In this document: piece by piece, positions 1-64,000 of the stretch
Layout: every line of letters begins with the position of its first letter
Numbering within the stretch: position 1 is the stretch's first letter
Program-made: the position numbers and the translations under genes
DNA from: Lachnospiraceae bacterium
Lineage (GTDB): Bacteria > Bacillota > Clostridia > Lachnospirales > Lachnospiraceae
DNA length: 64,000 bases
Direction: 5' to 3'
Assembly (NCBI GenBank): GCA_024693135.1
Contig: JAILLN010000003.1
Location: 1-64,000, forward strand
The notes under the pieces: generated by a model
Database searches by the model: none
Told to the model about the DNA's origin: nothing
What the model saw: only the letters and a program-made list of their open reading frames with translations

Positions 1-10
1 CTGTGGCCGG

Positions 11-40
11 CTTATAATGTGGGCTCTGCCCACATATAAG
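11..40. repeat. Inverted repeat upstream of the mobilization-type gene
   Basis: Arms at 11-24 and 28-40 pair as GTGGGC/GCCCAC plus flanking A/T pairs, with one bulged base and a 3-nt loop. No T-run follows, so it is a poor terminator. Its place just upstream of a MobC-like gene would suit a transfer origin or operator, but that is inference. Confidence 0.5.
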
Positions 41-127
41 CGTGCCCTTCCTCATTTCAGTCGGTCGGGAAATTCGAAAATAAAATGGCATATTATCAAA
101 AAAATAAGAGGGGAGGTTGCAAAAAGA

Positions 128-487
128 ATGGCGTCAAAAAAAAGCATTGATGAAAGAATCGATGAATTAAAAAAAAAGCAGGACCAGCTTCATGCAAAGG
201 AAAAAGCATTACGGCAAAAAAGATCCGTTGAGGAACGGAAAAACAGAGCTCACCGGCTTATCGAAATCGGTGCTGCCGTCGAATCCGTATTAAAAAAAAC
301 GATGGGTGAAGATGGGATAATTGAAAAAAAAGATATTCCAGCCCTAATCCAATTTCTCGAAAGGCAGGAAAAAAACGGAAAATATTTTTCAAATGCGATC
401 CGAAACGGACGAAGTGGGATGGCAGAAGATGAAGACATAACTATGACCATCAAGATTCCAAAATATGCAACGGAAAGCTATACCTGA
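128..487 (+). CDS. DUF3847/MobC-like small protein of a mobile element
   Basis: A 119-residue, very charged protein. The start is ATG 128, behind the purine-rich site GGGGAGG at about 111-117; an in-frame upstream ATG at 17 lies in the inverted repeat and has no ribosome site. Residues 1-40 are a lysine/glutamate-rich likely coiled coil, followed by a segment with H-R-L-I-E-I-G-A-A-V-E-S-V and a tail containing I-Q-F-L-E-R-Q-E. This pattern is what I recall of DUF3847/MobC-like accessory proteins carried next to relaxase genes in Firmicutes integrative elements, where they are thought to help relaxosome assembly. No relaxase is in the window because the element continues to the left. Family assignment is from memory of motif style, not an alignment. 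Confidence 0.6.
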   Translation: MASKKSIDERIDELKKKQDQLHAKEKALRQKRSVEERKNRAHRLIEIGAAVESVLKKTMGEDGIIEKKDIPALIQFLERQEKNGKYFSNAIRNGRSGMAEDEDITMTIKIPKYATESYT

Positions 488-495
488 AGTTGATT

Positions 496-517
496 TGGGA
501 ACTTTTTGGGAACTTTT
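496..517. repeat. Tandem 11-bp direct repeats near element end
   Basis: TGGGAACTTTT occurs twice back to back (496-506 and 507-517). Short direct repeats just inside an att core are typical arm-type binding sites of tyrosine integrases. That role is inferred from position between the mobile-element gene and the tRNA-like core. Confidence 0.5.
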
Positions 518-560
518 AACTTGACGATGCCAGAACCCTTGTATCTACTGAGTTTCAGAG

Positions 561-591
561 AGCGAGGATTGTTCAAGTCCCCCTCTCGCTA
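561..591 (+). other. Putative att core resembling a tRNA 3' end
   Basis: Bases 571-591 read as a tRNA T-loop (GTTCAAGTCC) followed by an acceptor 3' strand TCTCGCT and discriminator A. The segment AGCGAG at 561-566 pairs with CTCGCT at 585-590, but the T-stem 5' strand (GATTG) does not pair with CCCCC, and no D-arm or anticodon arm lies upstream. So only the 3' part of a tRNA is present. That is what remains at one junction when an element integrates into a tRNA gene. The matching copy should lie left of the window. Confidence 0.5.
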
Positions 592-593
592 TG

Positions 594-632
594 CCCAGCA
601 AGCCTTGTAAAATATGGGCTCGCGGGTTTTTT
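594..632 (+). terminator. Intrinsic terminator after the tRNA-like end
   Basis: CCC-AGC-AAGCC (594-604) pairs, with a bulge and one mismatch, with GGGCTCGCGGG (616-626), followed by TTTTTT. It would end transcription of the tRNA whose 3' end precedes it. Confidence 0.55.
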
Positions 633-777
633 CTTTATTACCGCACGGACAGCATTCCATGTTATTAATCCAAAGATTTGCCATACTCAGCCTGATGCTT
701 CCCAAAGACGGCCGCTTCGTTTCTATTTGTCTATTGTCCTGTCGGACGGATCTTTTGATCATGATCATGACAGGCTC

Positions 778-840
778 TTAATATATGATATATTAATCTT
801 AATATATGCCATATTCCCAATCACTGCCCCGGGATATAAT
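778..840 (+). promoter_or_regulatory. Promoter with two 17-bp half-sites, 21 bp apart (leader copy 1)
   Basis: Half-site 1 (TTAATATATGATATATT) starts at 778 and half-site 2 (TTAATATATGCCATATT) at 799, a 21-bp period. A consensus -10 TATAAT lies at 835-840; the -35 window at 812-817 is poor (TATTCC) and overlaps the last 4 bases of half-site 2. The same arrangement recurs at 7477-7539 with identical spacing. Two same-face direct repeats touching a weak -35 is the layout of AraC-family activator sites such as araI, and an AraC-type regulator is encoded at 12995. Binding is inference. The rest of 633-885 holds no gene. Confidence 0.65.
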
Positions 841-885
841 AGGACGACAATACATTTTTGCGGTTTTCTCCTGGAGGTATTGGAT

Positions 886-3800
886 ATGAAGAGAAGATAC
901 AGAAGCTTTACCGCCTATTTTCTTATGATGGCATTATTGCTGCAGCCATTGACGGTTCAGGCGGCGGATGTGGTGGAGCCTGCGCCGACTGCTGAAACGG
1001 AGGCGGCATCCGCATCCGAGATGCCGGGTGAGCCTTTGGAGACGGTATCGGAACCGGAACAGGACGCTTTTTCCGCAGAGCCGGAGAACGGACTTGTACA
1101 GGCTGTGACGGATGCAGGCGGGACAGGCGGCGGCTCGGTCACTACAGACAGATGGGGATATTGCGGAGCCCCGCTGGTGAATGGAGAGCCTTCAGAAAAC
1201 ATTGAGTGGGAGTATGACGAGACAACACATACTCTGACCATCACCGGCGAGGGCAGGATGCTTAATTATTCCTATAGCGATGCTGCACCTTATCCGTATG
1301 TAAGAAATCCTTCGCCATGGTATAAATTTAACAGTTCTATCCTTCATGTAAAGATTGATGACCGGATCACCTATATCGGAAGCGAGGCTTTCTGGCATTG
1401 CGGGGCTCAGAGCATGAACTGCCCGTTTCCGATCCCGAAATATGTAGAGACGATCTCAGATGATGCTTTTTACGGTTCGAATTTCAAACAGACGGATCTG
1501 ATTCTTCCCGATACTCTTAAGGTGGTTGGATCGAGAGCCTTTGTGTTATGCAACGGGTTTGAAAACCTCGTCATTCCCGGCTCTGTCGAACGGTTTGATT
1601 CTGTATTGGGAGGTTCAGGTATTGATGACGGAGACGCGGGCCTTAAGAGCATCACTATACTGCCTGGCTCATTAAAGAGCATACCTATTAGATTTTGCTC
1701 CGCCTGTCCTAATCTTGAAAGTGTGATCATCCCATCAAACATAGAAACTATAGAAGATAGTGCCTTTTATTACTGTGAGAAGCTTGAAAGCTTTACCTTT
1801 GCAGAAGGCTTAAAGAAGATCGGTTCAGCGGCATTTTCCAATTGTAAAAATCTGAAAAGCTTTAATCCTCCTTCTACATTGGAAGAGATAGGAAGTTCCG
1901 CATTTGAAGGGTCCGGCCTTACCGGAAACCTGACCATTCCTGAAAATATCAAAGAACTTGGCGGTTCAGCATTTATGAACTGTGACGGCTTTAAGGATAA
2001 AGAGCTTGTGATCAAAGCGCCTCTTAAGGAGATAAAAGGCAATGTGTTTAATTGCTGCTTCTTTAATAAGATCTCACTCCCGGATACGATACAGACAATA
2101 GGGGGGGCTGCTTTTAATTATCACAGAGCAAAGACTCTTTTCATACCTGAGCTTGTAGGAGAGATCGGAGAAAATGCTTTTCAGCAGGACTTAAGAAACA
2201 GCGACGGGTGGAATCTCACCGATGTCTATTTCCCTGGAAACGCCCCCTATGTTTATGTAAATTCCAATTACAATACGTACGGGAGAATATTCGGGACCAA
2301 ATCGACAGAAAATAAGAAAATAAACATTCATTACCGTCCGGGACGGGCAGGTTGGAATGATTCCAACGTGATTTATACAACATATAACCTTGTGGAGACC
2401 GAGGATTATCCCACGACCGGACTGATTATAACAGATTGTCCTGAAATGGAGCCTGAAAGCGGAAAGTGCGGGGATCATCTCACCTGGACGGTCACAGGAA
2501 GCGATAAGGGACATACACTGACCATAACCGGCTCGGGAGATATGTATGACTATGACTGGGAATCCTACAACGGCAGCACAGTACCCTGGAAGAAATATCT
2601 GGGCAGTATCGTAAAGGTTGTTGTTCCCGATGGCATGACAAAGATAGGAGCCTACAGCTTTGCGGGCTTAAGGGCCGTCAGTGGGGATTTCCCGATACCG
2701 TCAGGCATAAAGGTGATAGGGGATCATGCCTTTTCGCCGGATTCGAATGGGGGGAAGGATTTAAATGCCAAGTATGCTTCGAATTTTTATTCTGAAGATC
2801 TCAGCCTGCCCTCATCCCTGACAGAGATCGGCACGGATGCCTTTAACCGCTGCCAGGGCATAAAGAAGGTGATCACATCCTGTCCTGAGCTTAAGGAAGC
2901 CTGTTTTGCTTACTGCGGATCTCTTTCAGAGATCGTTCTCAATAGCGGCGTGGCTAATATTGGAAAGTCAGCCTTTGATAATTGTTACGGATTAACGGAA
3001 ATAACGGTTCCCTCCACAACGACGGATATCGGAGAGAAGGCGTTTTACTTCTGCAGATCGGTGAGCAGCCTTTCTCTTCCTAAAGGACTTAAGAATATCG
3101 GTAAATCGGCCTTTGAGTGTGAAAGATATGACAAAAGCAGCTATAAGGGTCAGCTGGTCCTTCCTGAGGGCCTTAAAACCATTGGAGACAGGGCATTCTA
3201 TTGGTGTACCTTTGAAGGCGATCTGATCCTGCCGGAAGGACTGGAAAGCATAGGACAGTATGCATTTTATTATTTAAAATGTACCGGCGATCTTATTATT
3301 AAAAAAGGACTGACAGAAATCCCACAGTATGCATTCTACAGCTGCCAGTTTTCCCATATTTATCTGCCTGATACCCTGGAGAGCATCGGTGCATCATCAT
3401 TCGGAAATCATTCGGATTATGTGGTTGTTCCCGCATCCGTAAAGACTGTGGGGAACAATGCGTTTGTTGCATATAACAAGGATTTCAGCCTGTACTTCTA
3501 CGGTGCGCCTCCGGTCACAACGGGATCTGCGCCCTTTGGAACAAAGAACAGTACAACGCTATATTACATCAGTGGTATTGAAGGCTGGGGCGATAACTTG
3601 GAGGGCTATGAGTGCATCGGGCTGGATGCAGACCGTATGCCTGGAAATGATCCCGCTGAGACAACGGTGATCCCTGCCGTTAAGGTTAAGTTGGACAAGC
3701 CATCTGCAGGGCTTGATGCGGGGAAGAGCCTTGAGCTGACTGCGACTGTAATCCCGTGCTTTGCGACAAACAAAAAAGTGCTGTGGTCGAGCAGTAAAGA

Positions 3801-6177
3801 AGATATTGCTACTGTAAACGAGAACGGAAAGGTGATGGGGCTTAAGGCCGGGACTACCGATATCACTGCTACAAATGTGGACGGAGGCGCCGTATCCTCC
3901 TGTAGTGTTACTGTTACCGGCTCAGCGGATATAATACATGCGACCTCGGTCTCGCTGAATAAGCATGAGGAGCAAATCGAAGTCGGGAAGATCACTTATC
4001 TGTATTGGACAGTATACCCGACGAACGCAACAAATAAGGGAATATCCTGGAGCAGTGATGATGAAAGCATAGCTACAGTTATTTCATCTACAGGTCAGAT
4101 AAGGGGTGTATCAGCCGGAAGTACGTATATTACGGTAATAACAGATGACGGATCGAAAAAGGACAGATGCAGGCTTACCGTTATAGGTGACGATCCCGGT
4201 CCTGCGCCTGAAATACATGTATCCTCTGTCGCACTGAGTAAACACGAGGAGGAGGTCGAGGTCGGAAAGAGTATATACCTGCTTCATACGGTATACCCGA
4301 CGAATGCAACAAATAAGGGAGTAACCTGGAGCAGTGATGAAGAAAGCATAGCCACGGTAAATTCTTCGGGTCAGGTAAAGGGTGTATCAGCTGGAAGTAC
4401 GTATATTACGGTGACAACAGACGACGGATCGAAAACGGATAGATGCAGGCTTACCGTTATAGGTGGCGAACCCGGCCCTGAGCCTGAAATACATGTCTCC
4501 TCTGTTGAGCTGAGCAAACATGAGGAGGAGGTCGAGGTCGGAAAGAGTGCAACCCTGAGCTGTACGATATACCCTGAAAACGCAAAAAATAAGAAAGTAA
4601 CCTGGAGCAGTGATGATGAAAGCATAGCTATGGTAAATTCTTCAGGTCAGGTAAAGGGCGTATCAGCCGGAAGTGTATATATCACGGTAACTACCGTTGA
4701 CGGATCGAAAACGGACAGATGCAGGCTTACCGTTAAAAACGGAACGCTCCCCCCTGGGCCTACGCCGCCCCCTGCTCCTTCGGTCGTTCAATATACCCTT
4801 ACCTTCAAGGTCAGTGATAATGTGTATAGGACTTTAATAGTGAATGCCGGCGAGACAGCGGATGAAGTAGAGGATCCCACGGGAGACGGGGAGTTCGTCG
4901 GATGGTATTTAGACGGAAAGCTCTGGGACAGGACCCTTCCGGTGTATGGGGATGCAACGATCGTCGCCAGATTTGTCAAAGCTTCCGAAAATGTTGATAA
5001 GCCCGGAGAGAGCTCTTTGGATACCCAGCCGGAGATCGGGCAGACAACAACTTCGTTAAAGCTGGTCAAGGGACAGAAGTTTACCCTGAGCGGCAACGGA
5101 TGGACGAGCTCCGAGCCGGGCGTGGTCGCAGTCAAGGGTAAAAATGTGACGGCAAAGAAGGCAGGAAGTGCCTCCCTTCAAATTGAGAGTCAGACCATAA
5201 ATGTAACGGTTGCGGCACCGTCATTTACTGATGAGGATAAAAAGTTCACTCTCATTGTTCCTGAAACAAAGAAGCTGCAGCTCAAAGACGCCGGAGGCTT
5301 TACCATATTCTGGGTCAGTTCGGCGCCTGACGTGGCGTCGGTGGCTTCTGACGGCACCGTCATGGCGGCGGGCGCGGGGAAAGCAAAGATCACGGCATAT
5401 ATAAACGGAGTGGGCCTTGTTTCAAATGTCACCGTTAAAGAAGCGGATGCTTCAAAGCGTAATTTTGCAGATGGAGGACTCATAAAGCTCGTTCCCCTGC
5501 AGACCATAAAAATATCTGCAAGGGGCTTCAAGCCTAAAAAGGCTGTGTGGACCTCGAACAGACCGGGCGTATCAGCGGATTCCCTAAAAAAGGGAGTGGT
5601 TTTCGAGGATGGTATAGTCAGGATAACGAAGGACGGGAAGCTGACCGCCATCGGGACAGGACAGACTACCCTGACATCCTCGGGAGCCGGCAGCGATCTG
5701 ACTTTTAAGGTGGAGGTTTCCGAGGTGTCTACCAGGATCGTTCACATGAATAAGGGAACCACCAAAACCCTCAAGATGTATGGAACCAAGGGGACGCTGC
5801 CATGGACGTCTTCAAAGGAAGGTATCGTAAAGATAAATAAAAGCAACAAGATCAAGGGCATGCAGACCGGGAAGACCGAGCTTACCGCCGAGTACGATGG
5901 CTTTACCATAAAGGTGACGGTATATGTCGAGGAGCCGAGGCTTGCAAACACGGAGCTTACCGGTAAATATCCCAGATATTCCCTTGTCTTAAGTCAGGGG
6001 GATACGGTTATATTAAAGCCGGAAAAGGTATATCAGCCCATGGTCTTCAAGAGCTCCAAAAACAGCATAGTCTTCGTAAACGAGGCGGGGGTACTGACAG
6101 CCAGAGCGAAGGGAAAAGCAAAGCTTACCGCTGTTGTGAATAAAAAGACCGTGACAGTGACGGTAACGGTGAAATAA
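886..6177 (+). CDS. Giant secreted BspA-type LRR / Ig-like surface protein (copy 1)
   Basis: A 1763-residue secreted protein. ATG 886 is chosen because GGAGGT precedes it and a Sec signal peptide (charged MKRRYR, hydrophobic LMMALLL, cleavage near VQA-A) starts there. Two blocks of leucine-rich repeats of the BspA/LRR_5 type follow (about residues 135-510 and 535-920; repeated I-G-x-x-A-F and L-P-x-x-L), each opened by a W-x-x-x-x-x-x-x-L-T-I-T-G segment. Then come four Big_2-like Ig domains (about 928-1285), an InlB/Flg_new-like module (about 1298-1365, G-W-Y-L-D-G-K) and a beta-rich C-terminal region of about 380 residues. There is no LPXTG anchor and no C-terminal membrane helix, so the attachment mode is unknown; the conserved C-terminal region may do it. 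BspA-type proteins bind host matrix, mucin or other cells, but the ligand here is unknown. Confidence 0.85.
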   Translation: MKRRYRSFTAYFLMMALLLQPLTVQAADVVEPAPTAETEAASASEMPGEPLETVSEPEQDAFSAEPENGLVQAVTDAGGTGGGSVTTDRWGYCGAPLVNGEPSENIEWEYDETTHTLTITGEGRMLNYSYSDAAPYPYVRNPSPWYKFNSSILHVKIDDRITYIGSEAFWHCGAQSMNCPFPIPKYVETISDDAFYGSNFKQTDLILPDTLKVVGSRAFVLCNGFENLVIPGSVERFDSVLGGSGIDDGDAGLKSITILPGSLKSIPIRFCSACPNLESVIIPSNIETIEDSAFYYCEKLESFTFAEGLKKIGSAAFSNCKNLKSFNPPSTLEEIGSSAFEGSGLTGNLTIPENIKELGGSAFMNCDGFKDKELVIKAPLKEIKGNVFNCCFFNKISLPDTIQTIGGAAFNYHRAKTLFIPELVGEIGENAFQQDLRNSDGWNLTDVYFPGNAPYVYVNSNYNTYGRIFGTKSTENKKINIHYRPGRAGWNDSNVIYTTYNLVETEDYPTTGLIITDCPEMEPESGKCGDHLTWTVTGSDKGHTLTITGSGDMYDYDWESYNGSTVPWKKYLGSIVKVVVPDGMTKIGAYSFAGLRAVSGDFPIPSGIKVIGDHAFSPDSNGGKDLNAKYASNFYSEDLSLPSSLTEIGTDAFNRCQGIKKVITSCPELKEACFAYCGSLSEIVLNSGVANIGKSAFDNCYGLTEITVPSTTTDIGEKAFYFCRSVSSLSLPKGLKNIGKSAFECERYDKSSYKGQLVLPEGLKTIGDRAFYWCTFEGDLILPEGLESIGQYAFYYLKCTGDLIIKKGLTEIPQYAFYSCQFSHIYLPDTLESIGASSFGNHSDYVVVPASVKTVGNNAFVAYNKDFSLYFYGAPPVTTGSAPFGTKNSTTLYYISGIEGWGDNLEGYECIGLDADRMPGNDPAETTVIPAVKVKLDKPSAGLDAGKSLELTATVIPCFATNKKVLWSSSKEDIATVNENGKVMGLKAGTTDITATNVDGGAVSSCSVTVTGSADIIHATSVSLNKHEEQIEVGKITYLYWTVYPTNATNKGISWSSDDESIATVISSTGQIRGVSAGSTYITVITDDGSKKDRCRLTVIGDDPGPAPEIHVSSVALSKHEEEVEVGKSIYLLHTVYPTNATNKGVTWSSDEESIATVNSSGQVKGVSAGSTYITVTTDDGSKTDRCRLTVIGGEPGPEPEIHVSSVELSKHEEEVEVGKSATLSCTIYPENAKNKKVTWSSDDESIAMVNSSGQVKGVSAGSVYITVTTVDGSKTDRCRLTVKNGTLPPGPTPPPAPSVVQYTLTFKVSDNVYRTLIVNAGETADEVEDPTGDGEFVGWYLDGKLWDRTLPVYGDATIVARFVKASENVDKPGESSLDTQPEIGQTTTSLKLVKGQKFTLSGNGWTSSEPGVVAVKGKNVTAKKAGSASLQIESQTINVTVAAPSFTDEDKKFTLIVPETKKLQLKDAGGFTIFWVSSAPDVASVASDGTVMAAGAGKAKITAYINGVGLVSNVTVKEADASKRNFADGGLIKLVPLQTIKISARGFKPKKAVWTSNRPGVSADSLKKGVVFEDGIVRITKDGKLTAIGTGQTTLTSSGAGSDLTFKVEVSEVSTRIVHMNKGTTKTLKMYGTKGTLPWTSSKEGIVKINKSNKIKGMQTGKTELTAEYDGFTIKVTVYVEEPRLANTELTGKYPRYSLVLSQGDTVILKPEKVYQPMVFKSSKNSIVFVNEAGVLTARAKGKAKLTAVVNKKTVTVTVTVK
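3934..4740 (+). repeat. Three tandem Big_2-domain repeats (period 276-279 bp)
   Basis: Near-identical units begin at 3934, 4213 and 4489, each opening with ATACATG and encoding S-K-H-E-E and W-S-S-D blocks. The high DNA identity suggests recent internal duplication within the stalk region of the surface protein. Confidence 0.8.
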
Positions 6178-6178
6178 A

Positions 6179-6200
6179 ATGTACAGTGTTTATCTTATTG
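6179..6200 (+). pseudogene. Truncated start of a response-regulator gene
   Basis: The first surface-protein gene is followed, one base after its stop, by ATG plus codons for M-Y-S-V-Y-L. The same codons open the intact regulator at 12995, two bases after the stop of the second surface-protein gene. Similarity ends at about 6198; the frame then runs through unrelated residues to a stop at 6283. It is the broken right edge of a duplicated unit (leader, surface protein, regulator start). Confidence 0.7.
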
Positions 6201-6341
6201 TTGCTGGTTTCGCTCATCATACTCGTTGCACAGCAAGGATGAGGCAGACCTCTTTTAAGCGGATTATACTACAGGTTAAATGACAAAGTGTGATCCGGGA
6301 TTTATGCTAGTTACATAGTAAAAAGAAAGGGGGTCTAACAG

Positions 6342-7001
6342 ATGGCGGAGAAGATGTTAGTTACGCAGGCTCTTGATGAAAGGGATCTGCTTGTGAAAAA
6401 GATCGGCGACAAGATCGCCAAGGCTTCCTTCACGGATGTGAAGAAGCATAATGAAGAGAAGGTGATGGAGGGCAGGCTTAGCGGGGAGGATTTCCGGAAG
6501 GATGCCGAGAGCGCATATCAGCAGATCATGGATCTGATCCAGAGATTTCAGAAAATAGATGCCGCAATCGTGGCATCCAATGCAGCAACAATGATCCATA
6601 CTTCTTTTGGAGACTACACCGTTGCCGGCGCAATCTCTATGAGGAGCAGGATGCGCGGATCCGGCAGCTATGATTCGCAAGCGGATTTTGAACAGAATCT
6701 ATATAGCAAGATGAAGAATGAGCTGGATAATCGCCTGATCACGATCGAGATCAAGAATAAGCAGCTGGAAAGTACTGCAGAGAGCATGCGCCTGAGCATT
6801 TTGGGCAAAGACTCTAAGGCAAAGGATGATAAGCCACTTGAGGTTGTTACCGCCTATGTTAAGGAGAATACCACAGAGCTTGTGGATCCGCTGGATGTGC
6901 AGAAGAAGGTTAAGGAGATCCAGGAGAGGAGGGCAAAGCTGCTTGCCGAGCTGGATACGCAGATCAAGGTATCCAATGCGACAACCTTTATCGAGATCTG
7001 A
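6342..7001 (+). CDS. Alpha-helical protein, DIP1984/septicolysin-like architecture
   Basis: A 219-residue protein with no signal peptide or membrane segment. The ATG follows AAAGGGGGT. It is almost wholly helical and charged: an opening A-L-x-E-R-D helix, a middle part with I-D-A-A-I-V-A-S-N-A-A-T, a turn-rich R-M-R-G-S-G-S-Y patch, then a closing coiled coil ending E-L-D-T-Q-I-K-V-S-N-A-T-T. The repeated S-N-A-x-T at the ends of two helical halves resembles DIP1984-family (septicolysin-like) proteins, which are frequent in phages, but the match is by eye and weak. It lies between a broken regulator copy and a structured RNA, so it may have arrived with that RNA. Function unknown. Confidence 0.6.
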   Translation: MAEKMLVTQALDERDLLVKKIGDKIAKASFTDVKKHNEEKVMEGRLSGEDFRKDAESAYQQIMDLIQRFQKIDAAIVASNAATMIHTSFGDYTVAGAISMRSRMRGSGSYDSQADFEQNLYSKMKNELDNRLITIEIKNKQLESTAESMRLSILGKDSKAKDDKPLEVVTAYVKENTTELVDPLDVQKKVKEIQERRAKLLAELDTQIKVSNATTFIEI

Positions 7002-7017
7002 ATAGCATAGCATTCAT

Positions 7018-7420
7018 TGCCTGCAACACGAAAACTCCAAACCCGGTTTCCCTGTAACAGGGTTACGTTACATTACATGCATTCCCAATAATGCAAATAT
7101 TGGAAAAGAATCAGAATAGTGAAGAGGTAACACGTTAGCCGTCAACGCTGAAATCGTGGGTTCGAATCCCGCTTCTGAGCCCCATTTGATGGGAAGTAGG
7201 CCCCGGCCGTGGCTATAATCGGCCTCCAACTGGTCAACCGTTTTGCATTTTGGGTGAACTGTGAATCATCAATGATCAACGGTAATCTCTTAAAGCTTGA
7301 ATCGGGAACCGAGAACTTTATTTTAGACATAGAAATATGTTGAAATCCATGGTACAGGTTTTGGGCGTTAAACCGGTTGGTCCGGAGTTATCCTCATGGC
7401 TGTGTTGCAGGCATTTTTTT
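7018..7420 (+). ncRNA. Large structured RNA closed by long-range helices, ending in a U-run
   Basis: The ends pair in three nested helices: 7018-7029 with 7402-7413 (12 perfect pairs, TGCCTGCAACAC/GTGTTGCAGGCA), 7033-7038 with 7384-7389 (AACTCC/GGAGTT) and 7043-7049 with 7370-7376 (CCGGTTT/AAACCGG). Seven T residues follow directly (7414-7420), as in an intrinsic terminator. Inside are hairpins at 7050-7062 (CCCTG/CAGGG), 7078-7095 (TGCATT/AATGCA), 7181-7193 (CCCAT/ATGGG), 7205-7224 (GGCCG/CGGCC), a TCGG-GAA-CCGA stem near 7310, and ACATA-GAAA-TATGT near 7327-7340, plus a tRNA-like fold at 7110-7180. It is not tmRNA or RNase P RNA by their signature sequences. Ornate large RNAs (ROOL, GOLLD) and Y-RNA-like YrlA RNAs are possible relatives. 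No start site is evident; a promoter could lie in the upstream gene. Confidence 0.6.
7110..7180 (+). tRNA. tRNA-like domain (anticodon position UCA; probably not a standard tRNA)
   Basis: A full cloverleaf can be drawn: acceptor 7111-7116 with 7173-7178 (TCAGAA/TTCTGA; the first pair is an A-G mismatch), D-arm GTG/CAC around a GG-containing loop (7119-7133), anticodon stem TTAGC/GCTGA (7135-7139 with 7147-7151), a 4-nt variable loop and a textbook T-arm (7156-7172, GTGGG TTCGAAT CCCGC). The 7-nt anticodon loop is CGTCAAC, so the anticodon slot is UCA and position 33 is G instead of U. That would read UGA and is unlikely to decode normally. No long variable arm as in tRNA-Sec is present. It lies inside the larger RNA, so a structural mimic or a decayed tRNA fits better than a working tRNA. 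Confidence 0.5.
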
Positions 7421-7476
7421 ATTCGAATTGATCGTAGGACTATGCCGTTATATGGTGAAGTCAGACTCTTAATCTC

Positions 7477-7539
7477 TTAATATATGTCATATAAATCTTA
7501 ATATATGCCATATTCTTAATTACCGCTCTGAGGTAAAAT
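7477..7539 (+). promoter_or_regulatory. Promoter with two 17-bp half-sites, 21 bp apart (leader copy 2)
   Basis: Half-sites TTAATATATGTCATATA (7477) and TTAATATATGCCATATT (7498) are again 21 bp apart, and the -10-like TAAAAT (7534-7539) starts exactly 36 bp after half-site 2, as in the first leader. The sequence between has drifted, so the half-sites appear to be the conserved element. The remaining bases to 7601 hold a T-rich stretch and the ribosome site. Confidence 0.65.
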
Positions 7540-7601
7540 AGAGTGGTAATTTTTTAATTTTTTATGGTTTTCTCTTTTTTCTTCTCTTGGAGGTGTTGGA
7601 T

Positions 7602-10600
7602 ATGAAGCATAGATACAGAAGCCTTACCGCTTATTTTCTTATGCTGGCCTTATTGCTGCAGCCCTTGACGGTTCAGGCGGCGGATGTGCCGACTGCCGAA
7701 ACGGAGGCGGCATTTGCATCTGAAATGCCGGGTGAGCCTGCGGAGCCGGTATCGGAACCGGAACAGGCCGCTTTTTCCACAGAGCCGGAGAAAGATGCAT
7801 CAGAGCCGGAGAACGGATCTGTGGCAGAAGTACCTTCGAGTGGGGTAGAAGAAGCCGCAGGAGGGGATACCTATGTTGTAACGGTATCAGGTATGTGTGG
7901 TGTTGATATCATCTGGGAATATTCTGAGCAAGCCAGGACGCTATACATCCATGGTAAAGGAAAAATGAATGATTTTTATCATGATGTTTACCGCCGTCAG
8001 TATAGTGCAACAGATCCACTCGTTCCCTGGAATGATTATAAAGATAATATTGAGCACGTATCGATCTCAGGATCAATAACCTATATTGGAAAATGCGCTT
8101 TTGCTGACTTTACCAAAGTTACGGGGGGGTTTCCCATACCGGCGACCGTAACAGAGATCGGGGATTATGCCTTCCGCAACTCTTCATTTCAGGCGGATGA
8201 GCTGGATCTGTCGAGCGTTAAAAAGATCCAGATCAGTGCTTTTGAGGAGTGTCAGGGGATAAAGGCTGTTAAGATGGGCGCAGGGCTGGAACTGTTTCGC
8301 GAAGCGGCTTTTAAACAGTGCCACAATCTTACAAAGGCAACCATCAATGAGTATTGTCAGCTTAAGAGCTATGGAGAAACAAGGCCGGACGCCGAAGGAG
8401 TATTCAGTGGCTGCGAAAAGCTTCAAAGTGCCGACATACCGGGTACGGTAATCTATATCGGATGTTGTACCTTCGAGGATTGCACCTCTCTGGTTAGCGC
8501 CCCTCTTCCAGATGGACTCAAGATAGTCGGCCATGCTGCTTTTAAGAACTGCTCAAAGTGGCAGTGCACCTCCTTCCCTGAAAACATAGCAAGAGTTGAA
8601 TACGACGCTTTCTTAAATTGTATAGGTCTTAACTGTGATTTGACCTTCAGACAGCCTGAGGAAATGTTTGAAAGTAATAGTACAGCAGATATTCCTATCG
8701 GAGCAAGTGCGTTTAAGGGATGTACGGGTTTAACAGGTCATAAGCTTACCATATATGCCTACGGGATCCGTGCTATGGATCAGGTGGGCGATTATGCTTT
8801 TTCAGGCTGTGGCTTTTCGGAGATCCACCTTCCTACTTCTCTGTGTCTGATCGGAATTGAAACCTTTAAGGATCATCAGGCGACAACAATAGTTATCCCT
8901 CATCTTGTAAACACGATCTGGAAGAATTCATTCCAGAGCAGTACACATACCAAGTTTTATTTCCGGGGAAACCGGCCGCTGAATCATGGAGGCGGATATG
9001 TTTTGGGAACGGATTATCTGGGGGATGCCGACTGTGTAACGGTATACTATCTACCAAATAAAGCCGGCTGGACAGAAAACAGTATGGGATATGAATGCCA
9101 TGAGATCACGGAATCCGAGCTGAAAAGTGTCCTTGTTCCCTCAGAAGAGCAGTATGTTGAGGAAGAGCTGGTCGTATCCGGAAACTGTGGCTGGGACGGG
9201 ACGCAGGAACACATCTATACGAAGACGAGCGATGTACAGTGGGAGCTTCGCGGAAATAAATCCAAGGGCAGGGTGCTTAAGATCACCGGCTCAGGCAATA
9301 TGTTTCCTTATCGCCGTAGAAATGGAAGTGCAGTAACGGATCCCCCGGAATGGTTTCAGTACAATACTTCCATTGTCAAAGTGGAAATATCGGATGAGGT
9401 TACCTCTCTTTGCAATTGGGCTTTTTATAAACTATATGCTGTAACCGGAGAATACCCGATTCCTGCAAAGCTTGAGAGTATGGGATCTTCTGTTTTTGAA
9501 AGATCGGGATTTTATTCAAAGAACCTTGTGCTGCCTGAAACCCTTGTTTCAATAAAAGGAGGGGCGTTTAGCGGCTGTCCGGGTCTTTTGAAGCTGACGG
9601 TACCCAAAAGCGTTAAAAAGATGTCGGGAGGTGATTACTATGTTTCTGACGGTGCTTTTGCCGAGACATCATCTGCGGGAGATGGACTTGAAGAACTGGT
9701 CTTTGAAGATGGGCTTCCGGAAATTGGTGACTATGCGGTTAATGAAGGAAGCAGCGCAAGCAATTCCAGCAGCAGACTGAAAAAGGTAACGATCCCCGGA
9801 TCTGTTAAGAGCATTGGTAAGGAAGCATTCAAAAGCAATAAACTTCTTGAACAGGTCTCTCTGGGAGAAGGTATTGAGAGCATAGGGGAAAAAGCATTTT
9901 ATGAATGCAAAACCCTGAACAGCATCGATCTTCCCGAAGGATTGAAGACGGTTTCAAAGAATGCATTTACCAACTGTGCTCTTTCCGGCAATCTGACACT
10001 GCCGTCCACGTTGACGGATATGCAGGAAAGCGCGTTTTATAAATGTGGAAAGCTTGACAGGCTTGTTGTGCTTTCCGGCATTGAATCCATACCCGCGAGC
10101 GCATTTTACGATTGTCAGGTGAGATCGCTGAGTCTGCCGGAGGGTCTGATCTCCGTGTCCGGCAATGCTTTTTATAACCACAGGTCTTCTTATCTGGTGT
10201 TGCCGTCCACTCTGCGTCATGTCAGTAACGGCGCATTCAGCAGCTACAGTTATGGCAGTCTGAAAAGCGTTTATTTCAAAGGCGATGCACCTGAAGAGCT
10301 GGTAAACGGTACCGCGACAACGGCCTTTGGTACATCGGGTATGAGCAATTCGCCCATCCTTTATTACCTTAAAGGAACACAGGGCTGGGCTGATACGCTT
10401 TGCGGATATACCTGTGTGGCAATTGAAGCGGAAGATTTTCCGGATGAAAGTTCGGATCCTGTCGTGTTTCCGCCCGCCTATGTAAAGCTGGATCAGGATT
10501 CCATCGAGGTGGCAGAATGCAGAGTGCAAACCCTGAAAGCCACTGTATATCCTACTGCTGCCGTAAATCAGAAGGTGATCTGGAGCAGCAAGGATCCAAA

Positions 10601-12992
10601 GATCGCGGAAGTAAATCAGAACGGGAAGGTGACCGGAGTCAGCGAGGGAGAGACCGTCATATTTGCAACTACGGAAAGCGGAGGAAAGACTGCGGAGTGC
10701 AGTGTCAAGGTCACGAAGAATTCATTGGGGAATACCAGGGTTGAAGGCGTGAATCTTTGCCAGGATACTGTTGTTATAAAACCGGATCAGTATTTCAGTC
10801 CTTATTGCATTATTACCCCGAAAAATGCTGTAAATACAAATGTGAAATGGACTAGTACTGATACAAATGTGGCAAATTACTATTCCTCAATAAAAGGCAT
10901 TGCTGTCGGTACGGCTGTATTGACAGTCACTACCGAAGACGGAGATCATACGGATTCCTGCAATGTGACTGTCCGCGAGCCTTCGGAGGGAGAGGTACTG
11001 GTGAATGGCATTACCGCCAAATCCGGAACCTCTTATCCGGAGGTTGAGAAGGGGCAAAGCCTGACAATAACTCCCCCGGATTTTAACCCGGCAAATGCTA
11101 CAAACCAAAAGCTTTACTGGATGAGCTATGATCCCAATATTGCATCGGTGGATCAGGACGGAACCGTTACGGGTTATGAGGCAGGTACGGTTATGATAAG
11201 AGCCTCAACAGAGGATGGGGGGAAATATTGTACATATTCCCTGAAGGTCAAGGATTCAGGTGCACAAATCGTAAGAGTGAACGGGGTTACCGTAAATCCC
11301 TCGGAGATTTCGTTAAAACCCGGGGAGAGCACCACGCTTATTGCTACGGTAATTCCTTCAAATGCTACAGACAGGACTGTCACATGGACGAGCTATCCGT
11401 TATCCGTGGCAACCGTGGATCCAAATGGAAAGGTGACAGCGGTTTCATCAGGAAATGCTACGATAACCGTAAAAACGAATGACGGAAACAAAACAGCGAC
11501 CTGTGTTGTCAGGGTAAAAGGAAGCGATGATCCCGGGCCCGGACCTGCGCCTGAACCTGAACCCACGCCGGCTCCTGAACCCACGCCGACCCCTTCGGCC
11601 GTTCAATATACCCTTACCTTCAAGGTCAGCGATAATGTGTATAAGATATTAAAGGTTAATGCCGGCGAGACAGCGGATGAAATAGAAGATCCCACGGGAG
11701 ACGGGCAGTTCGTCGGGTGGTACCTAAGCGGAAAGCTATGGGACAGGACCCTTCCGGTGTATGAGGATGCAACGATCGTCGCCCAATTTATCAAAGCTTC
11801 CGAAAATGTGGATAAGCCCGGGGAGAGCTCCCTGGATACCCAGCCGGAGATCCGGCCGACAACATCCTCGTTAAAGCTGGTAAAGGGACAGAAGTTTACC
11901 TTAAGCAGCGACGGATGGAAGAGCACGGATTCAGTCGTGGTCGCAGTCAAGGGAAAAAATGTGACGGCTAAGAAGGCAGGAAGCGCCTCCCTTCAAAGCG
12001 AGAGCCAGACCATAAATATAACCGTTGTGGCGCCTTCATTACCAAATGAGGATAAAAAGCTCACACTCATTATTCCTGAAACAAAGAAGCTGCAGCCAAA
12101 AGACGCCGGTGACCTTAACATATTATGGGTAAGCTCGGCACCTGATGTGGCGTCTGTCGCTTCTGACGGGACCGTCATGGCGATGGGCGCAGGGAAGGCA
12201 AAGATCATGGCATATGTAAATGGAGTGAGTCTTGTTTCAAATGTCACCGTAAAAGAAGCGGATGCTTCAAAGCGTAATTTTACCGATGGAGGACTTATAA
12301 AGCTTGTTCCCCTGCAGACCATAAAAATATCCGCAAAAGGCTTCAAACCGAAAAAGGCTGTGTGGACCTCGAGCAGACCGGGCGTATCCGCGGATTCACT
12401 TGAAAAGGGAGTGGTTTTCGAGGATGATATCGTCAGGATAACAAAGGACGGAAAGCTGACCGCCATCGGTGCAGGGCAGACTACCCTGACATCCTCAGGA
12501 GCCGGCAGAGATCTGCGCTTTAATGTGGAGGTTTCCGGAATGTCCACAAGGATCGTCCACATCAACAAGGGCAGCAGCAAAACCCTTAAGATCTATGGCA
12601 CCAAGGGAACGCTTGCATGGATCGCCTCAAAGGACGGTATCGTAAAGATAAATAAAAATAACAAGATCAAGGGCATAGAGACCGGAAAGACCGAGCTTAC
12701 TGCAAAATACAAAAACTTCACCGTAAAGGTGACGGTATATGTAGAGGAGCCGAAGCTTACAAACCCGGAGCTTACCGGAAAATATCCCCAATATTCCCTT
12801 GCCTTAAATCAGGGAGATACGGTTATATTAAAGCCGGAAAAGGTATACCATCCCATGCTCTTCAAGAGCTCGAAAAACAGCACCGTCTTCGTAAATGAGG
12901 CAGGGATCCTGACAGCCAGAGCAAAGGGAAAAGCAAAGCTTACCGCTGTCGTGAACAAAAAGACCGTGACAGTAACGGTAACGGTGAAATAA
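7602..12992 (+). CDS. Giant secreted BspA-type LRR / Ig-like surface protein (copy 2)
   Basis: A 1796-residue paralogue of the protein at 886. ATG 7602 follows GGAGGT, and the signal peptide is nearly the same as in copy 1. Two LRR_5 blocks (about residues 95-510 and 520-940) have diverged strongly from copy 1. Four Big_2-like domains (about 957-1307) are also divergent from each other. A proline/glutamate linker (P-E-P-E-P-T-P) leads to the InlB-like module (about 1333-1400) and a C-terminal region of about 380 residues almost the same as copy 1. The stop is two bases before the response-regulator ATG, so this copy heads the sensory operon. No sorting signal is seen. The conserved signal, leader and C-terminus against variable LRRs suggest shared export and anchoring with different ligands. 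Confidence 0.85.
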   Translation: MKHRYRSLTAYFLMLALLLQPLTVQAADVPTAETEAAFASEMPGEPAEPVSEPEQAAFSTEPEKDASEPENGSVAEVPSSGVEEAAGGDTYVVTVSGMCGVDIIWEYSEQARTLYIHGKGKMNDFYHDVYRRQYSATDPLVPWNDYKDNIEHVSISGSITYIGKCAFADFTKVTGGFPIPATVTEIGDYAFRNSSFQADELDLSSVKKIQISAFEECQGIKAVKMGAGLELFREAAFKQCHNLTKATINEYCQLKSYGETRPDAEGVFSGCEKLQSADIPGTVIYIGCCTFEDCTSLVSAPLPDGLKIVGHAAFKNCSKWQCTSFPENIARVEYDAFLNCIGLNCDLTFRQPEEMFESNSTADIPIGASAFKGCTGLTGHKLTIYAYGIRAMDQVGDYAFSGCGFSEIHLPTSLCLIGIETFKDHQATTIVIPHLVNTIWKNSFQSSTHTKFYFRGNRPLNHGGGYVLGTDYLGDADCVTVYYLPNKAGWTENSMGYECHEITESELKSVLVPSEEQYVEEELVVSGNCGWDGTQEHIYTKTSDVQWELRGNKSKGRVLKITGSGNMFPYRRRNGSAVTDPPEWFQYNTSIVKVEISDEVTSLCNWAFYKLYAVTGEYPIPAKLESMGSSVFERSGFYSKNLVLPETLVSIKGGAFSGCPGLLKLTVPKSVKKMSGGDYYVSDGAFAETSSAGDGLEELVFEDGLPEIGDYAVNEGSSASNSSSRLKKVTIPGSVKSIGKEAFKSNKLLEQVSLGEGIESIGEKAFYECKTLNSIDLPEGLKTVSKNAFTNCALSGNLTLPSTLTDMQESAFYKCGKLDRLVVLSGIESIPASAFYDCQVRSLSLPEGLISVSGNAFYNHRSSYLVLPSTLRHVSNGAFSSYSYGSLKSVYFKGDAPEELVNGTATTAFGTSGMSNSPILYYLKGTQGWADTLCGYTCVAIEAEDFPDESSDPVVFPPAYVKLDQDSIEVAECRVQTLKATVYPTAAVNQKVIWSSKDPKIAEVNQNGKVTGVSEGETVIFATTESGGKTAECSVKVTKNSLGNTRVEGVNLCQDTVVIKPDQYFSPYCIITPKNAVNTNVKWTSTDTNVANYYSSIKGIAVGTAVLTVTTEDGDHTDSCNVTVREPSEGEVLVNGITAKSGTSYPEVEKGQSLTITPPDFNPANATNQKLYWMSYDPNIASVDQDGTVTGYEAGTVMIRASTEDGGKYCTYSLKVKDSGAQIVRVNGVTVNPSEISLKPGESTTLIATVIPSNATDRTVTWTSYPLSVATVDPNGKVTAVSSGNATITVKTNDGNKTATCVVRVKGSDDPGPGPAPEPEPTPAPEPTPTPSAVQYTLTFKVSDNVYKILKVNAGETADEIEDPTGDGQFVGWYLSGKLWDRTLPVYEDATIVAQFIKASENVDKPGESSLDTQPEIRPTTSSLKLVKGQKFTLSSDGWKSTDSVVVAVKGKNVTAKKAGSASLQSESQTINITVVAPSLPNEDKKLTLIIPETKKLQPKDAGDLNILWVSSAPDVASVASDGTVMAMGAGKAKIMAYVNGVSLVSNVTVKEADASKRNFTDGGLIKLVPLQTIKISAKGFKPKKAVWTSSRPGVSADSLEKGVVFEDDIVRITKDGKLTAIGAGQTTLTSSGAGRDLRFNVEVSGMSTRIVHINKGSSKTLKIYGTKGTLAWIASKDGIVKINKNNKIKGIETGKTELTAKYKNFTVKVTVYVEEPKLTNPELTGKYPQYSLALNQGDTVILKPEKVYHPMLFKSSKNSTVFVNEAGILTARAKGKAKLTAVVNKKTVTVTVTVK

Positions 12993-12994
12993 AA

Positions 12995-13717
12995 ATGTAC
13001 AGTGTTTATCTTGTGGATGATGATACTTTAATACTGGATGAGCTGATCGGTATGGTTCCCTGGATGGATAACGGTTTTTTTGTCGCAGGGAGCAGTACCG
13101 ATCCGAAGGCCGCGGTCGGGGAGATCGAAAGGATCCGCCCCGATGCGGTATTTTGTGATCTGAAGATGCCGGGTATGGACGGAAACGAAATGATAAGATA
13201 TCTTAAAGAAAGATCTGTGGATTCCGAATTCGTCATGATCTCCGCTTACGACAGCTTTGAAAACGTCCGGACATTCTTTCAGCAGGAAGGGCTTGATTAT
13301 ATATTAAAGCCCGTGGATAATGATGAGATAGAGATGGTCCTGGAAAAGCTTATGGCAAGGCTTTCCGAAAAAAAGCCTCAGAGCTGTGGCGGGAATATAA
13401 AGGAAAATCCGGCTTTTGAACATCTTGTGGAATATATCCGGGAACATTTTGCTCAAAAGATCACGCTGGATATGCTCTCGAAGAAATTCGGCTTTTCGAA
13501 AAACTACATCTGCGGATTGTTTTCGAAATACTATGACACATCCCTCACCTGCTTTCTTACCGAACTCCGTATGGAGCATGCGAAAAAGCTTCTTTCAGAC
13601 AGAAACAGGCTGATCAAGGAGGTTGCCGCCGATTGTGGCTACAGTGATTATTACAAATTCTTCCGGGCATTCAAAGCCTTCTACGGCAAATCACCCAAGG
13701 AAATGCAGGATTCTTAG
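12995..13717 (+). CDS. Response regulator, receiver plus AraC-type DNA-binding domain (YesN-like)
   Basis: A 240-residue regulator. The receiver domain (1-120) has the acidic pair D8/D9, phosphoacceptor D55 in F-C-D-L-K-M-P-G, S83 and K105 in L-K-P. An AraC/XylS double helix-turn-helix spans about 135-238, with the usual C-terminal signature Y-S-D-Y-Y-K-F-F-R-A-F-K and G-x-S-P-K-E. Its partner is presumably the YesM-like kinase at 16269. It begins two bases after the surface-protein stop, so translation is probably coupled. The paired 21-bp-spaced sites in the leaders of both surface-protein genes are natural candidate targets, giving positive feedback on its own operon; this is inference. 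Confidence 0.88.
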   Translation: MYSVYLVDDDTLILDELIGMVPWMDNGFFVAGSSTDPKAAVGEIERIRPDAVFCDLKMPGMDGNEMIRYLKERSVDSEFVMISAYDSFENVRTFFQQEGLDYILKPVDNDEIEMVLEKLMARLSEKKPQSCGGNIKENPAFEHLVEYIREHFAQKITLDMLSKKFGFSKNYICGLFSKYYDTSLTCFLTELRMEHAKKLLSDRNRLIKEVAADCGYSDYYKFFRAFKAFYGKSPKEMQDS

Positions 13718-15116
13718 TCTTATCCTGCCTGTTTTCCTATGCCTCCTTCTTTCAGGCTGTGCAGAGAATGATAAAAAAACCACGCTCCGTATCGCCATGC
13801 CATATTCCGATCATATCACGGATCTTGAATCCAATTATTACCTGAACTGGCTCGAGGAAAAAACGGGCTATCGTTTAGAGCCTGTGATAATAAGGCAGAA
13901 GGATGCACCGGCTTATCTCGACCGCCTTTTTTCCTCGGACGTGGACACGGATATGGTTTTTTTCGGAGAAGGTTTTACCATCACCGTAAATGATGTGGAC
14001 AGATATGCCTCGGAAGGCCATCTGGTTAAAAGGGAAAATGGGGATTTCTATTATCCAAACTACGGCAACCGTGCCGCATCAGACTGCGGACAGGTTTTCT
14101 GGATCAATGAGGAATGGCTCAGAAGGCTGGAACTGAAGTTACCGGAAACCGTCGGGGAATTAAGGGATGTTTTAGCCGCCTTCAAAAACCTGGATCCCAA
14201 CGGAAACGGCATCCATGACGAGATACCCCTGATCGGAAGCGCGGACATCTTTTATCTTAACCCCGTGGAATTCCTGCTGAATTCATTTATCTATAATGAT
14301 CCCCTTCATAACAGAAAATATATCGATGAAAACGGAAGGGAAACTTCTGCCGTCGGGCAGGAAGCCTTCCGAGAGGGGCTTGCCTTCTGCTCTGATATGG
14401 TAAGGGAAGGTCTCCTGGATGAGAAAAGCTTTTCTACTTCCAAATCCGCGATGTCCGAGCTGGTCAACTCTCCGGCAGACTTAGTTGGAGCCTTTACGAC
14501 CCGCTCCATTTCAGATGTGCTCTATCAGGGTAATCCTGAGATAATGGCTTCTTATATACATATACCCCCTCTTTCCGGCCCAGAGGGCGAAAGAAATGCC
14601 CTGTATACCGAGCCTGTACCGGAGGTGGGGGCGGTCATACTCAAAAAAAGCAGGCACCCCGAGGAAGCAGCGATCCTGCTGGATACCATGCTGACCACCG
14701 AAGCTTCTCTCATCGCCAGATACGGAGAGCAGGGTGTCGACTGGGATTATTCCGAAGGACTGGATGTCAGCATATACGGCACCAAGTCTACCATAGTCAC
14801 AAAAACCTATATCTGGGATACTCCGCAGAACAAGCATTTAAACGGCATAGGAGCCATGATGGTGCCCGACGATGATCTTAAGGGAGTAACGTGGAATGGG
14901 CTGAATTCGGATGCGGAATATATCGATGCCAGGGCAGGAATGAGCTACGAAAGCTTTTTCCCGAAGGAGTCTGCCACGGAAGAATATGATCCGTCTCTTG
15001 CGGAGCTTATGAATCATACCATAACGGATTTTGTTACGGGGAAAAGGGATATCGCAGACGACAGGGAATGGAACGACTTTCAAAAGGCCGTTGAGGAGAT
15101 GAGGGAAAATGAATAG
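13635..15116 (+). CDS. Extracellular solute-binding lipoprotein (sugar/lipo-peptide type)
   Basis: About 493 residues. A lipobox L-L-S-G-C follows a hydrophobic stretch, then a mature domain with the two-lobed solute-binding fold style of carbohydrate ABC systems. The loop D-P-N-G-N-G-I-H-D-E-I-P-L is typical of LipO-like binding proteins and probably holds Ca2+. The start is uncertain: no ATG lies near the signal peptide. GTG 13635, 12 bases after AAGGAGG (13616-13622) inside the regulator gene, is my choice; GTG 13644 and even ATT 13710 are alternatives. The 83-base overlap with the regulator implies coupled translation. No permease or ATPase genes accompany it, so it probably serves sensing by the adjacent kinase rather than uptake. 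Confidence 0.78.
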   Translation: MATVIITNSSGHSKPSTANHPRKCRILSLILPVFLCLLLSGCAENDKKTTLRIAMPYSDHITDLESNYYLNWLEEKTGYRLEPVIIRQKDAPAYLDRLFSSDVDTDMVFFGEGFTITVNDVDRYASEGHLVKRENGDFYYPNYGNRAASDCGQVFWINEEWLRRLELKLPETVGELRDVLAAFKNLDPNGNGIHDEIPLIGSADIFYLNPVEFLLNSFIYNDPLHNRKYIDENGRETSAVGQEAFREGLAFCSDMVREGLLDEKSFSTSKSAMSELVNSPADLVGAFTTRSISDVLYQGNPEIMASYIHIPPLSGPEGERNALYTEPVPEVGAVILKKSRHPEEAAILLDTMLTTEASLIARYGEQGVDWDYSEGLDVSIYGTKSTIVTKTYIWDTPQNKHLNGIGAMMVPDDDLKGVTWNGLNSDAEYIDARAGMSYESFFPKESATEEYDPSLAELMNHTITDFVTGKRDIADDREWNDFQKAVEEMRENE

Positions 15117-16272
15117 CGCCATGAAGATAAAAGGAATCCTGACATTCATTGCACTTTTGCTAATCATATCCGGCTGTACACAGACCGGCGGAAAGGAAGC
15201 TGCCGTTGAGATCAGGGAAAACGACAGGCCCGAGACTCCGGAGGAATTATATGAGTCGGCCTTAAATGAGGATATCCTGATCGTTTATTCCGTATCTACG
15301 CGGATCACAAAGACAAAGGAGGAATTTGAAAAAAACTATCCGGGGCTCTGCGTTGAGATCAGGGATCTTCGGAGCCCAGATCTGGTAAAGGCCATTTCAC
15401 AGGCTCATGAAAACGGAAGAGATATCTGTGATGTGGTGATATGTAATGATAACAGCGGGGATTTCAAAAGGGAGCTGGTGGATACGGGGATCGTCGTACC
15501 TTTCCTTCCGGCCGATATCGCCTCACATATGAAGGGACAGAATGAGGACGGTATCGTGTCATTTCTTTTTGAGGCCGAGATGCTGTTTTACAACAGTGTC
15601 CTCTTTGATGCTCCGCCGGTGAAAAACCTCTGGGAGCTTACCGAAGATGAATACAAGGGAAGGATATATATGCCGAGCCCCCTTCGTTCCTTTTCAACCT
15701 ATGTCTTCTGCGGCTCCCTTTTCCAGCATGAAGAAGAACTGAAAAAAGCATATGCAGACTGCTTTGGAAACGAACCGCCTGTTTCCGGCAGGGAGAGCCT
15801 GGCCGAGTATTTCTGGAGAAAACTGTCGAAAAATGTGGTTTTTACAAACAGCTCCGACGAGGTGGCGGAGAACCTGAAAAACGGGAATGCTTCCTTGGGT
15901 ATAATGATCTCAAGCAAGATGAGGTATTCCGAGCTGGGTTATGCTTTTAAGCCTGTATACTCTCTTGAGCCGTTTTGCGGATGCAGGACCTCTTCGGCTG
16001 TCATGATGTCTTCGAAAAGTAAAAATGCCAATAGCGCAAAGCTCTTTATCCGATTTCTCCTTGGAGAGGCAGACGGTACCGGAGAGGGATATAAGCCCTT
16101 CTGTACGGAAGGTACCTGGTCGGCAAGGGAGGATGTTCCCGACGGAAATGATGTCTGTCTCGAGGACATCGACCTTATGAACCCGGATACTGATTTTCTT
16201 AACAAAAACAAGAACCGGATGGACAGCTTCTGGGCAGCTGTATTCGAAGAAGACAATCATCATCTGCCATGA
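15109..16272 (+). CDS. Second solute-binding lipoprotein (iron/thiamine-type fold)
   Basis: 387 residues starting at ATG 15109, overlapping the previous stop by 8 bases; ATG 15121 is possible. The lipobox I-I-S-G-C is near residue 20-24. The mature part starts D-I-L-I-V-Y-S-V-S-T-R, the pattern of periplasmic iron- or thiamine-binding proteins (AfuA/TbpA-like): first beta strand, then a segment ending V-V-I-C-N-D and a later hinge with K-G-R-I-Y-M-P-S-P. No transporter genes are nearby. Sitting between another binding protein and the kinase, it probably presents a ligand to the kinase sensor domain. The ligand cannot be told from sequence. Confidence 0.78.
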   Translation: MNSAMKIKGILTFIALLLIISGCTQTGGKEAAVEIRENDRPETPEELYESALNEDILIVYSVSTRITKTKEEFEKNYPGLCVEIRDLRSPDLVKAISQAHENGRDICDVVICNDNSGDFKRELVDTGIVVPFLPADIASHMKGQNEDGIVSFLFEAEMLFYNSVLFDAPPVKNLWELTEDEYKGRIYMPSPLRSFSTYVFCGSLFQHEEELKKAYADCFGNEPPVSGRESLAEYFWRKLSKNVVFTNSSDEVAENLKNGNASLGIMISSKMRYSELGYAFKPVYSLEPFCGCRTSSAVMMSSKSKNANSAKLFIRFLLGEADGTGEGYKPFCTEGTWSAREDVPDGNDVCLEDIDLMNPDTDFLNKNKNRMDSFWAAVFEEDNHHLP

Positions 16273-17756
16273 AAAGATATGGGATACGAAAAAATTTCAT
16301 GACCTCGATGATGCTCATGGGCATATGTATCGTCTTGCTTTGGATCGTGTTTTATCTAATCACAAGAAGGGCGATCATCCAAAACATGACCATTCAGGCC
16401 GAAGCAGTCTCCGATTCCATAATCATGAGCGTAGAAAATGAACTTCTGTCCATAGAGGATACCTCCTACGAGCTTGCGGGAAGCGATGATGTGGTCAATC
16501 TGGCATGCTGTATGGATACGGGAGAATTCTATGAAAGGGGATCACAGGCGGCAAAGGGAACCGAAGGCATCATAGGTAATTACTGCCCCGCGGATCATGT
16601 GATCGTATTCCGAAGCGACGGGCTCTTTTACCGGATAAAGGGCAGGATGCCGAATACGACTCTTAAAAGGACCTGGGTTCTCCTGGAAAGATACCCGGAA
16701 AAACCGCTGATACTTAACTCGAACGATACCTCTTATGTTGGCTTTTCAAAAAGAATCGAGGCCGAAGGCCAAACGGCGGGTTATGTGGTTCTTTTCATGG
16801 GAGAAAGCCGGCTTGAAAATCTCCTTTATTCCTTTAAGGATCTCGACTATCTGGGCGCCGTGATCACTGCTGACGACAGGGTAATATGCACAAACAGCGA
16901 TCTTCCGGGTGACAGCACGGATGCGGTCATAAATGAGAGCATTTTCTACAGGGAAAGAGCCATAGGCCTGTCGGGTATCAGTCTCTTGATCTTTTTTAAC
17001 AATATCTTTACCTCCGGGATGGAAAACTACTTCCGGGTCGCCATGCCGGCAGCCATCCTGATCCTTGTGGGTATCATGATCATATTCACGAGATTTGTAC
17101 GGATAAAAGATGTAGAGATCGAAAGGGAGAAAAATCTGATCAGCCTTCTGAAGAAACAGATAAGCGCTCATTTTACGGTGAATACTCTGAATGTGGTCAG
17201 AGCCTTGGTCAATTCGGGACAAAAGGAGGAGGCATCAAGAACCTGTACCCGCCTGTCATCTCTCCTCCGTTACGCAAATGCGGCTGACGAATATATCACA
17301 CTATTGGAGGAATTGTATATTTTAAGGCAGTATGCGGATATCATGCAGACTAGATATCCAGGACGCTTTAAGCTCGAGATCTCCGAAGATGACTCCTTTG
17401 AATCGGTCAATATCCCCCGCATGCTCCTGCAGCCCATTGTCGAAAACTCGATCATCCATGGATATGACGGCTCCTGCCTTACCATTACGGTTTCCGCAGA
17501 GGTTTCCAGGGACGTGGTCATTCTGATCAGGGACAACGGATGCGGGATAGAAAGGATTGCGCTCGAAAAGCTGAGGGATATGCTCAAAAATGCAGATACA
17601 TCCGTAACGGCCGGAGAGGGCATATCCCATGTCGCCCTTCAAAACATCCAGAAAAGGATAGGCATGCTTTTCGGCGAAGGCTATGGGATCACGATAGAGT
17701 CCGAACGAAAGCACGGGACATCGGTAATGCTCAAGCTGCCGCGCCTGTCGGGATGA
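16269..17756 (+). CDS. Sensor histidine kinase, YesM/LytS class
   Basis: 495 residues; its ATG overlaps the preceding stop (ATGA). One membrane helix at about 13-35 and another at about 255-277 frame an extracytoplasmic sensor domain of about 215 residues. The His_kinase box reads L-K-K-Q-I-S-A-H-F-T-V-N-T-L, a divergent form of the usual Q-I-N-P-H-F-L-x-N-T-L that keeps the phosphoacceptor His and the Asn. The ATPase domain has N-box Q-P-I-V-E-N-S-I-I-H-G and G-box D-N-G-C-G-I. There is no HAMP domain that I can recognise. Paired with the regulator at 12995; the last gene of the operon, with no clear terminator in the 45 bases that follow. Confidence 0.88.
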   Translation: MKRYGIRKNFMTSMMLMGICIVLLWIVFYLITRRAIIQNMTIQAEAVSDSIIMSVENELLSIEDTSYELAGSDDVVNLACCMDTGEFYERGSQAAKGTEGIIGNYCPADHVIVFRSDGLFYRIKGRMPNTTLKRTWVLLERYPEKPLILNSNDTSYVGFSKRIEAEGQTAGYVVLFMGESRLENLLYSFKDLDYLGAVITADDRVICTNSDLPGDSTDAVINESIFYRERAIGLSGISLLIFFNNIFTSGMENYFRVAMPAAILILVGIMIIFTRFVRIKDVEIEREKNLISLLKKQISAHFTVNTLNVVRALVNSGQKEEASRTCTRLSSLLRYANAADEYITLLEELYILRQYADIMQTRYPGRFKLEISEDDSFESVNIPRMLLQPIVENSIIHGYDGSCLTITVSAEVSRDVVILIRDNGCGIERIALEKLRDMLKNADTSVTAGEGISHVALQNIQKRIGMLFGEGYGITIESERKHGTSVMLKLPRLSG

Positions 17757-17801
17757 TCCGCCGAAACGTCCCCTTAAAGTGAAGCCGGACGGTCATGCCG
17801 A

Positions 17802-19364
17802 TCAGTCTTCCTGTGCCTTCTGCTCCGTAAATACTGCCTTGAATTTACCGGGCTCGCTGCTTCCCCACGCAGAGAAATCAAATTGGGAATCGGAAATGCA
17901 TTCCACGGTTATGGCATACTTCAGCACCTCCGGAGTAGAGTCTTCCGCCTCTTCCACGGTTACTTTGACCCTTGTGCCGTCATCTTCTCCCCAGGCCTTT
18001 TCACACTCCATCGGCTCTCTGTTCTTTCCATCCCAGGGGACGGTTAACGATAGTGAAGCAGGAGAATCTGCATCCGTAAAGAAGCTTAAATAGCTGCCCA
18101 TATAATAAGACGGACTGAAGTTAACGTAGGCCTTTCCGTTCTCAGCCCTGCAGTCCCGGTACCAGATCGAGCCGTCGTTCTGTCCGGTAAACGCTTCCTC
18201 CCCGCCAATATTATAGATCACATAAAAGCCATCCGGGATTTCCGCAAAGATCGATTCGCTTAAGGGCAGCCACGAACGGCATGTCTCCGACATATCCGAC
18301 ATCGGGGTGCCCGGCATATAGATCAGAAACTCATCCGCTTGATCAAATCCATAAGGATCCGAATAGACAAATAAGGTCTCATCCTCAATTTCCTGAGTTC
18401 CTGTTTTATCCTTATTCTCAATCTGCATTTCAAGGAGCTTCATGGAATAGACATACGGCTTCTCTGTCGGCTCCGGATCGGAAAATTTCCCCGAGAAATT
18501 ACAAAGATACACCGTTCCGTTCGGATATCCTTCTCCGGTAGAGCCCATGTCCGAATCATGGTAACTCCCGGTAAATGTGCCGTCATCAGCGACCTCTATG
18601 TCGGTACTCCAGCCCCCTGCGCCGCTTGAAAAAACAAAGTCGCTCGGCAGCTCAGAGAAAATGCCGTCACTCTCTGTCCCGCCCATAACCCAGCAATAGG
18701 AATCCGGCGATATCTTTTCATTCTTTCCGCAGGCAATCTCTATGACCGCATCCCGGCCTGTTTTCTCCTCTGAAGTCAGCTCGATATGCAGATAATCCGT
18801 GGCCGATACATAGTAGGCCGTCTGGGCGCTCTCCCTGTATTCGGACATGACCGTATAGTTTTCCTCCAGTCCCTTAAGGAATTCATCCGCCTCCAGCTCT
18901 TTTTCCATGCCTTCAAAGAAAACCGCCAAATTGCCTTCCAGCCTGAGGAATTCGGAAGAATCCTCCAGCGTATGCTCAGCGGTATCCTCATGCCACTCTC
19001 CCACATATACCACATAAGCATCCAGATCCGGACACTTTGCGATATATCTGCCTCCATGCAGGAATTCCGCCTCATCGCCGCCTTTTTTTAAATGATCGCC
19101 ATAGGTGGTCCCAAAATATGCCGCGGCCTCGGCCCGAAGTGTTCCAAGACCTGAAGCATTTTCTTGTTTCTCTGTCATCTGCTTCTTGTTTTCTTCCTGC
19201 GCCTCTCCTTCTTCCCCGGAGGCCACGACCCCGTCGATCTCCGCCGCCTGCTCTGTGTCAGCTTCTGCTTCCATGGCGGCCGGACGGCCAAAGCAGCCGG
19301 TCAGAGCCACTATGCTTACCGTTAATATTCCTGTGAGAAGCAAACCTTTTCCCCATTTTCTCAT
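17802..19364 (-). CDS. Lipoprotein of unknown function
   Basis: 520 residues. ATG 19364 follows GAGAGG with 8-base spacing. Signal peptide with lipobox A-L-T-G-C-F, then an acidic, low-complexity linker (E/A/K rich, to about residue 75), then beta-rich sequence with many aromatic and acidic residues and no family I recognise. Two similar stretches speak of D-S-Y-C-W-V-M-G and I-P-D-G-F-Y-V-I-Y strands. It is convergent with the kinase gene (45 bases between stops). Its own promoter is seen at 19469-19497. Probably membrane-anchored on the outer face; no enzyme motif is visible. Confidence 0.75.
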   Translation of the reverse strand: MRKWGKGLLLTGILTVSIVALTGCFGRPAAMEAEADTEQAAEIDGVVASGEEGEAQEENKKQMTEKQENASGLGTLRAEAAAYFGTTYGDHLKKGGDEAEFLHGGRYIAKCPDLDAYVVYVGEWHEDTAEHTLEDSSEFLRLEGNLAVFFEGMEKELEADEFLKGLEENYTVMSEYRESAQTAYYVSATDYLHIELTSEEKTGRDAVIEIACGKNEKISPDSYCWVMGGTESDGIFSELPSDFVFSSGAGGWSTDIEVADDGTFTGSYHDSDMGSTGEGYPNGTVYLCNFSGKFSDPEPTEKPYVYSMKLLEMQIENKDKTGTQEIEDETLFVYSDPYGFDQADEFLIYMPGTPMSDMSETCRSWLPLSESIFAEIPDGFYVIYNIGGEEAFTGQNDGSIWYRDCRAENGKAYVNFSPSYYMGSYLSFFTDADSPASLSLTVPWDGKNREPMECEKAWGEDDGTRVKVTVEEAEDSTPEVLKYAITVECISDSQFDFSAWGSSEPGKFKAVFTEQKAQED

Positions 19365-19468
19365 GTGTTTTTCCTCTCTCAAATGCGCTTTTTACGACCC
19401 TCTCATTTCAAGGCATTGCCACATCCTAAATGCCATCAAGCCTCTTGAAATTCTTGCTTTTGGAATCA

Positions 19469-19497
19469 GTATCACATAGCCATACGCGCATTGTCAA
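19469..19497 (-). promoter_or_regulatory. Sigma-A-type promoter for the lipoprotein gene
   Basis: On the minus strand a perfect TTGACA (19492-19497) is 17 bases from TGATAC (19469-19474). The divergent promoter of the kinase at 19706 lies about 80 bp away; together they fill much of the 341-bp gap 19365-19705. Confidence 0.6.
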
Positions 19498-19576
19498 CCT
19501 GCATTTCCGCTTGGAAAAGACGCTTCGAACATATGGGCGCTGCCGGCGGATCATAGTCCTTAAACGCATAACGCTC

Positions 19577-19606
19577 TTGAATTTTCCGATTCAAATATTC
19601 TATAAT
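19577..19606 (+). promoter_or_regulatory. Sigma-A-type promoter for the PfkB kinase gene
   Basis: TTGAAT (19577-19582), 18-base spacer, consensus TATAAT (19601-19606). It leaves a leader of about 90 bases, where I see no riboswitch or terminator. Confidence 0.6.
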
Positions 19607-19705
19607 CGATTAGATCATCCGCTGGCCGGGCTGAGCCTGCCCTGCCTGAAGGACTTGATCTGCCCAATAGAATAACCGCTGAAGAAAAGGAGGTCTGAAC
19701 CCTTC

Positions 19706-20590
19706 ATGAAGGTCTTAAGCTTTGGTTCCTTGAATATCGATTATGTCTATGCCGTGGATCATATCATCCTTCCCGGAGAAACCGAGGATACCGGAGGCCG
19801 GGAGATCCATTGCGGGGGAAAAGGCCTGAACCAGTCCATCGCCCTTTCCAGGGCCGGCGTAAAGGTCATGCATGCAGGCCTTGTGGGAGAAGAGGGCGAT
19901 GCCCTGATCCAACAGTGTGCGCAAAATGGCGTGGATACCCGCTTCATACGAAAGGTTCCCGGCCCCTCCGGGCATACCGTGATCCAGGTGGACAAAAAGG
20001 GGCAGAATTCCATCCTGCTTTTCGGCGGGGCAAACCGCCAGATGACGCCGGATTATATTGATGAAGTCCTGTCTGCTTTCGGGGAGGGGGATCTGATCCT
20101 TTTTCAGAATGAGATCAATCTTCTGGACGAGATCATTGAACGGGCCTATGCAAAAAAGATGTGCATTGTCCTAAATCCTTCTCCCTATGATGATGCCCTG
20201 TCTGTCTGTGACCTCAATAAGATTTCCTATTTTATCATGAATGAGCTGGAGGGCGAAGCCATTTCCAAGGAAAAAACTCCCGAAGGCATGCTCTCCTTCA
20301 TGAAAGAGCACTATCCTCAGGCCAGGACAGTCCTTACCCTGGGCTGCGACGGCTCCATGTATCAGGACGCAGACGGGATCCTGCAGCAGGGCATTTATGA
20401 AGTGAAGGCTTTGGATACCACGGCCGCCGGGGATACCTTCACCGGCTATTTCATCGCCTCCATCCTGAAGGGAAGATCTCCGAAGGAGGCCCTCCGCATT
20501 GCCGCCAAGGCCTCCTCCATCGCTGTCACAAGGCATGGCGCGATCGATTCCATTCCGGTATTATCTGAAGTTAGTTCATCTATGTTATAA
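19706..20590 (+). CDS. PfkB-family carbohydrate kinase, ribokinase-like
   Basis: 294 residues with AAGGAGG upstream of the ATG. Both PfkB signatures are present: an early G-G-K-G-L-N-Q-S (usually G-G-K-G-x-N-Q-A, sugar and phosphate contact) and a late D-T-T-A-A-G-D-T-F-T-G-Y-F, where the second Asp is the catalytic base. The A for G in the A-A-G-D anion hole is a common variant. The family phosphorylates ribose, deoxyribose or other sugars or nucleosides with ATP; the substrate is not evident. No sugar transporter, isomerase or regulator flanks it. The next gene follows after 33 bases and may be cotranscribed. Confidence 0.85.
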   Translation: MKVLSFGSLNIDYVYAVDHIILPGETEDTGGREIHCGGKGLNQSIALSRAGVKVMHAGLVGEEGDALIQQCAQNGVDTRFIRKVPGPSGHTVIQVDKKGQNSILLFGGANRQMTPDYIDEVLSAFGEGDLILFQNEINLLDEIIERAYAKKMCIVLNPSPYDDALSVCDLNKISYFIMNELEGEAISKEKTPEGMLSFMKEHYPQARTVLTLGCDGSMYQDADGILQQGIYEVKALDTTAAGDTFTGYFIASILKGRSPKEALRIAAKASSIAVTRHGAIDSIPVLSEVSSSML

Positions 20591-20623
20591 TGATCATCAA
20601 TCATTCAAGAAGGAGACTGTATC

Positions 20624-21589
20624 ATGGATCTACAATATCTGCTTTGGCTTCAGGAGATCCGGCTTGCGACCGGAGGCATTTTCGATGAGTTTTTCAATGC
20701 GATCTCGAAATTTGCAGTGGACATCCTGCCCTTCCTCCCCTTTGTGATTTACTGGGCCGTGGATAAAAAATGGGGCTATCTCTTTATGACAAACCACACG
20801 GCCGGTGAGCTCTTAAACGGATTGATCAAGCTGACGGTCTGCGCCTACCGTCCCTGGATCCGCTCCGACCTCATCGAGCCTGCCGGGGACTCCAAGACGG
20901 CAGCCACAGGCTATTCCTTCCCCAGCGGGCATACACGCACGGCTTCGACGATTTACGGCACCATTTTTGTCTGGCAGAAGGATAAGAAAAGATGGATTGC
21001 CATCCTTTGCGCCATATTGATCCTCCTGACCGGTTTTTCCAGAAATTATCTGGGCGTCCATACCCCTCAGGACGTCATCGTCGGCTTTTTGGAATCTGTC
21101 CTTCTGATCTGGATCGTGGGCATCGTACATAAGAAGGTTGAGGGAAATGAGAGGATGCTGGATATCCTGACCATTATCGGCGTAGTGGTTGTCTTTATCT
21201 CCCTGGCTTATATCCAGCTGAAGCCCTATCCCATGGATTATGATGCGTCAGGCGCACTTCTGGTCGATCCGCAGAAGATGATGAATGACTGCTTCAAGGC
21301 CGCCGGGGCTTTTATGGGATTTCTTATCGGAAGCTATATCGACCGGCGTTATCTCCACTATGCGATCCCGGAGGGCGCAAAGAACCTCCCTCTCTTAACC
21401 TGTATCGGAGCGGCTCTCGCCTTTGCCTGGAAGGAAGAATTCGCACCGGCTACCATTGTTTTGGCTTTTGGCAAACATTGGGGCAATTTCATCGCAAGGC
21501 TTCTGATGCTGCTTTTTGTCATGTGCATCTGGCCTTTGGTGATCCGCAGGGAATGCCATCCCTCCCAGGCAGACGGCAGGCACGCATAA
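20624..21589 (+). CDS. PAP2-family membrane phosphatase
   Basis: 321 residues; the ATG follows AAGGAGA. All three PAP2 motifs are visible: K-L-T-V-C-A-Y-R-P (about residues 66-74), P-S-G-H-T-R-T (about 99-105) and S-R-N-Y-L-G-V-H-T-P-Q-D (about 143-154), with catalytic His residues in the last two. Six or more membrane helices surround them, and a C-terminal hydrophobic part extends the usual 200-residue core. The family removes phosphate from lipids such as undecaprenyl pyrophosphate or phosphatidate at the membrane. It lies 20 bases before the PrsW-like gene, likely one operon. Confidence 0.88.
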   Translation: MDLQYLLWLQEIRLATGGIFDEFFNAISKFAVDILPFLPFVIYWAVDKKWGYLFMTNHTAGELLNGLIKLTVCAYRPWIRSDLIEPAGDSKTAATGYSFPSGHTRTASTIYGTIFVWQKDKKRWIAILCAILILLTGFSRNYLGVHTPQDVIVGFLESVLLIWIVGIVHKKVEGNERMLDILTIIGVVVVFISLAYIQLKPYPMDYDASGALLVDPQKMMNDCFKAAGAFMGFLIGSYIDRRYLHYAIPEGAKNLPLLTCIGAALAFAWKEEFAPATIVLAFGKHWGNFIARLLMLLFVMCIWPLVIRRECHPSQADGRHA

Positions 21590-21609
21590 GGAAAGGAGAA
21601 CTGGAATAA

Positions 21610-22362
21610 ATGGCAGCATTAACGATCATACCGGGCATTATTCTTCTCTTTATCGTCTGGAAATTTGATTCCGTGGAAAAGGAGCCCTTCGGGCTTTTGC
21701 TGAAGCTCTTTCTTTTCGGGGGACTTACGGTCATCCCCTCCATCCTGATCCGGCTTTTCGGAGGAAGATCCGCAGAAGTACTGATCCCCGACAGATCCTC
21801 CTTATGGTTCATATTCATCGAAAGCTTCCTGCTTACGGCTCTGGCACAGGAGGGCGGGAAGTTCATCGTCCTGAAGCTCATCACCTGGAAGCATGAAGCA
21901 TTCAACTATACCTTCGATGCCGTGGTCTATAGCGTGACCACAGCCCTCGGCTTTTCCATCTTCATGAACCTCCTTTATACATTCCGGTTTGGTGCCGGCG
22001 AATCCCTGATCCGGATCCTTTTTTCGATCCCCGGACATGCGATGAACGGGGTATTCATGGGTTATTTCTATGGACTGGCGCGGTATGAAAAGGGCGCGGG
22101 CGACGAAAGAGCTTCCCGGACCCATCTCCTGGAGGCCATCCTGATCCCTGTTTTCCTGCATGGCTTCTACGATTTCTGCATCGACGCCGGACGGACTGTC
22201 TTCAATGTCCTTTTTGCCCTATACGTGCTGATCCTTACGGTGACCACGGTCTGGCAGTTTATCCGGCTTTCTAAGACCGATACGCTGATCCCCGGGATGG
22301 AATATACGATTTCTTCCATTGACTGGGATGAAGAGGAGGGTGCAGATGAAGGTAAAATGTGA
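21610..22362 (+). CDS. PrsW-like integral membrane protein with altered active-site residues
   Basis: 250 residues, seven or eight membrane helices, ribosome site AAAGGAG. It follows the PrsW (CPBP-related) glutamic-type intramembrane protease layout: motif 1 region A-Q-E-G-G-K, motif 2 region G-F-S-I-F-M-N-L-L-Y, then H-A-M-N-G-V-F and a final F-L-H-G-F-Y-D-F. In typical members motif 1 is E-E-x-x-K and motif 2 contains E-N. Here the first Glu is Gln and the motif-2 Glu is Met, while both His motifs remain. So the fold is convincing but normal protease activity is doubtful. Cotranscribed with PAP2 before it and a zinc-ribbon protein after it (17-base overlap). Confidence 0.75.
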   Translation: MAALTIIPGIILLFIVWKFDSVEKEPFGLLLKLFLFGGLTVIPSILIRLFGGRSAEVLIPDRSSLWFIFIESFLLTALAQEGGKFIVLKLITWKHEAFNYTFDAVVYSVTTALGFSIFMNLLYTFRFGAGESLIRILFSIPGHAMNGVFMGYFYGLARYEKGAGDERASRTHLLEAILIPVFLHGFYDFCIDAGRTVFNVLFALYVLILTVTTVWQFIRLSKTDTLIPGMEYTISSIDWDEEEGADEGKM

Positions 22363-23209
22363 ATATTGCGGAAAACTGATCGATGAAAACCTGACTTCCT
22401 GCCCAAACTGCGGTGCCTCCATGCCTACCGCAAACCGGGTATCCTCCGGACAGCCGAAGACCATCGAAGAGCTGCAGCAATGGTATAAGGACCACAACCT
22501 GCCTCCCGAAAATATCACCCGGTTCTTTATCGGCAAAGACATAAAAGAGCCGAAGGCCTTTGGCATCTATAAAAACAGCAGCGGAGATTTTGTCGTCTAT
22601 AAAAACAAAAGCAACGGAGAAAGAGCCGTCCGCTATCAGGGAACCGATGAAGGCTATGCCGTAAATGAGCTTTATCAAAGGCTGAAGGCAGAGATCGCAG
22701 ACCAGAAGGCGAACCAATCCAGCAAAGCCGGCTCAAAGAGACGCAAGAAAAGCAAGGATAAGATGACCCTGCTCGACTGGCTTTTGCTGCCTCTGCTCCT
22801 TCCCTTTATCAGCCCTGTACTCTTTGCGATCTTCTTCCTCCTCATCGTCTTCATCATTGCCGCCTTTGACCATTCTCCCTCAAAGGGATACTACAATTAC
22901 GATGGAAACGACTATTATTACCAGGGCTCATCCTGGTATGCCTATGATCCGGACACCGACGACTGGACCTACGCTTCCAACAGCAGCGAGCTGGACTCCA
23001 TCATCAATGACGACACAGATGATGATTACTCCCTGTCTTATCATGAAGGGACTCAATTTGAGGATACCAATTGGTATGACAGCGGCTCCTCGGATGATTC
23101 CTATGACTGGGATTCGGACAGCTCCTGGGACTCCGGCTCCTCATGGGATTCCGGCTCCTCATGGGATTCCTGGGACTCCGGGGGATCCGATTGGGATTCG
23201 GACTGGTGA
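22346..23209 (+). CDS. Zinc-ribbon membrane protein with Trp/Asp/Ser-rich repeat tail
   Basis: 287 residues. ATG 22346 follows GAGGAGGG and lies inside the end of the previous gene. An N-terminal zinc ribbon (C-E-Y-C and C-P-N-C, residues about 4-25) leads to a basic region (R-R-K-K-S-K-D-K), then a hydrophobic helix of about 35 residues (about 145-180), then an acidic, aromatic C-terminal part ending in repeats of S-S-W-D-S-G. The layout, a cytoplasmic zinc ribbon with one or two membrane spans and a long outside tail, is common in Firmicutes proteins of unknown role. The repeat tail is encoded opposite the end of the patatin gene (109 bases shared). Confidence 0.75.
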   Translation: MKVKCEYCGKLIDENLTSCPNCGASMPTANRVSSGQPKTIEELQQWYKDHNLPPENITRFFIGKDIKEPKAFGIYKNSSGDFVVYKNKSNGERAVRYQGTDEGYAVNELYQRLKAEIADQKANQSSKAGSKRRKKSKDKMTLLDWLLLPLLLPFISPVLFAIFFLLIVFIIAAFDHSPSKGYYNYDGNDYYYQGSSWYAYDPDTDDWTYASNSSELDSIINDDTDDDYSLSYHEGTQFEDTNWYDSGSSDDSYDWDSDSSWDSGSSWDSGSSWDSWDSGGSDWDSDW

Positions 23210-24063
23210 TCAAATAAAAAGTCCCGGATCTCATCCAGTCTTTTTTCCGCCTCTCTCCGGCCCGTCTGATATACCCTTTCCAGCTCCCCGGGATCATTTT
23301 CCGTACGGCTGATCCCCAGGGGCTCAGGCGGGCGGATGACCAGGCATTCTCCCCTGTCCTCCCTTTCCTGGATCTCCCTCATCTGCCGGTTATACATCTC
23401 ATGACGCACAGACATGGCTCTTTCTATGGCCGGATACTGATGTGCCATTAGACAGAGGAGCCTGGGATTCTTTTTCTTCCTATAACCCTTATGCTGGGTC
23501 AGTATGATCACATTCCGGTTATATCCCCTTTTTTCCATAAACCGGTAGGGGACAGCATCCGTGATGCCGCCATCCAGGTAGCGCTTCCCGCCGATCTCCA
23601 CCGCCCTGGAGACCAGGGGCATGGAGGCTGATGCACGCATCCACTCGATATCCAGCGCTCCTCCATCGGTACACCGATGAAAGGTGATCCTTCCTGTTTC
23701 CACGTTCGTCGCGCCGATATAAAACTCCATGGGATTTTCCCGAAATGCCTTTCGGTCAAACACATCCAGCTTATCCGGGAGGATATGATAGCAAAATTCC
23801 ACGCCATACAGATCCCCAGTCCGGATCAGGGAGCGCATGCTGCAATACCGCGGATCCTTCGCATATTTTTTGTTATACCGGATCGCACGGCCGATCTGGC
23901 GTGATTTGATGTTGCAGCCAAAGGTAGCTCCGGCGGAAATCCCCGCCGCTCCGTCAAAGCTTATATCATTTTCCATCATCACATCCAGGACGCCTGCTGA
24001 AAATAAGCCTCTCATGGCTCCGCCCTCCAGCACAAGTCCTGTCTTATATTTTTCCCGGTCCAT
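23101..24063 (-). CDS. Patatin-like phospholipase family protein
   Basis: 320 residues. ATG 24063 is preceded by AAGGAGG with short spacing; a longer in-frame start 17 codons upstream has none. Patatin features are in order: oxyanion loop G-G-A-M-R-G-L-F near residue 14, nucleophile elbow G-I-S-A-G (catalytic Ser) near residue 40, and the D-G-G dyad Asp in L-D-G-G-I-T-D. The family hydrolyses acyl lipids. The C-terminus from about residue 285 is low-complexity (E-S-H-E-E-P repeats) and is encoded antisense to the repeat tail of the gene at 22346, so it may be only a read-through tail. Promoter at 24134-24162. Confidence 0.85.
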   Translation of the reverse strand: MDREKYKTGLVLEGGAMRGLFSAGVLDVMMENDISFDGAAGISAGATFGCNIKSRQIGRAIRYNKKYAKDPRYCSMRSLIRTGDLYGVEFCYHILPDKLDVFDRKAFRENPMEFYIGATNVETGRITFHRCTDGGALDIEWMRASASMPLVSRAVEIGGKRYLDGGITDAVPYRFMEKRGYNRNVIILTQHKGYRKKKNPRLLCLMAHQYPAIERAMSVRHEMYNRQMREIQEREDRGECLVIRPPEPLGISRTENDPGELERVYQTGRREAEKRLDEIRDFLFDHQSESQSDPPESQESHEEPESHEEPESQELSESQS

Positions 24064-24133
24064 CCCTGCCTCCTTTTGGATAGGGGATCCTATCTCATTC
24101 CTTCTTTGTTCCATCAGCGGCTCTCAAAGCATC

Positions 24134-24162
24134 ATTATAGGGGAATTTACAATTCCGGTCAA
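24134..24162 (-). promoter_or_regulatory. Strong sigma-A-type promoter for the patatin gene
   Basis: On the minus strand TTGACC (24157-24162), 17 bases, then TATAAT (24134-24139). It fires away from the phosphonate-type gene at 24298. Confidence 0.7.
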
Positions 24163-24297
24163 AAGATTTATGATGTTGGTTAACCGATCGATGGAGCTGG
24201 ATACCCTTAGCGGCCGTATTTTTGGCAGTTACGATATCTGCATCCGACCGGTATAAGTCAGATATAAACATGCATTGATAGAGGAGGAATCTAAACC

Positions 24298-25593
24298 ATG
24301 CCCACCGTTTATGCCTGTTTTTGTACCGATATCATTCATGAAGGCCACTTGAATATTATCCGGGAAGCCCAGAAGCTGGGGGAGCTGACTATCGGGGTGC
24401 TCTGTGATGCGGAAATGATCCGCTATAACCGTTTTCCGACCCTCTCTACTTCCGAAAGAATGGATATGATCCGCAAGATCCCCGGGGTCACCCGCGTCAT
24501 GGTACAGGATACTATCATGTATGATTCCGTCGTCCGCACCCTGAAGCCGGATTATATCGTACATGGTGATAATTGGGATGACGCCGCCATGAAGGAGATC
24601 CGGGCCAATATCATCTCCCTTCTGAATGAATACGGCGGCCAGCTGGTAGAGATTCCCTATACCCACAATGAATCGGTGGAAAAGCTGGACCGGCAGATGA
24701 AGGAAAAGCTGGCCATGCCCGAATTCCGGAGGGGGCGGCTCCATAAGCTCTTAAAGCTTCTTCCCATTGTCAAGACCATTGAGGTTCACAGCGGCCTTAC
24801 CGGTCTCCTTGCGGAAAAGACCATCGTGGCAAAGGATGGAGCGATCGATCAATTCGATGCCATGTGGATCTCCAGCCTCTGTGACAGTACGGAAAAGGGC
24901 AAGCCGGATATCGAACTTGTAGACATGACCTCCCGCTTCCGTACAGTAAATGACATTCTGGAGGTCACCACGAAGCCCATCATTTTTGACGGCGATACCG
25001 GCGGACTTACAGAGCACTTCACCTATACCGTACGGTCACTGGAAAGGATGGGCGTATCGGCCATCATCATTGAGGATAAGACCGGCCTCAAGAAAAACTC
25101 CCTTTTCGGCACGGAAGTAGAGCAGACCCAGGATGATCCTGAGCATTTTGCAGAGAAAATCCGGGCCGGGAAAAAAGCCCAGCTGTCCGACGATTTCATG
25201 ATCATTGCCCGGATCGAATCCCTGATCCTTAGCCGTGGGCAGGAAGATGCCCTAAAGAGGGCACGCATCTATGTTGAAGCCGGGGCGGACGGCATCATGA
25301 TCCACAGCCGCCAGAAGACACCGGATGAGATCATTTCCTTCTGCAAGGCCTTCCGGAAGGAGGATCAGACCACTCCTCTTGTGGTTGTCCCTTCAACCTA
25401 TAATACCATCACGGAAGATGAACTGGCTGCTTGCGGCATTAATATTGTGATCTATGCCAATCAGCTCCTTCGTGCCGCATTCCCTGCCATGGAGCATACC
25501 GCAAAAAGCATACTGGAAAACCACAGGGCTTATGAAGCCGACCATGATCTGATGTCCATCCGTCAGATCATCACTTTGATCGATGAACTATAA
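24298..25593 (+). CDS. Cytidylyltransferase-phosphoenolpyruvate mutase fusion
   Basis: 431 residues; GAGGAGG precedes the ATG. Residues 1-140 are a nucleotidyltransferase domain with H-E-G-H near residue 15 (the HxGH motif) and a later S-T-S-E-R. Residues about 150-431 are an isocitrate-lyase-type barrel with F-D-G-D-T-G-G and E-D-K-T-G-L-K-K-N-S, which fits the EDKx5NS signature separating true PEP mutases from other superfamily lyases. PEP mutase converts phosphoenolpyruvate to phosphonopyruvate, the first step of nearly all phosphonate synthesis; a cytidylyltransferase domain would activate a phosphonate or phosphate alcohol with CTP. No phosphonopyruvate decarboxylase, aminotransferase or transferase gene lies in the window, so the rest of the pathway must be elsewhere. 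Confidence 0.88.
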   Translation: MPTVYACFCTDIIHEGHLNIIREAQKLGELTIGVLCDAEMIRYNRFPTLSTSERMDMIRKIPGVTRVMVQDTIMYDSVVRTLKPDYIVHGDNWDDAAMKEIRANIISLLNEYGGQLVEIPYTHNESVEKLDRQMKEKLAMPEFRRGRLHKLLKLLPIVKTIEVHSGLTGLLAEKTIVAKDGAIDQFDAMWISSLCDSTEKGKPDIELVDMTSRFRTVNDILEVTTKPIIFDGDTGGLTEHFTYTVRSLERMGVSAIIIEDKTGLKKNSLFGTEVEQTQDDPEHFAEKIRAGKKAQLSDDFMIIARIESLILSRGQEDALKRARIYVEAGADGIMIHSRQKTPDEIISFCKAFRKEDQTTPLVVVPSTYNTITEDELAACGINIVIYANQLLRAAFPAMEHTAKSILENHRAYEADHDLMSIRQIITLIDEL

Positions 25594-25656
25594 ATTAATA
25601 TTGTCTGACTATATAGTTAATATTTTTATTATATTTGAAAATTTAACAAAAATCTC

Positions 25657-25685
25657 TTGAAAAATGAAAAATTCTCATGTATATT
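25657..25685 (+). promoter_or_regulatory. Promoter before the long leader
   Basis: TTGAAA (25657-25662), 17 bases, TATATT (25680-25685), in an AT-rich stretch after the PEP mutase stop. Transcription would start near 25692, about 310 bases before the next gene. Confidence 0.6.
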
Positions 25686-25691
25686 TATCCT

Positions 25692-26003
25692 CACGAGGCA
25701 GGACGGAAATCCCTGACGCAGACAGGAGGTGTTTCGTTCATTTTTCAAAGGTCGACCTAATATGATCTAATGCAGAGGTCCTATGGGCTTTCCTGCAATC
25801 AGGGGCCATAAAGGCATCTACAGTTTTATCCGATACGGCTTTGCCGAATCAATAGTTTTCCAATCAAATAAGAGGTTTTGTTCATCACAATTCAAGTTTC
25901 AGCAAACAAAAAGTTTTCGCGTCTCTTTCCTGCCCCGCTTTTTTGACATTGGATACATCACGAGATTTTGTCAAAAAGACTTTTTGAAAGAGAGGTAATC
26001 ACA
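25692..26003 (+). promoter_or_regulatory. Long, hairpin-rich 5' leader, candidate cis-regulatory RNA
   Basis: The transcript from the promoter at 25657-25685 would carry about 310 untranslated bases. I see several local hairpins: a GACCT/AGGTC pairing around 25753-25779, CCTG-CAAT-CAGG, GGCC-ATAAA-GGC, CGGC-TTT-GCCG, and a final inverted repeat CTTTTTTGACA / TTGTCAAAAAG (25938-25948 with 25969-25979) about 25 bases before the next ATG, close enough to affect its ribosome site. It matches no riboswitch consensus I can recall (c-di-GMP, c-di-AMP and T-box signatures were looked for). A 71-codon frame at 25783-25998 shows no ribosome site and no protein-like features. Confidence 0.4.
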
Positions 26004-26243
26004 ATGGCCCACAGTAATCGACGGGACAAAAAGCCGGACAATGAGGAAATCGAGTTCGACTTGATGATGCAGCTGGGAGATTATGTAGAACGCGGGATTC
26101 CGTTGTTTTTTGAAAACAAACCCAGCACACCTTATGAGGTTGCGAACAATCTGACCGTCAGGGAAAACGAGGTCTACATGGCCGACTACGTCCGGGATGA
26201 CCTGGGCAACCTGATGCAGATCCGTTATGACAAAGTGGTCTGA
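26004..26243 (+). CDS. Small acidic protein of unknown function
   Basis: 79 residues. ATG 26004 has GAGAGG eight bases upstream; an alternative in-frame start at 25968 lies in the leader hairpin. Soluble, acidic, no cysteine, no membrane helix: basic start (N-R-R-D-K-K), then E-E-I-E-F-D-L-M-M-Q-L-G-D-Y-V-E-R-G, then a segment ending A-D-Y-V-R-D-D-L-G-N. I do not recognise the family. Its interest is the unusually long structured leader in front of it. No neighbour suggests a role; MecA follows after its own promoter. Confidence 0.6.
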   Translation: MAHSNRRDKKPDNEEIEFDLMMQLGDYVERGIPLFFENKPSTPYEVANNLTVRENEVYMADYVRDDLGNLMQIRYDKVV

Positions 26244-26428
26244 TCAAAGTCCATTTTAACTGCATATACCGCGGCGCAGTATTTCAGACAGCAGTTCAAT
26301 GCGTTCGCGAGTATAATTCCAGCCGCATATGGTTGTGCCCGGTATTACACAATAGCCGGCAAATGGCGCCCCAAACCTTATTCACGGCAACTGTCATAAG
26401 CCGGGCAGACGATAGCGGAAAATTCAGG

Positions 26429-26459
26429 CACCGCTCGGAACAGGCTTTTTCGGGCGGTG
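26429..26459 (+). terminator. GC-rich hairpin, possible weak terminator
   Basis: CACCGCTCG (26429-26437) pairs with CGGGCGGTG (26451-26459), nine pairs with one G-T, 13-base loop. Only TCTTTA follows, so termination would be weak. The rest of 26244-26574 shows just the MecA promoter and no gene. Confidence 0.35.
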
Positions 26460-26483
26460 TCTTTAGTGTATCCTTGAAAAAAC

Positions 26484-26512
26484 TTGACGAAATCTTGTTT
26501 TCAGCGTATAAA
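26484..26512 (+). promoter_or_regulatory. Sigma-A-type promoter for mecA
   Basis: TTGACG (26484-26489), exactly 17 bases, TATAAA (26507-26512), about 60 bases before the mecA ATG. Confidence 0.7.
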
Positions 26513-26574
26513 GAAAGTGGAAAGGAACGCTGTATACGGGCTGATAAAGGATCTCCCGGAGCAGTGATGAATAT

Positions 26575-27339
26575 ATGAAGATAGAAAAAGTAAATGACCG
26601 GCAGATCCGGTGCACTTTAACAAAATCAGATCTGGCAGATCGCGAATTAAAGATCAGCGAGCTGGCCTATGGCACGGAAAAGGCAAAATCGCTGTTCCGG
26701 GACATGATGCAGCAGGCTGAATATCAATTTGGCTTCGAAGCAGAGGATATCCCTCTTATGATCGAAGCGATACCCCTTTCCGGGGAGGCGATCGTACTCA
26801 TCATCACGAAGGTAGAGGATCCGGAGGAACTGGATACCCGTTTTTCCAGATTTGCGCCCTCCGTGCATGACGATACCGAAACTACCGAGCTTGCTTCTAA
26901 GGCAGGAGGAGCAGACGACGTGATCGACCTCTTCCGCAAGATCCGCGACCAGGCAGCACAGGCGGCCGCCAGCATCGCAGAGCAGAAGGGTTCCCAGGGG
27001 CAGGAGAACGGTACTCCGAAGGAGGTGCAGATCACGATCCAGGTGGACCTGACCAAGATGTACTCCTTCGACACGATCGATGATGTCATCCGTGCCTCTC
27101 AGATCCTGAAGGGGCTTTACCATGGAGAAAATGCCCTTTATAAATCTGTGGATAACGGCCGGTTTTATCTCATCATGAAAAAATCGGACCATAGTCCAGA
27201 ACAGTTTAATAAGATCTGCAACACGATGGCAGAATATGCTCACATGGAGGATTATACCCCTGCCGTGGAAAGCTATATAAAAGAACATTCCGAGACGATC
27301 ATCCCGGAATGTGCCCTTGAAAAGCTTTCTCAGATTTAA
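26575..27339 (+). CDS. mecA: Adapter protein MecA
   Basis: 254 residues with the MecA layout: an N-terminal substrate-binding domain opening M-K-I-E-K-V-N-D-R-Q-I-R-C-T-L, an acidic and glutamine/alanine-rich linker (about 100-150), and a C-terminal ClpC-binding domain beginning near V-Q-I-T-I-Q-V-D-L and containing Y-K-S-V-D-N-G-R-F-Y-L. MecA hands substrates such as ComK, or other proteins, to the ClpCP protease and promotes ClpC assembly. Only a weak ribosome site (GGAG, about 12 bases away) is seen, so expression is likely modest. It is convergent with DUF402 at 27336, stops overlapping by four bases. Confidence 0.88.
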   Translation: MKIEKVNDRQIRCTLTKSDLADRELKISELAYGTEKAKSLFRDMMQQAEYQFGFEAEDIPLMIEAIPLSGEAIVLIITKVEDPEELDTRFSRFAPSVHDDTETTELASKAGGADDVIDLFRKIRDQAAQAAASIAEQKGSQGQENGTPKEVQITIQVDLTKMYSFDTIDDVIRASQILKGLYHGENALYKSVDNGRFYLIMKKSDHSPEQFNKICNTMAEYAHMEDYTPAVESYIKEHSETIIPECALEKLSQI

Positions 27340-27836
27340 TTTTGATGCTGAATCCTTTTTTCGATCTCTGATTTCAGTACGTCAAACTTTCCATCATAAA
27401 TCATAGTCAGCAGCCGGTCCAGGCTGCTTAAGGCCTTGATCACATCCGGCACAGTCAGCAGGTTGTCCTCCAGGGCCTTTTTGAATTCATCCAGATCCAC
27501 TACCTTCACGAAGCCGTCCGGATAAACGATCACATCTGCCAGAAGATCCCGGAAAAGGTAAGAATTCTCGGTCTCATCATAGGAATGATCAATGATATCA
27601 CAGTACCAATAGATCAGGGAATCATCCCGGTAAAGAAATTTGCTTACCTTATATCCTTCCTCCAGAAAATAGCAGGAATATCCATGATCCAGATCATGCT
27701 TCGGATGAAGGGTCCTCCATTTCGTCACGATGATATTCTCATCATAATATAAGATCTCATCGTCCTTCAGGAGCACGCATTCATCCGGGATCAGCCTCCT
27801 GCGGTACAGAACCGGCGTTTTATCCTGGCCTGTCAC
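27336..27836 (-). CDS. DUF402 domain protein at the end of the V-ATPase operon
   Basis: 166 residues; ATG overlaps the V-ATPase D stop (ATGA), so it is translated with that operon. It has the DUF402 core: a beta-barrel segment with W-Y-C-D-I-I-D, followed by R-D-L-L-A-D-V-I-V-Y-P-D-G and V-V-D-L-D-E-F. Known members such as FomD and Ntdp are metal-dependent nucleoside di/triphosphate or nucleotidyl-ester hydrolases; acidic residues for metal binding (D-I-I-D, D-V, D-L-D-E) are kept. A tie to the ATPase beyond cotranscription is not known to me. Confidence 0.8.
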   Translation of the reverse strand: MTGQDKTPVLYRRRLIPDECVLLKDDEILYYDENIIVTKWRTLHPKHDLDHGYSCYFLEEGYKVSKFLYRDDSLIYWYCDIIDHSYDETENSYLFRDLLADVIVYPDGFVKVVDLDEFKKALEDNLLTVPDVIKALSSLDRLLTMIYDGKFDVLKSEIEKRIQHQN

Positions 27837-28498
27837 GCCCCGTTCCTTTCACTGTAGTGATGCGCCTCTTCCAAAAGCATATCCTTCACTTTCATCAGGC
27901 GGATCTGGGTGCTTCTTTCATTTTCATCCAGCTTAGAGGAAATGTACTTGATGCTGGCCTCTGTCTCCGGGATCATCACATGCTCCAGTGCATTCACCCG
28001 CCTCCGGGTCTTTTCGATCTCCGCCGCCATCAGCTGGCAGGCCTTCTCCACCTCAGCCAGATGGAGCATGTCCGGAAGAAGGTCCGCCAGGCTCTTTACC
28101 GCATCATCCAGGTCGCTGGAGGTAAAGGCCAGGCCATAGGAATAAATATCATTGGCATCATTCGTCCTGGTCTGGTATTGAAAGACCGGTATGTCTACGC
28201 TCATGATGTTCTTCGTATCTGTGCTAAGCGAGACCTCCTGCTTCGGCGTCATGAATGCCACATTCACAGACTCTTCCGACATAGTGGACTTTGCCAGCAC
28301 AAAGTTTTTATTGGCAGCCTTGATGCCGGCTTCCACCTTTTTTCTGAGCTCCATATTTTCCCGGACCAGATCCATGAACTGGCGCATCAGCTCATCCCGT
28401 TTATCCTTCAGGAGCTTATGGCCGCGCCTCGTGGTAGCCAGCTTCCGTTTTAACCGGGTCAGCTCCATTCTGGTGGGGGTTATATTCTTTGCTGCCAT
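27833..28498 (-). CDS. ntpD: V-type ATPase subunit D (central stalk)
   Basis: 221 residues, two long coiled-coil arms: N-terminal P-T-R-M-E-L-T-R-L-K-R-K-L and the conserved R-R-V-N-A-L-E-H-V-M-I-P near residue 165, the signature of the D family. Subunit D is the rotor shaft inside the A3B3 head and joins subunit F. It lies 55 bases after the B gene and overlaps DUF402 after it. Confidence 0.93.
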   Translation of the reverse strand: MAAKNITPTRMELTRLKRKLATTRRGHKLLKDKRDELMRQFMDLVRENMELRKKVEAGIKAANKNFVLAKSTMSEESVNVAFMTPKQEVSLSTDTKNIMSVDIPVFQYQTRTNDANDIYSYGLAFTSSDLDDAVKSLADLLPDMLHLAEVEKACQLMAAEIEKTRRRVNALEHVMIPETEASIKYISSKLDENERSTQIRLMKVKDMLLEEAHHYSERNGA

Positions 28499-28553
28499 CC
28501 TGGCCTTCCTTTCATCGTTCTTTCTTCTCTACTGTCCCGAAAAAAGAACCTCT

Positions 28554-29927
28554 CTATTTCTTCTCGTAGTACTGGTCAAGATACTCGTCCTTGATACGTT
28601 TCAGCTCGGCACGGGGCAGGATCCTCAAAAGCTCCCAGCCGATCTCCAATGTTTCCTCGATGCTCCGGTCTGTACGATAGCCCTGGGATACATACTTCTG
28701 CTCGAATTCATCCGCAAACTTCGCATAGAGCTTGTCGATGTCGGTCAGAGCCGCTTCACCAAGGATCATCATGAGCTCCTTTGCATCCTTGCCTCTGGAA
28801 TAAGCCGCAAAGAGCTGGTTCATGGTATTGGCATGATCCTCTCTGGTCTTGCCCTTGCCGATACCCTTGTCCTTCAGACGGGAAAGGGAAGGAAGCACAT
28901 CCACCGGAGGCTCGATACCACGCCGGTAAAGCTCACGGGACAGGATGATCTGCCCTTCGGTGATATATCCCGTAAGATCCGGGATCGGGTGGGTCTTATC
29001 ATCTTCCGGCATGGTCAGGATCGGGATCATGGTGATGGATCCGGTCTTTCCGGTCTGGCGTCCTGCTCTTTCATAAAGCTGCGCCAGGTCAGTATACATG
29101 TATCCGGGATAACCGCGCCGTCCGGGTACTTCCTTTCTTGCGGCCGATACCTCACGCAGGGCATCCGCATAGTTCGTGATATCCGTCAGGATGACCAGCA
29201 CGTGCATGCCCTTTTCAAATGCCAGATATTCCGCAGCCGTCAGGGCCATACGCGGCGTAGCGATACGCTCTACGGCAGGGTCATTGGCCAGGTTCATGAA
29301 AAGCACGGTACGATCGATGGCTCCGGTTTCCCGGAAGCTTTCTACGAAATAGTTCGACTCATCAAAGGTAATGCCCATGGCGGCAAAGACCACGGCAAAC
29401 TGTTCATTCGTTCCGCGTACCTTCGCCTGCCTGGCGATCTGTGCGGCAAGCTGCGCATGGGGAAGTCCGGATGCGGAGAAGATCGGCAGCTTCTGTCCCC
29501 TGACCAGCGTATTCAAGCCATCAATGGCTGAGATACCGGTCTGGATGAACTCCTGCGGATAGCTTCTGGCTGCGGGGTTCATGGGCAGTCCGTTGATATC
29601 CCGGCGCTCGTCCGGAAGGATCTCGGGGCCGTCATCGATCGGACGTCCCAGGCCGTCAAATACGCGGGAAAGCATATCCTCGGATACGCCCAGCTCCATG
29701 CTCCTTCCAAGGAACCGGACCTTGGAGCTTTCAAGGTTCAATCCGGTAGAATTTTCGAAAAGCTGTACCAGGGCATTTCCGCCCTCGATCTCCAGCACCT
29801 TGCAGCGCCTTTTTTCTCCATTGGCCAGCTCGATCTCACCCAGCTCGTCATATGCAACGTTCTCCACGTCCCGGACCAGCATCAGAGGACCTGCGACCTC
29901 CTGTATGGTTCTATACTCTTTTGGCAT
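28554..29927 (-). CDS. ntpB: V-type ATPase subunit B (non-catalytic head subunit)
   Basis: 457 residues. Typical B-subunit sequence: opening [19 protein letters not shown] near residue 95, and a degenerate nucleotide site (no full P-loop), with P-G-R-R-G-Y-P-G-Y near 270. Overlaps the A stop by one base (TAATG), so coupled translation is likely. Contributes Arg to the catalytic site of A. Confidence 0.95.
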
Positions 29928-31708
29928 TAGAAGTCCTCCTTCTCAGCAATGACCTGCTGTATTTCATTGTTCAGCTCCTCATTGATCTTTTTATAGGCAC
30001 CATCCAGCTGATCTTCTGCGGTATACTTGAAACGTCCGATGTCCTCGCGGACCGGTATGGCGATCAGCTTCTCTATGGATGCGCCCTCCTTCAGGGCATT
30101 TCCAGCCTGTTCATAGAAATTCAATACCAGCTGCATCATAAGGTGCTGCTTATTCAGGGAAGTATAGGTATCTATCTCATGGAAAGCATCCTGATGCAGG
30201 AAGTCCTCACGGATCGATCTGGCGGCTTCCATCTTCAGACGGTCCGGAGCCGAAAGAGCATCCATACCCACAAGCTGTACCATTTCTTCCAGCTCAGATT
30301 CATCCTGGAGCAGGTTCATGAGCTTCTGCCTTAATGACATCCAGTCTCCGCCCTCTACGGCACGGTCAAACCATCCCCCGATCGTATCCAGGTAATTGGA
30401 ATAGCTGGTCAGCCAGTTGATGGCCGGGAAATGCCTCTTATAAGCCAATGCGGAATCCAGGCTCCAGAATACCTTCACGATCCGGAGAGTAGCCTGGGTA
30501 ACCGGCTCTGAAATATCACCGCCTGCCGGAGACACGGCTCCGATCACGGAAAGTGCTCCTTCACGGTCATCCGAGCCAAGAGTCTGTACCCGTCCTGCCC
30601 GCTCATAGAACTGCGCCAGACGGGATCCAAGGTAAGCCGGGTATCCTTCCTCACCGGGCATTTCCTCGAGACGCCCGGACATCTCACGCAGAGCCTCTGC
30701 CCAGCGGGAGGTGGAATCGGCCATCAAGGCAACGGAATACCCCATATCACGGAAATACTCTGCAATGGTGATGCCGGTATAGATGGAGGCTTCACGGGCT
30801 GCCACCGGCATATCCGAAGTATTGGCGATAAGAACTGTCCGCTCCATCAAAGAGAATCCGGATTTCGGATCCTTCAGCTCCGGAAACTCGTTCAAAACAT
30901 CCGTCATCTCGTTCCCACGCTCACCGCATCCGATATAGACCACGATGTCCGCCTCTGCCCATTTCGCAAGCTGATGCTGTACCACGGTCTTGCCTGAACC
31001 GAAGGGTCCGGGGACTGCTGCGGTTCCGCCTTTTGCAATGGGGAAGAAGGTATCGATAACTCTCTGTCCCGTGACCAGCGGCTTATCCGGTGAAAGCTTC
31101 TGCTTATAAGGGCGCCCACGACGCACAGGCCACCTCTGCATCAGCTTCAGCTCCTCCGTGCCGCCGTTTTCCTTTTTCAGCTTTGCTACGGTCTCGGTGA
31201 TATCATAATCCCCTTCCGAAATGGACTCTACCGTGCCGCCATTTCCCGGAGGAACCATGATCTTCTGGGTGACGATCTGGGTCTCCTTTACGGTACCGAT
31301 CACATCCCCTTCCTCCACCTTGTCTCCTGCCTTGACAGACGGCACAAAATGCCATTTTTTGCTTCGGTCAAGGGAAGGAACCTCAATACCCCTCTTCAGA
31401 AGGTTTCCACCGGTAACCTCCATGATGGACTCCAGCGGACGCTGGATCCCGTCATAGATGCTGCCAATGAGTCCCGGACCCAGCTCCACGCTCATGGGTA
31501 CTCCCGTGGATTCAACCGGAGCCCCGGGTCCTAAGCCCGAAGTCTCCTCATAGACCTGTATGGAAGCCTGGTCTTCATGGATTTCGATGATCTCTCCGAT
31601 GAGCCTCTGGTCACTGACGCGGACCACGTCAAACATGTTCGCGTCCTTCATCCCTTCCGCGATGACCAGCGGTCCGGCGACCTTTTTGATCGTGCCTTTA
31701 CTACTCAT
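29927..31708 (-). CDS. ntpA: V-type ATPase subunit A (catalytic)
   Basis: 593 residues. ATG 31708 follows GGAGG; an upstream in-frame start lies within the F gene and adds 11 atypical residues. Walker A G-P-F-G-S-G-K-T is near residue 232, with Walker B and the non-homologous insertion before it, as expected for A subunits. It hydrolyses (or makes) ATP in alternation with B. Overlaps the F stop by eight bases. Confidence 0.95.
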
Positions 31709-32030
31709 TATTTTGTCCTCCGAATAAAATATCCGAGCCAACTGCCTGCTCTACCGACTTTTTGACACGGCTGATGCCCTCACCCGTATTTCCAGAAACC
31801 CCCGGCAAAAGAATGATTGCCGGCAGTATCTGTTCACGATACCGGTCGATCTCGGCCTTAAGGCCCTCGGCCAGTCCTTCTGTGATATATATAACTGCAT
31901 AATCGCCCTCGGCCATCTGCCTGAGCTGCCGGGCCGCTTCCTCCGGGCTGTCAAAAGGAAACGTATCCAGCCCCAGTGTCGCAAAGCCGTATATACTGTC
32001 CGGCTCCCCCATGACTGCTATCTTATACAT
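31701..32030 (-). CDS. ntpG: V-type ATPase subunit F
   Basis: 109 residues, Rossmann-like: start [18 protein letters not shown], and I-Y-I-T-E-G near residue 50. It binds the D shaft and can modulate activity. Overlaps C by eight bases at its start. In the E. hirae naming this subunit is ntpG; archaeal naming is atpF/ahaF. Confidence 0.9.
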
Positions 32031-33003
32031 ACATTTCCCTTACCCTTTCCCTGACAGACATCTCCGGCAGATCATTGATCTTGCCGGAAAGCACGATCCT
32101 GACAGTTTTGATCTCATTCTCCCGTGCGATGCAGAAGGCAGCCAAAGGTCCCACCGTATATGGATGGTGGATCTCCGGCCGGATATTGCGAATAATCAGA
32201 TTATCGCACCACCGCTCAAAGGCGGATGGAGAAGTCTTCAGCTCCGAGATCGCATCATGATACCTGGTCATGGAAAGATATTCGCAGATCGCATCAAACC
32301 CTTCCGATGCGGCTGTCGAAAGCCGCTTCACATCCAGCGTATCGCATTCCGCCAGCGCCTGCTCCAGGAATTTCCGATCCTTCCCGGTACGTGCAGCACG
32401 TACCGCGATCTTAATGTCTGCCGAAGCCACCATAAGCTCGCCATAAAGCGCAAGGATATCGCTTCCGCTCCTCTTTCCAGCCTCGTGTATGGCCTTCAAT
32501 GCGGCCCGGTCAAGGATAATATCGCAAAGCTGGCCGTCATGGGTGGTTAACAGAGTATCCAGCGCCTCTTCCGCCACCTTTCTCATCTCCTCCGGGAGGA
32601 GGGAAAAATCCCGGCCCGCCACTGCCTTCCGAAATACCTCTGCTTCAATCGTTCCTTCGTCAGAAAAAATATCCCGGTGCTTATCGCTGGTAAGAGCCTC
32701 CTTCACCGCCGCCTTCAGGTTGTGATAATCATAGCTCACCCTCAGGACGGAAAATACGGAAAGGTCGTCCACCAGTTCACCCATTAAATCCCAGGTCTTT
32801 GTCTTTTCGGCCCGGAGCATCTTCTCCACTCGTTCGGATTCGCTTGAGCCCTCTCCCACTGCCCAGCCCTTGTCCTGCAGCATTCTCAATGCTTCTGCCA
32901 CGGTCTTGGCTCCCATCAGCTGCTCGATAAATGGCGCACTGAGCAATGTCAGCTCCTTGGAGCGAATCCTTGCTACTGCATAATAGTATTGTTTATCGGA
33001 CAT
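32023..33003 (-). CDS. ntpC: V-type ATPase subunit C (d-like rotor/stator cap)
   Basis: 326 residues, all-helical, family-typical opening with Y-Y-Y-A-V-A-R-I-R-S-K-E and later Y-D-Y-H-N-L-K-A-A-V-K. This funnel-shaped subunit joins the central shaft to the K ring. It lies nine bases after the E stop. Confidence 0.9.
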   Translation of the reverse strand: MSDKQYYYAVARIRSKELTLLSAPFIEQLMGAKTVAEALRMLQDKGWAVGEGSSESERVEKMLRAEKTKTWDLMGELVDDLSVFSVLRVSYDYHNLKAAVKEALTSDKHRDIFSDEGTIEAEVFRKAVAGRDFSLLPEEMRKVAEEALDTLLTTHDGQLCDIILDRAALKAIHEAGKRSGSDILALYGELMVASADIKIAVRAARTGKDRKFLEQALAECDTLDVKRLSTAASEGFDAICEYLSMTRYHDAISELKTSPSAFERWCDNLIIRNIRPEIHHPYTVGPLAAFCIARENEIKTVRIVLSGKINDLPEMSVRERVREMYV

Positions 33004-33012
33004 AACAGCTCC

Positions 33013-33609
33013 TTATCCGAACAAAACCGACTGAACCCGGTCTGCCATCAGCTCTCTTTCCGCATCGATCAAGGCGCTGAAGGAGCAGTTCTGCTCCACG
33101 CCTCCATAGGAAAGCACAAAGCCTCCATCCATTTCCCTTGTCTCCTCGGAGACCGAGAGAGTGCTTTGGGATTTCTGATGAAGCTGCGCATTGAGGCGCA
33201 TCTCAAAATCAGCCGGAATCCGTTTTTTATCTGCCTCCGAAAAAATGATCTTTCCTTCCTGCGGCAGAGCATTTTTCAGTGCGATCTTGATGATGGTATC
33301 AAAATATTCTGCTTCCGGCAAAGAAATGAGCTGCTTCAGCGCCTCATCGAAAACCTCAGCGATGATCCTCTGCTTTTCCGCAAGGATCGCTTTCCGCTTG
33401 TAGAGCGCCGCCGCTGACTCTGCTCGGCTCAAGGCTTCTTCCGCCTGCCTTTTCCCGCGCTCCTCGATCTGGGCGCACTCATCCTTCACCGCTTCCTTTG
33501 CCTTCTGACGGATGTCATCCGCCGTCTTGTTTGCTTCCGCAAGCTTTTCGGAAACAGATGCATCGGATTCCTGCCGGATCTGTTCCAATATCTTGTCTAA
33601 TCCTGCCAT
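33013..33609 (-). CDS. ntpE: V-type ATPase subunit E (peripheral stalk)
   Basis: 198 residues: N-terminal coiled coil rich in K/E/A (to about residue 100), then a mixed alpha/beta C-terminal domain ending with G-G-F-V-L-S-Y-G. Forms the peripheral stalks with the H/G subunit at 36131. Confidence 0.88.
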   Translation of the reverse strand: MAGLDKILEQIRQESDASVSEKLAEANKTADDIRQKAKEAVKDECAQIEERGKRQAEEALSRAESAAALYKRKAILAEKQRIIAEVFDEALKQLISLPEAEYFDTIIKIALKNALPQEGKIIFSEADKKRIPADFEMRLNAQLHQKSQSTLSVSEETREMDGGFVLSYGGVEQNCSFSALIDAERELMADRVQSVLFG

Positions 33610-33640
33610 ATGATCCCCTTTCCTCCCGGAAAAATGCTAC

Positions 33641-34108
<468 letters not shown>

Positions 34109-36118
34109 TTAATTTTCCTCCTTAAATTTGAAATACTTTGTTTTTACTGCGAAAGGCTCAAATTTCCTGCCTCCACCGTTATAGAATTTACCGAAAAACT
34201 CCACGAACTGGAGCCTGTTGGTATGCACATAGGCGCCCAGTGCGTTGATGGCCAGATTTAAGGTATGGCCGATCAGGAATACAACAATGAAGATCAATAC
34301 GCCAAATACCCCGCTTCCAGCCATGGTACCCATTTGGTTGAAAACAGAGGAAATGACCGATGTGGCAAGGCCCAGTGCCAGAAGCCTTGAATAAGAAAGG
34401 ATATCGCTTAAGTAGCCCGTCACTCCATACAGGGCATAGGCTCCCTTCAGCGTCCTCTTGAACCAGTTTTTGGATTCCCTGCCGCCGGTAAGGATGATCC
34501 CCACCGACGCGATCACGGCACAGATGCCTCCGAAGGTACCTATGCCCTGGGAGATCTTATTCAGCCCAAACATCCCCGTCACGATATCTGTGGTCAGCCC
34601 GTAAAGAAGAAGCCCTCCCACCAGCATGATCCAAAATACGGAATCATAGATGGCATCTGCGTATTTTTTCTGCTTTATGGCTCCGTAGCAGTTCAATATC
34701 AAGCCGGTAAACAGATGGATCAATCCGATCACAAAAGCAAAGACCAGCATCTTCATGGATTCATTGAGCGGGTCGATCCAGCTCCAGATGGTGATATCCT
34801 TCCCGAAGAAGGTCTTCGCGATCACGATGGGCGCGTCGCCGAAATAGCTGCCGAAAAGTACGCCGGAAAGCATGGTGCCCAGTCCGCAATAGCAGAACAT
34901 GGTCATCATCTTCTTCATTCCTGGCTCCATATTCTTGAATTTGCGAAGGATCCAGAAGGTCGCCGCCGCCATCACCGCCCCATAGGCAAAGTCAGACAGC
35001 ATCATGCCGAACATGAAATAATAGAAGCATGCCACCGGCATGGTGGGATCCAGCTCTCCCCTGCCCGGCATAGAATAGCTTTCGATCACGCTCTCCACAG
35101 GACCGGAAAAAGCATTGTTCTTAAGAAGAACCGGCACGTCGTCGCTCTCGGAGGGATCTGAAAACTCCACGCATACCTCATAATTGCGGGTCAGCATGAG
35201 CTCCAGCTTCGGCGCCGCCTCCTCAGGCACATATCCCTTCAGCAGGAAGGTACGCCTGGACTGGGAAAGGGAGCCGAGCACTTTGTATTTATCTGCCCTG
35301 AGGGTGAAATAATCCACCGCAAACTTCAGGTCGTCCCTCTTGCCGGCATAGGATTGAAGCTCCTGTCTGGCCTCGTCCATCCTCTTCATGGCGGCTGTGA
35401 TCTCTCCCTGGTACAGCTCCTTCTGCTTTGCAGGCACCTCGTCTGAAACCGGTGGCCTGGAAAAATTCAGATGCCTGAGAGCATTGTCTACGGCATCTGC
35501 ATCTTTTTTCATGCAGATCACCATGACCGATGTGATCTCCGGGGTTGCCCGGACCACATCCACATTGAGATCCTCTATCTCAGGCAGCAGGGAAGCCAGC
35601 CTGGACAGAACCTCCGATTCCGATAATTCCTCCGGAAACGTACCGATAAAAGCCGCCGTCTTTTTCGTTCCCTTGAATGAAAGAGGCACATCCAGCTCCA
35701 TCCAGGGGCCGAGTGCTTCAATCTGTGTCTCGATCCTCGGAATATCTGCCTTTGCTTCCGAAAGATCCTTGTCGATCCGCAGGATCTCGCCTACATCCCG
35801 CATGATCTCATCCCGGCGGCTTACCTGCCTCTCGTACTCCTCTACGGACATTTCCTTTCTTCCCTCAAAAGAGGACAGAATGGATTTCTCCTCCGGCGCC
35901 GCAGCATTCAGGATTTCCAGCGCCCTGGCCGCAGAGGCCGCGTTTTTCTGGAACAGCTGTGCGGAAGAAGAAACGTCTGTCTGTACAAAGACCTCATCTT
36001 CTTCCCCTGCCCCGGCATCGATCTCCACGGATTCCAGTCTCTGGACCAGTTCCAAGACCGCCTTTCGGTCCTTTTTCATGCCGCAGATCAAAACACGTTT
36101 CATTGGCAATACAGCCAT
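34109..36118 (-). CDS. ntpI: V-type ATPase subunit I (stator a-like membrane subunit)
   Basis: 669 residues. The N-terminal half (to about 330) is soluble with a coiled-coil hairpin; the C-terminal half has about seven to eight membrane helices, with P-V-A-C-F-Y-Y-F-M-F-G-M-M-L-S-D near 360. It forms the ion half-channels against the K ring. It ends one base before the K start, so coupling is likely. Confidence 0.93.
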   Translation of the reverse strand: MAVLPMKRVLICGMKKDRKAVLELVQRLESVEIDAGAGEEDEVFVQTDVSSSAQLFQKNAASAARALEILNAAAPEEKSILSSFEGRKEMSVEEYERQVSRRDEIMRDVGEILRIDKDLSEAKADIPRIETQIEALGPWMELDVPLSFKGTKKTAAFIGTFPEELSESEVLSRLASLLPEIEDLNVDVVRATPEITSVMVICMKKDADAVDNALRHLNFSRPPVSDEVPAKQKELYQGEITAAMKRMDEARQELQSYAGKRDDLKFAVDYFTLRADKYKVLGSLSQSRRTFLLKGYVPEEAAPKLELMLTRNYEVCVEFSDPSESDDVPVLLKNNAFSGPVESVIESYSMPGRGELDPTMPVACFYYFMFGMMLSDFAYGAVMAAATFWILRKFKNMEPGMKKMMTMFCYCGLGTMLSGVLFGSYFGDAPIVIAKTFFGKDITIWSWIDPLNESMKMLVFAFVIGLIHLFTGLILNCYGAIKQKKYADAIYDSVFWIMLVGGLLLYGLTTDIVTGMFGLNKISQGIGTFGGICAVIASVGIILTGGRESKNWFKRTLKGAYALYGVTGYLSDILSYSRLLALGLATSVISSVFNQMGTMAGSGVFGVLIFIVVFLIGHTLNLAINALGAYVHTNRLQFVEFFGKFYNGGGRKFEPFAVKTKYFKFKEEN

Positions 36119-36130
36119 GCTAAAACCTCC

Positions 36131-36445
36131 TTAATTCTTTGTCAGGTCCTCTATGATGGCCTTGACTGCCTTTTCCCTGCCGGCTGCCACTGACGAGCGC
36201 AGCTCTTCTATGCTCTGCTCCGCTTCTTTTCTGGCTTCCTCCAAAAGGACGTCCGTTTTCTCCTGTGCCTTTTTGCCGGCACTCTCGGCTGCTTCCCTGG
36301 ATTTTTTTACAAGATCGGCCCGGAGCGTAGCCGCTTCATTCTCCGCTCCCGCCACGATCTGGTCTGCCTGCACCTGGGCATCCTTCTCTGCTTTATCCGC
36401 GGCAAGCTCCGCCTCCCGCACTTTATCGATCGTGTCCGATGTCAA
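36131..36445 (-). CDS. V-type ATPase subunit H/G (peripheral stalk coiled coil)
   Basis: 104 residues. TTG 36445 is chosen since AAGGGGGTG precedes it at good distance; GTG 36454 would be almost on top of that site. Nearly one long helix of K/E/A heptads (A-D-K-A-E-K-D-A, then E-E-A-R-K-E-A-E). Pairs with E to form stator stalks. First gene of the ATPase operon, behind the promoter at 36495-36523. Confidence 0.78.
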   Translation of the reverse strand: MTSDTIDKVREAELAADKAEKDAQVQADQIVAGAENEAATLRADLVKKSREAAESAGKKAQEKTDVLLEEARKEAEQSIEELRSSVAAGREKAVKAIIEDLTKN

Positions 36446-36494
36446 ACGACACACCCCCTTAACTTGTGGATTTTTTTAGAAAATAATTATTTTA

Positions 36495-36523
36495 ATTTTA
36501 TATTAAAAACACTATTTCGTCAA
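36495..36523 (-). promoter_or_regulatory. Promoter of the V-ATPase operon
   Basis: On the minus strand TTGACG (36518-36523), 17 bases, TAAAAT (36495-36500) in an AT-rich tract, about 50 bases before the first gene. Confidence 0.65.
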
Positions 36524-36530
36524 TGCACGC

Positions 36531-36561
36531 AAAAAGAACCCTTTCCTCTCGGATCGGGTCC
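36531..36561 (-). terminator. Terminator after the ferredoxin gene
   Basis: On the minus strand GGACCC (36556-36561) pairs with GGGTTC (36536-36541), one G-T pair, then TTTTT. It separates the ferredoxin unit from the ATPase promoter. Confidence 0.6.
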
Positions 36562-36578
36562 TTCGTCTGCTTCGAGCC

Positions 36579-36749
36579 TTATTCTGTAGTGATCGCTCCC
36601 GTAGGGCAGACACCCTCGCAAGCCCCGCAATCGATGCAGGCATCCGTGTCTACTTCGTATTTACCGTCTCCCTCGTGGATCGCCCCTACGGGACATGCCC
36701 CAGCGCATGCGCCGCAATTGACGCAGGTATCATTGATTACGTGTGCCAT
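36579..36749 (-). CDS. Small 2[4Fe-4S] ferredoxin
   Basis: 56 residues starting M-A-H-V-I-N-D-T-C-V-N-C. Two complete clostridial-type cluster motifs, C-V-N-C-G-A-C-A-G-A-C-P and C-I-D-C-G-A-C-E-G-V-C-P, give eight Cys ligands. AGGAGGAAG precedes the ATG. It is an electron carrier for enzymes such as the hydrogenase at 47717 or pyruvate:ferredoxin oxidoreductase. A stand-alone unit: own promoter (36788-36816) and terminator (36531-36561). Confidence 0.95.
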   Translation of the reverse strand: MAHVINDTCVNCGACAGACPVGAIHEGDGKYEVDTDACIDCGACEGVCPTGAITTE

Positions 36750-36787
36750 TGTTTCTTCCTCCTGTGCTTCACAATTGAATTTCGCAT

Positions 36788-36816
36788 ATTATACTACACT
36801 TCTTTGGTTTTGAAAA
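36788..36816 (-). promoter_or_regulatory. Promoter of the ferredoxin gene
   Basis: On the minus strand TTTTCA (36811-36816), 17 bases, consensus TATAAT (36788-36793). Confidence 0.6.
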
Positions 36817-36819
36817 GAC

Positions 36820-37020
36820 TCAGACCGCATTCATCCGAGCCACCAGATCGTCCGCATCGATCCCATGTACTGCGGCCGCTTCCTCCACCGTTTCTCCCAT
36901 GGAAGCCGGGCAGCCAATGCAATGCATCCCGATCTCCATCAATACCGGCACCGCATCCGGTTTGATCTGAAGTACATCCCCGATGGTGGTTTCCTTTGTG
37001 ATCTCCATTGTCTCGCTCAT
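36820..37020 (-). CDS. DUF1858 domain protein
   Basis: 66 residues; ATG 37020 follows GGGAGG. The fold is that of DUF1858: T-I-G-D-V-L-Q-I-K-P-D-A-V-P-V-L, then C-I-G-C-P-A-S near residue 38-44 and a closing helix. Proteins of this type often stand next to redox or iron-sulfur genes, and the C-x-x-C-P may be redox active; the exact role is not known. It follows dnaB by 25 bases and is probably in its operon; the ferredoxin is downstream. Confidence 0.85.
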   Translation of the reverse strand: MSETMEITKETTIGDVLQIKPDAVPVLMEIGMHCIGCPASMGETVEEAAAVHGIDADDLVARMNAV

Positions 37021-37045
37021 GATTTCCTCCCTTTTCATTTTATGC

Positions 37046-38425
37046 TCATTCTGCGTTTTTCTCTGCTTCCTCGTCATCGTAGATCATATTTTCAAACTTC
37101 GTCAGGCTCTTCATCCAGGCAAGATGTACCGTGCCGGTCTCTCCATTCCGATGCTTTGCGATGATGATATCTGCCACCTGTGGTTTGTCGGATTCCTCCT
37201 GTGTATAATAATCCTCCCGGTAAATAAACATTACCAGGTCGGCGTCCTGCTCAATGGATCCGGATTCCCTTAAGTCCGACAGCATCGGCCTGTGGTTCGG
37301 TCGCTGCTCCGGCCCCCTGGACAACTGCGACAGGGCGATCACGGGCACGTCCAGCTCTCTGGCCAGGGACTTCAGCGACTGGGAGATATGAGATACCTCC
37401 TGCTGCTTGGAAAGCTCCATCCTCTGAGATCTGTCTCCGGTCATGATCTGCAGGTAATCAATGATCACCAGATCCAATGCCTTGTGCTCTGCCTTATATC
37501 TTATACACTTCGAACGGACCTCTGCCACCGAAATGCCTGGGGTAGCATCAATTGCCATATTGGACTTTCCAAGGGTTCCCGCACTTGTGACAAGCGCTTT
37601 CCAATCCTCATCCGTCAGTCCCTTTCCCGTACGGATGTATTTGGAATTAACCGAAGTATCCATGGCCAAAAGCCGGTTGATCAGCTGGCCCTTGGACATT
37701 TCCAGGGAGAAGATCAGGCAGTGCTTCTTTTCCCGAAAGGCAACATATTCGGCAATATTCAGGGCAAAAGCCGTCTTGCCCATGGAAGGCCTGGCGGCGA
37801 TCAGGATCAGATCCGACTTTTGGAACCCCGCCGTCTTTTCGTCCAGCTTCTCAAAACCGCTTGCCACACCGGTCACATAGCTGTCTGACTTAGCGGCTTC
37901 CTGGATCTTTTTCAGGGCTTCGATCACGTCATCCTTAATGGGAGTGATCCTTGAATCCCCGCTCCGGCCCTGGACAAGGTCAAGCATCTTCTTTTCTGTC
38001 CCGGCAAGGATATCCTCTATGCTCTGGCTTGCCTCGTAACATTCTGCCTGTATTTCCCTGCTGGCACGGATGATCTTCCTTAAGATCGACTTGTCCCGGA
38101 CAATGGTAGCATAATGCTTCGCCATATTGGAAGACGGCACAGACCGGATCAGGGTCTTGATAAATGCGGCATTGCTCGTTTCCGGCGGCGCGGCCTTCAT
38201 CCTCAGCCTTTCCGCCAGGGTGACCTCGTCGGCAGGCGTTCCCTCCCCGGACAGCTCCACAATGGCCTCAAACATCAGTCCATATTTGTCATTGTAAAAA
38301 TCAAGGCGTTCCAGGATCTCCGAAACCTCCGGGATCGTATCCGGTCTGATGAGCATGGCGCCGATGACAGACTGCTCCGCGGCGGAATCATGCGGCGGGG
38401 ACAGCTTGGGTGCACTCTCATCCAT
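37046..38425 (-). CDS. dnaB: Replicative DNA helicase DnaB (DnaC in Bacillus naming)
   Basis: 459 residues. ATG 38425 follows GTGAGG; a GTG four codons upstream is less likely. N-terminal helical domain (S-A-A-E-Q-S-V-I-G-A-M-L), linker, then RecA-like motor with Walker A A-R-P-S-M-G-K-T-A near residue 210 and L-S-Q-L-S-R-G-P-E-Q-R (motif 3-4) near 375. Hexameric 5'-3' helicase of the replication fork. The order gdpP-rplI-dnaB is conserved in Firmicutes; L9 ends eight bases before it. Confidence 0.96.
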   Translation of the reverse strand: MDESAPKLSPPHDSAAEQSVIGAMLIRPDTIPEVSEILERLDFYNDKYGLMFEAIVELSGEGTPADEVTLAERLRMKAAPPETSNAAFIKTLIRSVPSSNMAKHYATIVRDKSILRKIIRASREIQAECYEASQSIEDILAGTEKKMLDLVQGRSGDSRITPIKDDVIEALKKIQEAAKSDSYVTGVASGFEKLDEKTAGFQKSDLILIAARPSMGKTAFALNIAEYVAFREKKHCLIFSLEMSKGQLINRLLAMDTSVNSKYIRTGKGLTDEDWKALVTSAGTLGKSNMAIDATPGISVAEVRSKCIRYKAEHKALDLVIIDYLQIMTGDRSQRMELSKQQEVSHISQSLKSLARELDVPVIALSQLSRGPEQRPNHRPMLSDLRESGSIEQDADLVMFIYREDYYTQEESDKPQVADIIIAKHRNGETGTVHLAWMKSLTKFENMIYDDEEAEKNAE

Positions 38426-38433
38426 GATAATCC

Positions 38434-38880
38434 TCACTCTCCCTGTACATCAACGGTAAACTCCGCCGTCACCTGGGGGTGCAGCTTCACCTGGACCTGA
38501 TATGCTCCCAATGCCTTGATGGGTTCATCCAGCATGATCTTTTTCTTATCGATATCCAGCTCATGCTGTTTCTTCATTTCCTCTGCGATCTCCTTCGTGG
38601 ATACGGAGCCAAAGGCTTTCCCGTCCTTTCCGGCTCTGATCCTGCATACGACCGTGACCTCATCAAGCTTTTTCTTCATTTCCTCGGCTTCTGCCAGCCG
38701 CTTTGCTTCCTGCTGGGCCTTGGCTTCCTTTTTCAGCTTCACATCATTCAGGTTTTTATTATCGGCAGGGACTCCCAGCTTCTGCGGGAACAGATAGTTC
38801 CTGGCATATCCCTCCTTCACCTCCACGATCTCATCTTTTTTTCCAAGCGCCTTCACGTCTTCAAGCAATATGACTTTCAT
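38434..38880 (-). CDS. rplI: Ribosomal protein L9
   Basis: 148 residues. Signature N-terminal domain M-K-V-I-L-L-E-D-V-K-A-L-G-K-K and Y-A-R-N-Y-L-F-P, then a long charged helix and C-terminal domain. Binds 23S rRNA. Its ATG overlaps the gdpP stop by one base. Confidence 0.96.
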   Translation of the reverse strand: MKVILLEDVKALGKKDEIVEVKEGYARNYLFPQKLGVPADNKNLNDVKLKKEAKAQQEAKRLAEAEEMKKKLDEVTVVCRIRAGKDGKAFGSVSTKEIAEEMKKQHELDIDKKKIMLDEPIKALGAYQVQVKLHPQVTAEFTVDVQGE

Positions 38881-40943
38881 CAGATCTGTCCCTCCTCTTC
38901 CATGCTTTGGATTATTCCCTTCAGCTTGTCTACAGCCTCCTCCATCGTCACGTCCGCAAGCTGTGCCCCGGCGATATTCATATGGCCCCCTCCGCCGAGC
39001 TTCTCCATGATGATCTGCACATTAACCTCATCTATGGAGCGGGCACTGATATAGATCCTGCTTTGATATTCCGTCAATACAAAGGAGGCCTTGACCGCAT
39101 TGATATTCAAAAGCTCATTGGCCGCCTGCGCCCCTACCACGGTAGGGCTGTCTAAGCCCTTGCCGGGACATACGGACAAAGCATATTTTCCAAGGAAAAG
39201 CTCTGCCTTCTGCACGGCCTCCGCCCTTGCCCTGTAATCATCGAACTCATTGCGGAAGAGCTTCCGGACTCTTGTGATATCTGCCCCGTTCCTGCGCAGG
39301 AAGGCCGCGGCTTCGAAGGTTCTCACCCCGGACTTGGTCATGAAGTTGTTCGTATCGATCACGATCCCCGCATACAGGCTGTCCGCCTCGATCCCCTTGA
39401 TCCGGATATTATCATCTGAGATATATTGCAGGATCTCCGCCACCATCTCGCATGCACTGGATGCATAGGGCTCGATATAGGAAAGGGTGGCATTTTCTAT
39501 GGTTTCATTGCCCTGCCGGTGATGATCCAGGACCACGATCGACTTGCAGAGTCCCAAAAGATCCGGGCATTCCGTGATGGAGGGCTTATTTGTATCCACC
39601 ACCACCAGCGCAGAGCCTGAATCGGACAGCTGAATCGCCTCGCTGCTCGTCACAAACATATCCGCGTCATAGTCCGGATTATTCACAAATGCCTCATAAA
39701 ACGGCCGGATCGAGGCAGTCACATCATTGATCACGATATGGCATTTTCTTTCCAGCTGGACCGTAGCACAATATATGCCGATCGCCGCGCCGAAGGTATC
39801 GATGTCCGTATTCTTATGGCCCATGACAAAGACTCTTTCCTTCGACTCGATGATCTCCCTTAAGGCATGGGCTTTGACCCGGGACTTCACCCTGGTGTTC
39901 TTTTCGATCTGCTGGCTCTTCCCACCGTAGTATGTGGTCTTCTCCGGGGTTTTGACCACCGTCTGGTCTCCTCCCCGCCCCAGGGCCAGGTCTATGGCGC
40001 TTCTGGCATACTGGGCATCCTCATTCAGGGAGGCCGTGCCCAGTCCGAAGCCCATGGACAGGGTGACCGACATTTCATTTCCGATCTTGACGGTTTTTAC
40101 GTCCTCCAGGATATCGCAGCGGTTTGCCAGCATCCGCTCAAAGGACTCCTTTTTCATCGTGACGTAATACTTGTCTTTTTCAAAGCTCCTTACCACCGCA
40201 TCATAGGCCGCGAAATACTTCTTTATCTTCCGGTCGATCAGGGCGGAAAGGAGGGAACGGCGGACTTCCTCCACATTCTCCATGGCCTCATCGTAATTAT
40301 CCATGTAGATATAGCCGCAGACGATCTTCTGCTGGTCGATCTGGCGTATATACCGCCTTACCTCTGTCTCATCAAAAAGAAACAGCGTGATCAGCTCCCC
40401 GCTGAATTCGCCTGAAGAAAGAATGGCGCTCTCCTGGGCCATGGCATCTAACGGGATCTTTCTCATCTCTGCCTTGTAATCCCGCTCTCCGAGGGAAAAC
40501 TCTGCCGTGGCCACTTCCTCCTTATCCGGGAGGGATCCCTTTACCAGAGAAGGGATCACCGAGGTCACCGATTTGCCGAACAGGCTTCCCCTGCCGGATA
40601 TTTCCTGGAATTCCCGGTTGCACCACACGAAACGCCCGCTCTCATCCAGCAGGGCATAGGGCAGCGCAAGTCCCTTCAGCAGCTGCTTCTGCACCTGGCC
40701 ATAGCTTGTGGCAAAGTTGATCATGTCATTTAAGATCGCCTTCCGGTTTGCAAACCGGATGGATAATGCCACAGCCGCATAGACAAGGGCAAAAAGAATT
40801 GCAGCGACCCCGGCCTTTGCATTGATGAAAAGCACCGTGATCGCCATCGCAAATACAAGCACGGACAGCACCAGCGGCCATATGACATATAGGCTCAGCT
40901 GCCTGCTGACCCGCATCTTCTCCTTATTCTCCGTATCTTCCAT
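38880..40943 (-). CDS. gdpP: c-di-AMP phosphodiesterase GdpP (DHH/DHHA1)
   Basis: 687 residues. Two N-terminal membrane helices (about 18-60), a PAS-like domain, a degenerate GGDEF domain (about 180-320) and then the catalytic DHH part: G-H-K-N-T-D-I-D-T-F-G-A-A, V-V-D-T-N-K-P and V-L-D-H-H-R, ending in DHHA1 with G-G-G-G-H-M-N-I-A-G-A. This layout hydrolyses c-di-AMP to pApA at the membrane. It is the counterpart of the synthase CdaA at 56377 in this same window. Next upstream is a deacetylase, 18 bases away. Confidence 0.95.
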   Translation of the reverse strand: MEDTENKEKMRVSRQLSLYVIWPLVLSVLVFAMAITVLFINAKAGVAAILFALVYAAVALSIRFANRKAILNDMINFATSYGQVQKQLLKGLALPYALLDESGRFVWCNREFQEISGRGSLFGKSVTSVIPSLVKGSLPDKEEVATAEFSLGERDYKAEMRKIPLDAMAQESAILSSGEFSGELITLFLFDETEVRRYIRQIDQQKIVCGYIYMDNYDEAMENVEEVRRSLLSALIDRKIKKYFAAYDAVVRSFEKDKYYVTMKKESFERMLANRCDILEDVKTVKIGNEMSVTLSMGFGLGTASLNEDAQYARSAIDLALGRGGDQTVVKTPEKTTYYGGKSQQIEKNTRVKSRVKAHALREIIESKERVFVMGHKNTDIDTFGAAIGIYCATVQLERKCHIVINDVTASIRPFYEAFVNNPDYDADMFVTSSEAIQLSDSGSALVVVDTNKPSITECPDLLGLCKSIVVLDHHRQGNETIENATLSYIEPYASSACEMVAEILQYISDDNIRIKGIEADSLYAGIVIDTNNFMTKSGVRTFEAAAFLRRNGADITRVRKLFRNEFDDYRARAEAVQKAELFLGKYALSVCPGKGLDSPTVVGAQAANELLNINAVKASFVLTEYQSRIYISARSIDEVNVQIIMEKLGGGGHMNIAGAQLADVTMEEAVDKLKGIIQSMEEEGQI

Positions 40944-40961
40944 GCATTACCCGCTTCATCC

Positions 40962-41735
40962 TCAATAGAATTCATACACAGCATTCAGGGAATCAAAAAA
41001 AGCCTTTTCCTTTTCCATGCTGATCTTTCCGTCCACCAGATTGCCCCTTGAATCTACCGTAGGGTGTACCATGATCTCGGTAAGCTTCTGCCTGGGAAGC
41101 CGGTCTGCCCGTTTCCGGAAATCCTTGTAGGATCCGAAATAATCCGTCGTCTTGACCCCTGATCTGGAAAGAGTCCAGTTATACCAGTATTTATAGATGG
41201 CCTTAGGCAGCGATATCCTGCCATACAGGTTTCTGGTAAGGCGCACCGACCGGATATTATACTTTGGGATCAGGGGAGAGAGCACCTTCCATATGGAACG
41301 GTCTGTATGGACATGGTGGTGGGAATCCAGATGATGGTCAGCCAGCCCAAATTCGATATATCTGCGAAGCTGTGCCTCGATCTCTTCCCTTACCGCCTGC
41401 GCTTCCTTCCTGGAAATGAAAAGCCTCGTCCAGGTATTCTTTTCAAAGGCGGCATTAAACCTTCCCTTCCTGTCACAGAATCTTGGACATCTTCGGATCG
41501 GCATCGTGAGGGGATATCCTGAGGTCAGGTTCAGATGGATCCCCACCCGGTCTTCAAAACCGCATATCTTTGCCAGCCGCACGGCATCCTCTGTATAGGG
41601 CATATTGACCATCAGGGTCGTGCTGCTGATTATCCGTCTCTGGAAGCACTTGCATATCGCATAGTTCACTTCCCTGCTTATCCCGAAATCATCGGCGTTG
41701 ACGATTAAATGTTGCATTGATATACAATACTCCAT
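40962..41735 (-). CDS. ChbG/HpnK-family carbohydrate deacetylase (YdjC-like)
   Basis: 257 residues. YdjC/ChbG signature: L-I-V-N-A-D-D-F-G at residues about 10-18 (Asp metal/catalytic residues) and H-L-D-S-H-H-H-V-H with metal-binding His residues near 135. Members remove N-acetyl from chito-oligosaccharides or polyisoprenoid sugars (HpnK). The ATG at 41735 follows GAGGG; M-Q-H-L six codons later is a second choice. No chitobiose genes are nearby, so the substrate is unknown. Cotranscription with gdpP is likely. Confidence 0.85.
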   Translation of the reverse strand: MEYCISMQHLIVNADDFGISREVNYAICKCFQRRIISSTTLMVNMPYTEDAVRLAKICGFEDRVGIHLNLTSGYPLTMPIRRCPRFCDRKGRFNAAFEKNTWTRLFISRKEAQAVREEIEAQLRRYIEFGLADHHLDSHHHVHTDRSIWKVLSPLIPKYNIRSVRLTRNLYGRISLPKAIYKYWYNWTLSRSGVKTTDYFGSYKDFRKRADRLPRQKLTEIMVHPTVDSRGNLVDGKISMEKEKAFFDSLNAVYEFY

Positions 41736-41779
41736 TTTCCCTCATTTGACAAGAATGCCCGGATTATGCGCCCGGACAC

Positions 41780-41807
41780 AACAAAAGCCCGGAATGCTCC
41801 GGGCTTT
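41780..41807 (-). terminator. Strong intrinsic terminator
   Basis: AAAGCCCGGA (41784-41793) and TCCGGGCTTT (41798-41807) form ten pairs with a 4-base loop. On the minus strand TTTTGTTG follows, so it closes the orphan gene at 41833; A and T tracts on both sides could let it work in either direction. Confidence 0.85.
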
Positions 41808-41832
41808 AATCTGCATGATGTAAATCTGATCC

Positions 41833-42264
41833 TTACAGGGAGAAATCTGCCAGAGGCTCGGCTGCCTTCTGGGCATTCTGCCTTGCAACCTCTGCCGCGT
41901 TGCGGTCGGAAACCACGACCCTGGCGCTGCCGGAAGAGGAATCCTCTCCTGCATAGGCCGGTACGTCACGCATATCTCTCAAAATATCCGGCAGCTTGCT
42001 CATGAGCTTATCTGCCATGGACTCGAAGCTGCTCTTGGGATTATCCAGCCTGGCCTTCTGGAAGGAATTCTCCGGAGATACCCTGGTCTGGATGACGCCG
42101 CCGCCATTTTCCGGAATATACTGGGATACCGGACCCTGGGAACGGGAAACGGCCGACTCGGCAGACTTGCTCTCCTGCGTCCTCTGTGCCGCTTCTGCAC
42201 GTCCAGGCTGAAGCCTTAATGCCTGGGCCGCTATATTGTAGTCTGACACACCGCCGATCCTCAT
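41833..42264 (-). CDS. Small unknown protein, single transcription unit
   Basis: 143 residues, soluble, no signal peptide, rich in Ala, Ser, Gln and Arg; opening M-R-I-G-G-V-S-D-Y-N-I-A-A-Q-A-L, a basic middle and an Ala-rich helix at the end (R-N-A-A-E-V-A-R-Q-N-A-Q-K-A-A-E-P). A TATAAT (minus strand 42324-42329) is about 60 bases upstream and GGAGG precedes the start by 13 bases. The terminator at 41780-41807 ends it. I do not recognise the family; flagellar or secretion-related Ala/Ser-rich proteins look alike but nothing proves it. Confidence 0.65.
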   Translation of the reverse strand: MRIGGVSDYNIAAQALRLQPGRAEAAQRTQESKSAESAVSRSQGPVSQYIPENGGGVIQTRVSPENSFQKARLDNPKSSFESMADKLMSKLPDILRDMRDVPAYAGEDSSSGSARVVVSDRNAAEVARQNAQKAAEPLADFSL

Positions 42265-42388
42265 TGTCCTTAAATATCCTCCATCCGGGATTCACCACTT
42301 GTTCCGGGTTTTTCACTGTCAAATATTATATCGGCTAAAATCCGAAAAAAAAAGGTTCGATCTTGTACTTTATTTCATACAAAGCCAG

Positions 42389-44206
42389 TCAGGCCTCGAC
42401 CGGCTCCCACAATTCCTCGAATTCCTCCCGGCTGATCTTTTCCCTCTCCAGGAGAAGCTTCGCCGTCCTCTCCAGTACATCCATATGCTCCCGGATCAGC
42501 TCCTTTGCCTTATTGTGGCAGTCGTCAATGATGGCCTTTACCTCATCATCGATCTCATTGGCCGTTTCCTCTGAATGAGACCTGGGATGCGCAAGATCCC
42601 TTCCGATAAAGACCTCATCATCCTCATCATAGCTCACCACGCCCATCTTATCGCTCATGCCATAGGTCGTGACCATGCGCCTGGCCAGCTTGGTCGCCTG
42701 TTTGAAATCATGGGATGCACCCGTCGTCACGTCATCGAAGAACATCTCCTCCGCTACCCTGCCGCCCAGGTCCACGATGATCTCATTCAGCATCCGCTTC
42801 TTTGTCCGGAACATCTCATCCTTTTCCGGAAGCGGCATGGTATAGCCTGCAGCCCCCATCCCGGTGGGTATGATCGAGATGGTATATACCGGGCCGACCC
42901 CGGGCAGCACATGGAAAAGCACCGCATGTCCCGCCTCATGGTAAGCCGTGATCTTCTTTTCCTCATCCGTGATGACCTTGCTCTTTTTCTCTGCGCCGAT
43001 GCCAACCTTGACAAAGGCCTTGCGGATGTCGCTCTGGACAATATATGCCCGGTTGTCCTTTGCCGCATCAATGGCCGCCTCATTCATGAGGTTTTCAAGG
43101 TCAGCTCCGGTAAAGCCGGCTGTGGTCTGGGCGATCTGCTTCAGATCCACATCATCCCCAAGGGGCTTATTTTTCGCATGGACCTTCAGGATATCCTCCC
43201 TGCCCTGTACGTCGGGGGCTCCCACCCCCACTCGGCGGTCAAACCTGCCCGGCCTCATGATGGCCGGATCCAGGATATCCACGCGGTTTGTGGCGGCCAG
43301 CACGATGATCCCTTCATTGACCCCAAAGCCGTCCATTTCCACCAAAAGCTGGTTCAGGGTCTGCTCTCTCTCATCATGGCCGCCGCCAAGTCCGGAACCC
43401 CTCTTCCTTGCCACGGCATCGATCTCGTCAATAAATACGATGCAGGGAGAGTTTTTCTTGGCCTCCTGGAAAAGGTCCCTTACCCGGGAAGCGCCCACGC
43501 CCACAAACATTTCCACAAAATCCGATCCGGAAATGGAAAAAAACGGGACGTCCGCCTCTCCCGCCACTGCCCTGGCAAGCAATGTCTTCCCTGTACCGGG
43601 AGGCCCCACCAGGATCACCCCCTTCGGGATTCTTGCCCCAACGGAGGTATATTTTTCCGGATTCTTCAGGAAATCAACGATCTCCTCCAGATCCTCCTTT
43701 TCCTCCTTCAAGCCGGCTACCTCCTTAAAGGTCACCTTTGTTTCGCCGGCACTGAACATTCTCGCCCTGCTCTTGCCGAAGGCCATCATGCGTCCCCCTC
43801 CGGCATTGTTTGCCTGGGAATTCATGATATTCATGAATATAATGATGACCACCGCCGCTAAAGCCACCGGGAATCCATAGGTCACGATGGGATTGGACCT
43901 TTGTACCACATCCTCCTGGAAAGAGGGATAGATCTGCTTCAATTCCTTTTCCGTCCCTGCCACATCGGCCACGTACAGCTTATGGCTGCTCCCATCGGCA
44001 AGAAGCACGGTAAGCTCCCCGGTGGGGGTCTCCGAATAAGGCTTCAGCACCGCCGCAGTCACATTCTCGTTTTCTACATCCTTCAGAAAGTCCTCATAAT
44101 TATAGACGTCCCTTGTCTGGTAGCTGTTGCTGAAGGTCAGTATAGCCAAAAGGATCACGGCCGCCACCAGGATATAGGCCGCCACCCCACGATTGCCGCT
44201 TTTCAA
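42389..44206 (-). CDS. ftsH: ATP-dependent zinc metalloprotease FtsH
   Basis: 605 residues. Two N-terminal membrane helices (about 8-28 and 110-130) flank an outside domain. The AAA domain has Walker A G-P-P-G-T-G-K-T (about 202), Walker B F-I-D-E-I-D-A and second region R-P-G-R-F-D-R. Protease motif H-E-A-G-H (about 420) binds zinc. It degrades membrane and cytosolic proteins. Overlaps hpt by four bases. No clear hairpin, only a run of ten T residues on the minus strand, follows the stop. Confidence 0.97.
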
Positions 44207-44739
44207 CTCTCATCCTCCTCAAATTCCACCACCCCGATATAGGGAAGGCTCCTGTACTTTTCCGCATAATCCAGCCCATAGCCCACCACAAACTCATCCG
44301 GGATCACGAAGCCGGTATAATCTACCTTCACATCCACGACCCTGCGGTCAGGCTTGTCTAAAAGGGCACAAAGCTTCAGGCTTTCGGGCCCCCTCTGCCT
44401 CAATATCTCCAGCAGGTAGTTCATTGTCCTGCCCGTATCGATGATATCCTCCACCACCAGGATATTTTTCCCGCGGATCGGCTCATCCAGATCCAGGGCG
44501 ATCTTTACCACGCCGGAGCTTACCGTCTCATTACCGTAGCTGGAGCAGCGCATAAAATCCATCTTCACCGGAAGTGAGATCCTTTTTGACAGCTCGCAGG
44601 CAAAATATACCGCCCCCTTCAGGATGCAGATGATCGTCAGTTCCTTTCCTTCATATTCCCTGCTGATCCGGCTTCCCAGTTCGCGGATCTTTTGGTTCGT
44701 CTCTTCTTCATTGAAGAGTACCCTCACTCGTTCTCTCAT
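44203..44739 (-). CDS. hpt: Hypoxanthine phosphoribosyltransferase
   Basis: 178 residues. PRPP-binding motif I-L-V-V-E-D-I-I-D-T-G-R-T (about 96-108), and an early K-G-A-V-Y-F loop. Salvages hypoxanthine/guanine to IMP/GMP. tilS-hpt-ftsH is a conserved Firmicutes order; its start overlaps the tilS stop (ATGA). Confidence 0.95.
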   Translation of the reverse strand: MRERVRVLFNEEETNQKIRELGSRISREYEGKELTIICILKGAVYFACELSKRISLPVKMDFMRCSSYGNETVSSGVVKIALDLDEPIRGKNILVVEDIIDTGRTMNYLLEILRQRGPESLKLCALLDKPDRRVVDVKVDYTGFVIPDEFVVGYGLDYAEKYRSLPYIGVVEFEEDES

Positions 44740-46088
44740 GCTCCTCCTTTAGTCGAAATGACCAATATCCTCTTTGTCGCCGCCGTGATCCGGTAATCCT
44801 CGCCTATCCTTCCTCCGGGCATCCAGATGATGCTGCTGCCCTCCGCCAGGACGTATAGCCTTTCCCTTTCTCTTTTCGGCACTTTCTCCTCGATCAGGAC
44901 ATCCTTCAGCTTCTTTGTGCCTCCCCTGATGCGGATCCTGTCCCCCGGCCTTCTTGTGCGGAATACGGCACTGCCTTGTATTCTATCATAGTCAAAGCAC
45001 CACTTACAACCGTCCTCCCATTCCGGAGCCTCGGCGGTCCACATCCGGTAAAGCCTCTCATCCGGAAGGCGCAGCCACCCTCCCTTCCCCATGACCTCCG
45101 AAAGGCGGTATTCCTCCCCTGTCTTTTCATCCAGGCCTTCCTTCCTTCGGATCCAGATCCGGTCAAATTCCCGCTCTGCCACAAATCCGTAAGGAAGATC
45201 TGCCCTTTTTCCGCTGATGCCGCAGGCAAGCTCCGCAACAAGCCGGATATGACGCCGTGTCAGATCCTTCAGCTTCCCTGCCTGGGACAGAAACATAGCC
45301 CGGATCATCCGGGAGGTGATGACCGGATCACAGTCCATGAATGCTTCCACCCGGATGCTGCATCCAAGCATGCCATGATCCTCCACATAGCGGCGTCCCT
45401 CCTCCTGTGAGAGCCGCTCAAGAAAATCCCCTTCCTCCCGCAGGGCTTCCGCAAAGCCTGTGATATGGCCTATGGCATCGGAGTTGACCTTCTCTGCTTC
45501 CTTCAGGATATTCTGCCGGATCCGGTTTCTTGCATAAGCCACGTCCGCATTGGTGGAATCCATGCAATAGGGGATATTTCTTTCCTCCAGATATTCCTCG
45601 ATCTCCCTGCGCCTGGCGCGTAAGAGCGGCCGGATGATCCTTCCGCTTACCGGTGCGATCCCGGAAAGCCCCTGCATCCCGCTGCCCCGGAACAGGTTGA
45701 AGAGCACGGTTTCCGCGCTGTCCTCCGCATGATGCGCCAGAGCGATCCGGTCGGCATCGGTTTCCTCAAAGACCCGGAGCCTTGCCATGCGCCCGGCTTC
45801 CTCCAGCCCGATGCCCTCACGCCTGGCCAGGGCAGGCACATCCATATCCGCCACCTTCAGGGGGATTCCCAGCCTGTCGCAGAGGCTCCGGCAAAGCTTC
45901 GCGTCCTCCTCTGCCTCAAGCCCCCTGATCCGGTGCATCACATGGACCGCCCTCAGCCGGATCCGGTATTCTTCCTCTTTTTCATGCAATAGAAAAAGGA
46001 GGCACACGGAATCTGCTCCTCCTGATAATCCGACAGCCACCGTACATCCCGGCGGCAGCATATGGTATTCCCGGACCATCCGGTCCAT
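44736..46088 (-). CDS. tilS: tRNA(Ile)-lysidine synthase
   Basis: 450 residues from ATG 46088, which lies 19 bases after the DivIC stop; longer starts would overlap DivIC and add basic residues foreign to the family, though the ribosome site at 46088 is weak. P-loop S-G-G-A-D-S near residue 22, then a TilS-type domain with A-L-A-H-H-A-E-D-S-A-E-T and a C-terminal TilS_C domain with R-R-P-G-D-R-I-R. It modifies C34 of tRNA-Ile(CAU) with lysine, changing AUG to AUA reading. Confidence 0.93.
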   Translation of the reverse strand: MDRMVREYHMLPPGCTVAVGLSGGADSVCLLFLLHEKEEEYRIRLRAVHVMHRIRGLEAEEDAKLCRSLCDRLGIPLKVADMDVPALARREGIGLEEAGRMARLRVFEETDADRIALAHHAEDSAETVLFNLFRGSGMQGLSGIAPVSGRIIRPLLRARRREIEEYLEERNIPYCMDSTNADVAYARNRIRQNILKEAEKVNSDAIGHITGFAEALREEGDFLERLSQEEGRRYVEDHGMLGCSIRVEAFMDCDPVITSRMIRAMFLSQAGKLKDLTRRHIRLVAELACGISGKRADLPYGFVAEREFDRIWIRRKEGLDEKTGEEYRLSEVMGKGGWLRLPDERLYRMWTAEAPEWEDGCKWCFDYDRIQGSAVFRTRRPGDRIRIRGGTKKLKDVLIEEKVPKRERERLYVLAEGSSIIWMPGGRIGEDYRITAATKRILVISTKGGA

Positions 46089-46107
46089 ATTAAGAGCCAG
46101 GCCGCTT

Positions 46108-46464
46108 TTACTTTTCCGGCTTGAATATGATCTCGTCTTCATGTACCAGGCCGAGCTTTTCCTTGGCGACCTCCTCTGCATATTTCTTTGTTTTGGTGAA
46201 CTTTTCAAACTCCACCAGGTCTTCGCTTCGTTTTTCTTCGGCCGTGATCTGTATCCCCAGGCTCTGCTTCCTGTCCTCTAAGCTCCTCTGCTTTTCCTTC
46301 AGGCTCATGGCATCGATCACGATGACGGTGATCAGCATCGCCACCACAAACATGATCCCCACCACCGGCATCTTGCTCTGCCTTTTTTTCCGGTACATGG
46401 CGGCACGCGGCACCGCAAATCCACTATCCAGATATTTATTTTTACCCATACCGCGTCTTTGCAT
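46108..46464 (-). CDS. divIC: Cell-division protein DivIC/FtsB family
   Basis: 118 residues from ATG 46464 (GGTGAG upstream); GTG 46506 and ATG 46449 are alternatives. Basic cytoplasmic start (R-K-K-R-Q-S-K), one membrane helix (about 33-52, V-V-G-I-M-F-V-V-A-M-L), then an outside coiled coil (K-E-K-Q-R-S-L-E-D) and the short conserved A-K-E-K-L-G-L-V. Joins FtsL in the divisome. Neighbours rqcP and tilS are the usual ones. A TTGACA at minus-strand 46553-46558, without a clear -10, may give it some own transcription. Confidence 0.9.
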   Translation of the reverse strand: MQRRGMGKNKYLDSGFAVPRAAMYRKKRQSKMPVVGIMFVVAMLITVIVIDAMSLKEKQRSLEDRKQSLGIQITAEEKRSEDLVEFEKFTKTKKYAEEVAKEKLGLVHEDEIIFKPEK

Positions 46465-46593
46465 GCCTGATCTCACCCCCGGCCTCCGTCCTTTTTCCGC
46501 GGCCACATCGATAGGAAAACGGAAATACAGAGACAGGGTAACATAAAATCTATGTCAAGTCAAATTCCCTGGACAAGGGTAGTCCTGACCCGT

Positions 46594-46833
46594 TTAGAGA
46601 TAGCGGAACATCTCGGCGGCATCTTCCTTCCGGGCCGCTTCCTGGATCGAAAGCACCTCCGCCTTCACCGTCTTATCGCCAAAGCTGATCTCGATCTCAT
46701 CCCCTACCGCGACCTGCGTGCCGGCCTTTGCCGTCTTTCCGTTTACCAATACCCTTCCCGCGTCGCAGGCCTCATTTGCGACCGTCCGCCTTTTGATCAG
46801 CCGGGATACCTTCAGATATTTATCTAACCGCAA
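46594..46833 (-). CDS. rqcP: S4-domain protein RqcP (ribosome quality control)
   Basis: 79 residues. TTG 46833 is chosen because AGGAGGTG sits about five bases upstream; an ATG eight codons further up is inside that site. S4 domain L-D-K-Y-L-K-V-S-R-L-I-K-R-R, N-G-K-T-A-K-A-G and V-G-D-E-I-E-I. RqcP (YabO in Bacillus) binds stalled 50S subunits with RqcH and aids C-terminal tailing of nascent chains. Ten bases after the methyltransferase stop. Confidence 0.9.
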   Translation of the reverse strand: MRLDKYLKVSRLIKRRTVANEACDAGRVLVNGKTAKAGTQVAVGDEIEISFGDKTVKAEVLSIQEAARKEDAAEMFRYL

Positions 46834-46843
46834 AACACACCTC

Positions 46844-47713
46844 CTATGATCCCTCAAACAATACCCTGCAGCAGGCTCCGCAGGGAAGGGCCAGCCCGGT
46901 GGAGGATACCCTTAATCCCACCTCATCTGCCTGGATCTCTGCGATCTTCCGCCTGCCGAAAACCGTATGCGCCATATAGGAAAGCACTGCCGGCTGGAGC
47001 CCGGTGGTATAGGAATTGATCAGCAGGAAAAGAGGCTCCCCGCTCAATACCTGCTCCGCAAGCTGAAGAAGGCGGAATACCTGCTCCTCCATCTTCCAGG
47101 TCTCTCCCTTCGGCCCCCTCCCGTAGGAAGGAGGATCCATGATGACCGCCTCATACCGGCTTCCCCGGCGGATCTCCCGTTCCACGAATTTCACGCAGTC
47201 ATCCACGAGATACCGGAACCGTTCTGTAGGTATGCCGGCCGCCTTTGCGTTTTCCTTCGCCCATTGCACCATTCCCTTTGAAGCATCCACATGGGTAACC
47301 TTTGCCCCCGCCTCCGCACAGGCCATGGTGGCCGCCCCGGTATAGGCAAAAAGGTTCAGCACCCGGATCTGCCGCGAGGCTCCTCGGATCTGCCGGGCGC
47401 ACCAATCCCAGTTGGCCGCCTGCTCCGGAAAAAGCCCCGTATGCTTGAAGGAAAAAGGCTTCAGACGAAACACCAGCTTTCCGTAGGAGATGCTCCATTC
47501 CTCCGGCAGGCTGAAGAATTCCCATTCTCCTCCTCCTTTGCTGCTCCTGTGATAATGGGCATTGGGCTTATTCCAGCCGGGATGTTTCTTCGGAGTATCC
47601 CAGATGACCTGGGGATCCGGCCTGACCAGCACATACTCTCCCCACCTCTCCAGCTTCTCTCCCGCAGAAGCATCCAAAACCTCATATTCTTTCCATCCGT
47701 CTGAAAGGATCAT
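46844..47713 (-). CDS. Class I SAM-dependent methyltransferase (RlmI/RlmK-like)
   Basis: 289 residues. Rossmann motif V-L-N-L-F-A-Y-T-G-A-A-T near residue 117 (SAM binding), V-T-H-V-D-A-S-K motif II and D-P-P-S-Y-G (motif IV) near 194. The part before it has the segment G-L-F-P-E-Q seen in the PF10672 group (23S rRNA cytosine methyltransferases and relatives), but a PUA domain of RlmI is missing. An RNA substrate is thus likely, the exact base not known. Three bases after the hydrogenase stop. Confidence 0.8.
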   Translation of the reverse strand: MILSDGWKEYEVLDASAGEKLERWGEYVLVRPDPQVIWDTPKKHPGWNKPNAHYHRSSKGGGEWEFFSLPEEWSISYGKLVFRLKPFSFKHTGLFPEQAANWDWCARQIRGASRQIRVLNLFAYTGAATMACAEAGAKVTHVDASKGMVQWAKENAKAAGIPTERFRYLVDDCVKFVEREIRRGSRYEAVIMDPPSYGRGPKGETWKMEEQVFRLLQLAEQVLSGEPLFLLINSYTTGLQPAVLSYMAHTVFGRRKIAEIQADEVGLRVSSTGLALPCGACCRVLFEGS

Positions 47714-47716
47714 GCT

Positions 47717-49186
47717 TCAGCTCCCGTTCCGCTTCATGGAGAATTTGTCCATGGGATACGACTTCAGGTTTTCCAGGATCTTCCGGTCGTCTGCCTTGGA
47801 AAGCAGCACTTTCCTGGCACGGGTCAGCTCTCCTTCCGTCTTGTGCCGGCTCGGGCCCCCCACGCAGCCTCCCGGACAGATCATTCCTTCGATGAAGTCC
47901 TCCTGCAGCCTCCCGGCCTTCAAAAGAAGCAGGGCTTTCCGGCATTCATCTCCTCCGGCACATGCCATGAGGGTGATCCCTTCCGTATCCTCTCCCCTCT
48001 CCTTCATGCATTCCAGCACGGCAGAAGCCACCCCGCCACTTCCGGCAAAGCCCTTCCCCCAGGCAGAGGCTTCCTGGTATTCTTCCTCCACCGGCTCGTA
48101 TTTCAGGTCTTTGGACATCCTTAAGGCATGCAGCTCGCCATAGGTCAGGGCATAGTCTGCGTTATCCGGAATGGATTTATTCTGCGCCTCTGATTTCTTG
48201 GCTATGCAGGGTCCGATGAATACGGTGACACAGCCCGGATGGGTCGCCTTCAGATACCGTGATACCGCCACCATGGGGGATACCGTCTCCGATTTGTTTT
48301 TGGCATACTGCTCCGGGAAATGCTTTTTCAGCATATTGATAAAGGCCGGACAGCAGGAGGTGGTCATCTTCCTCTCCTCCTTTAAGGCTTCCGACCACTC
48401 CAGGGCCTCGTAGGCCGCCGTCATGTCTCCTCCAAGCCCCACCTCTACCATGTCGGAAAAGCCGATCTTTTTCAGCACGCTTTTCATGGCCGCCATGGAG
48501 ATATCCTCTCCAAACTGGCCCTCCGTGGCCGGGGCGCACATGGCGATCACTTCCTTCCCCGCCTTGATCTGCCGGATCACATCCACCAGATAGGTCTTGG
48601 AACCAATGGCGCCGAAGGGGCAGCTATGGATGCAGTGTCCGCATTGAATGCATTTGTTTTCATCGATCACGCAGAAGCCATACTCATCATATGTGATGGC
48701 ATCTACGGGGCAGGCCTTCTTGCAGGGCCTCTCCAGATGGACGATCGCTTCATAGGGACAGGCCTTGGCACACAATCCGCATTCCTTGCATTTGGATGAA
48801 TCGATGTGCATCCGGTTCTCTCCCGGAGAAATGGCTCCCAGCTTGCAGGAGCTTAGGCAGGGCTTCCCCATGCAGAACCTGCAATTGTCGGTAACCGAAT
48901 AGGCCGAGATCGGACAGCTGTCACAGGCCGGATCGATGACCTGGATGATGTTATCCGAATGGATATCGGGATGCGGCGTCTGCGCCTGGGCCAGGCGGAT
49001 CCTCTGCCGGATGATCTCCCTTTCCTTATATATACAGCATCTCCATACCGGCTTCGGCCCGGGGATCAGTTCAAACACGATCCGGTCGATATGCTCCGCA
49101 TCCAGCTTATCCTCCCAGGCAAGCCGGCAGACCTTCTCCATTACCACATGCTTCAGCCTTACCAGGCCTTGATCATTTGTAACCAT
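47717..49186 (-). CDS. Monomeric [FeFe]-hydrogenase, group B type
   Basis: 489 residues. ATG 49186 follows GGAGGGG by eight bases. Before the H-cluster domain there are Cys clusters: C-D-S-C-P (about 87-91), C-R-F-C-M-G-K-P-C, and three [4Fe-4S] ferredoxin motifs (C-K-E-C-G-L-C-A-K-A-C-P; C-K-K-A-C-P; C-I-Q-C-G-H-C-I-H-S-C-P). The H-cluster motifs are T-S-C-C-P-A-F (L1), G-P-C-I-A-K-K-S-E (L2) and M-I-C-P-G-G-C-V-G-G (L3). T-S-C-C-P, not T-S-C-S-P, marks the little-studied group B. Evolves or takes up H2 using ferredoxin. No maturases (HydEFG) lie here. Confidence 0.92.
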   Translation of the reverse strand: MVTNDQGLVRLKHVVMEKVCRLAWEDKLDAEHIDRIVFELIPGPKPVWRCCIYKEREIIRQRIRLAQAQTPHPDIHSDNIIQVIDPACDSCPISAYSVTDNCRFCMGKPCLSSCKLGAISPGENRMHIDSSKCKECGLCAKACPYEAIVHLERPCKKACPVDAITYDEYGFCVIDENKCIQCGHCIHSCPFGAIGSKTYLVDVIRQIKAGKEVIAMCAPATEGQFGEDISMAAMKSVLKKIGFSDMVEVGLGGDMTAAYEALEWSEALKEERKMTTSCCPAFINMLKKHFPEQYAKNKSETVSPMVAVSRYLKATHPGCVTVFIGPCIAKKSEAQNKSIPDNADYALTYGELHALRMSKDLKYEPVEEEYQEASAWGKGFAGSGGVASAVLECMKERGEDTEGITLMACAGGDECRKALLLLKAGRLQEDFIEGMICPGGCVGGPSRHKTEGELTRARKVLLSKADDRKILENLKSYPMDKFSMKRNGS

Positions 49187-49270
49187 AAGCATTTCCCCTC
49201 CCTGCAATCATCAGTGTATCACATCTATTCCTGATTTTGTTGAATAAAATAAGAAACCGCGATAAAATAC

Positions 49271-50746
49271 ATGATTATGACGAAAAAAGATTATATTCAA
49301 ATTGCAGTGGAATTTTCCGTTCTTTTTCTCATCATCGGGCTGATCTTTGCGGTCTGTTCCTGCCATAAGACAGAAAACGGATATCCGGGAGTCTCTATGG
49401 AAACCCAAAGCGGCGACCTCGTGGCAGCCGGGGAAGACGACCTTAAGCCGGAAGAGGTCCTTTCCGATGACAAGGCCGGAGACAGCAAGGGAGAGGAGGC
49501 GGTCATCGTCACGGTTTCCGGAGAGGATGCACAAAGCTCTGTCCTGGCCGAGGAAAAGGCAAAGCTGATCGAGGCAGACGCGCTGAAGGATGATTTTGAT
49601 TCCACCGTCCAGTATCTTGCCCAAAACGCCGGGAAGCCGATCCTGCTGGACCGGTCCGCTCCGGTACGCTATGCCGGAAGAGCCGAGAAATACGAGCCCT
49701 CTGAAGAATACCGTGGGATCGAGGAGGGTCTGTCCGAAGAATACAATCTTACCCGCACTAGTCTGGCCGATAAGGAAACCGAATCCCCCCTGACGGCAGA
49801 TGTCTGGCGGGATGCAGACCAGGGCATCGCAAAGATCTCCCTGACGGAATACGGGAGCGGAGGAAGGATCATTACCTCCTGGTACTTCAAGGAAAGAGAC
49901 ATCATTTACGAAGAAAAGCAGTCCGATGACCTCTACGGCACGCTCCAGCATCAAAAAACGGTCTCCCTATCCGAAAAGGAGGAAGCCTCCTGCATGGAGC
50001 AGGGATACCGGATCTACGATGCCCTGAAGCAGGTACCTGGATTTGCCCGGATTTACGGATATGCCAAGGATGAATTCGGAGGCCTCCTGCCCGGAGTACA
50101 TGCCCGGATCTATTCCAATGCCCATGACTATTCCATGGAAACCGAGACAGACGGCGATGGACGTTATGAGTTTTATGTTCCGGTCAATCAGGAGGATTGG
50201 TACAATATCTCCTTCTCCTATACCGACTGGCAGGAAGGCTCTGTCAATGACATTGCCATCGTGCCCGGTGTATCGGAATATTCCTGCGGCGTGATCTATA
50301 TGGCTCCCAAAGGACAGAATCTCCACGATGCCGATATCTACCTCATGAACGTGAACCAAAAATCCCCCATTCCCCTGGAAGAAGGGGAATATGCCATCGT
50401 TCTTTCCTATAGTCCCGCCATGGCTCTTCTCCGCCCCTGCCTCCTTCTTCAGGACGGCACCACAGCCACCGGTTTTGTTTCCAAGGTACCGGCCGGGGCA
50501 GAGGGCAAATATTATGTGACGGATGGCCGAAATCTGAATGTGAATAACATGGCCTATGAAATGTCTGCCTGTGACGCACGGGTTACCGTATATGATAAGG
50601 ACGGCATCGCCGCCAGCTTTTCCGCTCCCGCCGCCCATGCCGGCATTGCCTGGGAGGTCTTTTCCCTCCATGAAGGACAGATCACTCCCGTCAATAATTA
50701 CTATATGGAGGCACCTGCCGATTCCTGCCTAAGCCTGGGGCTTTGA
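49271..50746 (+). CDS. Membrane-anchored extracellular protein with a carboxypeptidase-regulatory-like domain
   Basis: 491 residues (ATG 49271 or 49277; no good ribosome site). A membrane helix at residues about 12-30 ends V-C-S-C-H, so it could be a lipoprotein or a plain anchor. A low-complexity acidic linker follows (to about 100). At about 260-345 lies a segment, G-Y-A-K-D-E-F-G-G-L-L-P-G-V-H-A-R-I then G-D-G-R-Y-E-F-Y-V, with the CarboxypepD_reg/CNA-B-like beta-sandwich pattern. The rest is unrecognised. Divergent from the hydrogenase (84-base gap); stop overlaps the endonuclease III gene by 18 bases. Confidence 0.75.
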   Translation: MIMTKKDYIQIAVEFSVLFLIIGLIFAVCSCHKTENGYPGVSMETQSGDLVAAGEDDLKPEEVLSDDKAGDSKGEEAVIVTVSGEDAQSSVLAEEKAKLIEADALKDDFDSTVQYLAQNAGKPILLDRSAPVRYAGRAEKYEPSEEYRGIEEGLSEEYNLTRTSLADKETESPLTADVWRDADQGIAKISLTEYGSGGRIITSWYFKERDIIYEEKQSDDLYGTLQHQKTVSLSEKEEASCMEQGYRIYDALKQVPGFARIYGYAKDEFGGLLPGVHARIYSNAHDYSMETETDGDGRYEFYVPVNQEDWYNISFSYTDWQEGSVNDIAIVPGVSEYSCGVIYMAPKGQNLHDADIYLMNVNQKSPIPLEEGEYAIVLSYSPAMALLRPCLLLQDGTTATGFVSKVPAGAEGKYYVTDGRNLNVNNMAYEMSACDARVTVYDKDGIAASFSAPAAHAGIAWEVFSLHEGQITPVNNYYMEAPADSCLSLGL

Positions 50747-51379
50747 TGTAATTCCTCTTTTCCTGCACAGCTGAGCCAGGAAGCAGTGGGCGCAGTCTGC
50801 CCTGCGGGCATGGCAGAGCTCCCGCCCAAGCCGGATAAACTGGAGATTGATCAAAGACCAGTGGTCCTTCGGCACCTTCTTCATCAGGTCAAACTCGATC
50901 CGCACCGGATCCTGCTCCTTTGTAAACCCCAGCCGGTTTGATACCCTTTTGACATGCGTATCTACCACCACCGACGGCTCATGGAATACATGGGTCCGCA
51001 CCACATTGGCCGTCTTGCGCCCCACTCCCGGAAGGCTTGTGAGTTCCTCGATCTCCTTCGGCACCTCCCCTCCATAGCGCTCCAGAAGCATCCCGGCGCA
51101 TCCGATGATATGCTCGGCCTTCGTATGATAAAATCCCACGGAATGAATGTCCCGCTCCAATTCGGAAAGATCCGCTCCGGCCAGGCTCCGGATGTCCGGA
51201 TACTTCCGGTAAAGCTCCTTTGCCACCGCATTCACCCTGGCATCCGTGCACTGGGCAGACATGATGGTAGATACCAAAAGCTGCCAGGGTTCCCTGTATT
51301 CCAGATAGCTTTTGTCGTCCGTCCCGTATTCCTCATCGATCCGGTCCAATATGCTCATGATGTATTTTGATGCCGCCAT
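50729..51379 (-). CDS. nth: Endonuclease III (DNA glycosylase/AP lyase)
   Basis: 216 residues. Helix-hairpin-helix L-P-G-V-G-R-K-T-A-N-V-V (about 112-123) with the catalytic Lys, V-D-T-H-V-K-R with the catalytic Asp near 138, and the [4Fe-4S] loop C-x6-C-x2-C-x5-C near the end (C-H-A-R-R-A-D-C-A-H-C-F-L-A-Q-L-C). Removes oxidised pyrimidines. It is divergent from the membrane protein at 51506. Confidence 0.95.
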   Translation of the reverse strand: MAASKYIMSILDRIDEEYGTDDKSYLEYREPWQLLVSTIMSAQCTDARVNAVAKELYRKYPDIRSLAGADLSELERDIHSVGFYHTKAEHIIGCAGMLLERYGGEVPKEIEELTSLPGVGRKTANVVRTHVFHEPSVVVDTHVKRVSNRLGFTKEQDPVRIEFDLMKKVPKDHWSLINLQFIRLGRELCHARRADCAHCFLAQLCRKRGITSKPQA

Positions 51380-51505
51380 TTTGCAACTCTCCTTTTAATC
51401 CTTTATAATGTTTCCATGTAACTGCATATGCCGCCAAGCAGTCTCAGGAGCTCCTGTTTTCTTCGCGGACATAGTGAAATAAAGAGCAAGGATCCATTCA
51501 GACCG

Positions 51506-53041
51506 ATGCAAAAAACGAGTGCCCATTATAAAATCATCCTGCCGGCCGTCCCGGCGCTGATCCATACTGCCATTTCCTTCTTCACGGACCGTCTCATATT
51601 TACCCAGGATCCCTCCGGGATGCTCCATAATTATATCCCCTGCAAGCTTCTGATGTTCCTGGCGCTGTACTTTTTCTGGAGATTTCTTTTTTTTGGAAAC
51701 CGGAAGATGCTGAAATACTCCCTTATCTATCTGATCCCCATGATCGCCGTCTGCCTCTTCAAGCTGCCCCAGGGCTTTCTGAGCAATGACGAACGGCTGA
51801 TCTTTGAGCAGGCCGCCGCCCTTGCCGACTATACCTGGTTTTATTATCTTACCACATGGTATTACATCATTTCCATGATGATCCTTCCTGCCTGGTTCGG
51901 CCCTATCCTGGTGAAGCTTGTCCTTGAGCTTCTAGTATGCGGCTACTGTCTCCAGCGGTTCACGGATTATCTGGATGCAAAATACGGATGTCTGCTGTAT
52001 GCTGGCTTCCTGCTCCCCCCGATCCTTGCCTATACCACCTCGGCCCACCGCATTCCGATCTATATTTTCATCTATCTTGTCCTAATGGTCATGATGCTGA
52101 TGGATTTCCTGCAGGGCATCGTCCCGGGCAGGATGAAGCTCTGCGGAGAGCTTTTCCTGATCGCCCTCCTGACCCAATGGCGCACCGAAGGCATCTATCT
52201 GGCCCTTCTCGGCCCCGTGCTGATGCTTACCGCCTACCCCTCCCTCAGAAAGAGCTCGGGTTCTGTCCTGAAGCTTCTCGCGGCATCCCTTTTGATCCAG
52301 TATCTCATCGCCATCCCCCAATATGGCATTCTCCCAAACCGCATGGGAGACAAGGCCGACAACCGGATGGGACCCTTTTATGCTTATACCGTCACGAATA
52401 TGTTCCGGAACGGACTTGACCTGGAAAAAAATGCCGAAGACCTGAAACAGATCGACCGGTTTCTCCGGGTCGAAACGATACAGGCCATCAATGACGAGCT
52501 GGGAGACATCAACTATGAAGATGCCCTGATCCTGTATTATCCCGGTTTTACCGGAGTCCGGGAAGAAGCCGGGGATGAAGACTACAAAGCCTATGTCGAG
52601 GCTTCAAAACGCCTCTTCCGTAATAATCCCGGGGTACTTTTGAAGACGAAGCTCGGTTCCTTTGACTATGCCGCGACGGTATATGAGATCCGCTGGGAAG
52701 AAGGGGGGATCCGTGGATTTGCAAAGTTCCTGGTCAGCATCGTAAAGACCGTATCCTACAACCTCTATATCCCGATGCTGCTTTTGGCCGTACTATTCCT
52801 TTATTCCATAGCAAAACGCAGGCCCTTCACTTTCTTCCTGTGCTCCTGCCTTCTGGGGCACTGGTTCATCGTGTTTGTTCTGGCGCCTGCGTCATATTTC
52901 AAATATTATTTTCCGGTATATTTCACGACATATTTCTGGTGGATCATGATCGGGATCGCGGCTCTTTACGACCGCCGGACGAAGCCTACATCTGGGAGCG
53001 TCCGTAATCCAGCTCCATCCTCTCACCAAATAATCTGTTGA
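51506..53041 (+). CDS. Multi-pass membrane protein, GT-C glycosyltransferase-like
   Basis: 511 residues from ATG 51506; the ribosome site is weak (AAGGA, 13 bases away). About ten membrane helices, with a first loop G-F-L-S-N-D-E-R and a big outside loop at about 270-400 (P-N-R-M-G-D-K-A-D-N). The order (helices, early acidic loop, helices, long loop, last helices) is that of GT-C glycosyltransferases that use lipid-linked sugars, e.g. DUF6020-like polymer proteins, but no diagnostic motif is certain. Overlaps the leuA end by 56 bases (convergent). Confidence 0.7.
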   Translation: MQKTSAHYKIILPAVPALIHTAISFFTDRLIFTQDPSGMLHNYIPCKLLMFLALYFFWRFLFFGNRKMLKYSLIYLIPMIAVCLFKLPQGFLSNDERLIFEQAAALADYTWFYYLTTWYYIISMMILPAWFGPILVKLVLELLVCGYCLQRFTDYLDAKYGCLLYAGFLLPPILAYTTSAHRIPIYIFIYLVLMVMMLMDFLQGIVPGRMKLCGELFLIALLTQWRTEGIYLALLGPVLMLTAYPSLRKSSGSVLKLLAASLLIQYLIAIPQYGILPNRMGDKADNRMGPFYAYTVTNMFRNGLDLEKNAEDLKQIDRFLRVETIQAINDELGDINYEDALILYYPGFTGVREEAGDEDYKAYVEASKRLFRNNPGVLLKTKLGSFDYAATVYEIRWEEGGIRGFAKFLVSIVKTVSYNLYIPMLLLAVLFLYSIAKRRPFTFFLCSCLLGHWFIVFVLAPASYFKYYFPVYFTTYFWWIMIGIAALYDRRTKPTSGSVRNPAPSSHQIIC

Positions 53042-54692
53042 CCGCGGAAAAGATCGCCCGGACAGATGCCCTGGTGATATTGGAGCTCACCCCCACCCCA
53101 TAGGTAATCCGGTTGTCATCTGCAGAAAGCATATGGATATAAGCCGCCGCCTGGGCATTGGATCCGCCGGTCAGGGCATGCTCCTCGTAATCGATGATCT
53201 TCACATTGATGCCCAAGGCATCGCTCAATCCTCTCTTTACCGCATCGATCGGGCCGTTGCCCACTGCAGAGAATTCCTTTGGTACCCCATGATCCGTATA
53301 GGACACCTTGACCTGGGTATCGAATTCCTTTTCGGTATCGTCTGACAGATCCACTACGCTGATCTTGCGGAAATGGATGGGTTCCTTCTTCATCAGATAG
53401 TTTGCACGGAAGATCTCCATGACCTCGTCCGGGGGAACCTCTCCCTTCTTTTCGGAGACCTTTTGAATGATGTCTGCAAACTCCCGGTGCATGCCCTTGG
53501 GAAGCTTGAAGCCGAAATAGCTGTCCATGATAAAGGCCACGCCGCCCTTCCCGGATTGGGAATTGATGCGTACGATGGGCTCGTATTCCCTGCCGATGTC
53601 TGCGGGATCGATGGGAAGATAGGGCACCTCCCAGTACTTCGAACCCCTCTCCCGCATGGCCTTGATTCCCTTGCTGATGGCATCCTGATGAGAGCCGGAG
53701 AAAGCGGTAAATACCAGCTTCCCAGCATACGGATGCCGGGGGTCTACCTTCATCTTCGTACAGCGCTCATATACCTCGATGAGCTCATTCACATTGCCGA
53801 TCTGAAGCTCGGGGTCAATGCCCTGGGAGAACATATTGTAAGCAATGGTCAGGATATCCACATTGCCGGTCCTCTCCCCATTTCCGAATAAGGTACCTTC
53901 CACACGGTCAGCCCCGGCCAGCAGAGCCAGCTCTGCCGTAGCCACACCTGTCCCCCTGTCATTATGGGGATGGATGCTGAGCACGATATGATCACGATCC
54001 TTCAGGTTTCTCCCCGACCATTCGATCCGGTCTGCAAAGACGTTGGGCGTTGTCATTTCCACCGTGGAGGGCAGGTTGATGATGACCGGCTTCCCTTCTG
54101 CCGGAGACCAGGCCTCCACCACGGCATTGCAAACCTCGATCGCATAATCCGGTTCCGTGCCGGTATAGCTTTCCGGCGAATACTCCAGAATGATTTCTCC
54201 CGGGAAGGAAGCCGCCCTCTCCTTTACCATCCTCGTCCCGCTTACGGCAAGCTCCAGGATCTCCTTCTTTCCCTTGCCGAAGACCACATCCCTCTGCAGA
54301 GTGGAGGTGGAATTATAGATATGGACGATGGCGCGGGGGATCCCCTCGATGGACTGGAACGTCCGCTCGATCAGCTCCTCCCTGCATTGGGTCAGAACCT
54401 GTACCGTCACGTCAGACGGGATCAGGTTTTTTCCCACCAGCTGCCGTAAAAAATCAAACTCGATCTGGGAAGCCGCCGGAAACCCGATCTCTATTTCCTT
54501 AAATCCCATGCGGACCAAAAGATTAAACATCTCAATCTTTTCGGATACCACCATGGGATCGATCAGGGCCTGATTTCCGTCCCTCAGATCCACGCTGCAC
54601 CATACCGGTGCTTTTTCAATCTGCTTTGAAGGCCATGTCCTGTCTGGCAGCTCCATGACCGGATTTTTCCGATACCGACTAAAATTCAACAT
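52986..54692 (-). CDS. leuA: 2-Isopropylmalate synthase (type 2 LeuA)
   Basis: 568 residues. Type-2 opening L-P-D-R-T-W-P-S-K, then D-L-R-D-G-N-Q-A-L (about 36-44) with the catalytic Arg-Asp and the metal ligands H-P-H-N-D-R-G near 240. C-terminal regulatory domain (about 435-568) with G-P-I-D-A-V-K-R and S-N-A-Q-A-A-A-Y, the leucine feedback site. First step of leucine synthesis. leuBCD are not in the window. It starts one base after the HPr stop. Confidence 0.94.
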   Translation of the reverse strand: MLNFSRYRKNPVMELPDRTWPSKQIEKAPVWCSVDLRDGNQALIDPMVVSEKIEMFNLLVRMGFKEIEIGFPAASQIEFDFLRQLVGKNLIPSDVTVQVLTQCREELIERTFQSIEGIPRAIVHIYNSTSTLQRDVVFGKGKKEILELAVSGTRMVKERAASFPGEIILEYSPESYTGTEPDYAIEVCNAVVEAWSPAEGKPVIINLPSTVEMTTPNVFADRIEWSGRNLKDRDHIVLSIHPHNDRGTGVATAELALLAGADRVEGTLFGNGERTGNVDILTIAYNMFSQGIDPELQIGNVNELIEVYERCTKMKVDPRHPYAGKLVFTAFSGSHQDAISKGIKAMRERGSKYWEVPYLPIDPADIGREYEPIVRINSQSGKGGVAFIMDSYFGFKLPKGMHREFADIIQKVSEKKGEVPPDEVMEIFRANYLMKKEPIHFRKISVVDLSDDTEKEFDTQVKVSYTDHGVPKEFSAVGNGPIDAVKRGLSDALGINVKIIDYEEHALTGGSNAQAAAYIHMLSADDNRITYGVGVSSNITRASVRAIFSAVNRLFGERMELDYGRSQM

Positions 54693-54693
54693 A

Positions 54694-54957
54694 TCACTCG
54701 CCCAGGCCGTTTTCCACAGCGGCCACCAGCGCCTTCAGCGCCTCTTCCTCATCTTCCCCTTCACAGACAAATTCAATCTCATCCCCGCATTTCACGCAGG
54801 CACCCAAAACGCTGAGCACACTCTTCGCATTCGCGGTATTCTCACGAAAGCGAAAGGTGATCAACGACTTATACTGCATGGCCTCCTTGCATAGGATCCC
54901 TGCTGGGCGCAGATGCAGGCCTGTGGGATTTTTGATCAATACCTTTTGGCTAACCAT
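54694..54957 (-). CDS. HPr-family phosphocarrier
   Basis: 87 residues. H15 in G-L-H-L-R-P-A is the PEP-dependent site and S46 in A-K-S-V-L-S-V-L the HPr-kinase site, so it may work in sugar uptake (PTS) and in carbon control. It is not the Crh type, because H15 is kept. No EI gene is next to it. The promoter at 54995-55023 drives it and leuA, perhaps linking leucine synthesis with carbon state. Confidence 0.9.
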   Translation of the reverse strand: MVSQKVLIKNPTGLHLRPAGILCKEAMQYKSLITFRFRENTANAKSVLSVLGACVKCGDEIEFVCEGEDEEEALKALVAAVENGLGE

Positions 54958-54994
54958 TTCAAATCAATGCCTCCCGGCTATTCATTAAAAAACA

Positions 54995-55023
54995 ATTATA
55001 TCATTCAAATCATGATAATTCAA
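54995..55023 (-). promoter_or_regulatory. Promoter of the HPr-leuA unit
   Basis: On the minus strand TTGAAT (55018-55023), 17 bases, TATAAT (54995-55000). No leucine attenuator or T-box leader fits in the 38 bases left before the gene. Confidence 0.7.
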
Positions 55024-55039
55024 CAATGGAAAAGCAGCC

Positions 55040-56380
55040 TCATTCCTCTCCGGTGTCCTGGGGCATCTCGATGAAGGAGTCTCCGATCACCTCGTGATGG
55101 CTGAGTATGACCGATACGATCACGGGCGTATTCCCGGAGTATACACCCTCAGGATAAGTAAACGCCACCTCCGCATCATAAACCCCCGCTCCAAGCTGGG
55201 CCACGCCGAGGCTCTGCGCCAGCCCGCTTAAGTCGATCCTTCCTGTGATCATGGCCGGATTGACCGCAGACAGGGTAGAAGCCAGGCCCCGGACCGAAAC
55301 CACAACCTGCTGAGTCCCTCCTCCGATCACCGCATTCATTCCTTCCGGCACATTATCGATTATGATATTGGATACCGGCACCTCCACGTTGATCATATCC
55401 AGCGCCTGGATCTCCACGGTAACATTCGAGATGGTATTATCGTCCATATTTGCAAAATCCACTCCCGCAGGAAGATAAAGCTCGATATCCACGGCAGCCG
55501 TAACATTGTTGTCCGCACCCGTAATATCTACTGCGGCCGCAGGAATTCCCACGCTGTCTACGCCGGAAAGAGCCGATGCGGGACCCTTCAGCATCACATT
55601 ATTGATGGTAGCGATCACATTTCCTGTCGCCGCATAGCCATCGGCGGGAATGCCGGTATATCCATAGATCACCGGCACCTCTTTATTATTCCAAATAGAG
55701 ATGGTCACGTTGGTATCCGTCCGGGAAAGCTCCAGGTCTGTGGTCGGTACGGAATTCCCGTTCTTATCATAGAATTCGATCTTTGACTCCGTGCGGATAT
55801 CCCTGGTTATGCCCTGTACGGAAACCCTTGCCACGGCACGGTCTATGATCTCTACCACGGACACCGGCCCGGACACCCGCACCAGATTATTGGCCACCAC
55901 AACATCGCCGATGGAGTATCCCTCCGATACCTCCCCCGTAATCTCCGGCTCGATCGTAAACTGCCTCTGGCCCAGATCCTCTACCGTGACCACTGCATAG
56001 GGTGTCCTGGGAGTCACGCTGGCGATCCGGTCCGCATAGCGGGTAGCCCGGACATTGATGGGCACGCGGCCGTCTGAATAATTGGCCAGATCGATGGATG
56101 CGATAAAATTATCCCTGGAAAGCTGGTCCAGAACAGCCCTTTCCGCACGGACGCTGACCGATACGGTCCTGCTGCTTTCCGCCACTTCAAAGGCTTTCTT
56201 TTCCTTTTCCATGATCTCTTCATTTTCCACATTGACCGGAATAGAAGTAAAGATCTGGGTCCGGACCGGGTTATCAATGCTGACCACCACGATCCAGATC
56301 AGAAGCCCCAAAACCAGCGCCAGGATTTTGAGCAACAGGTTATCCACCAGCTTATGGCCCAGCCGTTTCAGTATGCTCAT
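55040..56380 (-). CDS. cdaR: CdaR/YbbR-type regulator of c-di-AMP synthase
   Basis: 446 residues. Short cytoplasmic start, a membrane helix (about 12-35), then four YbbR-type beta domains outside the membrane (typical pairs V-S-V-R-A-E-R, I-N-V-R-A-T-R, V-S-V-Q-G-I) and an acidic tail. CdaR binds CdaA and tunes its activity. ATG overlaps the cdaA stop (ATGA). glmM, the usual third gene, is missing here; the next gene is HPr with its own promoter. Confidence 0.9.
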   Translation of the reverse strand: MSILKRLGHKLVDNLLLKILALVLGLLIWIVVVSIDNPVRTQIFTSIPVNVENEEIMEKEKKAFEVAESSRTVSVSVRAERAVLDQLSRDNFIASIDLANYSDGRVPINVRATRYADRIASVTPRTPYAVVTVEDLGQRQFTIEPEITGEVSEGYSIGDVVVANNLVRVSGPVSVVEIIDRAVARVSVQGITRDIRTESKIEFYDKNGNSVPTTDLELSRTDTNVTISIWNNKEVPVIYGYTGIPADGYAATGNVIATINNVMLKGPASALSGVDSVGIPAAAVDITGADNNVTAAVDIELYLPAGVDFANMDDNTISNVTVEIQALDMINVEVPVSNIIIDNVPEGMNAVIGGGTQQVVVSVRGLASTLSAVNPAMITGRIDLSGLAQSLGVAQLGAGVYDAEVAFTYPEGVYSGNTPVIVSVILSHHEVIGDSFIEMPQDTGEE

Positions 56381-57240
56381 TGCTTTGCCCTGCCTTTCCA
56401 GAGCAGAAGCTTCCGGTCTTCCACGGTCTTATTCTGGACGATCTCCAGCTGCTGCCTCAAAAACTCCGAATCCACATTGCTGTGGAGCCTGCCGCCTATT
56501 GCCACGGAAACCCTCCCGGTTTCCTCCGAGACAATGACCGTCAGCGAATCCGTCACTTCCGAAATCCCCACCCCTGCCCGGTGGCGGGTCCCAAGCTCCT
56601 TGGACAAAGCCATGTTATCCGAAAGCGGCAGATAGCAGGTAGCAGAGATGATGCGGTTCCCGCGGATGATCACCGCTCCGTCATGAAGCGGGGTATTGTG
56701 TTCAAAGATATTGATCAAAAGCTGGCTGGAAACCAGGGAATCCAGCTCAATCCCGGTACGCACAAATTCCGTAAGGGAGTCCTGCTGTGCCACCACAATG
56801 AGGGCGCCGGTCCTTACCCTGCTCATTTCATAGCTGGCTTTGATGATCTCGCTCACTGTCCTGTCGGAAAAACGCTCATCCACCGCGCTTCCGGGACGGA
56901 ATTGAAATAATGCGGAGATGAAATTCTTTCGGCCAAGCCGGTCAAGAGCCTTTCTCAGCTCAGGCTGGAAGGCCACCACAAATGCCATGATGGCAATATC
57001 AAAGATATGCTGTACGAGCCACAGGATCGTGGTCATCTGCATTACATAGGCAAGCAAAACAAAGAGGATGATAACAATCAGCCCCCTCATCAGCGACCAT
57101 GCCCTGGTATCTCTGATCCAGATCATCAGCTCATACAGCAGGAAGGCGATGATCAGGATCTCGATGAAGTCAATGAATGACATCTTCGGGATGGAATCCA
57201 GCGATATGTATTTTTCGATCAGCCCGAGCAGACGCTGCAT
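56377..57240 (-). CDS. cdaA: Diadenylate cyclase CdaA
   Basis: 287 residues. Three N-terminal membrane helices (to about 80), then a DAC domain: L-H-D-G-A-V-I-I-R-G (about 165-174, the D-G-A motif) and R-H-R-A-G-V-G-I (the R-H-R motif) near 197-204. Makes c-di-AMP from two ATP. Pairs with CdaR below; the breaking enzyme GdpP is at 38880. Confidence 0.95.
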   Translation of the reverse strand: MQRLLGLIEKYISLDSIPKMSFIDFIEILIIAFLLYELMIWIRDTRAWSLMRGLIVIILFVLLAYVMQMTTILWLVQHIFDIAIMAFVVAFQPELRKALDRLGRKNFISALFQFRPGSAVDERFSDRTVSEIIKASYEMSRVRTGALIVVAQQDSLTEFVRTGIELDSLVSSQLLINIFEHNTPLHDGAVIIRGNRIISATCYLPLSDNMALSKELGTRHRAGVGISEVTDSLTVIVSEETGRVSVAIGGRLHSNVDSEFLRQQLEIVQNKTVEDRKLLLWKGRAKQ

Positions 57241-57253
57241 TTCCTTGAGGCTC

Positions 57254-58192
57254 CTAATCCCTTATCTTTACCGGCTTTGAATTCTCCTCCCTTGTTTCCC
57301 TTGGTTGTATCGTATTCTTGGGAACAGCTTTCACATAGTAATAATATTCATCGTCCTCAAACTGCACCCGTTCCGTCCGGGTATAGTCTACGGAGAACAC
57401 AAAAAATCTCACCACGATCCCGATCAGCGCCGCAATGATATTTCCGAGAAAAAGCCCGGCCAGGTTGACCTTCACTCCCAGCACAGAGGATGTGACCACC
57501 ACAGCGATCATATCCACCAGGATGCCGCTTGCAAGCGCCACATCCCAGGAATGGGGGAAGGAGAAATGACGGATCAGGGAAACCACCACCAGGGCGGCCG
57601 TAAAGGACACAACCATGACCACCATTTCCTTATTATGCAGGATCCCGTCTACCACAAAGCGGAACCTGGCCACCGTGGTATCGTCCGCCATGCCCTGCAC
57701 CGTATCAGCGATCGAATTAATGTATTCCACCATATAATAGGCGATCACTCCGCAGGAAACCGAAAGAAATGAAAGTATAGTCCCCACAAGGCCGTATACA
57801 ATGGGCATAGCATAAGGAATGCCCATGGCAAAGGATACCGGGGTAAGGAGCACCGCAGGGGTATCCTTCGGGGAATACCGGTAATACAGCAGAAACATCA
57901 GGAAGAAAAGCGCTCCCATGACCACTGCGCATTCCAAGGAAAGGGCATAGGTATGCAGCACCACAAATACAGCAGAAAAAAACACGATCAGGTTTGCCGG
58001 AAGGAAGGAGCAGAGCAGCGATACGATCAGGACCACAGGCATGCTGTCCAGCCTCTTCATGTATCCCATCTTGCCATTGATCAGGACCAGCACGACAAAA
58101 CAGAGGGCAAATTTCAGCACCGCTGTAATATAGCCCTCATATCTGCTGTAAAAGATCCGGATATTCTCTTTGATTAAGATCAGATACTCCAT
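57254..58192 (-). CDS. Membrane protein of unknown function (cdaA-linked)
   Basis: 312 residues with about seven to eight hydrophobic helices, and a charged cytoplasmic tail from about 270 (Y-Y-Y-Y-V-K-A-V-P-K). No family I know. The position between a zinc-finger gene and cdaA, with 2- and 13-base gaps, shows a shared transcript. A transport or scaffold role with c-di-AMP synthesis is only a guess. Confidence 0.65.
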   Translation of the reverse strand: MEYLILIKENIRIFYSRYEGYITAVLKFALCFVVLVLINGKMGYMKRLDSMPVVLIVSLLCSFLPANLIVFFSAVFVVLHTYALSLECAVVMGALFFLMFLLYYRYSPKDTPAVLLTPVSFAMGIPYAMPIVYGLVGTILSFLSVSCGVIAYYMVEYINSIADTVQGMADDTTVARFRFVVDGILHNKEMVVMVVSFTAALVVVSLIRHFSFPHSWDVALASGILVDMIAVVVTSSVLGVKVNLAGLFLGNIIAALIGIVVRFFVFSVDYTRTERVQFEDDEYYYYVKAVPKNTIQPRETREENSKPVKIRD

Positions 58193-58194
58193 GT

Positions 58195-58602
58195 CTATCG
58201 ATGCTCGCTGTCTGCCATCTCCGACAGGATCCTCAATGCGTTATTATAGTCCTTCAGGCTCTTCCTTGCCCTGTCGTAGCGAAAAGAATATACAACATAA
58301 GAAATCAGGGCGAATGTGCCGACAAAAATGATATATGCCGTCACCAAAGTCCGCCCCGTCTCGATAAGATCCATGCTGTAGATCTCCTGCAGCAGCATAT
58401 CCACATTATAATAAATATACAGTCCACCCAGCAGGAAAAATGCAATCGTAGCCGAAACCGCAGACCTCACCACATGGAGAGTCACATAATCGCTTCGGAA
58501 AAAGTTGCAGATCCGGATGGCCTGCTTCCCCTCATTTGCTTCAAAAGAGGCCATACGGGTCATAAGCATGACCCTTCTGCCCCACAGGCCGGCTTTCTTC
58601 AC
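58195..58602 (-). CDS. Small two-helix membrane protein of unknown function
   Basis: 135 residues; basic start, then membrane helices at about 46-68 and 87-110 and a charged helix at the end (Y-D-R-A-R-K-S-L-K). No recognised family. Starts in the stop of the YvyF-like gene (ATGA) and ends two bases before the next gene, so it is cotranscribed with cdaA. Confidence 0.65.
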   Translation of the reverse strand: MKKAGLWGRRVMLMTRMASFEANEGKQAIRICNFFRSDYVTLHVVRSAVSATIAFFLLGGLYIYYNVDMLLQEIYSMDLIETGRTLVTAYIIFVGTFALISYVVYSFRYDRARKSLKDYNNALRILSEMADSEHR

Positions 58603-59006
58603 CGGTCAAGGAACCTCATCTTCGATCCGGCAGGCTCTTTTTTCTGGACAGGCGGAGGAGCGGTCGGTTTCCTAAAGGCATCATTAAAGCCACGGGTCAT
58701 TTCATTTTTGCAATTCTCACAGAACCGTCCCGATTTGATCAGGGCACCGCATTTTTCACAGGGAATGCCAATGGGGGAATCATCAGCAAAAACAAGCCTT
58801 TCCTCCCGGATCCACTGCTGGATCTGACCCATCTCCACCTCACATTCGGTGGAAACGGTCTTGATATCCGACCTGGGATTGTTGCGGACATATTCCTTCA
58901 CTTCCTCAAATTTTTTCTCCAGCTCTTCCTTGCAGTTCGGGCAGATGGGAATCCCGCCGATATAATTGAAAATCTTGCCGCATTTTCTGCAATTCTTTAC
59001 GTTCAT
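58599..59006 (-). CDS. YvyF-like flagellar-region zinc-finger protein
   Basis: 135 residues. N-terminal zinc finger N-C-R-K-C-G-K-I-F and C-P-N-C-K-E, then a helical domain with V-R-N-N-P-R-S-D-I-K-T-V-S (winged-helix-like), then C-E-K-C-G-A-L and C-E-N-C. This matches the TIGR03826/YvyF group of small proteins beside comF and flagellar genes in Bacilli and Clostridia, thought to act in flagellar control. Follows comFC after 23 bases. Confidence 0.78.
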   Translation of the reverse strand: MNVKNCRKCGKIFNYIGGIPICPNCKEELEKKFEEVKEYVRNNPRSDIKTVSTECEVEMGQIQQWIREERLVFADDSPIGIPCEKCGALIKSGRFCENCKNEMTRGFNDAFRKPTAPPPVQKKEPAGSKMRFLDR

Positions 59007-59029
59007 GTCTTACTTCCTTTCTTTTTTGA

Positions 59030-59782
59030 TCATGCTCTTTCCCTGCTCCGTTCTCCGGCAGGCACCCCTGCCATCCGGCCGGACGCAAGAGTAAGCGAAT
59101 AGACCCTCCGGACGCCGGCCTCTTTTAGGACGAAGGCGATCTCCTCCACTGTGCTGCCGGTAGTATATATATCGTCCACAAGGATAACTGTCTTTAATTT
59201 TACAACATCCGCACCTATTTTGAAAGCCCTTTTCAAATTTTTCCGACGCATGAGGCGGTTCAAGTCCTTTTGGGGAGCCGTATCCCGGATCCGGATCACT
59301 GCTTCGCTCTGCACGGGAATCCCAAGCCTTTTCCCGATCCCGTCTGCCAGAAGCTCTGCCTGGTTATATCCCCTTTTTCGCTTCTTTTCCCTGCTGACCG
59401 GAACAGGGACCAGCGCATCCGCATGCAGGGATGCGATCCAGGCTCCAAGCCGGCAGGCGATTTCTTTCGCATAATAATCCGCGTACTCTCTCCGTCCCCG
59501 GTATTTAAATCCTGCAATGGAGCTCCGCACCTCATCTGCATACACAAAAAGAGACGCTCCCCCGTCGATCATCCTCTTTCTTCTGGCGCAGTCAGGACAA
59601 TATTCCTCTTCCGGATCCGCCAGAGGCCTGCCGCAGAGCCGGCAGCCCATATCTCCCACATAAAGCCTTTTCTGCTTCAACCCGTCACGGCACCCTTTGC
59701 AGACCCGGTCTCCGCCGAAGGGAAGCACGCCGTCGCAAAAGGGGCATCTTCTCGGATACAGGATATCCTTAAGGATCTCCAT
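59030..59782 (-). CDS. comFC: ComF-family protein (ComFC, phosphoribosyltransferase-like)
   Basis: 250 residues from ATG 59782, overlapping the recD2 stop by 14 bases; a start 23 codons earlier is less likely. Double zinc finger (C-P-F-C, C-K-G-C, C-R-L-C-G, C-P-D-C), then a PRT domain with V-I-L-V-D-D-I-Y-T-T-G-S-T (PRPP loop). ComFC takes part in DNA uptake and recombination in competent bacteria. Confidence 0.88.
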   Translation of the reverse strand: MEILKDILYPRRCPFCDGVLPFGGDRVCKGCRDGLKQKRLYVGDMGCRLCGRPLADPEEEYCPDCARRKRMIDGGASLFVYADEVRSSIAGFKYRGRREYADYYAKEIACRLGAWIASLHADALVPVPVSREKKRKRGYNQAELLADGIGKRLGIPVQSEAVIRIRDTAPQKDLNRLMRRKNLKRAFKIGADVVKLKTVILVDDIYTTGSTVEEIAFVLKEAGVRRVYSLTLASGRMAGVPAGERSRERA

Positions 59783-61991
59783 CCACCCGGAGCAGTTCCC
59801 GGATCCTCTCCTTAAGTCCTGTATATCTTTTTTGTTCATCCGTATTTTCAATCATCTCCTCCACAGTCCTTTTCCGGCCCATGATCAGCACGCATTTTCT
59901 CGCTCTGGTCACCCCGGTATAGAGCAGGTTGCGGTTCTTCAACGCCCTCGGCACATCCAATACAGGGATGATCACCGCCGGATATTCGCTGCCCTGGGAT
60001 TTATGAATGGAAATGGCATAAGCCAGCTCCAGTTCATCCAGGCATTCTCCCTGGTAGGATGCCTGCCTGCCGTCATCAAATCTTACCGTCACCTCTCCAT
60101 TGCGGATCATCGAGACCACTCCCAGATCCCCGTTAAACACGCCCTTTCCCGTCTCCATCACAAAGCCCCCGGGGACAGTGACCTCCCATTCCAGCTCATA
60201 ATTATTCCGGACCTGCATCACCTTGTCCCCTTCCCGGAATAATATCTCTCCCCATTCCAGCTCCTGCTTTCCCATGGAGGGCGGGTTCAGCAGCTCCTGG
60301 AGCCTGCCGTTCAGGCTCTCCACCCCAAGGATTCCCTTTCGCATGGGAGCCATGACCTGGATATCCGCCCAATTGCATGACACATAAGGCGGCAGCTTAT
60401 TGAGGATCAGATACTGCAGTCCCTCTATGATCCTCTCCGGATCATCCCTGGCCAGGAAGAAAAAATCCTTGGATCCGTTATCCAGCCGGATTGCCTTCCC
60501 CTCACAGATATTATGGGCATTTTTTACGATATCTCCTGCCTCGGCCTGACGGTATATTTTGGTAAGGGTCACCACGCTGAACGCGCCCGAAGAGATCATG
60601 TCCCGTAATACCGAGCCCGGCCCCACCGACGGAAGCTGGTTTTCATCTCCGGACAGGATCAGCCTTGTACCGGGGATCAAAGCCCGGAGAAGTGCCCGGA
60701 AAAGGTAAATGTCTACCATGGACATCTCATCTACGATCAAAACATCCGTCTCCAGGGGATTCTCCTCATCATGCTCAAATCCTCCCCTCTGGTCTTGGGA
60801 AGCAGCCCGCAGTCCCAGCATCCGATGTATGGTCATCGCAGGAAATCCAGCTGCTTCTGACATCCGCTTGGCCGCTCTTCCCGTTGGTGCGGCAAGCTGG
60901 ATCGTCTCTCCCCGGGACATAAAATATTTCAATATCAGCTTGAGGGTCGTCGTCTTGCCGGTCCCGGGGCCTCCCGTAAGGATCATGACCCCATTGGAGA
61001 CCGCCTTCATCACTGCCTCTCTCTGCAGCTCCTCCAGGCTGATCCCTTCCCTCTTTTCGATATCCCGGATATCCTTTTCCAGGGCTTTGCGGTCCATGCC
61101 GCCATAAAGGTTCATCTCCATGAGGCGTCTGGCGCTTTCATCTTCCGCATGAAAAGCTCTGGCGGAATAAACCCTTGTTTCCCCGTCCTCTGCCTTCTGC
61201 CGTATTACGGCGTGTTCCACGCACAGGTTATCCAGCTGGACCGCGATCTCTTCCGTGGCTACAGACAGCAGCTCCTCTCCCCGCAAAACCAGCAGTTCCT
61301 CCGGAAGGCACAGATTCCCCTCTCCTTCTGCTTCCTTCAGCAGATACAGAAGGCCTGCCCTGATGCGGTATTCCGAATTCACCAGGATCCCCGCCTCCGA
61401 GGCGATCCGGTCTGCCGCCTTAAACCCGATGCCTTCGATGTCATCCACCAGCTGGTAGGGGTTTGTGCGGATCACCTCATAAAGTCCAGCTTCATATTTT
61501 TTGTATATTTTCTGGGATAAAGAATTAGATATGCCATATTGCTGAAGGAAGGAGAATGCCTGCCTGAACGCGGCCTTTTCTTCAAAGGATGCGGAAATCT
61601 CCATGGCTTTGTTGATGGTTATGCCCTTGATCTCCGAAAGCCGCTCCGGCTCCTCCTCGATGATCCGGTAGGAATCTTCTCCAAAGCGGTCTACGATCTT
61701 TCTTGCATACCCCTCCCGGATGCCCTTGACCGCCCCGGAAGCCAGATACCGGAAGATCGCCTCCCTGTCCTCCGGCTGAAAGATCTCCAGCGAATGGATC
61801 CGAAATTGTGTGCCATAGGTCGGATGATCCCGGTATTCCCCCTCAAAGATCACCTTCTCTCCCGGATCCAGCTCCGGCATGCAGCCCACTGCCCTTACGG
61901 TGCCGGAATCTTCCGTAATCAGATCCAGCACGGTATATCCGTCTGTATCTTCACGGTAAAGAATGGAATCGACCGTACCTGATATTTTCAA
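59769..61991 (-). CDS. recD2: RecD2-type ATP-dependent DNA helicase
   Basis: 740 residues. N-terminal OB-like region and helix-hairpin-helix domains (to about 290), then superfamily 1B motor with Walker A G-G-P-G-T-G-K-T-T near residue 345, D-E-M-S-M-V-D near 420, and motif VI near S-Q-G-S-E-Y-P-A-V-I. The size and the missing RecBC genes fit RecD2, not RecD. 5'-3' helicase in repair. Its ATG overlaps the flgJ-like stop (ATGA). Confidence 0.92.
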   Translation of the reverse strand: MKISGTVDSILYREDTDGYTVLDLITEDSGTVRAVGCMPELDPGEKVIFEGEYRDHPTYGTQFRIHSLEIFQPEDREAIFRYLASGAVKGIREGYARKIVDRFGEDSYRIIEEEPERLSEIKGITINKAMEISASFEEKAAFRQAFSFLQQYGISNSLSQKIYKKYEAGLYEVIRTNPYQLVDDIEGIGFKAADRIASEAGILVNSEYRIRAGLLYLLKEAEGEGNLCLPEELLVLRGEELLSVATEEIAVQLDNLCVEHAVIRQKAEDGETRVYSARAFHAEDESARRLMEMNLYGGMDRKALEKDIRDIEKREGISLEELQREAVMKAVSNGVMILTGGPGTGKTTTLKLILKYFMSRGETIQLAAPTGRAAKRMSEAAGFPAMTIHRMLGLRAASQDQRGGFEHDEENPLETDVLIVDEMSMVDIYLFRALLRALIPGTRLILSGDENQLPSVGPGSVLRDMISSGAFSVVTLTKIYRQAEAGDIVKNAHNICEGKAIRLDNGSKDFFFLARDDPERIIEGLQYLILNKLPPYVSCNWADIQVMAPMRKGILGVESLNGRLQELLNPPSMGKQELEWGEILFREGDKVMQVRNNYELEWEVTVPGGFVMETGKGVFNGDLGVVSMIRNGEVTVRFDDGRQASYQGECLDELELAYAISIHKSQGSEYPAVIIPVLDVPRALKNRNLLYTGVTRARKCVLIMGRKRTVEEMIENTDEQKRYTGLKERIRELLRVDGDP

Positions 61992-62401
61992 ATTTCTGAA
62001 CCTGCCCCCGGATCTGCATTTTCTGTCTGGTCCTTTGCCAGAACTTCTGAAGGACTCACGCCGCTGTAATTGCGCTTCATCTGCTCATAAAGCATCTGCG
62101 CCAGCCCCAGGCTCTGCTGGCCCACGGCCTCCTTTGCATACTCCTGTGTCAGGCTGTCCTTGAAATAGTCCACAAGCTGCTTATTGCTCCCGCTGTCCAG
62201 CACATTCTTCGGTACCGTCTTCTGCATTTCCTTAAACATCTGCTCCACGAAATAAGCCTCAAATTCCTTACAGGCTTCCATGAGCTGATCATCCTTGGAA
62301 TCCTTGCCGATCCCTCCGAGCCTGCCCTTCAGCTTGTCTGTGCCGGCTGAGCTTGCGGCACTGCCGGCCAGGCTGTTCAGATAAGAAGAATCAATATCCA
62401 T
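61988..62401 (-). CDS. flgJ: Rod-binding protein FlgJ-like (no muramidase domain)
   Basis: 137 residues. Rod-binding domain A-C-K-E-F-E-A-Y-F-V-E-Q-M-F-K-E-M (about 44-60) and a helix near 98-112. The C-terminal hydrolase part of proteobacterial FlgJ is absent, as usual in Firmicutes. Scaffold for rod assembly. Lies six bases after flgG. Confidence 0.85.
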   Translation of the reverse strand: MDIDSSYLNSLAGSAASSAGTDKLKGRLGGIGKDSKDDQLMEACKEFEAYFVEQMFKEMQKTVPKNVLDSGSNKQLVDYFKDSLTQEYAKEAVGQQSLGLAQMLYEQMKRNYSGVSPSEVLAKDQTENADPGAGSEI

Positions 62402-62407
62402 AGATCA

Positions 62408-63226
62408 TTACCTCTTCAGGCTGTTGGCTGTCTGCATCATTTCGTCCGTTGTGGTGATAGCTTTGGAGTTGATCTCATAAGCCCTCTGGGCCACGATCAG
62501 ATTAACCATCTCATCCGCGACCTGTACGTTGGAGCCCTCCAGGTATCCCTGGCGGATCACGGATTTATCCAGATTATTGTTGGTTGCCTCATTCATCACG
62601 GCACCGGAAGCGGCTGTGGGAAAATAAAGGCTGTCTCCCACCTTATCCAGTCCCTTCGGATTGAGGAACTGGAACATGCCGATGGTGGCCCCGGGGATGG
62701 GCTGGGGGTTATTATTCGCATCCGGATACATGAGATTTCCTTCAGCATCCACCGTGATCTTATTTGCGATATACTGGGTGCCGAGCCGGATGGGCTGCCC
62801 GTTCGTATTCAATACCGGATAGCCATCCGAATTAGACAGGGAGATGCCGTTTGCATCCAGATTGAAATTAAAGTCTCCGTTTCTGGTATAATAAGTCTGG
62901 CCATCACTGCTCCTTACGGCAAAGAAACCTTTTCCCTGCACGGCAAAAGCTGTGGTGCTTTCCGACTCCAGCAGGGATCCCTGGGTGAACTGAGAGGTGA
63001 TGGAAGCATTCCTGGTGCCCAGGCCCACCTGTGCGCTGATGGGCTTCTGCTCTCCATTGGCCGTCGTCGTCTTGGTCTGCAGGGTCTGGTACAGCAGGGA
63101 TTTGAATTCCACCGTCTCTGTCTTATATCCGGTAGTATTCACATTGGCCATATTGTTGGCGATGGTATCTACGTTATTCTGCTGCGCGATCATGCCGGAT
63201 GCGGCTGTCCATAAGGAACGTACCAT
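62408..63226 (-). CDS. flgG: Flagellar distal rod protein FlgG
   Basis: 272 residues. N-terminal D0 helix with N-N-M-A-N-V-N-T-T-G-Y-K, G-L-G-T region, F-A-V-Q-G-K-G-F-F, and C-terminal A-Q-R-A-Y-E-I-N-S-K-A-I-T-T-T-D-E-M. Length fits FlgG (about 260). In Bacillus the pair is flhO-flhP; here flgG-type comes after the flgF-like gene. Confidence 0.9.
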   Translation of the reverse strand: MVRSLWTAASGMIAQQNNVDTIANNMANVNTTGYKTETVEFKSLLYQTLQTKTTTANGEQKPISAQVGLGTRNASITSQFTQGSLLESESTTAFAVQGKGFFAVRSSDGQTYYTRNGDFNFNLDANGISLSNSDGYPVLNTNGQPIRLGTQYIANKITVDAEGNLMYPDANNNPQPIPGATIGMFQFLNPKGLDKVGDSLYFPTAASGAVMNEATNNNLDKSVIRQGYLEGSNVQVADEMVNLIVAQRAYEINSKAITTTDEMMQTANSLKR

Positions 63227-63259
63227 ATTTACACCATCCTTTCTATGCTCTGCCTGTTA

Positions 63260-64000
63260 CTATCTCAGGCGGCCTACGTCATTGACTGCTTTCTGCAGGG
63301 TGTCGTCCATAGTGGTGATGATCTTCTGATTCATCTCATAATGACGCTGGATAGAGATCATCGCCACCATCTCCGGCACGGCATCCACATTGGACTGCTC
63401 CAGATAGCCGGAGATCACCTGCGCCTGGGAAGGAACCTGCTCTGCCCCCTCCACGATGTCGTAAAGGTTCTCGCCGAATTTCTTGATATAATTATAATCG
63501 GCAAAATCCGTAACCCCCACCTGGGCTACAGGAGCCTGCCCGTTCCCCTGAAAGATATTGCCCTGACGGTCAATGGATGCCTCCTGGATCGGATCCAGCT
63601 GGATATGGTTTCCGTTGCTGTCCAGCACATAGTCCCCATCCTTTGTCACCAGCACCCCTTCCTTTGTCAGGGTGAAGGTGCCGTCCCTTGTATATTTCGT
63701 GGAGGTCGTCCCGGCCTTGTCTGTATACTCGATCATGAAGAAGCCCTTTGTGGAAAGCGCCATATCAAAGATATTTCCTGTCTCCCGGATGGATCCCTCC
63801 TGCCAGTCGGTGTAGGTTTCCCCGATCTTTACCCCGGGATTCATATTGCCCAGCCGGCGGGACAGGTACCATTCCGACGAATCCTTGATCTTTACCGCCA
63901 TGGCGTCCGCAAAGGTCTGGGATGTGGCTCCTTCCTTCTTATAACCCACGGTGGCGATGTTTGCCAGATTGTTGGTCATCGTGTCCATCCTGTGCTGTTC
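63260..64000 (-). CDS. Flagellar hook-basal body protein, FlgF/FlhO-like (5' end cut by window)
   Basis: At least 246 residues; the frame is open to the window end, so the first residues are missing. Visible: M-T-N-N-L-A-N-I-A-T-V-G-Y-K-K-E-G near the start, a D1 region, and C-terminal I-S-I-Q-R-H-Y-E-M-N-Q-K-I-I. A proximal rod or hook-basal body protein of the FlgF/FlgG group; proximal rod role by similarity to FlhO in Bacillus. The Met at 63988 is internal, not the real start. Confidence 0.85.
   Translation of the reverse strand, partial: EQHRMDTMTNNLANIATVGYKKEGATSQTFADAMAVKIKDSSEWYLSRRLGNMNPGVKIGETYTDWQEGSIRETGNIFDMALSTKGFFMIEYTDKAGTTSTKYTRDGTFTLTKEGVLVTKDGDYVLDSNGNHIQLDPIQEASIDRQGNIFQGNGQAPVAQVGVTDFADYNYIKKFGENLYDIVEGAEQVPSQAQVISGYLEQSNVDAVPEMVAMISIQRHYEMNQKIITTMDDTLQKAVNDVGRLR

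Follow-up and report, generated by a model that had tools for sequence, protein, structure and literature searches.

Little is understood of what the large ornate RNAs GOLLD, ROOL and OLE do (PMC12286853). The same source describes linkers in GOLLD that sometimes hold tRNAs, and it states that ROOL has no identified protein partner (PMC12286853). A different type of RNA, YrlA, has a tRNA-like domain and is located in an RNA-repair operon, while Ro60/Rsr with its Y RNA tethers an exonuclease and has been suggested to act as a nuclease inhibitor, according to the available text of PMC7790460. Ro/TROVE proteins, which have a tRNA-like partner in cellular organisms, are also reported from some jumbo phages in the part of PMC7824862 at hand.

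Here we analyzed a 64,000-nt stretch of a Lachnospiraceae genome (contig JAILLN010000003.1, hereafter the window) and found a conserved pseudoknotted RNA located directly 3' of a protein gene. The same arrangement is present in scattered gut bacteria of the Lachnospiraceae and, in a divergent form, in many phages. No title or abstract opening that we found in the openly licensed literature describes this protein-RNA pair, which is apparently undescribed. Because the RNA has a small protein gene of its own and related pairs occur in many phages, it looks like a large RNA-protein machine, perhaps one linked to tRNA damage and RNA repair. The adjacent protein, a 7-nt register within the RNA and the RNA-repair neighbors of many bacterial loci make its function directly approachable.

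The RNA is 394 nt long in the window and 164 to 421 nt long across its relatives (Table 1). The original prediction had proposed three nested helices joining its two ends. An inverted-repeat search found the arms in precisely this order, with 12-bp arms of 100% complementarity on the outside (7018-7029/7402-7413, the pair 7018/7413 being the twelfth of P1 in the window), then AACTCC/GGAGTT, which is included in a 14-nt partial match of 79%, and finally 7-bp arms in the P3 region (7043-7049/7370-7376). Compensatory changes maintained all three helices among the 50 relatives that we aligned. The U run expected at the very end of the segment directly abuts the 12-bp helix, and in 38 of 80 RNAs the 14 nt 3' of P1 contained four or more consecutive T. 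In line with the view that the region is noncoding, the only open reading frames of at least 50 amino acids within it are two of 53 and 62 amino acids, both on the minus strand. A scan of the region with cmscan against 4227 Rfam families (E ≤ 5) returned only the tRNA and one chance-level match, in agreement with the claim that no common RNA fits by signature. When the window RNA was folded as a single sequence, a z score of -2.3 was obtained and none of 100 shuffles was as low. Since this stability is only moderately unusual, we examined conservation of the structure in relatives.

Table 1. Features of the protein-RNA pair in the window
Feature	Position	Strand	Remarks
Partner protein gene	6342-7001	+	219 aa, PHROG 1491; conserved upstream of RNA
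RNA	7019-7412	+	Ends defined by helix P1
P1, 5' strand	7019-7029	+	Partner 7402-7412
P1, 3' strand	7402-7412	+	Complementarity and covariation
P2, 5' strand	7033-7038	+	Partner 7384-7389
P2, 3' strand	7384-7389	+	Covariation
P3, 5' strand	7043-7048	+	Partner 7371-7376
P3, 3' strand	7371-7376	+	Covariation
Pseudoknot stem S1	7050-7062 (CCC 7050-7052 / GGG 7060-7062)	+	Invariant
Pseudoknot stem S2	7054-7071 (7054-7058 / 7067-7071)	+	Covariation
Embedded tRNA fold	7110-7182	+	ARAGORN; anticodon loop without U33
Heptad tract	7227-7323	+	About 14 heptads; AA at 7-nt intervals
Hairpin P7	7326-7341 (7326-7331 / 7336-7341)	+	Covariation
P8, 5' strand	7347-7351	+	CCATG, partner 7395-7399; crosses P2 and P3
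P8, 3' strand	7395-7399	+	Covariation
T7 run	7414-7420	+	Directly 3' of P1; possible transcript end
Separate terminator-like hairpin	7518-7551	+	Farther downstream; consensus scan only

The covariation alignment comprised 50 of the 61 RNAs sized 355 to 405 nt, out of a set of 80; the 11 omitted RNAs were mostly near-copies, with L068 as the exception. The 42 pairs of the seven helices were formed in 97.2% of the cells, and changes on both sides of a pair were seen at 27 pairs in 220 cells. The shuffle control gave both-side changes at 14 pairs in 61 cells, and sliding the partners by 1 to 3 columns left 4 to 9 pairs and 10 to 24 cells. Pairing was nearly complete in P1 (98.9% of the cells; 7 of 11 pairs covarying), P3 (99.7%; 5 of 6), S2 (100%; 5 of 5), P7 (100%; 4 of 6) and P8 (99.6%; 2 of 5), the last of which is also visible by eye in phage relatives. 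P2 was the weakest helix, with 83.3% of the cells paired and 4 of 6 pairs covarying, and its two outermost pairs were kept in just 15 and 39 of the 50 sequences. The three pairs of S1 were without any variation, and because they never vary, conservation rather than covariation supports this stem. Given that P8 crosses P2 and P3 and that S2 crosses S1, the core of the RNA is pseudoknotted. Unprompted, RNAalifold recovered P1, P3, S2, P7 and four pairs of P2, and it also predicted three stems of the tRNA (D, anticodon and T), in which compensatory changes had occurred; altogether, 37 of its 49 predicted pairs, tRNA stems included, showed a compensatory change.

Homologues with broken and uncompensated helices would have spoken against the original prediction, and the comparison of relatives did not refute it. 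Chance inverted repeats are ruled out by the covariation, and we regard the RNA structure as real with near certainty. The original prediction was right in describing a large, structured, noncoding RNA that is closed by three nested helices, holds a genuine tRNA fold and is none of the common RNAs. Not noticed in it were the protein neighbor, the 7-nt repeats, the pseudoknots and the occurrence in phages.

A full tRNA-like cloverleaf had likewise been predicted inside the RNA, and the Rfam tRNA model matched 7110-7180 with 47.4 bits, above the gathering value of 29, in addition to the ARAGORN call. In the window RNA, the anticodon loop reads by eye CGUCAAC, without the usual U33, and the fold has no CCA end. 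ARAGORN placed a tRNA at a similar position in 58 of the 80 RNAs. These 58 tRNAs harbored 22 different anticodons, corresponding to Thr in 23 cases, then to Leu, Ile, Arg, Met, Lys, Ser and others, and six of them lacked a valid one. U33 was present in 44 of 52 tRNA folds of the relatives and CCA in only 13 of 58, and the T-loop motif GTTCRA was found in 55 of 58. Varied anticodons together with a nearly constant GTTCRA indicate conservation of the tRNA shape but not of its decoding end. An ordinary tRNA gene is excluded by this anticodon drift and by the position inside a covarying RNA. ARAGORN called no tRNA in the other 22 RNAs, some of which keep tRNA-like letters when aligned (e.g., L071, L082 and L089), and some RNAs measure just 164 to 298 nt. 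The smallest, at L028:5668-5831, is a minimal 164-nt RNA without a tRNA and with nearly no tract. Both the tRNA and a long tract are hence dispensable. On the phage side, a scan of 27 loci at gathering level showed us one RNA with a tRNA in it (L164).

The segment between the tRNA and P7 is a tract in which AA, sometimes UU, recurs every 7 nt. In the window, positions 7184-7327 alone contained six AA pairs at lag 7 (z 5.0). When 68 of the 80 bacterial tracts (those of RNAs longer than 330 nt) were pooled, we counted 269 AA pairs at lag 7, with a z of 22.4 versus dinucleotide shuffles that is inflated by kinship, and lag 7 was the top lag in 59 of the 68 tracts. Similarly, 39 hand-picked phage-side regions, mostly one per close group, gave a z of 14.8 and had lag 7 on top in 29 cases, compared to 3 of 39 coding controls. 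No lag-7 excess was seen in coding, upstream or further-downstream controls (z -1.3, 0.1 and 0.7, respectively). Sorting the AA into seven phases placed a share of 0.48 in the best phase of bacterial tracts, 0.32 in that of viral tracts (17 of 20 loci) and 0.37 in that of shuffled bacterial tracts, a mild signal in the bacterial tracts and none in the viral ones. This far less clear phase table suggests that slips in phase occur. A hidden helix was rejected as an explanation of the tract, as six tracts were not consistently more structured than shuffles (z from -1.8 to +1.5); even for L154, which had the lowest value, 11 of 200 shuffles reached it.

The partner protein belongs to PHROG 1491, which is labelled "tail fiber protein," and nothing in this analysis supports that label. 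The PHROG was its only match, with no Pfam match over threshold and no NCBIfam family, and sequence searches of the PDB gave no convincing relative. The protein is predicted to be helical, and its fold may resemble 3kdq. In a DNA search of 99 genomes (its own and relatives up to the same order), two near-full-length RNA homologues of 76% identity were recovered, both from the same genus and each directly 3' of the partner gene. A scan of one genome per species yielded 135 bacterial relatives of the protein, and we collected the loci of the best 80, almost all of them labelled as Lachnospiraceae or as one of its genera, together with two viral contigs. The 5' motif of the RNA (at most 4 mismatches) was found 3' of the gene in all 82 loci. 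Two of these run off their contig, and 79 of the 80 with at least 400 nt downstream harbored a complete RNA, which started 10 to 98 nt past the matched gene end. At the remaining locus, L056, the 5' motif downstream of the gene is weak, and a good 3' domain lies upstream of it (L056:4062-4148).

We then compared RNA and protein searches in 299 family genomes, apparently the same draw for both. The RNA model matched 16 genomes and the protein search 14 (two of them with small fragments), and 12 had both. Two of the RNA-only candidates, G317 and G372, are just 3' halves, and a third (G190) was rejected as a false match in coding sequence; G219 has a complete RNA with a C-terminal gene remnant. 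Protein without RNA was represented by the two fragments only. RNA and gene are rarely found intact alone. Across 391 genomes of the class, PHROG 1491 had matches in 4.

In the window, the pair is flanked by similar surface-protein genes (727-6177 and 7587-12992), as if it had been inserted between copies; LRR_5 and Big_2 domains were matched in the former, and the latter is alike by eye. Related helix-turn-helix genes lie just upstream or downstream of the pair in 36 of 83 loci (e.g., L031, L039 and L046), and DUF6557-type proteins are encoded near 12 of 80.

To recover relatives from viral contigs, alignment queries were needed, as the window protein alone found none there. Among phage records, relatives of about 30% identity numbered 580 with the window protein and 681 with a closer query, and the phages carrying them include T5-like phages, Vequintavirinae, Otagovirus and Clostridioides phages. 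At most inspected loci, hundreds of bases devoid of any substantial gene come after the partner gene, and in most of them we recognized by eye CGAAAAC near the start, heptads and a helix of the form AAAUCC-NNG / CNNGG-CUG. We built a covariance model of the 3' domain from 29 of 49 distinct bacterial-type domains, including L107 from a viral contig. This model, the E values of which are rough, was applied to 53 phage-side loci, and 41 of them had a match just 3' of the gene at E ≤ 1 (L020 and L117 being near-identical); 29 of these 41 matches were at E ≤ 0.01, the best at 1e-9. Matches of L160, L198 and one of L162 were left uncounted, being located elsewhere than just after the gene. The other 12 loci, T5-like DT57C included, had no in-place match at E ≤ 1, and a rescan of them at E ≤ 10 gave as its best result a weak in-place match in L025 (E 1.8). 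In DT57C, heptads (lag 7 on top) and a helix CCUAG/CUAGG were identified by eye 3' of the T5.085 homologue. An annotated stable RNA, rnaX, lies about 2 kb after the partner gene of this phage (L197:5054-5609).

The Rfam family RAGATH-27 (RF03100) matched L024 right after the protein gene, with 77.2 bits versus a gathering value of 76.1, and it matched the viral loci L173, L179, L171, L177 and L165 below gathering. The window gave no match to it at E ≤ 5. What RAGATH-27 describes is the 5' domain of our RNA as found in some phages; its model of 86 positions covers this domain only. The sister name RAGATH-18 designates an RNA that co-occurs with upstream IS607 TnpBs, a family of RNA-guided nucleases, according to the accessible part of PMC11061315, and it is, by analogy, a precedent for a protein partner of an orphan RNA in this series. 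The 8 kb of L024 (Dulem virus 39) that hold the pair also contain a type II hammerhead (474-538) and an annotated RtcB gene (7071-8276). In Salmonella phage pSal-SNUABM-01, a gene of the ProQ/FinO family overlaps the start of the partner gene (L198:1780-2508), hinting at an RNA-binding operon. Rfam drum RNAs were found near the pair in two viral contigs (L139:4392-4499 and L165:515-625).

The bacterial loci vary in position, yet they have neighbors in common. At least one of RNA ligase, Rnl1, Thg1 and RtcB is encoded near 23 of the 80 loci, and the individual counts, in which related loci are not independent, were 16 for RNA ligase, 6 for T4 Rnl1-like ligase, 6 for Thg1 and 5 for RtcB, the last identified through its annotation. 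PIN and PARG each occur near 9 of 80 loci and metallophosphatases also recur, so that 36 of 80 loci have at least one member of these groups or of the former ones. None of 40 control pieces of 8.6 kb (4 genomes) matched the same queries, a contrast that is biased upwards because most queries were drawn from the counted loci and picked for recurrence. On the phage side, RNA-repair neighbors were detected at 2 of 87 loci, bacterial queries and flanks of 3 to 4 kb making this a weak test. The copy in the window has no RNA-repair gene beside the pair, with surface-protein genes on both sides. Of 100 family genomes, 8 had PF09414 ligases over the cut-off, and in five the match was strong. In G372, the gene immediately 5' of the RNA's 3' half was recognized by eye as the RNA ligase of other loci. 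RloB-like and AAA_21 genes near the pair (L029:8621-9301 and L066:2687-3898) resemble a known anti-phage defense layout. RNA-repair genes and the pair may simply share defense islands.

We propose, at a probability of roughly 0.5, that the pair would be a phage-related ribonucleoprotein in which the protein binds the heptads and the tRNA fold acts as bait or dock, Ro60-Y-like yet unrelated to Ro60-Y. Judging from the sequences, RNA and protein probably form one ribonucleoprotein. The RNA would be made as the 3' part of the transcript of its own protein gene and then trimmed, and P1 to P3 together with P8 and the S1/S2 pseudoknots would close its ends into a compact core. The heptad tract would stay largely single-stranded, with protein subunits bound in register, about one per 7 nt. 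We give this register even odds, and the heptads could serve something other than the partner protein. To our knowledge, no comparable RNA-protein register is known from other systems. The tRNA fold would be read by its shape (elbow and stems) and not by its anticodon, and it might offer tRNA-cleaving, tRNA-trimming or tRNA-repairing enzymes a bait or a place to dock. In phages, the ribonucleoprotein may protect tRNAs or translation against tRNA-cleaving defenses of the host, and bacteria would have taken it over, often beside RNA ligases, Thg1 or RtcB. A role in tRNA damage or repair is, from genomic context and tRNA fold, a possibility that we rate just short of even. More tentatively, we envisage phage-wide ribonucleoproteins in which a DUF6847-like protein follows a strict 7-nt register along the repeats of a pseudoknotted RNA, and the resulting filament or ring would display a tRNA module to sense, trap or repair tRNA damage in phage-host conflict; the bacterial form would be an RNA-repair platform and an independent counterpart of Ro60-Y.

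Other readings account for parts of these data. The conserved tRNA stems and drifting anticodons would be expected if the RNA were only a decoy, one that imitates a tRNA in free form, titrates anticodon nucleases or tRNA-processing enzymes and is merely stabilized by the protein, and competitive inhibition is suggested for the tRNA-like domain of YrlA in the accessible part of PMC7790460. A decoy leaves unexplained, however, the heptad tract and the absence of a detected tRNA from 22 of 80 RNAs, as well as the phage side, where a tRNA was noticed inside the RNA at L164 only of 27 loci, and we consider it unlikely. We think even less of an RNA-built cage or oligomer of the GOLLD/ROOL kind, in which a flexible linker would hold the tRNA and the protein would be a cargo or a cap. 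The pseudoknotted ends do flank a variable linker able to hold a tRNA, as GOLLD sometimes does (PMC12286853, available part), and some phage relatives are located in tRNA clusters; however, neither GOLLD nor ROOL matched in Rfam, the RNA is shorter than the >800 nt of many GOLLD RNAs, and a protein gene is coupled to it, whereas for ROOL no protein partner has been identified (PMC12286853).

The close spacing of 10 to 98 nt behind the matched gene end would also suit a cis-acting 3' untranslated region that controls the stability or level of the protein's own mRNA. So would the sole promoter-like site that we found, which lies upstream of the gene (6280-6308), although it is weak and such sites are fewer than the shuffle mean. 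For such a task, the size, the pseudoknotted core, the embedded tRNA and the 7-nt register appear excessive, and one genome (G219) retains a complete RNA with just a C-terminal remnant of the gene; we judge this reading as improbable as the cage. The same locus argues against an RNA-regulated toxin pair, in which a harmful protein would be silenced by the repeat RNA. In type III systems, the RNA lies upstream of the toxin gene. A two-part unit, a repeat RNA and a scattered distribution recall these systems, but here the RNA is downstream and no nuclease family or clear nuclease fold was among the protein matches, which makes this reading very improbable. A phage-related ribonucleoprotein with heptad-bound protein, if correct, would show what a protein family common in phages and often labelled tail fiber does, and it would explain RAGATH-27. 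One copy, with RNA elements recognized by eye, lies in DT57C, the host of which is E. coli.

With regard to protein families, the partner protein has 15% identity to DUF6847 (PF20935)/3kdq, with no Pfam match over threshold, and PF20935 reached 12.6 bits (cut-off 27) for one of 7 phage-side proteins. DIP1984 is a name that we take to denote DUF6847 and 3kdq, and septicolysin-like is a label in one phage record. None of five DUF6847 loci matched the RNA model, and their periodicity was weak and broad (z 2.6 at lag 7).

At the outset, the RNA had been said to recall ROOL/GOLLD or a YrlA RNA, and as analogies these are apt. Membership is not supported, as there is no such Rfam match, and by this test the RNA is not GOLLD, ROOL or a Y RNA. 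The GOLLD covariance model did not match the window RNA, nor did the ROOL model match in the window, in 15 loci of bacterial relatives or in 27 phage-side loci at gathering level. Like GOLLD as described in the accessible part of PMC12286853, our RNA is phage-linked and ornate and has a linker that often holds a tRNA (58 of 80), but both its ends are conserved, a protein gene is coupled to it and it is shorter than the >800 nt of many GOLLD RNAs. Similarly, ROOL is a phage or prophage RNA with pseudoknots, often near tRNA islands (PMC12286853, available part), and differs from ours by the protein gene coupled here. As to Ro60-Y, the partner protein has no TROVE match at E ≤ 0.1, no Y RNA of Rfam matches, and our RNA has a heptad tract and the P1-P3/P8 pseudoknots, unlike Y RNA. 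The parallel with Ro60-Y RNA is one of analogy, not of kinship: as far as the sources at hand describe it, Ro60/Rsr-YrlA also joins a protein to an RNA with a tRNA-like module; in some bacteria, Ro60/Rsr-YrlA belongs to an RNA-repair operon.
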